From a virus: a DNA stretch of 22,627 nt. Of this stretch, positions 1 to 22,627 are shown piece after piece (the stretch's first letter is position 1; each line of letters begins with the position of its first letter). The stretch covers positions 1 through 22,627 of the IMG/VR virus record IMGVR_UViG_3300047557_002009, one strand, 5' to 3'. A model generated the notes under the pieces. It saw nothing but the letters and a program-made list of their open reading frames with translations. It made no database searches and was not told where the DNA came from. The position numbers and the translations under genes are program-made.

Positions 1-2
1 CA

Positions 3-29
3 TTAATTGAAAGCGCAGATATTAAGTAA
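3..29 (+). CDS. C-terminal end of an upstream gene (partial)
   Basis: The first complete codon begins at base 3. The frame stays open for eight codons, reading LIESADIK, and stops at TAA 27-29. It is the only plus-strand frame open from the left edge for more than two codons, and it ends 27 bases before a good terminator hairpin, as expected for the last gene of an operon. Too little is present to identify the protein, and the frame could be open by chance. Confidence 0.4.
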   Translation, partial: LIESADIK

Positions 30-56
30 TTAATAGTTTAACAAATTAAAATAAGA

Positions 57-85
57 AGCAGCGGCATTTTTGTCGCTGTTTTTTT
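57..85 (+). terminator. Rho-independent terminator upstream of the thioredoxin operon
   Basis: The arms CAGCGGCA (59-66) and TGTCGCTG (71-78) form an 8-bp stem with one G-T wobble around a TTTT loop, followed by an uninterrupted T run from 79 to 85. It separates the upstream operon from the promoter that begins 9 bases later. Confidence 0.85.
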
Positions 86-93
86 ATCTTTTA

Positions 94-125
94 TTTGGAA
101 ATTTGAAATATTTTCATTATCTTTA
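94..125 (+). promoter_or_regulatory. Bacteroidota-type promoter for the thioredoxin operon
   Basis: TTTG at 94-97 is followed by exactly 20 bases and TATCTTTA at 118-125. This fits the known Bacteroidota primary-sigma pattern (TTG near -33, TAnnTTTG near -7) except for the last base. If the second box ends at -4, as in that pattern, transcription starts at 129, the A of the thioredoxin ATG, so the mRNA would be leaderless. The same spacing recurs at three other gaps in this window. Confidence 0.65.
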
Positions 126-128
126 AGT

Positions 129-395
129 ATGATAGAGATTTTATATTTTTCAGCACCGTGGTGTGGGCCTTGCAAGGCAATGAAGCCCGCAATCGATAAA
201 TTTGAGACTACTTTAGATACATCCAAGGTAAAGATTACGAGAATCAATATTGACGAAGAGAAAGAATTAACATCGAATTACAAAATTCAGTCAGTTCCTA
301 CTTTTGTATTTGTTAAAGATTCAGTAACCTTAGAAGTTTTAGTAGGCGTACAGTCAATTAAGACGTTCGAACAAATTTTAGAAAAATGGAGCTAA
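129..395 (+). CDS. Thioredoxin
   Basis: An 88-aa thioredoxin-fold protein with the canonical active site WCGPC at residues 11-15 (redox cysteines 12 and 15) and the conserved cis-proline in SVPTF (Pro57). It is slightly shorter than bacterial thioredoxins (about 105 aa) and lacks some N-terminal sequence ahead of the first strand, as in many phage thioredoxins and glutaredoxins. Its likely role is cytoplasmic dithiol reduction, for example supplying electrons to ribonucleotide reductase; the partner is not visible here. It is the first gene of its operon, and its ATG coincides with the predicted transcription start. Its last 10 bases overlap the next gene, HPRT, which implies coupled translation. 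The fold assignment is firm; the physiological target is inferred. Confidence 0.93.
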   Translation: MIEILYFSAPWCGPCKAMKPAIDKFETTLDTSKVKITRINIDEEKELTSNYKIQSVPTFVFVKDSVTLEVLVGVQSIKTFEQILEKWS

Positions 396-898
396 CTTTA
401 ATTGAAGAAAAAGATATTCGCGAGAGGGTTAAAGTTTTAGCAAATGAAATTGGCAGAGATTATAAAGATCATAGTGATCTTGTGTTTGTGTGTGTATTAC
501 GTGGCGCTTTTTTATTCTTTGCTGACTTAGTTCGTGAATTAGATATGGATGTTGAAACGGAATTTCTTCAAGCATCCAGTTACGAAAACGGAACAGAGAG
601 CCAAGGACTAACGATTAAATCTCAATTAAGTAATAACGTTAAAAATAAAACTGTTTTTATTGTTGATGATATAATCGATACGGGCCAAACTTTAAAAAGT
701 TTATCTGGTATTTATAGAGATTTAGGTGCAAAAGAAGTTAAGACAGTTGCTTTAGTTTGCAGACCTTCTAGTATACATATGATAGACTATTATGGATTTA
801 AAATTGGTGATGAATGGATTTATGGATATGGATTAGATTTGCAAAGTAAAAAAAGAACTTTAAAAGAAATAAAATATATTGAACCAAATGTAGATTAA
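386..898 (+). CDS. hpt: Hypoxanthine (6-oxopurine) phosphoribosyltransferase
   Basis: A 170-aa type I phosphoribosyltransferase, the usual length for bacterial Hpt. It should convert hypoxanthine or guanine plus PRPP to IMP or GMP. Visible motifs are the LRG diphosphate loop (38-40), the flexible-loop SSY (64-66), the PRPP-binding VDDIIDTGQTL (93-103) with its paired acidic residues, and the base-recognition segment near WIYGYGLD (144-151). The start overlaps the end of the thioredoxin gene by 10 bases, and the next gene starts 1 base after the stop. The pairing with thioredoxin suggests a nucleotide salvage and deoxynucleotide supply unit for phage DNA synthesis. Preference for hypoxanthine over guanine or xanthine cannot be read from sequence alone. 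Confidence 0.93.
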   Translation: MELTLIEEKDIRERVKVLANEIGRDYKDHSDLVFVCVLRGAFLFFADLVRELDMDVETEFLQASSYENGTESQGLTIKSQLSNNVKNKTVFIVDDIIDTGQTLKSLSGIYRDLGAKEVKTVALVCRPSSIHMIDYYGFKIGDEWIYGYGLDLQSKKRTLKEIKYIEPNVD

Positions 899-899
899 T

Positions 900-1172
900 A
901 TGGATAATGAAAGAATGAAAAAAATTATTTTGGAGATGTATACGGGGCAAGTAAATATGCAAGATGCTGTTGATTTAGTTTCTGAGTACATGATTGAAAC
1001 TAAAGGTGAAGTTAATGTTAAAGTACTTCAACACATTACAAATCAAATGGACCCGTTTGCGATGCAAATGATGCAAAGAGCTGTTGAAGTATCAAAACAA
1101 TATTTTGAAGCTACAAGAGTAACTATTACGAGAGTAATGAAATTAGATGGGACGTTTATATATGCGTTTTAA
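900..1172 (+). CDS. Conserved-looking hypothetical protein, 90 aa
   Basis: Not recognised. The 90-aa product is predicted mostly helical, rich in methionine (for example QMDPFAMQMMQRA at about 49-61), with no cysteine, membrane segment or signal peptide. It ends in a short strand-like stretch (LDGTFIYAF). The gene starts 1 base after the hpt stop, and its own stop shares bases with the next start (TAATG at 1170-1174), so it is firmly embedded in the operon. The tight packing and long open frame in AT-rich DNA make it a real gene. The function is unknown. Confidence 0.8.
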   Translation: MDNERMKKIILEMYTGQVNMQDAVDLVSEYMIETKGEVNVKVLQHITNQMDPFAMQMMQRAVEVSKQYFEATRVTITRVMKLDGTFIYAF

Positions 1173-2095
1173 TGATTGGATATCATATATACTATCAAAA
1201 AAATAAAGAAATAAACTTTGTAGAGATATCTTCTCAATTTGCATCTGCATTGTTTTGGAAAAAGAATTTTGGGCCGATTCGGTTATACTGTAATTCTAAG
1301 TTTCTAGAGACAATATCATTATATAAATTAGATTCATTATATGACGAAATAAACGTAGATATATTAGATAATATTCCATATAATTCAAAAACACTTTTAA
1401 AATATTGGAGTTTACCTAAACTATATGCTGCTAATGAAATTTCAAAATTAGAATCTACTTATTGTATATTAGATACTGATTTATGGATTACAAACTATTT
1501 TGACTGGGATAAATCTAAAGATTTTTTAGCATTTCATTACGAATCCTTTGATTTAAAGAATAAATATAATCCATATCTTATACCTTCGTCATTTATAGAT
1601 GATTATAATGAAAAAGAATGGGATGTATTAGCCATGAATTGTGCTTTTATGTATATTAATAATCAACAAATGGTATTTGATTGGTTTGAATATGCAGATA
1701 AAGTTGTAAAGTTAAATAAAACGGTAAAAACAAAAAATAAAAAAGACGTATATACGTTATTTATTGAGCAACGTGCAATTACTTATATTTGTGAAAAGTT
1801 AAAATTAAATTACGGCACATTTATACCTAATATATATACATCTGGCTTAAAAGATGATGATGTATGGAACCCGGAATTAGATTTTTCAGATATTCCGCAA
1901 AAATATATCAAACATATCTGGGGACTTAAAAATTTTTACGATTCTATAACATTAAAATTATTAGATTCAATATATAATGATATACATTCAGAGTTTGGAT
2001 TTTTAGAAATAGATTTTCCAGAACTTTATTTAAAACGATTAATAATAATTCAAAATGAAATTAGTACTAATATCAGACACACATACAATGCATGA
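1172..2095 (+). CDS. Glycosyltransferase-like protein
   Basis: A 307-aa protein with features of a GT-A-type glycosyltransferase. An N-terminal half of alternating strands leads to CILDTDLWI (98-106), whose DTD at 101-103 is a typical metal and nucleotide-sugar DxD motif placed after a hydrophobic strand. Later features are FIEQRAI (197-203), an acidic-basic motif often near the acceptor site, and KHIWG (247-251), resembling the late His-containing motif of such enzymes. It probably transfers a sugar to a phage or host surface molecule or to modified DNA; the acceptor is unknown. It starts inside the preceding stop (TAATG). Its last 41 bases overlap the next gene in another frame. No signal peptide is seen. 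The family is inferred from motif layout, not from a specific match. Confidence 0.6.
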   Translation: MIGYHIYYQKNKEINFVEISSQFASALFWKKNFGPIRLYCNSKFLETISLYKLDSLYDEINVDILDNIPYNSKTLLKYWSLPKLYAANEISKLESTYCILDTDLWITNYFDWDKSKDFLAFHYESFDLKNKYNPYLIPSSFIDDYNEKEWDVLAMNCAFMYINNQQMVFDWFEYADKVVKLNKTVKTKNKKDVYTLFIEQRAITYICEKLKLNYGTFIPNIYTSGLKDDDVWNPELDFSDIPQKYIKHIWGLKNFYDSITLKLLDSIYNDIHSEFGFLEIDFPELYLKRLIIIQNEISTNIRHTYNA

Positions 2096-2723
2096 AGATC
2101 TTGTATTACCGAAAGGTGATATACTGATACATGCCGGAGACTTTACCGGCAGAGGTAAGCCTCATGAAGTAGAAGATTTTTTTGGTTGGTTAGAAAGACA
2201 AGCAAAAGAGTTTAAGCATATTGTATTTATTGCCGGAAATCATGATATGGCTTTCGAATATAAAAGTACATGGACTATAGATATGCTAAAATCTTTACCT
2301 AGTAATATACATTATTTAGAAGATAGTAGCATTACAATTGATGGCATTAAATTTTATGGATCTCCATGGCAGCCTGAATTTTTTAATTGGGCATTTAATT
2401 TAAGAAGAGGTAGAGAATTAGAAGAAAAGTGGGAAATGATTCCTCACGATACTGATGTACTCGTTACTCATGGTCCTCCTATGAATATATTAGATTATAC
2501 TGCGAGAGATATGTGGAATGTAGGATGTTTGAATTTATATGATAGAGTAATGCTGATTAAACCTAAACTTCACGTATTTGGACATATCCATGAAGGATAT
2601 GGTATAAAAGAACATGAAGGTATTACGTTTGTTAATGCTAGTAGCGCAACTCTTAGGTATGAAATAAAAAATAAACCTATTGAGATTGAATATAGTAACG
2701 AAAAAGGTATAGAATTTTTATAA
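2055..2723 (+). CDS. Metallophosphoesterase, MPPED-like
   Basis: A 222-aa calcineurin-like phosphoesterase with the full set of metal-binding motifs: SDTH (7-10), AGDF (27-30), GNHD (61-64), THGPP (138-142) and FGHIHEGYG (175-183). The segment GSPWQPEFFNWAFNL (102-116) is characteristic of the MPPED1/MPPED2 subgroup of metal-dependent phosphodiesterases. It probably hydrolyses a phosphomonoester or cyclic or linear phosphodiester in the cytoplasm; the substrate is unknown. The start at MKLVLISDTH is the natural family start, so the 41-base overlap with the glycosyltransferase gene is real. It is the last gene of the operon, and its stop codon lies inside the terminator hairpin. Confidence 0.92.
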   Translation: MKLVLISDTHTMHEDLVLPKGDILIHAGDFTGRGKPHEVEDFFGWLERQAKEFKHIVFIAGNHDMAFEYKSTWTIDMLKSLPSNIHYLEDSSITIDGIKFYGSPWQPEFFNWAFNLRRGRELEEKWEMIPHDTDVLVTHGPPMNILDYTARDMWNVGCLNLYDRVMLIKPKLHVFGHIHEGYGIKEHEGITFVNASSATLRYEIKNKPIEIEYSNEKGIEFL

Positions 2724-2738
2724 TTTTATACCTTTTTT
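2703..2738 (+). terminator. Terminator of the thioredoxin-to-phosphoesterase operon
   Basis: AAAGGTATA (2703-2711) pairs with TATACCTTT (2727-2735). Weak further A-T pairs lie inside, and a T run covers 2733-2738. The stop codon TAA at 2721-2723 lies inside the hairpin, so coding sequence and terminator overlap. The -33-like box of the next promoter starts 1 base after the T run. Confidence 0.75.
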
Positions 2739-2739
2739 C

Positions 2740-2770
2740 TTGTTTATTTGAAAAGTGCATTTTATATTTA
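2740..2770 (+). promoter_or_regulatory. Bacteroidota-type promoter for the small-protein operon
   Basis: TTG at 2740-2742, exactly 20 bases, then TATATTTA at 2763-2770. This is the same layout and spacing as at 94-125. Predicted transcription starts near 2774, leaving a short AT-rich leader of about 19 bases before the ATG at 2793, so this transcript is not leaderless. Confidence 0.55.
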
Positions 2771-2792
2771 AGTATATTAAAAAAATAAAAAT

Positions 2793-3050
2793 ATGAGTAC
2801 ATGGAAAACAGTCGACGTTGATGTTGATATCGAATTAGAAGATGTTATTGATTTTATTGATTCGGCATCTGAAAAAGAATTAGAGAAAATTTTAAAAGCA
2901 GTAAAAGAAGAAATGGGTGAATATTCTACTACATTTTCTTCAATACGCGATACACAATTATACAGTGACTTAATGGATGCTGTTGAAGAAGCAGTTACCC
3001 GCCACGTTGATATGAAAGTGATGATTGATATAATTAAGTCTCTAAAATAA
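2793..3050 (+). CDS. Hypothetical acidic protein, 85 aa
   Basis: Not recognised. The 85-aa product is strongly acidic and predicted largely helical. An N-terminal acidic stretch (VDVDVDIELEDVIDFID, 8-24) is followed by a helix with alternating Glu and Lys. No cysteine, membrane segment or catalytic motif is seen. It opens a four-gene unit bounded by its own promoter and terminator and lies 3 bases from the next start. Small acidic phage proteins in such positions are sometimes modulators of host proteins, but nothing in the sequence shows that here. Confidence 0.75.
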   Translation: MSTWKTVDVDVDIELEDVIDFIDSASEKELEKILKAVKEEMGEYSTTFSSIRDTQLYSDLMDAVEEAVTRHVDMKVMIDIIKSLK

Positions 3051-3053
3051 TAT

Positions 3054-3389
3054 ATGAAACTAGAAACGGTAAAAAAACGTGTAAATAAGTATTATCCTTT
3101 GGCTAAGGCTTATAAAGAATTAGGGTCTTATTATATAGGAATTCCTGATTCAATGGATGATACTATTATAAATTTATTTGATGAATATTTTATTCCTTCG
3201 GTAGCTACTGAAGAAGAAGCTTGGAATAAAGCATTACTTTGTTGTAAAACAACTCAAAACTTTAATAGAACGCATCCGGATCGTATTGATGAGATAGATG
3301 AAATGAAGATGAGTCGTCTTAAAACTAGAGCAAATAAAATACATAAATCACGTGCAAAAAATAAGTCAAAGATATTTATAAATGATTAA
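3054..3389 (+). CDS. Hypothetical protein, 111 aa
   Basis: Not recognised. A 111-aa protein with a mixed N-terminal half and a lysine- and arginine-rich C-terminus (residues about 84-106), giving an acidic-then-basic charge pattern. Two adjacent cysteines occur in LLCCKTTQNF (62-71). The basic tail could contact nucleic acid, which is a guess. It starts 3 bases after the previous stop and is followed by an 11-base gap. Confidence 0.72.
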   Translation: MKLETVKKRVNKYYPLAKAYKELGSYYIGIPDSMDDTIINLFDEYFIPSVATEEEAWNKALLCCKTTQNFNRTHPDRIDEIDEMKMSRLKTRANKIHKSRAKNKSKIFIND

Positions 3390-3400
3390 TGATGTTATAA

Positions 3401-3658
3401 ATGTTAGACATATCTTCTATCTTTAATGATTTAAATATTAAGAATGAAATGGCCGGTCCATACTTAACTAGTAAAGAAAAAGATCAGGTTTTAGATAGAT
3501 TATATAATTTACAGGCACGATTAGAAAATATGAATAGTTATGAAAATTTAGCTATCGTAGATTCTGTAATTAATTTCGTAGAAAATTATGATAAGTCGCT
3601 GTCTGAGCATACTAAAAAAATTCTTAATGACATTTTACAACAAATTTCTAAAAAATGA
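3401..3658 (+). CDS. Hypothetical helical protein, 85 aa
   Basis: Not recognised. The 85-aa product is predicted almost entirely helical, with heptad-like spacing of Leu, Ile and Val from about residue 28 to the end, so it could form a coiled-coil or helical bundle. It has no cysteine, signal peptide or membrane segment. Its stop overlaps the next start in an ATGA (3655-3658), a strong sign of translational coupling with that gene. Confidence 0.72.
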   Translation: MLDISSIFNDLNIKNEMAGPYLTSKEKDQVLDRLYNLQARLENMNSYENLAIVDSVINFVENYDKSLSEHTKKILNDILQQISKK

Positions 3659-4116
3659 CAAAGCCAGCATTTGTTTATGATAATATCTTTTTAAATAAAG
3701 ATGATTATGAGTTTTTTCAAAGCTTACCAAACAGAGAAAAGCTTTTATTTTTATATGACCTTTGCTTAGAGGTTGAGGAGTTTGAAGAAGATAATGAAGA
3801 AGAATTATTTGAACCTGAAGAAGGTTCTGAAAATAATTTTTTAACACCTAAACTTTTAAAATTTTTAGAGCAAGCTTCTTATGACTCAAACTACGTGCAT
3901 ATTTTATTACTTCCTGATTCCTTAGTAATTTCTGGAAATTTAAGTTCAACAATAGATTCTACAAAAAAATACTTATTTAACGATGGATATATCTTTACAA
4001 AAGAACCATTTAACAATAAGTTTTTAGATAAAGAATTAAAAATGCTTCAACAATATTTTAAATACGTAGAAGTATATAAATTACTTTCTATTATTCATCC
4101 TAGTAGTTTAAATTAA
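3655..4116 (+). CDS. Hypothetical acidic protein, 153 aa
   Basis: Not recognised. The 153-aa product has an acidic low-complexity linker of Glu, Asp and Phe (residues about 39-62) between a helical N-terminus and a more ordered C-terminal half that contains a hydrophobic strand-like segment, VHILLLPDSLVISG (80-93). It is the last gene of its unit; its start lies inside the previous stop and a terminator begins at its own stop codon. The four-gene unit from 2793 contains no recognisable domain, a typical accessory phage cassette. Confidence 0.75.
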   Translation: MTKPAFVYDNIFLNKDDYEFFQSLPNREKLLFLYDLCLEVEEFEEDNEEELFEPEEGSENNFLTPKLLKFLEQASYDSNYVHILLLPDSLVISGNLSSTIDSTKKYLFNDGYIFTKEPFNNKFLDKELKMLQQYFKYVEVYKLLSIIHPSSLN

Positions 4117-4137
4117 GCCCTATTAAGGGCTTTTTTT
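4115..4137 (+). terminator. Terminator after the small-protein operon
   Basis: AAGCCCT (4115-4121) and AGGGCTT (4126-4132) form a perfect 7-bp stem with an ATTA loop, followed by T residues to 4137. The arm begins inside the stop codon of the upstream gene. A promoter starts 12 bases further on. Confidence 0.88.
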
Positions 4138-4148
4138 ATGTAATTAAA

Positions 4149-4180
4149 TTTGGTTTTTTGATTTGTTTACCTTATCTTTA
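4149..4180 (+). promoter_or_regulatory. Bacteroidota-type promoter for the UV damage endonuclease gene
   Basis: TTTG at 4149-4152, exactly 20 bases, then TATCTTTA at 4173-4180. This matches the promoter at 94-125 in both boxes and in spacing; in both the upstream box is also extended to TTTGG. Predicted transcription starts at 4184, 1 base before the ATG at 4185. This also decides the start codon: the in-frame TTG at 4158 lies upstream of the predicted transcript. Confidence 0.65.
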
Positions 4181-4184
4181 TGAT

Positions 4185-5105
4185 ATGATAAGAAATTTAG
4201 GTTATGCGTGTATTAACACTACTTTGCAAAAAAGTAAGATTAGTACTAATCGCGGTATGAAACAAGCTACGTTTAAGTCTAAGGGCTTACCGTATGCATC
4301 TGAACTAGCATTGAAAAATGTTATTGATTTAGAAAAGATTATTCATTGGAATGAAGCTAATAATATTAGGTTCTTCCGTATTAGCAGTGACATCTTTCCA
4401 TGGTGTAGCGAATACAATTTTGACCAACTTCCGGATTTTCCTCAGATTAAAGAAGTTATGGAGCGCATTGGCCTATATATTCAAGCTCATAAACACCGAA
4501 TTACCGCTCACCCAGGCCCTTTTAATTTATTAGCATCTCCTAATGAAGCTGTGGTTAAAAAGACTCTTATAGAGCTTGAAAACCATTCTAAGGTATTTGA
4601 TTTATTAGGTTTGGATGAGTCTCCGTATAATAAGATTAACATACATGTAGGCGCTACGTATAACAATAAAGAAGGCGCGGCTAAGACATGGGTTAAGAAT
4701 ATGAGACGCTTAAGTACTGCTTGTGCTTCTCGTTTAACTGTTGAGAATGATGATAAAGCATCTATGTTCTCAGTTAAAGATTTATATCATATGGTACATT
4801 CAGAATGTGGTGTTCCTATTGTGTTTGATTTTCATCATCATACTTTCAATACTGGCGAGTTATCTGAATTTGAAGCTCTTAAGTTAGCTTCTTGCACGTG
4901 GCCAATGGATGTTATTACAACTACGCATTATTCTGAAAGCAAATCATTACATTTTAATGACCCGAAAATTAAACTTCAAGCTCATAGTGACTTAATCAAT
5001 GGGCCGATTAATTGTCATGGCCTTAATATTGATGTTATGATTGAAGCAAAGTCTAAAGAATTAGCACTTTTGGAGTTTAGAAAAAAATATTTTCCTGAAG
5101 TCTAG
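4185..5105 (+). CDS. uvsE: UV damage endonuclease, UvdE/UvsE family
   Basis: A 306-aa TIM-barrel endonuclease that nicks DNA 5' to UV photoproducts and some other lesions, starting alternative excision repair. The N-terminus IRNLGYACIN is the family signature. Expected metal and active-site segments are present: SSDIFPW (68-74), TAHPG (107-111, His109), IHVG (153-156, His154), TVENDD (185-190, Glu187), FDFHHHT (214-220, Asp215 and His218) and a TTHYSES segment. The length is normal. A TTG 27 bases upstream is also in frame, but the ATG matches the family start and the promoter position. Sampled 60-base lines look richer in G+C (mostly about 33-42 %) than structural genes in this window, suggesting later acquisition. 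It would protect phage DNA or replace host repair. Confidence 0.93.
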   Translation: MIRNLGYACINTTLQKSKISTNRGMKQATFKSKGLPYASELALKNVIDLEKIIHWNEANNIRFFRISSDIFPWCSEYNFDQLPDFPQIKEVMERIGLYIQAHKHRITAHPGPFNLLASPNEAVVKKTLIELENHSKVFDLLGLDESPYNKINIHVGATYNNKEGAAKTWVKNMRRLSTACASRLTVENDDKASMFSVKDLYHMVHSECGVPIVFDFHHHTFNTGELSEFEALKLASCTWPMDVITTTHYSESKSLHFNDPKIKLQAHSDLINGPINCHGLNIDVMIEAKSKELALLEFRKKYFPEV

Positions 5106-5195
5106 GAAATATGATAAAATTTAATTATAATGATGATGGGATAGAATAAGAAATGGGTCCACACCATATAATAATTAAATAATATTAAATATACT

Positions 5196-5209
5196 ATAAT
5201 TATAATAAA
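5196..5209 (+). promoter_or_regulatory. Degenerate copy of the candidate late element
   Basis: ATAATTATAATAAA matches 13 of 14 bases of the element found before the genes at 9521 and 14294. It lies 12 bases before the ATG at 5222 in a 116-base gap (5106-5221) that is otherwise low-complexity AT. In such DNA a chance match is quite possible. TATAAATC at 5210-5217 also differs by one base from the T4 late promoter TATAAATA. Confidence 0.25.
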
Positions 5210-5221
5210 TATAAATCGGTC

Positions 5222-5410
5222 ATGAGATACAAAGCACAAACACAAACAAAGTTAGAAGCAGTAAACAATCAATTGTTATCTATCGTAAAAGGATTAGATA
5301 CACGTACATTGTCTGCTGAACAAGTAACAGTAGAAATTCAACAGGTTAGACAGAAAGTAGAGAATATTATTTCTTTAATTGAATTGGAGCCGACAGATTA
5401 CGGTTATTAA
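5222..5410 (+). CDS. Hypothetical small coiled-coil protein, 62 aa
   Basis: Not recognised. The 62-aa product is predicted helical, with two amphipathic helices (about 8-24 and 34-54) joined at GLDTRTLSAEQ, ending in an acidic tail with TDYGY. It could form a helical hairpin or a small oligomer. It is isolated between two non-coding gaps, with the only ATG at 5222. Its composition is less AT-extreme than the flanking gaps, which favours a real gene. No function can be proposed. Confidence 0.65.
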   Translation: MRYKAQTQTKLEAVNNQLLSIVKGLDTRTLSAEQVTVEIQQVRQKVENIISLIELEPTDYGY

Positions 5411-5414
5411 CCAT

Positions 5415-5445
5415 TTTGATGATCATATATGAATGATTATCTTAA
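5415..5445 (+). promoter_or_regulatory. Weak promoter-like sequence with a hairpin in its spacer
   Basis: TTTG at 5415-5418, 19 bases, then TATCTTAA at 5438-5445. Spacing is one base shorter than in the four better examples. An imperfect palindrome, GATGATCAT (5418-5426) with ATGATTATC (5433-5441), fills the spacer and could be an operator. No ATG follows closely, so if active it would transcribe the short non-coding stretch up to the hairpin at 5501. Confidence 0.3.
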
Positions 5446-5500
5446 TTCAATAAAAGAATACCACTTTTAATTTTCCATTTAAAATTTTAAATTTAAGCAC

Positions 5501-5533
5501 TAAATCTTCATTGTTAATAGCAGTGGAGATTTA
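5501..5533 (+). terminator. Hairpin, probable terminator before the ClpP-like operon
   Basis: AAATCTTCATTG (5502-5513) pairs with CAGTGGAGATTT (5521-5532) over 12 bp with two G-T wobbles, extended by T5501-A5533, around the loop TTAATAG. The T-rich stretch that follows is broken (TTTGTTT), so termination may be partial. The promoter box TTTG begins at 5534, immediately against the stem. Confidence 0.6.
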
Positions 5534-5565
5534 TTTGTTTATAAGGGATTTTTTCTTTATATTAG
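5534..5565 (+). promoter_or_regulatory. Bacteroidota-type promoter for the ClpP-to-sigma operon
   Basis: TTTG at 5534-5537, exactly 20 bases, then TATATTAG at 5558-5565 (one mismatch to TAnnTTTG). Placing the end of the second box at -4 puts the transcription start at 5569, the A of the ATG, predicting a leaderless mRNA as for the thioredoxin operon. Confidence 0.6.
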
Positions 5566-5568
5566 ATT

Positions 5569-6237
5569 ATGATTCAGAAAAAAACAAAGCAAAACATATA
5601 TGGAGAACGTATAACTTCAAGTAATGTACAAGAAGCTATTGACGAATCTTCACAAACAGAAGTTTATGATTATGATATAAATTCTGCAGAATACTTATTT
5701 AAACAAGCCGAACATGGATTTAATGTAGATGATGAAGTTATTTATTTACATGGGCCGGTTAAGGACGGAGAAACATTATACAACATAATGTATGCAGTAA
5801 GAATAATATTACGTTATAGGGCAGAAGAAGATAAAGATAAGCCAATGACAATTTCATTAAATTCTCCAGGAGGAGATATTTTTGAAATGAATGGTATTAT
5901 TGATTATATCCAGTCTTTACCATTTAAAGTAAATGTAGTTTGTAGAGGTCAAGCAATTTCTGCAGGAGCTTGGATATTAGCTTGTGCTACGGGAATTAGA
6001 GCTATGAGTAAAAATTCTACGATGATGATTCATGAAGGATCATATGAAATGCAGGATAAATTTCATAACATGAAATCTTCATTAGATTATTTCAATCATT
6101 TAGAAACATTAGGTTGTCAAATGTTAGCTGATAAAACAGGAATTGAAGCTTCATTTTGGAAAGAAAAATGTAAATTAGATTGGTACTTAACAGCAGAAGA
6201 AGCATTAAAATTAAAATTAATAGATAAAATAATATAA
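5569..6237 (+). CDS. ClpP-like serine protease
   Basis: A 222-aa protein of the ClpP/crotonase fold (peptidase family S14). The catalytic triad is visible: Ser131 in GQAISAGAWIL, His155 in MMIHEG and probably Asp204 in KLDWYLTAEEA. The oxyanion-side segment SLNSPGGDI (96-104) and the C-terminal TAEEALKLKLIDKII are canonical. About 50 residues precede the conserved core, and no ATPase partner lies nearby. Phage ClpP-like proteins can act as prohead proteases, or could partner or redirect host ClpX-type unfoldases; no capsid gene in this window supports the first option. It heads an operon ending in the late sigma factor and starts at the predicted transcription start. The fold and catalytic competence are firm; the role is open. 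Confidence 0.92.
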   Translation: MIQKKTKQNIYGERITSSNVQEAIDESSQTEVYDYDINSAEYLFKQAEHGFNVDDEVIYLHGPVKDGETLYNIMYAVRIILRYRAEEDKDKPMTISLNSPGGDIFEMNGIIDYIQSLPFKVNVVCRGQAISAGAWILACATGIRAMSKNSTMMIHEGSYEMQDKFHNMKSSLDYFNHLETLGCQMLADKTGIEASFWKEKCKLDWYLTAEEALKLKLIDKII

Positions 6238-6240
6238 GTT

Positions 6241-6996
6241 ATGAAGTTTACAGAAGAACAGTTGGTAGAAAATTGGGATACTTTTATCTCACTTATTAAA
6301 GAACATATTGCTGAACCAAGAAAGTCGGCATTAATTAAAATGTATGAAGAATTCCAAGAAGATTTAATATTAGCACCAGCATCAGGAAATGATAATTATC
6401 ATAACTGTTTCGTAGGTGGATATATTGATCACGTAATTCGAGTAGTAAAATGCTCACTTAAATTATATGATACTTGGGCTGAAATGGGAGCAGATATTAA
6501 CGGATTTACAAAAGAAGAATTAATCTTTGCAGCAATTAATCATGATTTAGGAAAAGCAGGTGATGTTAAACAACCTTATTATATTCCTAATCCTTCAGAA
6601 TGGCATAGAAAGAATCAAGGAGCATTATATGAATTAAATGGTAAAATACATTTTATGAAAGTTCCAGATAGAAGTTTATTTACATTACAAAAATTTGGAA
6701 TTGAAGTATCTGAAAATGAATATTTAGGTATTAAATTACATGATGGTATGTATTCAGATGCTAATAAAGGTTATTACATGGCATTTAAACCAGAATTTGG
6801 ATTAAAATCTAATTTAACGTTTATTTTGCATCATGCAGATCATTTAGCTTCTAGAATTGAGCATGACAATAAAACTCCGAAAGATAATTCTATTCCAGTT
6901 ACTTACGTAAAATCAAATAAGCCAACAACATCTGCAGTATTTGAATCAAATAATACTTCTGTAGATGATTTATTTAAAGACTTTTTTAAGAAATAA
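6241..6996 (+). CDS. HD-domain phosphohydrolase
   Basis: A 251-aa protein with HD-superfamily metal motifs: His64 in YIDHVIRV, the defining His101-Asp102 in INHDLGKAGD, His167-Asp168 in KLHDGM, and HHADHLASRIEHD (197-209). It should be a metal-dependent phosphohydrolase; possible substrates are nucleotides, dNTPs or a cyclic or alarmone-type second messenger. It starts 3 bases after the ClpP-like gene and probably shares its mRNA. The C-terminal about 35 residues, after HD-motif 4, are polar and end in a short acidic-Phe segment (DDLFKDFFKK), which could be a docking tail. The substrate cannot be read from sequence. Confidence 0.85.
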   Translation: MKFTEEQLVENWDTFISLIKEHIAEPRKSALIKMYEEFQEDLILAPASGNDNYHNCFVGGYIDHVIRVVKCSLKLYDTWAEMGADINGFTKEELIFAAINHDLGKAGDVKQPYYIPNPSEWHRKNQGALYELNGKIHFMKVPDRSLFTLQKFGIEVSENEYLGIKLHDGMYSDANKGYYMAFKPEFGLKSNLTFILHHADHLASRIEHDNKTPKDNSIPVTYVKSNKPTTSAVFESNNTSVDDLFKDFFKK

Positions 6997-6999
6997 ACT

Positions 7000-7299
7000 A
7001 TGTTAAATACATTATTAATATTAATCATATTAGGTTTAGGTTATGTAATATATAACTTACTTAATAAAGTAGAAAAATACGAGGAACGTATTTTAAGTAA
7101 AACAGATGACGTACAAATGTTATTATTACAATTTAGAAATATCTCAGATAAAATGAAAGAAATTGATAATAAGAAACTATTTGAATCTGATGATGAAGTA
7201 GGCGCTACATTTGAAATGCTAAAAAATCTTATCGAAGCTAACGAAAATTTATTAGACCAATATATTAACGAAGATGACAGCAGTAGCGACGGTAGATAA
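7000..7299 (+). CDS. Small single-pass membrane protein with coiled coil
   Basis: Not recognised by family. A 99-aa protein with one strongly hydrophobic N-terminal segment (about residues 2-20, LNTLLILIILGLGYVIYNL), followed by a charged helical coiled-coil region (about 24-85) and an acidic serine-rich tail. The segment could be an uncleaved signal anchor holding the coiled coil in the cytoplasm or periplasm; no lipobox cysteine is present. The last 26 bases overlap the sigma factor gene. Spanin- or holin-related roles are possible, but neither partner genes nor the usual features are seen. Confidence 0.7.
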   Translation: MLNTLLILIILGLGYVIYNLLNKVEKYEERILSKTDDVQMLLLQFRNISDKMKEIDNKKLFESDDEVGATFEMLKNLIEANENLLDQYINEDDSSSDGR

Positions 7300-8023
7300 G
7301 AAGCAATATTTTACTCAGGAAACTGAGAACGCAATTTGTGCGTATATTGCATCGACAGATTTTGCTGAAAAAAGCAGAATATATAATTCGGATATCAAAA
7401 AGCCTTTCGAGAAGATAGTTGAAAATTGGATATTTAAATTACAGGCTTGGAAGTATACAGATTCATATACAGATTTATCTAATGATACAATTACTTTTCT
7501 TTGTGAGCGTTTAAATAAATACGTCCATGCAAACGGAAAAGCATTTTCATATTTTTCTGTAATTGCTAGAAATTATCTTATCTTATTTATTAAGAAAAGT
7601 CATCAAAAGCTAAAAAGTAATGTAGATACAGAAAATATTGATATTGAGCGTAATTTAATGACGGAAGAATCTTATAAAGATTTCGTTGAAGAAACCTACG
7701 ATTTCGTTGAAGAATTTGTAAAATATGTAGATGCAAATTTACCTATATTATTTGATTCGCAAAAAGAAATGTCAGTAGCAGATTCGATATTAGAATTATT
7801 CCGTACAAGAGATAATATAGAAAATTTTAATAAAAAGGCTTTGTATATTTTAATAAGAGAAAGAACAGGTCTGAAGACTCAAACAATTACGAAAACAGTA
7901 AATGATATTAAACTTATTTACGAGATTTTATATAAAAGTTTTCAATTGAATGATGGTATTAAATTAAACCCGTATAAGTTACAAGAATTAATTCGAATGC
8001 AAAAGAATAAGGCAAAGAGATAA
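7274..8023 (+). CDS. RNA polymerase sigma factor for late transcription, gp55-like
   Basis: A 249-aa protein resembling the divergent sigma factors of T4-type phages (T4 gp55, 185 aa). The N-terminal block KKQYFTQETENAI (9-21), the helix with KPFEKIVENWIF (43-54) and KAFSYFSVIARNYLI (89-103) match the arrangement of the sigma-70 region 2 remnant in marine and gut T4-like phages. The C-terminal part (about 130-249) is helical and basic and carries no obvious region 4. It would direct host RNA polymerase to late promoters, usually with a sliding-clamp activator, which is not encoded here. It starts inside the preceding gene and ends right where the baseplate genes begin. The assignment is by remembered family pattern and needs a profile search. 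Confidence 0.72.
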   Translation: MTAVATVDKKQYFTQETENAICAYIASTDFAEKSRIYNSDIKKPFEKIVENWIFKLQAWKYTDSYTDLSNDTITFLCERLNKYVHANGKAFSYFSVIARNYLILFIKKSHQKLKSNVDTENIDIERNLMTEESYKDFVEETYDFVEEFVKYVDANLPILFDSQKEMSVADSILELFRTRDNIENFNKKALYILIRERTGLKTQTITKTVNDIKLIYEILYKSFQLNDGIKLNPYKLQELIRMQKNKAKR

Positions 8024-8033
8024 TTATTTTAAA
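8019..8033 (+). promoter_or_regulatory. Candidate late element before the 129-aa gene
   Basis: GATAATTATTTTAAA, one base different from two exact copies at 9498-9512 and 14280-14294. It overlaps the stop codon of the sigma gene (8021-8023) and ends 8 bases before the ATG at 8042, the same distance as in the copy before 9521. Possible late promoter; function not shown. Confidence 0.4.
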
Positions 8034-8041
8034 AGATAATT

Positions 8042-8431
8042 ATGCCTACTATAAATGATTCGATTTACGGAAAGACCTCATTAGCAGATGTATTTAAAGA
8101 AATACATGTTAATCAAAAAGAAAAAAATAAACAAATAGATAATTTAATTCAGCAGTTATCACCTTTAGTAAAAAGTATTAATGATGCTGCTGTAATAGTA
8201 CCACTGATAAAAGAATATTTAGATGTGGGTGTTAAGAACGACGAGCAGTTAATTAAAATGACTTCCGTCGTTCAACGACTATTATCTTCTGAAGCAAAAC
8301 AAAAGTCAGATGCTGGTATTGGAGAATTTCAATTATCTCCAGAGGAATTAAAACAAATTCAAAGTGATTTAAAAGATCTTAATCAAATTAATAAAGATAT
8401 TGAAACTTCATTATCTAAACCAATTAAATAA
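8042..8431 (+). CDS. Hypothetical coiled-coil protein in the baseplate operon
   Basis: Not recognised. The 129-aa product is predicted helical nearly throughout, with coiled-coil-like stretches at about 21-50 and 98-125 and a central helix with acidic and hydrophobic faces. It has no cysteine and no membrane segment. It directly precedes the gp5-like hub gene, sharing bases in a TAATG (8429-8433), so the two are probably co-translated. By position it may be a small tail or baseplate component, or a chaperone for the hub; this is inference from context only. Confidence 0.72.
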   Translation: MPTINDSIYGKTSLADVFKEIHVNQKEKNKQIDNLIQQLSPLVKSINDAAVIVPLIKEYLDVGVKNDEQLIKMTSVVQRLLSSEAKQKSDAGIGEFQLSPEELKQIQSDLKDLNQINKDIETSLSKPIK

Positions 8432-9471
8432 TGTTACAATCTGCTGAAGTAATAGAAGTTTTCTTAAAAGATAATATTCAAAACTATTATACTATTCGAT
8501 TTAAGTTTTTAAATCGCCCGGGCAGTAACGACGAAAATACAAATACAGCAATTCCATTGAATGCCCATGTTAAATCTATTCCAGTTCCTGGAGAAATAGT
8601 ATTAATCGTAACTGCTGCATCTTCATTTGCTGGAAATTTTAGATTAAATGAAGGTACATTTTATTATATGAATGATGTTAATATTCAATCTAACATTAAT
8701 TATAACGGCGTACCGACGGCAGGTAATGTACCTAAAACTAATAACTCTAGTTATCAAAATGCTTCCTTAGGAGTTACGAGCACACCTAATCAATCTCAAC
8801 CAAATAGAACAAAGAAAACATTTGAAATAGTTAATAATGTTAAACCATTACAATTATTTGAAGGTGATGTTGTAATTGAAGGTAGAACAGGTAATTCGAT
8901 TAGATTCGGATATACTATTAAAACTAGCAGTGAAATTACAAAACGACCTAACTATACTTTAGGTAATCCTGGAGATCCTATTTTATTAATATCAAATACA
9001 AAATTAAATTCAGCAGTAAAAGGTTTTAGAATTGAAGATATTACTACAGACGATTCTTCTATTTATTTAACATCAACACAAAGAATACCTTTAACATTAG
9101 CAGGGCCTGCGACAGTAACAAATATTAAAATAGGTACATTTACACAAAATTTATCTGGAAAACAAATAATAATGAATTCAGATAGAGTTGTATTAAATGC
9201 AAAAGAAAAAGAATTAGCACTATCTTCAAAAAATGGAATTTCAATTACTAGTAAAGGAGATATTGTTTTAGAATCGTCAAGTGAAATTACATTAAACGCC
9301 CCTATTATTAATTTAGGTTATCCTGCAATCTATTCTGGTGTTAACGGTGAAATTGCTCAAAATATCTTACGTGCTATAGTTAATGGATTAAATCCTTTAG
9401 TCGGCGGTACATTAACACCCCTTAGTACATTAATAGAAACATCATTACTTTCTACAAAGGTAAAGCTTTAA
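8431..9471 (+). CDS. Baseplate hub subunit, gp5-like, without lysozyme domain
   Basis: A 346-aa protein with a gp5-type N-terminal OB fold: IPLNAHVKSIPVPGEIVLIV (41-60) is the characteristic strand-turn-strand of phage spike proteins, and FEGDVVIEGRTGNSIRFG (143-160) continues it. The C-terminal part from about 240 has short repeating strands (RVVLNAK, GISITSKGDIVL, SSEITLNAPIINLG) of the kind that build the trimeric beta-helix needle. T4 gp5 carries a lysozyme domain between these parts; none is seen here, consistent with the smaller size against T4 gp5 (575 aa). It would form the central cell-puncturing spike at the end of the tail tube. Confidence 0.87.
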   Translation: MLQSAEVIEVFLKDNIQNYYTIRFKFLNRPGSNDENTNTAIPLNAHVKSIPVPGEIVLIVTAASSFAGNFRLNEGTFYYMNDVNIQSNINYNGVPTAGNVPKTNNSSYQNASLGVTSTPNQSQPNRTKKTFEIVNNVKPLQLFEGDVVIEGRTGNSIRFGYTIKTSSEITKRPNYTLGNPGDPILLISNTKLNSAVKGFRIEDITTDDSSIYLTSTQRIPLTLAGPATVTNIKIGTFTQNLSGKQIIMNSDRVVLNAKEKELALSSKNGISITSKGDIVLESSSEITLNAPIINLGYPAIYSGVNGEIAQNILRAIVNGLNPLVGGTLTPLSTLIETSLLSTKVKL

Positions 9472-9497
9472 AAAATACTGTATCTTTTATTGGCTTC

Positions 9498-9512
9498 GAT
9501 AATTATATTAAA
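9498..9512 (+). promoter_or_regulatory. Candidate late element before the 173-aa gene
   Basis: GATAATTATATTAAA, identical over 15 bases to 14280-14294 and one base different from 8019-8033. It lies in the 49-base gap 9472-9520 and ends 8 bases before the ATG at 9521. If it acts as a T4-style -10-only late promoter, the transcript would start close to the ATG. Confidence 0.42.
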
Positions 9513-9520
9513 GAGTCAGT

Positions 9521-10042
9521 ATGGACAGTAATAAATTTTTTAAACAGTTAAGGCAAATCATTAGAGAAGAAGTCGAAATGGCAGTTCATAAAGAAATGAA
9601 CATTCTTTATGAAAGTCTAGATAAAGTATCAAAAAAAGCTTCAAGTGGTCAAAGAATGGTTAATGAAGCTCCACAAACTACTAAACCAGTATTTAAAAAG
9701 CCTGCTCCGAAAAAGTCAGCAGTAACATTCTCAAGTAATCCACTCCTTAACGATATTTTAAGTGAAACAGCTGCGAATGGATTTTCTTCTAAAGATTTCC
9801 ATGGAATTTTAGAAGAGGATTATAATCCTACTCAATTAGGTCATAATGATTTTGATGAATGGCCGACTATGAGAAATATGTCTAGTATGGGAATGCAATC
9901 TGCACCTAGTGCTGCAACAGTAGCTCCTAGAACAGATATTGATGGAAGACCAGTAACAGAATTAGCACCTGAAGTTGAACAAGCATTAACTAGAGATTAT
10001 TCTGCTTTAATGAAAACAATTAATAAGAAAAAAGGAAGTTAA
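9521..10042 (+). CDS. Probable structural or assembly protein, 173 aa
   Basis: Not recognised. The 173-aa product has an N-terminal charged coiled coil (about 4-38, with IIREEVEMAVHKEM), then a low-complexity Pro/Lys/Ala linker (about 47-68), then short motifs with conserved-looking aromatic and acidic residues (NDFDEWPTM, about 108-116) and a basic tail. It lies between the hub and gp25 genes, and the next ATG is 3 bases downstream. Proteins with this layout, a coiled coil plus disordered linker, often act as adaptors or assembly chaperones; a baseplate role is inferred from position. Confidence 0.72.
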   Translation: MDSNKFFKQLRQIIREEVEMAVHKEMNILYESLDKVSKKASSGQRMVNEAPQTTKPVFKKPAPKKSAVTFSSNPLLNDILSETAANGFSSKDFHGILEEDYNPTQLGHNDFDEWPTMRNMSSMGMQSAPSAATVAPRTDIDGRPVTELAPEVEQALTRDYSALMKTINKKKGS

Positions 10043-10045
10043 TAA

Positions 10046-10501
10046 ATGGCTAAAATATTAAGTAAAATACCTGTAATTGATACACAACCAGATGTTGCTG
10101 TTGGAATTAAACTTCCATTAAATAACGCATCAAAGGGTGTATTTCAATTATCATATAGTACTCAAGAACAAGCAATATCTAATTTAAAAAATCTTTTATT
10201 AACAAGTAAAGGAGAGCGTAGATATTTACCAACTTTTGGCACTGGTATTATGAACTTATTATTTGATCCAAATACATCAGAAGTTGGAGAAAATTTAAAA
10301 GATGAAATTTCTTCTTCAATTTCTTTTTGGATGCCATATATTATAATAAATAGTATTGATATACAACAAAAATTAGATTCATTAGGCCCGGAAAATGAAC
10401 ATGGACTATTAATAACTCTTAATTTTCAGGTTACAAATAATGGCGCAAATCAAACTATAATTATAGACATTAATCAATCAGGAACAATAGCTATACTATA
10501 A
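10046..10501 (+). CDS. Baseplate wedge subunit, gp25-like
   Basis: A 151-aa protein of the GPW/gp25 family, close to the T4 gp25 length of 132 aa. The core STQEQAISNLKNLLLTSKGERRYLPTFGTGIMNLLFDP (38-75) contains the diagnostic segment KGERRYLPTFG (55-65), equivalent to the EPR-containing loop of the family, followed by a helix and a conserved Asp-Pro. In contractile tails gp25 binds the gp6 arms and seeds sheath assembly at the baseplate. Its stop shares bases with the gp6-like start (TAATG at 10499-10503), in keeping with their fixed partnership. Confidence 0.92.
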   Translation: MAKILSKIPVIDTQPDVAVGIKLPLNNASKGVFQLSYSTQEQAISNLKNLLLTSKGERRYLPTFGTGIMNLLFDPNTSEVGENLKDEISSSISFWMPYIIINSIDIQQKLDSLGPENEHGLLITLNFQVTNNGANQTIIIDINQSGTIAIL

Positions 10502-12375
10502 TGGCAAATACTAATACAAAAAAAGATATAAAGTATATTAATAAGGACTTTAGTAGTTTTAGACAATCTCTTATAGAGTTTGCAAAGAGCTACTTTCCAA
10601 ATACATATAATGACTTTAATGAAACATCACCAGGTATGATGTTTATTGAAATGGCTGCTTATGTAGGAGACGTACTTTCTTATTATACAGATAATCAATT
10701 AAAAGAAAGTTTATTATCATATTCTCAAGAGCGTTCGAATTTATTACAATTAGCTCAAGAGCGTGGATATAAACCAAAAAATACTGTACCAGCAACAGTA
10801 AATTTAGACGTATATCAATTATTACCAGCAATACAGTCTAGTTCAGTTTATTTACCTGATTGGAATTATGCTTTATCAATAAATGATGAAATGATCGTTA
10901 AAGCTACTAATTCAAATGTGCAGTTTAGAACAATTGAATCTGTAGTATTTACTTCAGCATCGATTACAAATGCTGGCGGAGATGCATTAACTGTATATCA
11001 AGTAGATTCTAGTAATAATCCAGTATATTATTTATTAAAAAAACAAGCAAAAGCAGTAGCAGGAACTATAAATACTCAAACATTTACATTTGGTACTCCT
11101 AAAAGGTATGATAAGATTATTTTAGATGACACTAATATAATTGAAATTTTAGATATTACAGATTCGGATGGAAATATATGGTATGAAGTTCCTTATTTAG
11201 CTCAAGATACTATTTTTGATGAAGTACGAAATGACCAATACTCAAATGTAAATTATACATCATCTAATGGCGTAGCTCCGTATTTATTAAAGCTTAAAAA
11301 AGTATCTAGAAGATTTGAAACTAGAGTTAATGCAGATAATACGATTACTATTCAATTTGGTGCAGGCGTATCTACATCGGCAGATGAAGAATTAATACCA
11401 AATCCGGATTTAATAGGAAGTTCATTATATTCTACAAATATAGATTATTCGATTGATCCTAGTAATTTCTTATATTCTAAAACCTACGGATTGGCCCCTG
11501 CAAATACTACATTAACAGTAAGATATACTACAGGAGGTGGAATTGAATCAAACGTTCAAGCAGACACATTAACAACTATCGCCGGCGTTACATTCGATTC
11601 TGATGGAACTGGTTTAAATCAAGCATTATTCACTAGAATTAAAAATTCTGTTGCAGTAAATAATCCTCAACCAGCAATTGGCGGAAAAAGTTTGGAAAGT
11701 ATTGATGAAATTAGATATAATGCAATTGCAAATTTTGCATCGCAAAATAGAGCAGTAACTGTAGAAGATTATATTGTAAGAGTATATTCTATGCCACAAA
11801 AATTCGGAGCAGTATCTAAAGCATATATTACTCAAGCGAAAGATAAAGTTACCGATAAAGGTGTAGTAAGCGCAAATCAATTAGCAATGGATTTATATTT
11901 ATTAGGATATGATTTAAATAAAAACTTAACACCATTAAATTCAATTGTTAAATCTAATTTATCTACATATTTAGAACAATATAGAATGATAACTGATGCT
12001 ATTAATATTAAAGATGCCTATATTGTAAATATTGGATTGGATTTTAGTATTATAGTATTGCCTGGGTATAATAGTAATGAAGTATTACTTAAATGTATCT
12101 CTAAATTAAAAGATACTTTTAATATTGATAAATGGCAAATAAACCAGCCAATTATATTATCAAAGTTATATGCAGAATTAGATAATATAGATGGCGTTCA
12201 AACAGTATCAAATATTACGATTAGTAATTTAACAGGTAGCGATATTGGATATTCGAATAATAGATATGATATTGTATCAGCTACGAAAAACGGAGTAATT
12301 TATCCTTCATTAGATCCTTGTATTTTTGAAATTAAATATCCGAATAAAGACATTAAAGGTAGAGTAACAGGTTAA
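10501..12375 (+). CDS. Baseplate wedge subunit, gp6-like (baseplate J family)
   Basis: A 624-aa protein comparable to T4 gp6 (660 aa). The N-terminus with INKDFSSFRQSLIEFAKSYF (14-33) and SPGMMFIEMAAYVGDVLSYYTDNQ (43-66) is typical of gp6 in T4-like phages. The middle part carries the beta-rich baseplate J domain, and a helical segment near EDYIVRVYSMPQKFGAV (about 423-439) also matches that family. Gp6 forms the ring of the inner baseplate that triggers sheath contraction. Directly upstream is gp25, its physical partner; downstream comes the rest of the wedge. Confidence 0.92.
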   Translation: MANTNTKKDIKYINKDFSSFRQSLIEFAKSYFPNTYNDFNETSPGMMFIEMAAYVGDVLSYYTDNQLKESLLSYSQERSNLLQLAQERGYKPKNTVPATVNLDVYQLLPAIQSSSVYLPDWNYALSINDEMIVKATNSNVQFRTIESVVFTSASITNAGGDALTVYQVDSSNNPVYYLLKKQAKAVAGTINTQTFTFGTPKRYDKIILDDTNIIEILDITDSDGNIWYEVPYLAQDTIFDEVRNDQYSNVNYTSSNGVAPYLLKLKKVSRRFETRVNADNTITIQFGAGVSTSADEELIPNPDLIGSSLYSTNIDYSIDPSNFLYSKTYGLAPANTTLTVRYTTGGGIESNVQADTLTTIAGVTFDSDGTGLNQALFTRIKNSVAVNNPQPAIGGKSLESIDEIRYNAIANFASQNRAVTVEDYIVRVYSMPQKFGAVSKAYITQAKDKVTDKGVVSANQLAMDLYLLGYDLNKNLTPLNSIVKSNLSTYLEQYRMITDAINIKDAYIVNIGLDFSIIVLPGYNSNEVLLKCISKLKDTFNIDKWQINQPIILSKLYAELDNIDGVQTVSNITISNLTGSDIGYSNNRYDIVSATKNGVIYPSLDPCIFEIKYPNKDIKGRVTG

Positions 12376-12387
12376 AATAATTAAACA

Positions 12388-13467
12388 ATGATTTATCATT
12401 TATATTCAGATCAAGATGCGACAATATACGAAAAAGAACCGACATTAAATGCTGGTTTAGACGAAGTATTGGAGTTAGAAAAAGTTGTCACTAGTACTAG
12501 TATTATTGAAGTATCTAGAATCTTAATAAATTTTAATGCTAGTCAATCTATTTCTAGTTTAAGAAATCAAGGTCTGGTTTCTACCGGAAGTTTAGTTTCT
12601 ACACTAAAATTATATAGTTTAGAAGCTATTGACGTACCAGTAGATTATACAGTGGCTTGTTATCCTATATCTCAATCATGGACTAGAGGAACTGGTAAAT
12701 TAAATTACTTACCATTTTTAACTGATGGGGTTTCTTGGCAGTATGCAACGGAAGCTACGAAATGGGTTACTAGTTCATTCTCGGCAAATGTAACTAGTTC
12801 GTATTTAGTAAATCAAATGGGAGGTAATTGGTATACAGTATCAGAATCTAAACAAACATTTACATATTCGCCTTTAAGACAAGATTTAAATTTAAATGTA
12901 AGTAATATTGTAAATGCTTGGCTGAGTGGTTCTATTGTGGAACAAGGATTTATAATTAAAGTGTCTGGTTCTTTAGAATATGATACTCAAACTTACGGTC
13001 CTATTCAGTTTTTTAGTAACGAAACAAATACAGTATATGTTCCTAGATTAGAATTAGCTTGGGATGATTCTTCATTTATAACAGGCTCATTACCAGCATT
13101 ATCTACAGACAGATATACAATTATTTCTAAAAATCTTAATAAGCAATATAGTCAAAATTCTATAGAAACAATTAGAGTCGTAGCTAGACCATTATTTCCT
13201 ACTAGAACATTCACCACAGGCAGTGCATATAATATTATTCAATATTTACCACAGACTACGTATTATGGAGTTGAAGATTACTATACTGGAGAATCTTTAG
13301 TAGGATTTAGTGATTATACTAAAGTAAGCTGCGATAGTACAAGTAATTATTTTGTATTTAATTTTAATATACTACAAAAAAATAGATTTTATAGATTTAT
13401 TTATAAAGTAGTGAATGGTAATACTATAAAGTATTTTAAAGCAGATGAAGTTTTTAGTGTAATATAA
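12388..13467 (+). CDS. Baseplate or tail protein with DNRLRE-like domain
   Basis: A 359-aa protein whose N-terminal about 210 residues resemble the DNRLRE jelly-roll domain: DATIYEKEPTLNAG (10-23), SRILINFN (43-50), strand-rich middle and QSWTRGTG (about 115-122) followed by Trp-containing strands. Such domains usually occur in cell-surface and adhesive proteins. The C-terminal part is beta-rich and ends in a compact domain with SYRFIYK-like strands. It sits between the gp6- and gp7-like genes, so it is probably a baseplate or peripheral wedge component. The next ATG lies 1 base after its stop. The domain call rests on pattern, not on a search. Confidence 0.6.
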   Translation: MIYHLYSDQDATIYEKEPTLNAGLDEVLELEKVVTSTSIIEVSRILINFNASQSISSLRNQGLVSTGSLVSTLKLYSLEAIDVPVDYTVACYPISQSWTRGTGKLNYLPFLTDGVSWQYATEATKWVTSSFSANVTSSYLVNQMGGNWYTVSESKQTFTYSPLRQDLNLNVSNIVNAWLSGSIVEQGFIIKVSGSLEYDTQTYGPIQFFSNETNTVYVPRLELAWDDSSFITGSLPALSTDRYTIISKNLNKQYSQNSIETIRVVARPLFPTRTFTTGSAYNIIQYLPQTTYYGVEDYYTGESLVGFSDYTKVSCDSTSNYFVFNFNILQKNRFYRFIYKVVNGNTIKYFKADEVFSVI

Positions 13468-13468
13468 T

Positions 13469-14284
13469 ATGGAAAGAAATAGTTTAGGACAATTTATAGT
13501 TAATGAAAGCGGTAGCAGTACTGTTAGTATTAAAGTTACTGAGCAGTATATATCATTAGATCAATACAATCGTTTTTTATTAGATAATAAAGAATTTACT
13601 GAATTAACTACTACAATTGATAAAGACGCTTTAATTAAAGAGTTAACTAATCAAGTAAATTCTTTAAACGGTACTATAAATGGATTGAGTCAAGATTTAA
13701 AAGGCGGATTTTTAGTATCAGTTACCAATTCTCAATATTCATATCCGACATCTAAAACAGACGCTATTACATACAACGGTCAAACAATTTGGGAAAATGT
13801 AGGATTTAATGATGATACGACATCACCTAATTTTAATAGCAGACAATCAAATGGACTAAAATTTTGGAATATACCTAATAAAGAAGCAACGGTATATTCT
13901 AACTCAAATTCAGAGGGTCGATATGATTTAAAATCCACTATAAAATATCGTCTTAAATATATTGGCGAATCAGATATATTTAATGTAGATAGAACAAATG
14001 TAAAATTTCAATTTTGGTATGGTTATAATAACTCAACATATTCAATTGGTAATGGCGTAGAACAAAATATACAACTTACAAAAAAATCTTATAAACAAGG
14101 AGAAGTTTCTGAAGAATATCAAATAACTTTAAATGACCAAAATAATTTATTTGGATCAAATACAGATACTATATATTTACCATTAAATAAATTCGAAGTT
14201 TATACATCAAATAATAGTGCTATTCAAAGTAACTTCTTAGTAGAAATACTTCCAGGATCTACATTCTCTTTCTTACCGAGATAA
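13469..14284 (+). CDS. Structural protein of unknown type, 271 aa
   Basis: Not recognised. The 271-aa product begins with a short polar N-terminus, has a coiled-coil-like stretch with heptad hydrophobics at about 54-80 (KELTNQVNSLNGTINGLSQD), then a beta-rich C-terminal domain with many Asn, Ser, Tyr and Phe. A coiled coil followed by a beta domain is a common layout for trimeric tail or fibre proteins. Position between two baseplate genes makes a baseplate or short-fibre role likely. The stop overlaps a copy of the candidate late element. Confidence 0.7.
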   Translation: MERNSLGQFIVNESGSSTVSIKVTEQYISLDQYNRFLLDNKEFTELTTTIDKDALIKELTNQVNSLNGTINGLSQDLKGGFLVSVTNSQYSYPTSKTDAITYNGQTIWENVGFNDDTTSPNFNSRQSNGLKFWNIPNKEATVYSNSNSEGRYDLKSTIKYRLKYIGESDIFNVDRTNVKFQFWYGYNNSTYSIGNGVEQNIQLTKKSYKQGEVSEEYQITLNDQNNLFGSNTDTIYLPLNKFEVYTSNNSAIQSNFLVEILPGSTFSFLPR

Positions 14285-14294
14285 TTATATTAAA
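14280..14294 (+). promoter_or_regulatory. Third copy of GATAATTATATTAAA, abutting a start codon
   Basis: Identical over 15 bases to 9498-9512. Here the last A of the element is the first base of the ATG at 14294, and the element overlaps the upstream stop codon (14282-14284). This position cannot be a promoter for the ATG at 14294, so if the element is functional it may act on translation, or this copy is coincidental. Confidence 0.3.
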
Positions 14295-17200
14295 TGCTAA
14301 TAGATAATTTACTTCAATCAAACAAACCAACTTATGAAAGCGGGTTTATTAATACTGACTTATCAATAATAGGTCAAGTAAATACTAAAACACCAACTGC
14401 TCAATCTAGTAGATATGAAGTAAATTTATATTCTTTTGATGGTATTTTAATTGAAAGTTATGTAGAAAATGATAAAGTACCATTTAAAATAACTCCATCA
14501 GGCTCGTATTTAGATGTTAACTTATCAAAATATTTTGATCAATCAAATTTAAATTCTGGAAAGTATTATTATATAGTTAATTCTTACGATCAAATCGGAG
14601 GGCCTCAACCTAATAATTTAATTGTTGAAGAAGTTTCTTCTACTAGAACGGAAGTTAGATTATTAAGAGTTAAAGCATTATCAGAGTTCACTCAATCGAT
14701 TGCTGCACCTAAAACAACATTTAATCCTGAAACTGGAATATTTACTCCGGTAACAGATCTCGAGGCAATTTCAACTATACAACCTACATATTCTGAAAAT
14801 CAATTAGCATTAGATACTAAAGTAGATGGTAAAACAGATTTTGAAGCTATTTTAACTAAAAACGGTCAGCTTAGAAATATATTTCTTAACTTTGGTCAAA
14901 ATAGATTAATAAGAATACTTAACATTGAATTATCAGGAGCCCCGTCTTTTGAAATTTTAGTTAAGTTATATGAGCCATTACCAATTGATATCGATGTTAG
15001 ACAAATTTGTGAGATAGATGAAGTATTTTTTAGTTATGGTGATGTTGCTGAATATGTTCAAAATGTAGAAATTATAGACCCTTCAATACAAATTCAAGGT
15101 CCTGACTTTAATATTGATGTTGATCTTTATAAAAATTCTACAACGGGATTTAAAACATGGAATGATTTATTAGATGTAAATTTATCAACATCTCAACAAA
15201 TTATAGATTCTTATTTTGGAGAATCATTGCAAGGAATTAAGTTAAATATTGATTATAGTAAACCAGAGCGATTTATATTTTATAGTTCTGCAGAAGAAAG
15301 ATTTAATAATTTTTACTATAAAATACAATTAATAGAAGATTATAATAAGCAATTAGAAACTCTTAATAATATTAATCAAACAATCAAATCTGCAAATATT
15401 ATTGATGTTACTAAAAAACGTAATAAGTTAATATCAGGATTTGATGATTTTGAAAAGTATTTATATTTTGGTTCCGAATCTGGAAGTTTATATACATTCT
15501 ATACCGGAAGTATTTCTACTTGGCCAAAAAATTCAACAGGAAGTTTAAATTGGTTAGAATCATATAATTACTGGGTCGATAATTATTCTACAGGGTCATT
15601 AAATAGTAATATTGGATATAATTTACAAAATACTACATCATCTATTGTACAAGAATATGTAACTAATACTATTGCAATATTACAAGAATATGATAAAAAT
15701 AATATCAATTCTTTATTAAAAACAGTACCTGCAAGTCTTTTTTTAGATGACAGAAATTCTGAATATTTTGTATTTGTAAATATGATAGGTCATCATTTTG
15801 ACATTATCTATACATATATTAATCATTTAAGTTCTATACATTCTAGAGAGCAACATCCATTAGATGGTATTAGTAAAGAATTATTAACTGACGTTGCTGA
15901 ATCATTTGGATGGAAATTAGTTAATTCTAAAAAGAAAGATAGCCTTTGGCAATATGTAACCGGATTAGATTCTAATGGAAATTATATCCAGTCTGGAAGT
16001 ACTACTCCGACAATATCTACAGAACAATATACCTTAGAAATTTGGAATCGTATTGTAAATAACTTACCTTATTTATTAAAAACAAAAGGAACGAAGCGTT
16101 CTATTCAAGCGTTAATGTCTTGTTATGGAATTCCTTCTACAATTATTAATATTAAAGAATACGGTGGACCTACAACAAGCGGTATTCAACCAAATTGGCA
16201 AGTAGATAAATTCATTTATTCTTTAGAATTTAATAATAGTACTAGTCCTACTGCATCTGTAACAATTCCATGGGCGCCACTATATTCTACTAATACATTT
16301 CCAAATACAGTACAATTTAGATTTAAACCTGATCCTACAGTATCATTATATCCTAGAACGTTATTAAGAACAAGCAATCCAGGATTGCCATATTTTTATA
16401 TTACATATGATCAACCAGTAGGATATAATTCTAAAGAAGGACAAATAACATATTATCTTTTAAATGATGGTACAAATTATATAAGTGCATCGTTAAATAA
16501 TGTTCCGATGTTTAATGGAGATTGGACATCATTTATGATAACAAGAACGCCTGTATCTGATGGTTCCCCAGCATCTGATGCTTTAGTTGCTGCATTTAAT
16601 GCAAGAATGACAGCATCCGGTTCTACGTTTGAAGCTGATAGTTATTTAAAGTCTTTATTATATAGTTTATTAACATTTGATGCTTCTTCTAGTATACAAA
16701 TTTCCGCTGCAGTTAAAAATTATGGTAATATTGTATACAACCAATCTGCATCCGTAATCGGCTCAAATTTCTACTATAATACCTCGAGCAGTATAATTAT
16801 AGGATCTGCAAGTTATGGTACGTCTAATAAAGCATTTGACGGTAATATGAACGAATTTAGATATTGGTCATATGAGTTAAATAATGCTACTTTACTAGAA
16901 TATACAAAAAATCCATTATTCTATGGAGGTAATGCTGACCCCGATGCATATAACTATTTAGATTTTAGAGCGCCATTTTCATATTTAACGGATATTACCG
17001 GAAGTTACCCTTCAGTACATCCAGACCAAGGACGTCCTAGTTTTTCTGGTTCTATTCCATCTGCTGCTACATTAAATGGATTTGTATCTACAGATTTAGG
17101 AGGAGAAGATTATACTACATTTGTATCTGTTCCTAGTTTAGGAAGCGATAATATTCATAGTGAAAAGATAAGAATAGTTAATAACTCATTAACAAGCTCA

Positions 17201-18196
17201 TTACAAACAGATGCATCTGTAGAAATACCTACATCAGAACAAACTCCAAAAGACACAAATATAGTAAGCGTATATTTTTCTCCTCAAGAAATGATAGATG
17301 CTGATATTTACAATCAATTGGGATATTTTGATATTGATGACTATATTGGAGATCCTGCAGACCAAAATTTATCATATTATACGGATTTAAGAACAATACA
17401 ATTTCAATATTGGAAAAAGTATAAAGACAGAAATAACTTACCGATATTATTAAAACTTCTATCGGTTTACGATTATTCTTTCTTTGACCAATTAAAACAA
17501 TTATTACCGGCGAGAGTAACTTTAGATAATAGCATTAAAATTAAGCAAAATGTTTTAGAGCGTAGCAAAATTACTATTTTAGATGATGTAGTAGCTACTA
17601 CTCCGGCATACGCAAAGACAATTGATGCACGCGATTATATTAGTCTTTTAGGAGAATATCCAGTACATACTGCAAGTATTGATTACACAGAACAATTAGA
17701 TAAAGCAGGATTGTACAATTATAGTTCTAGTAAATATATTACAGGATCAGGTGTAGTTAATATGATGGTAAGATTTGAACCTACAGGTTCTACAATATTA
17801 CAAAATACATTATCATTAACTAGACAAGTATTTTATCCTATTTATAGTACGGAAGCTAGTGCAAGTGCTGGTAGATTTAATAGTAGCAGTTATTATAGAC
17901 CCGCAGAAGTGCAGGACTATAATTACTCGTTAACAGCTTATAGAAAAAGAAGTTTTGATGGTACAAAAATATCAGCTGCTGGATATAACGTTAGCAGCGC
18001 CGACCTGCCTGATAAATCTCCCGTTATTTCTGTTACAATAGTTAAACCAGGCACTATTAGAAATAATCCTGCTATACCACCAAAATCTGCTATCTCTCCA
18101 ATAAATTCTCCAGCACCTCCGGTAAGTGCAACTAATCCAAATGCTAATGGAAGAACTCCTATTGGATATAGTTCGAGAGGATTTAATTTAGGGTAA
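14294..18196 (+). CDS. Large baseplate wedge protein, gp7-like, with gpI-type and lectin-like regions
   Basis: A 1300-aa protein, larger than T4 gp7 (1032 aa), in the gp7 position after gp6. The N-terminal 460 residues are beta-rich. Residues about 480-625 contain a tail-protein-I-like segment: a helical block with IIYTYINHLSSIHSR (504-518) and the signature YLLKTKGTKRSIQALMSCYGIP (593-614). Residues about 635-880 look like a concanavalin/LamG-type lectin fold (TVQFRFKPDP, DWTSFMITR, GNMNEFRYWSYELNN). Residues 880-1200 include a helical block with FFDQLKQLLPARVTL. The last 60 residues are Pro/Asn-rich and probably disordered. It likely links the inner baseplate ring to peripheral fibres. Gp7 assignment is by position and size; the gpI and lectin regions are by motif. 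Confidence 0.75.
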   Translation: MLIDNLLQSNKPTYESGFINTDLSIIGQVNTKTPTAQSSRYEVNLYSFDGILIESYVENDKVPFKITPSGSYLDVNLSKYFDQSNLNSGKYYYIVNSYDQIGGPQPNNLIVEEVSSTRTEVRLLRVKALSEFTQSIAAPKTTFNPETGIFTPVTDLEAISTIQPTYSENQLALDTKVDGKTDFEAILTKNGQLRNIFLNFGQNRLIRILNIELSGAPSFEILVKLYEPLPIDIDVRQICEIDEVFFSYGDVAEYVQNVEIIDPSIQIQGPDFNIDVDLYKNSTTGFKTWNDLLDVNLSTSQQIIDSYFGESLQGIKLNIDYSKPERFIFYSSAEERFNNFYYKIQLIEDYNKQLETLNNINQTIKSANIIDVTKKRNKLISGFDDFEKYLYFGSESGSLYTFYTGSISTWPKNSTGSLNWLESYNYWVDNYSTGSLNSNIGYNLQNTTSSIVQEYVTNTIAILQEYDKNNINSLLKTVPASLFLDDRNSEYFVFVNMIGHHFDIIYTYINHLSSIHSREQHPLDGISKELLTDVAESFGWKLVNSKKKDSLWQYVTGLDSNGNYIQSGSTTPTISTEQYTLEIWNRIVNNLPYLLKTKGTKRSIQALMSCYGIPSTIINIKEYGGPTTSGIQPNWQVDKFIYSLEFNNSTSPTASVTIPWAPLYSTNTFPNTVQFRFKPDPTVSLYPRTLLRTSNPGLPYFYITYDQPVGYNSKEGQITYYLLNDGTNYISASLNNVPMFNGDWTSFMITRTPVSDGSPASDALVAAFNARMTASGSTFEADSYLKSLLYSLLTFDASSSIQISAAVKNYGNIVYNQSASVIGSNFYYNTSSSIIIGSASYGTSNKAFDGNMNEFRYWSYELNNATLLEYTKNPLFYGGNADPDAYNYLDFRAPFSYLTDITGSYPSVHPDQGRPSFSGSIPSAATLNGFVSTDLGGEDYTTFVSVPSLGSDNIHSEKIRIVNNSLTSSLQTDASVEIPTSEQTPKDTNIVSVYFSPQEMIDADIYNQLGYFDIDDYIGDPADQNLSYYTDLRTIQFQYWKKYKDRNNLPILLKLLSVYDYSFFDQLKQLLPARVTLDNSIKIKQNVLERSKITILDDVVATTPAYAKTIDARDYISLLGEYPVHTASIDYTEQLDKAGLYNYSSSKYITGSGVVNMMVRFEPTGSTILQNTLSLTRQVFYPIYSTEASASAGRFNSSSYYRPAEVQDYNYSLTAYRKRSFDGTKISAAGYNVSSADLPDKSPVISVTIVKPGTIRNNPAIPPKSAISPINSPAPPVSATNPNANGRTPIGYSSRGFNLG

Positions 18197-18243
18197 AAAT
18201 TAATGTTAACATATAATTATTTAAAAATAGAAGATAAAATATT

Positions 18244-18921
18244 ATGGGATATTTAAATAATGCAAGCGTAACTGTAGACGCAATATTAACTACAAAAGGC
18301 CGTGAATTACTTTCGAAGGGGACGACAAATGGCTTAGATATTAAATATTTTGCTTTAGGGGATGATGAAGTGAATTATGATTTATGGAATCCTAGTCATC
18401 CATTAGGAAGCGACTATTACGGTATTGTTATTGAAAATATGCCAGTATTAGAAGCATCTCCTCTTCCGGAGCAAAATTTAAAAAGTAAATTATTAACATT
18501 AGATAGGAACGGATTTAATAGTAATAATTCTATACCTACATTAACACAAGTACCTACTTCAGTTAATTTTACATTCTTCTATAATAATAATTCTACAAAT
18601 TCATCTACAACAATATCACCACAAAGTGCAGTTACAGAAGATGCTCAATTTGGATATAGTTGTAACTTCGATTCAAAATATTTAACTGTAACAGGTACTT
18701 CGATAAGTTCACCAGCATCTTCGGGAGATCAAGGTTCAGTACTTACCGTAACTGGTAAAGCTGGATTTGTTGTTTCATTACAACCACAATTATTTACAGA
18801 ATTATCAAAATTAGGATTAAAAGGCGCAGGAACATTACAAACAAATGTAGCATTTACAGGAAATGGATCTGGTATTAGATCTACAACCGTTGTTACTATT
18901 TCTTATACAATGCCATCATAA
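18244..18921 (+). CDS. Tail or baseplate structural protein, 225 aa
   Basis: A 225-aa protein whose N-terminus (MGYLNNASVTVDAILTTKGR, then IKYFALGDDEVNYDLWNP at 29-46 and GIVIENMPVLEA at 60-71) matches a type seen recurrently in tail gene clusters of T4-like phages from Bacteroidota and marine samples; I cannot give it a T4 counterpart name with confidence. The C-terminal part is beta-rich with Ser, Thr and Gly strands. It follows the large wedge gene after a 47-base AT-rich gap and precedes a protein carrying the LVAVAKL module. It is probably a peripheral baseplate component or fibre-attachment protein. Confidence 0.65.
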   Translation: MGYLNNASVTVDAILTTKGRELLSKGTTNGLDIKYFALGDDEVNYDLWNPSHPLGSDYYGIVIENMPVLEASPLPEQNLKSKLLTLDRNGFNSNNSIPTLTQVPTSVNFTFFYNNNSTNSSTTISPQSAVTEDAQFGYSCNFDSKYLTVTGTSISSPASSGDQGSVLTVTGKAGFVVSLQPQLFTELSKLGLKGAGTLQTNVAFTGNGSGIRSTTVVTISYTMPS

Positions 18922-18939
18922 TAATTAAAATATAAAATA

Positions 18940-20034
18940 ATGAGTTTAACATTTAAACAAATAAATAGTGGGTCTGATATCGTTTCTAATAATAACCAGA
19001 TCGTAACATCTCCATTATGGGCTAATAATGTAGGCACATTAACTACATATTATACTAGTTCATTGATGACTAATACTCAAAAACAATATTATTATGATGT
19101 TGTTAGCGATACTAGTACTAGTGCAAGCGGTCAGTTTGCTATAACATACGGTAATAGATTAGGTAGCGGTAGTTATTCTGGAGGTGGCGCATTAAATGAT
19201 TCTCCTACAAGAGCGATCTATTCTCAATATAAAAATATTTTATTATCATCTACAGACACACAATTTACATTTTTTGGAGGAGTAAATTCAGATAATATTT
19301 ATGTAATTGCTGTTAATAGAGCACGTTTAAAAGAAAGATTAAATGCAGGTACATGGCAATTAAATTTAGCCGAATTATCAGGTTCTACAGTTAATGCTGC
19401 AAATACAGGAAGTAATGTTCAAGTATCTAGTTCAAATAAAATTATTAGTTTAATTGATGATAGTACAAATACATCTACCGTTAATTCTTCAAACGGAGGT
19501 AGAGTATATAATATAGTATCCGGTTCAGTTAATAGTGGTATATTTGGAGGTTCAGTTACATCAGGTTCTACATACGGACTAGTTTATCCAGATCTAGGAT
19601 TAATCGTGTTAAATGGAGATAGATTAAATTCAAATCTTTCATTTAATACAGTAACTGCATCTTATACAGAAACTGGGTCATCATCAGTACCAGGTGGAGA
19701 TAATGCTTGGAAGTTATATACATCAATATCTGGCGCAGCAGCAATTAGCGCAGCAAACGGATTTACAGCAAGAAATCAAGAATCTATTAAATCACAAATT
19801 GTATTTGTAAGAGCATTTAATGGAGAATTTAATTTTTCAAATAATCCGACATTTGTAACCGGTTCAAATAATGTATTAGCACAACCTACGATGTATGGTA
19901 ATCCTCAAGTATATATTACATCGGTTGGATTATATGATTCAAATTATAATCTAGTCGCAGTAGCAAAATTAAGTAAACCTTTATTAAAATCATTTGATAG
20001 AGAATTATTAATTAAAGTAAAAATAGATTTTTAA
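18940..20034 (+). CDS. Tail or baseplate protein with C-terminal LVAVAKL module
   Basis: A 364-aa protein, beta-rich and high in Ser, Gly, Asn and Thr. Residues about 114-147 (VNSDNIYVIAVNRARLKERLNAG) form a more conserved-looking core. The C-terminus, YITSVGLYDSNYNLVAVAKL (about 328-347) followed by a Pro/Lys/Asp tail, is shared with the downstream adhesin at 18 of 37 aligned residues. That suggests a common attachment or trimerisation module. It is probably a virion protein close to the fibre or baseplate edge. A terminator follows its stop. Confidence 0.65.
   Translation: MSLTFKQINSGSDIVSNNNQIVTSPLWANNVGTLTTYYTSSLMTNTQKQYYYDVVSDTSTSASGQFAITYGNRLGSGSYSGGGALNDSPTRAIYSQYKNILLSSTDTQFTFFGGVNSDNIYVIAVNRARLKERLNAGTWQLNLAELSGSTVNAANTGSNVQVSSSNKIISLIDDSTNTSTVNSSNGGRVYNIVSGSVNSGIFGGSVTSGSTYGLVYPDLGLIVLNGDRLNSNLSFNTVTASYTETGSSSVPGGDNAWKLYTSISGAAAISAANGFTARNQESIKSQIVFVRAFNGEFNFSNNPTFVTGSNNVLAQPTMYGNPQVYITSVGLYDSNYNLVAVAKLSKPLLKSFDRELLIKVKIDF
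19927..19971 (+). repeat. Copy 1 of a repeated C-terminal coding module
   Basis: These 45 bases match 21514-21558 at 39 positions. They encode GLYDSNYNLVAVAKL, in the same frame and at nearly the same distance from the stop codon as the second copy. The DNA-level similarity points to duplication, gene conversion or strong constraint. Confidence 0.8.
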
Positions 20035-20044
20035 AAATATAAAG

Positions 20045-20069
20045 AAAGCTCGTTCATTCGAGCTTTTTT
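20045..20069 (+). terminator. Terminator after the 364-aa structural gene
   Basis: AAAGCTCG (20045-20052) and CGAGCTTT (20059-20066) form a perfect 8-bp stem around the loop TTCATT, followed by T residues to 20069. It ends the large structural transcript. The adhesin gene then needs its own promoter within 20070-20115. Confidence 0.9.
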
Positions 20070-20076
20070 ACTGAAT

Positions 20077-20088
20077 ATATTATCTTAT
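20077..20088 (+). promoter_or_regulatory. Repeated 12-mer upstream of the adhesin gene
   Basis: ATATTATCTTAT occurs here and again at 22071-22082 directly before the primase ATG. It contains TATCTTAT, close to the -7 box of the host-type promoters, but no TTTG lies 20 bases upstream of either copy (TTCG at 20057-20060 is the nearest approach here). A weak or activator-dependent promoter is possible. Confidence 0.3.
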
Positions 20089-20115
20089 CGATATTTATAA
20101 TAAAGATAAGAGTTA

Positions 20116-21624
20116 ATGGCAGATATAAAAGTATTTGGTACTATACAAGATTCAAATGTAACAAAATATACAGCTCATAAAAACTGGGTATTTACATCTC
20201 AATCTTTTACAGATTCTAATTTTAAATATTTACGTGGAATTTATTCAAATACATATGTAAACATAAGTGCATCATCTGCTATAGGAGAACTACAAAATTC
20301 AGATGGTAGCTATATGAAAAATACTTATATAGCCATTAATCATTTATTATACGAGCCGTATAGTAATTTCGGATATATTAACTATACTGTTAACAATTTT
20401 AATAGAAATTTAAATTATAATTTAATATCTTATTCTATTCCAAGAATTAAAATTGGAGATAAGATTAAGCCTAGTAGTTTAAGTATTACATTTACAGGTA
20501 AAGCAAATGAATCAATAACTTTGCAAGATAATGGAAATTATGAATTGATAGATACTAGAATTAATACATCTAGTTTTGCTTCGAATAACATTATTTATTT
20601 AGGTTTCAATAATGGATTTGATTCTAGTTTTATTCCACAAAATTATTACAGTAAAGATATAACATATTCTACGGGAATTTCTGCTAGCAGTTATAGCTAT
20701 GGTTATCAAGCAAATTTTAACGGGTCATCTTCTTATGTACAAGTTAAAGATGATTTAGATAGCTGGTTTAATACTTTTGATAATGACTTTGCAATATCAT
20801 TTTGGATTAACGCGCAAGATATATCTTCTACAGATCAGTCAGTAATATCTAAAAAATGGTTAGATGATACATTGTTACAATCATATCCATTTGATATTTC
20901 ATTTAACGGCCCTGCTGAAACTTTAACATTTAGAAAATCAGATGGATTTATAACCTCTAGTATATCTGCACCATCTGGCGATGTATCCTTTACTACAAAA
21001 CATGTGGTATTTCAAAAAACTGGAAGTAATTTAGAGTGTTATTTAAGCGGTACGCTTGAGGGTTCTTCTACAGATGCTACAGTCGGTAAAGTTTCGAACA
21101 AAAGTAGTATATATTTAGGATCTGCAAATACTATAGGATTAATGACGTTTAGTGGAAGTTTAGATGAAGTTAGATTTTATAACAGAGCATTAACTCAAAA
21201 TGAAATTACATCTTTAGCAACATTAACAGATACAGATTATTCAGCGCTTCAAACTAATAAAGTTGGTAATGTATTTTATGATCAAGGAATGGTAATATAT
21301 TCTCCATACCAAAATGAATTAATATCTTCATCATTTTCAAAAGATTTTACATTAACATATAAAAGTAGTTTAGATATTGAACAATCTAAGTATTATATTA
21401 ATATTCCTATGAATGATTATAATACTAGTATCAATCCTACATTATATGATATCACAGGGTCTTTAGTTTCGTTTGCAACGGGGTCTGAATTTACACCTTA
21501 TATAACAACAATTGGATTATATAATTCAAATCTAGATCTAGTTGCAGTAGCAAAATTAGGAACACCAATTCCGAAAAGAAATGATATTGATTTAAACTTT
21601 GAAATACGATTTGATCGTTCATAA
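20116..21624 (+). CDS. LamG-domain tail adhesin with C-terminal LVAVAKL module
   Basis: A 502-aa protein with three parts. The N-terminal domain (1-160) is beta-rich and includes SYSIPRIKIGDKIKPSSLSI (105-124). A clear concanavalin A-like/LamG domain spans about 198-370, from ANFNGSSSYVQV and FAISFWINAQ to the signature GSLDEVRFYNRALTQNEI (347-364). The C-terminal region ends with YITTIGLYNSNLDLVAVAKL, shared with the preceding gene product. LamG domains of this kind bind carbohydrates, so this is probably a receptor-binding or host-adhesion protein mounted on the tail. It has no signal peptide, as expected for a virion protein. It lies alone between a terminator and the DNA-processing genes. 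Confidence 0.82.
   Translation: MADIKVFGTIQDSNVTKYTAHKNWVFTSQSFTDSNFKYLRGIYSNTYVNISASSAIGELQNSDGSYMKNTYIAINHLLYEPYSNFGYINYTVNNFNRNLNYNLISYSIPRIKIGDKIKPSSLSITFTGKANESITLQDNGNYELIDTRINTSSFASNNIIYLGFNNGFDSSFIPQNYYSKDITYSTGISASSYSYGYQANFNGSSSYVQVKDDLDSWFNTFDNDFAISFWINAQDISSTDQSVISKKWLDDTLLQSYPFDISFNGPAETLTFRKSDGFITSSISAPSGDVSFTTKHVVFQKTGSNLECYLSGTLEGSSTDATVGKVSNKSSIYLGSANTIGLMTFSGSLDEVRFYNRALTQNEITSLATLTDTDYSALQTNKVGNVFYDQGMVIYSPYQNELISSSFSKDFTLTYKSSLDIEQSKYYINIPMNDYNTSINPTLYDITGSLVSFATGSEFTPYITTIGLYNSNLDLVAVAKLGTPIPKRNDIDLNFEIRFDRS
21514..21558 (+). repeat. Copy 2 of a repeated C-terminal coding module
   Basis: This copy matches 19927-19971 at 39 of 45 bases and encodes GLYNSNLDLVAVAKL. Beyond the repeat the DNA diverges faster, while the protein keeps the pattern of Pro, Lys and Asp up to the C-terminus. 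Confidence 0.8.
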
Positions 21625-21641
21625 AATAAAAATAAAAGGTT

Positions 21642-22058
21642 ATGGCAAAAAAGAAATTTTCAATAAGAGCGTTAGCTCGTAAACACGGATATCGTTCTGG
21701 CTTAGAAGATAAAATATCAGAACAATTATCAGCCACTGGTAAAGCCTGGAGTTACGAAACTGAAAAGTTAAAATATACTGTCCCAGAAAGATTAGCTACA
21801 TATACTCCTGATTTTATCTTAACAAAACGTAATGGAGATAAAATGTATATCGAAACAAAAGGGCGTTTTACTACAGCAGATAGGAAAAAGATGAAACTAG
21901 TAAAAGAAGCAAACCCAGAACTAGATATACGTCTTTTATTCCAAACTCCAAATAATAAAATAACAAAAGCTTCAAAAACAACTTACGCAGATTGGGCAGA
22001 CAAACATGGATATATGTGGGCTGCAAAAGAAATTCCTGCTGAATGGCTAGAAGAATAA
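21642..22058 (+). CDS. Endonuclease I, T7 gp3-type Holliday junction resolvase
   Basis: A 138-aa nuclease closely resembling T7 endonuclease I (149 aa). RSGLEDKISEQL (18-29) carries the first catalytic Glu (Glu22). ATYTPDFIL (52-60) carries Asp57, and MYIETKGRF (68-76) carries Glu71 and Lys73, together forming the PD-(D/E)xK-type centre known from T7 Glu20, Asp55, Glu65 and Lys67. PELDIRLLF and IPAEWLEE near the C-terminus are also shared. It resolves branched DNA formed in recombination and replication before packaging. It starts 17 bases after the adhesin stop and precedes the primase gene, which marks entry into a DNA-metabolism block. Confidence 0.94.
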   Translation: MAKKKFSIRALARKHGYRSGLEDKISEQLSATGKAWSYETEKLKYTVPERLATYTPDFILTKRNGDKMYIETKGRFTTADRKKMKLVKEANPELDIRLLFQTPNNKITKASKTTYADWADKHGYMWAAKEIPAEWLEE

Positions 22059-22070
22059 GAAATTTTTATT

Positions 22071-22082
22071 ATATTATCTTAT
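22071..22082 (+). promoter_or_regulatory. Repeated 12-mer upstream of the primase gene
   Basis: Second copy of ATATTATCTTAT, ending directly at the primase ATG (22083). In the 24-base gap after the endonuclease stop, no TTTG is found 20 bases upstream. See the copy at 20077-20088. Confidence 0.28.
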
Positions 22083-22627
22083 ATGGATAATACTAAATTA
22101 GTTTCTTCGGTAGAGTCATTATTAGGAAAAGGTAAGAAAACATCTAATGGTAATGTGGCATACTATTGCCCATTTTGTAACCATCACAAACGTAAGTTAG
22201 AGATTCAAATGCTTACTAATACCAAAGGAGAAAATCCATGGAGTTGTTGGGTATGTCAAAAAAGGGGTCGTAAATTAATTAATCTTTACAAGCAATTAAA
22301 TGCTGGTTACGAAAAGATCGTAGAATTAAATAAAGCCTTAGGTGTTGTAGTAAAAGATATTAATAGTTTATTTACAGAACATTCAAATAACTCATCAACA
22401 CATTTATCTTTACCTGCGGAATATAAATCTTTTTTAGAAGCAGAGAATACTCCAGATTATAGAAATGCTTTAAAGTATTTAAGGGAAAATAGAGGATTTA
22501 CGAATTTTGATATTATAAAGTATCATTTGGGATTTTGTGAATCTGGTCAATATAGACATAAAATTATTATACCAAGTTATAACTTATCTGGAAGTTTAAA
22601 TTTCTTTGTAGGACGAGATTTTTATGG
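22083..22627 (+). CDS. DNA primase, N-terminal part (runs off the window)
   Basis: At least 181 residues are present and the frame is open at the right edge. The N-terminus holds a zinc ribbon of DnaG-like phage primases: YYCPFCNHHKRKL (27-39) and WSCWVCQKRGRKLINL (53-68), with Cys29, Cys32, Cys55 and Cys58 as probable zinc ligands. Further on, ALKYLRENRGFTNFDIIKYHLGF resembles the helical linker that precedes the TOPRIM catalytic domain, and IIIPSYN followed by FFVGRD is the start of that region. It makes RNA primers for lagging-strand synthesis, with a helicase expected nearby. The ATG directly follows a repeated 12-mer. The catalytic domain lies outside the window. Confidence 0.85.
   Translation, partial: MDNTKLVSSVESLLGKGKKTSNGNVAYYCPFCNHHKRKLEIQMLTNTKGENPWSCWVCQKRGRKLINLYKQLNAGYEKIVELNKALGVVVKDINSLFTEHSNNSSTHLSLPAEYKSFLEAENTPDYRNALKYLRENRGFTNFDIIKYHLGFCESGQYRHKIIIPSYNLSGSLNFFVGRDFY

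Follow-up and report, generated by a model that had tools for sequence, protein, structure and literature searches.

Genes and promoters of the window

Three genes on the plus strand of the window, the whole 22.6-kb virus record (22,627 nt) analyzed here, which is a fragment, begin directly behind a promoter. They encode a thioredoxin (trx, 129..395), a UvdE UV-endonuclease (uvdE, 4185..5105) and a ClpP-like protease that is prohead-protease-like in PHROGs (PHROG 94; 5569..6237). Each follows a promoter of the form TTTG-N20-TATMTTWR, and their ATGs lie 3, 4 and 3 nt past the second box, respectively. The trx promoter has its -33 box TTTG at 94..97 and its -7 box TATCTTTA at 118..125. The same two boxes precede uvdE (4149..4152 and 4173..4180), and TTTG (5534..5537) and TATATTAG (5558..5565) precede the clpP-like gene. 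A fourth promoter, which served for comparison, has a CTTG at 2739..2742 and TATATTTA at 2763..2770; in all four the TTTG or CTTG is found exactly 20 nt upstream of the -7 box. Unlike the other three, this promoter is separated by 22 nt from its ATG, that of an 85-aa gene of unknown family (2793..3050, plus strand), for which a leader of about 18-19 nt is predicted. An earlier note on this DNA had singled out that gene as the leadered one, and the boxes and the ATGs at 129, 4185 and 5569 are also as it gave them, their status as promoters now being backed by matrix scores and by the spacing in relatives.

The TTTG found at 94, 4149 and 5534 is the -33 element of Bacteroidota sigma-A promoters. 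Compared with the -7 consensus TAnnTTTG, the trx and uvdE boxes carry TATCTTT but end in A, and the box of the clpP-like gene reads TATATTAG. The TAHHTTTA form also occurs in the cultured Flavobacterium phage immuto. Terminator-like hairpins are present on the plus strand upstream of trx (53..84), uvdE (4115..4132) and the clpP-like gene (5501..5533, with 3 G-C pairs), and all three are kept in relatives.

The start codon is ATG in all three genes. A later start is impossible for trx and UvdE because their Pfam domains (PF00085 and PF03851) begin at residues 4 and 5; the start of the ClpP-like protein is less constrained, its domain (PF00574) beginning at residue 57. A TTG at 4158 sits in the spacer of the uvdE promoter, and a 1-nt difference between two relatives (L015 and L017) and the others breaks its frame. 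Automatic start annotation may nevertheless pick this TTG, inside the promoter.

Relatives and promoter matrix

The baseplate gene product of the window is 53% identical to that of Mel-JY01, a record with capsid and tail genes resembling those of T4; the identity to the immuto product is 44%. Promoter type and relatives together point to Bacteroidota as the most likely host phylum. The Mel-JY01 record (PP395634.1), which encodes ribosomal protein bS21 at 22183-22410, is labelled as a Microcystis phage; since it is the closest annotated relative by the baseplate gene and the next ones are Flavobacterium phages, this host label may deserve a check. An Rfam search of the window gave no match.

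Further relatives were fetched from IMG/VR via UvdE, and three long ones were examined in full (G002, 197 kb; G001, 115 kb; G003, 72 kb). Promoters in which TATCTTTA lies 14-30 nt ahead of a start number 19 in G002. Almost all of them fall within one block at 87-111 kb, which is probably the early region, to judge from the many small genes of unknown function found there. A 34-nt matrix was trained only on these 19 leadered promoters. It ends at the box and holds nothing after it, so that the distance from box to ATG is an independent measurement. On G002 the matrix found 43 sites on the coding strand and 1 on the opposite strand, with 0.2 expected. In the window, the promoters of trx (31.8 bits) and uvdE (28.6 bits) are the top two sites on both strands, while the best site in 20 shuffles of the window reached 13.1 bits. 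For a site placed at random, the probability of lying 3-4 nt ahead of any of the 27 starts is about 0.0012, and about 1.4e-6 for two of two. The clpP-like site of the window is weak, being missed by the first matrix and scoring 16.9 bits with a refined one, but its orthologues in relatives have better boxes (TATATTTA, or TATATTTG in L053) at the same distance to the ATG.

Two other motifs were tried and set aside: a generic sigma-70 scan, aimed at the wrong promoter type, gave 130 matches versus 138 in shuffles and thus no excess, and the T4 late box TATAAATA has at most 2 sites per genome.

Distance between promoter and start codon

Distances from box to ATG were counted wherever a gene had 12 nt or more of space upstream and its site scored 8 bits or higher. 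They fall into two groups. In G002, 10 genes lie at 3-5 nt, 1 at 6-13, 23 at 14-28 and 2 beyond; the corresponding numbers for G001 are 8, 1, 3 and 0. Shuffled upstream regions gave about 0 sites in the same count, and under uniform distances (46 positions) the cluster at 3-5 nt has p = 7e-5 in G002 and 1e-7 in G001. The coincidence of box and ATG that the earlier note had proposed to look for at other promoters thus exists in relatives, as a separate class. Among the cultured phages examined, none shows this class clearly. Besides trx, uvdE and the clpP-like gene, this class includes genes for a PD-(D/E)XK exonuclease, a PolA-like protein, a DksA/TraR-type zinc-finger protein, a glycosyltransferase and an aminotransferase in G002 and G001, and for a family B DNA polymerase in G001 only. 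The last gene has a promoter at 3 nt in G001 and none at the G002 orthologue; for this reason, no weight was placed on cases known from a single contig.

The short distance is conserved. For trx, UvdE and ClpP it is 3-4 nt wherever these genes are present in eight relatives (L009, L010, L013, L015, L017, L021, G001 and G002), and the -7 box of uvdE is invariant in 8 aligned relatives. For the gene at 2793, which is leadered, the spacing differs among relatives, from 14 to 23 nt. In L015 the promoter of UvdE resembles that of trx, in L017 it is another one, and both lie at 3 nt; the distance has therefore been kept while the sequence changed. In a sister group (L018-L020 and L022; 58% identity) UvdE is leadered, with 17-30 nt.

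Strong promoters of the early region have a longer spacing, mostly 14-28 nt. The G002 region at 84-111 kb holds 0 of 11 sites of the 3-5 nt class against 24 of 34 leadered ones (hypergeometric, about 3e-5, computed by hand), so the class is a minority that lies outside the early block. The leaderless initiation called systematic in the earlier note is accordingly too strong a description, since the class makes up about 10 of the 36 detectable promoters of the 197-kb G002 and none in its early region. Codon 2 is ATA or ATT in 7 of 21 leaderless genes, 1 of 28 leadered genes and 37 of 425 overall; this may reflect a constraint on the bases transcribed first, although orthologues are counted repeatedly in these numbers and they were not used as evidence.

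Predicted position of the transcription start

Mapped start sites put the box at -12..-5 in F. psychrophilum (PMC9723704), and for F. johnsoniae the published data leave 4-5 nt between it and the start (PMC6847099). A count over 800 kb of Flavobacterium hiemivividum placed TAHHTTTG exactly 4 nt before 9 starts, with 1 case at 3 nt (of 204 TAHHTTTG sites) and 1 at 5 nt; it is rare 8-15 nt before starts and then occurs mostly from 16 nt. TAHHTTTA likewise peaks at 4 nt (6 starts). This 4-nt peak agrees with the published start sites, so the leaderless reading is sound for genes at 4 nt such as UvdE. For trx and ClpP, at 3 nt, transcription would need to begin one base ahead of the host mode, as the AUG would otherwise be cut. 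Such a start is plausible because all 28 leadered phage promoters have A at position 4 after the box and 22 of them have T at position 5. Position 6 is also A in all 28, and a start there is possible too. The A of the ATG forms a pyrimidine-purine start site 4-6 nt past the box in 19 of 21 cases. The phage -7 box ends in A, whereas the host consensus ends in G.

The earlier note had let the box end at -4 and obtained starts at 129, 4184 and 5569; the published spacing instead gives 130, 4185 and 5570. On the evidence taken together, the mRNAs of trx, UvdE and the ClpP-like gene most likely lack a leader or come within 1-2 nt of lacking one. The note's central claim of leaderless messages for these genes has gained the conserved spacing, the 3-5 nt class, the upstream hairpins and, for trx and UvdE, N-terminal homology; it stands as a prediction, with 5' ends deduced from the sequence.

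An element, AGTATAAT, follows the -7 box directly in 28 leadered promoters (G002, G001 and the window) and is absent from the Flavobacterium promoters examined. It was considered as the true -10 box, which would put the start inside the ORF, and was rejected, as it is not kept in most leaderless genes and lies at the wrong distance from TTTG.

Other elements in the window and its relatives

G002 carries an array of 25 tRNA genes that is headed by an initiator-type tRNA-Met with a GGG:CCC anticodon stem and U1-A72 (G002:117427-117499, which is L028:17427-17499). Strong promoters of the same kind are found directly before tRNA genes in G002 (117.9-119.6 kb), L013 (3018) and L017 (2104 and 3192), and two relatives have tmRNA genes (L017:1141-1519 and L040:14004-14391). 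A promoter-like site with the box TATAATGA or TATAATAA lies right after uvdE with no ORF close behind. It is conserved (window 5100-5221; G002:131383; G001, minus strand, 7301; L013:10942; L017:10941) and, together with a conserved GGRACCACA-like stretch between it and a 62-aa gene at 5222, makes a candidate for a long leader or a small RNA. A second motif, ATAATTATATTAA, occurs 9-16 nt before some genes that have no TTTG box (upstream of window 9521; G002:125668, 135791, 170415 and 171477) and is perhaps a late promoter.

Proposed mechanism and alternatives

We consider it probable that a promoter set flush against the AUG gives trx, uvdE and the clpP-like gene leaders of 0-2 nt, and that such promoters form a stable minority class for which compactness is the likeliest reason. 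A promoter of the Bacteroidota sigma-A type, with TTTG near -33 and TATMTTTA near -7, would abut the start codon of each gene. RNA polymerase would begin where T and A form the first pyrimidine-purine step, 4-5 nt past the box, and this A would also open the AUG. Each operon's first gene would then head an mRNA whose leader measures 0-2 nt. Ribosomes would read such an mRNA from the AUG at its 5' end, just as they must read the few percent of host messages that are leaderless. From early promoters of this type, leaders of about 11-25 nt are predicted.

A chance meeting of AT-rich motifs and start codons has to be considered in a genome of 71% AT in which generic sigma-70 matches are no commoner than in shuffles. 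The matrix scores, the strand bias (43 versus 1 in G002), the bimodality and the conservation leave it a negligible probability overall, and it is ruled out for trx and UvdE. It is also unlikely that these promoters, though genuine, initiate a few bases downstream, within the ORF, and that the genes are in fact expressed with long leaders by read-through from upstream. The distance of 3 nt, one below the host mode, and the invariant A at position 6 of the leadered promoters would suit that model. However, it would make conserved promoters of conserved genes useless, terminator-like hairpins lie directly upstream, the UvdE orthologues interchange 3 and 4 nt, and neither the cluster at 3-5 nt nor the nearly empty zone at 6-13 nt would be expected.

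The earlier note had suggested that leaderless messages could help the phage to escape host control of initiation. Compaction, in which a promoter fills the space that a terminator or upstream gene leaves before the next ATG, accounts for the arrangement at least as well and is the likeliest reason. Bacteroidota ribosomes ignore Shine-Dalgarno sequences, and their choice of start is still being worked out; because these sequences are not used, the loss of a leader may be tolerated. That compaction is the whole reason, with no translational role, we hold to be an even chance; this concerns the reason and is compatible with leaderless transcription. In G002 the upstream gaps of the 3-5 nt class measure 14-434 nt (median about 57) versus 37-2472 nt (median about 107) otherwise (p = 0.036), gaps of 14-22 nt place the promoter within the upstream gene, and a single substitution turns agtATA into agtATG. 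Yet the gaps upstream of trx, uvdE and the clpP-like gene span 68-159 nt, in which a leader would fit, and the distance is still 3-4 nt in all close relatives examined.

A translation programme run by the phage, in which components such as an extra initiator tRNA favor the leaderless set during infection, appears very unlikely. It would draw on the tRNA genes of G002, which lie at 117-125 kb, just before trx, and include the one of initiator type, and a larger amount of initiator tRNA favors leaderless translation in E. coli (reviewed in PMC9031893). As a companion of the leaderless genes, however, this tRNA was found in G002 only; its signature is absent from 15 other records, most of them fragments, some of which have the 3-5 nt class. 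The bS21 protein was likewise rejected as a phage-encoded initiation switch, being present only in the distant Mel-JY01 and absent from the records of the clade. Quite unlikely, too, is a conserved leaderless regulon of DNA repair, redox, protease and replication-type genes, set apart from the leadered early genes, for which the tRNA array (with an initiator tRNA in one member) would favor 5'-terminal AUGs as infection proceeds.

Comparison with known systems and significance

Leaderless mRNAs make up 5.5% in F. psychrophilum (PMC9723704); in B. thetaiotaomicron 3.7% of 5' UTRs are shorter than 10 nt (PMC7366714), and in F. johnsoniae 87% of predicted leaders exceed 10 nt (PMC6847099). The leaderless mRNAs of Flavobacterium and Bacteroides resemble the cases described here in promoter type and geometry, with about 4 nt between the end of the -7 box and the start. 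The present ones differ in that they are phage-borne and predicted from sequence rather than mapped, in that half of them have 3 nt rather than 4, and in the A at the end of the box. The 3-5 nt class is also commoner in the phage, with 10 of 34 in G002 versus 11 of 149 in F. hiemivividum (p = 0.001), under motif definitions that differ between the two. The cI gene of phage lambda (an example in PMC9031893) is likewise a phage gene whose mRNA begins with AUG, but it is one repressor gene of a temperate E. coli phage, while here several operon-first genes of a T4-like Bacteroidota phage are concerned. For Zheng et al. 2011 (PMC3160421), too, a -10-like box lying 10-12 nt ahead of the start codon marked leaderless, TA-led genes; their search was for TANNNT, and of 37 Bacteroidetes/Chlorobi genomes only 1 had such genes. 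In a limited literature search no transcript map for any Flavobacterium phage turned up, although one may exist.

Leaderless mRNAs themselves are already known in the presumed host phylum, and the predicted leaderless genes are most likely a real minority class in this phage group. The two classes of promoter-to-start distance are sharply separate, one being held at 3-4 nt, and they provide natural pairs, such as leaderless and leadered UvdE orthologues, for testing leaderless messages in infection.
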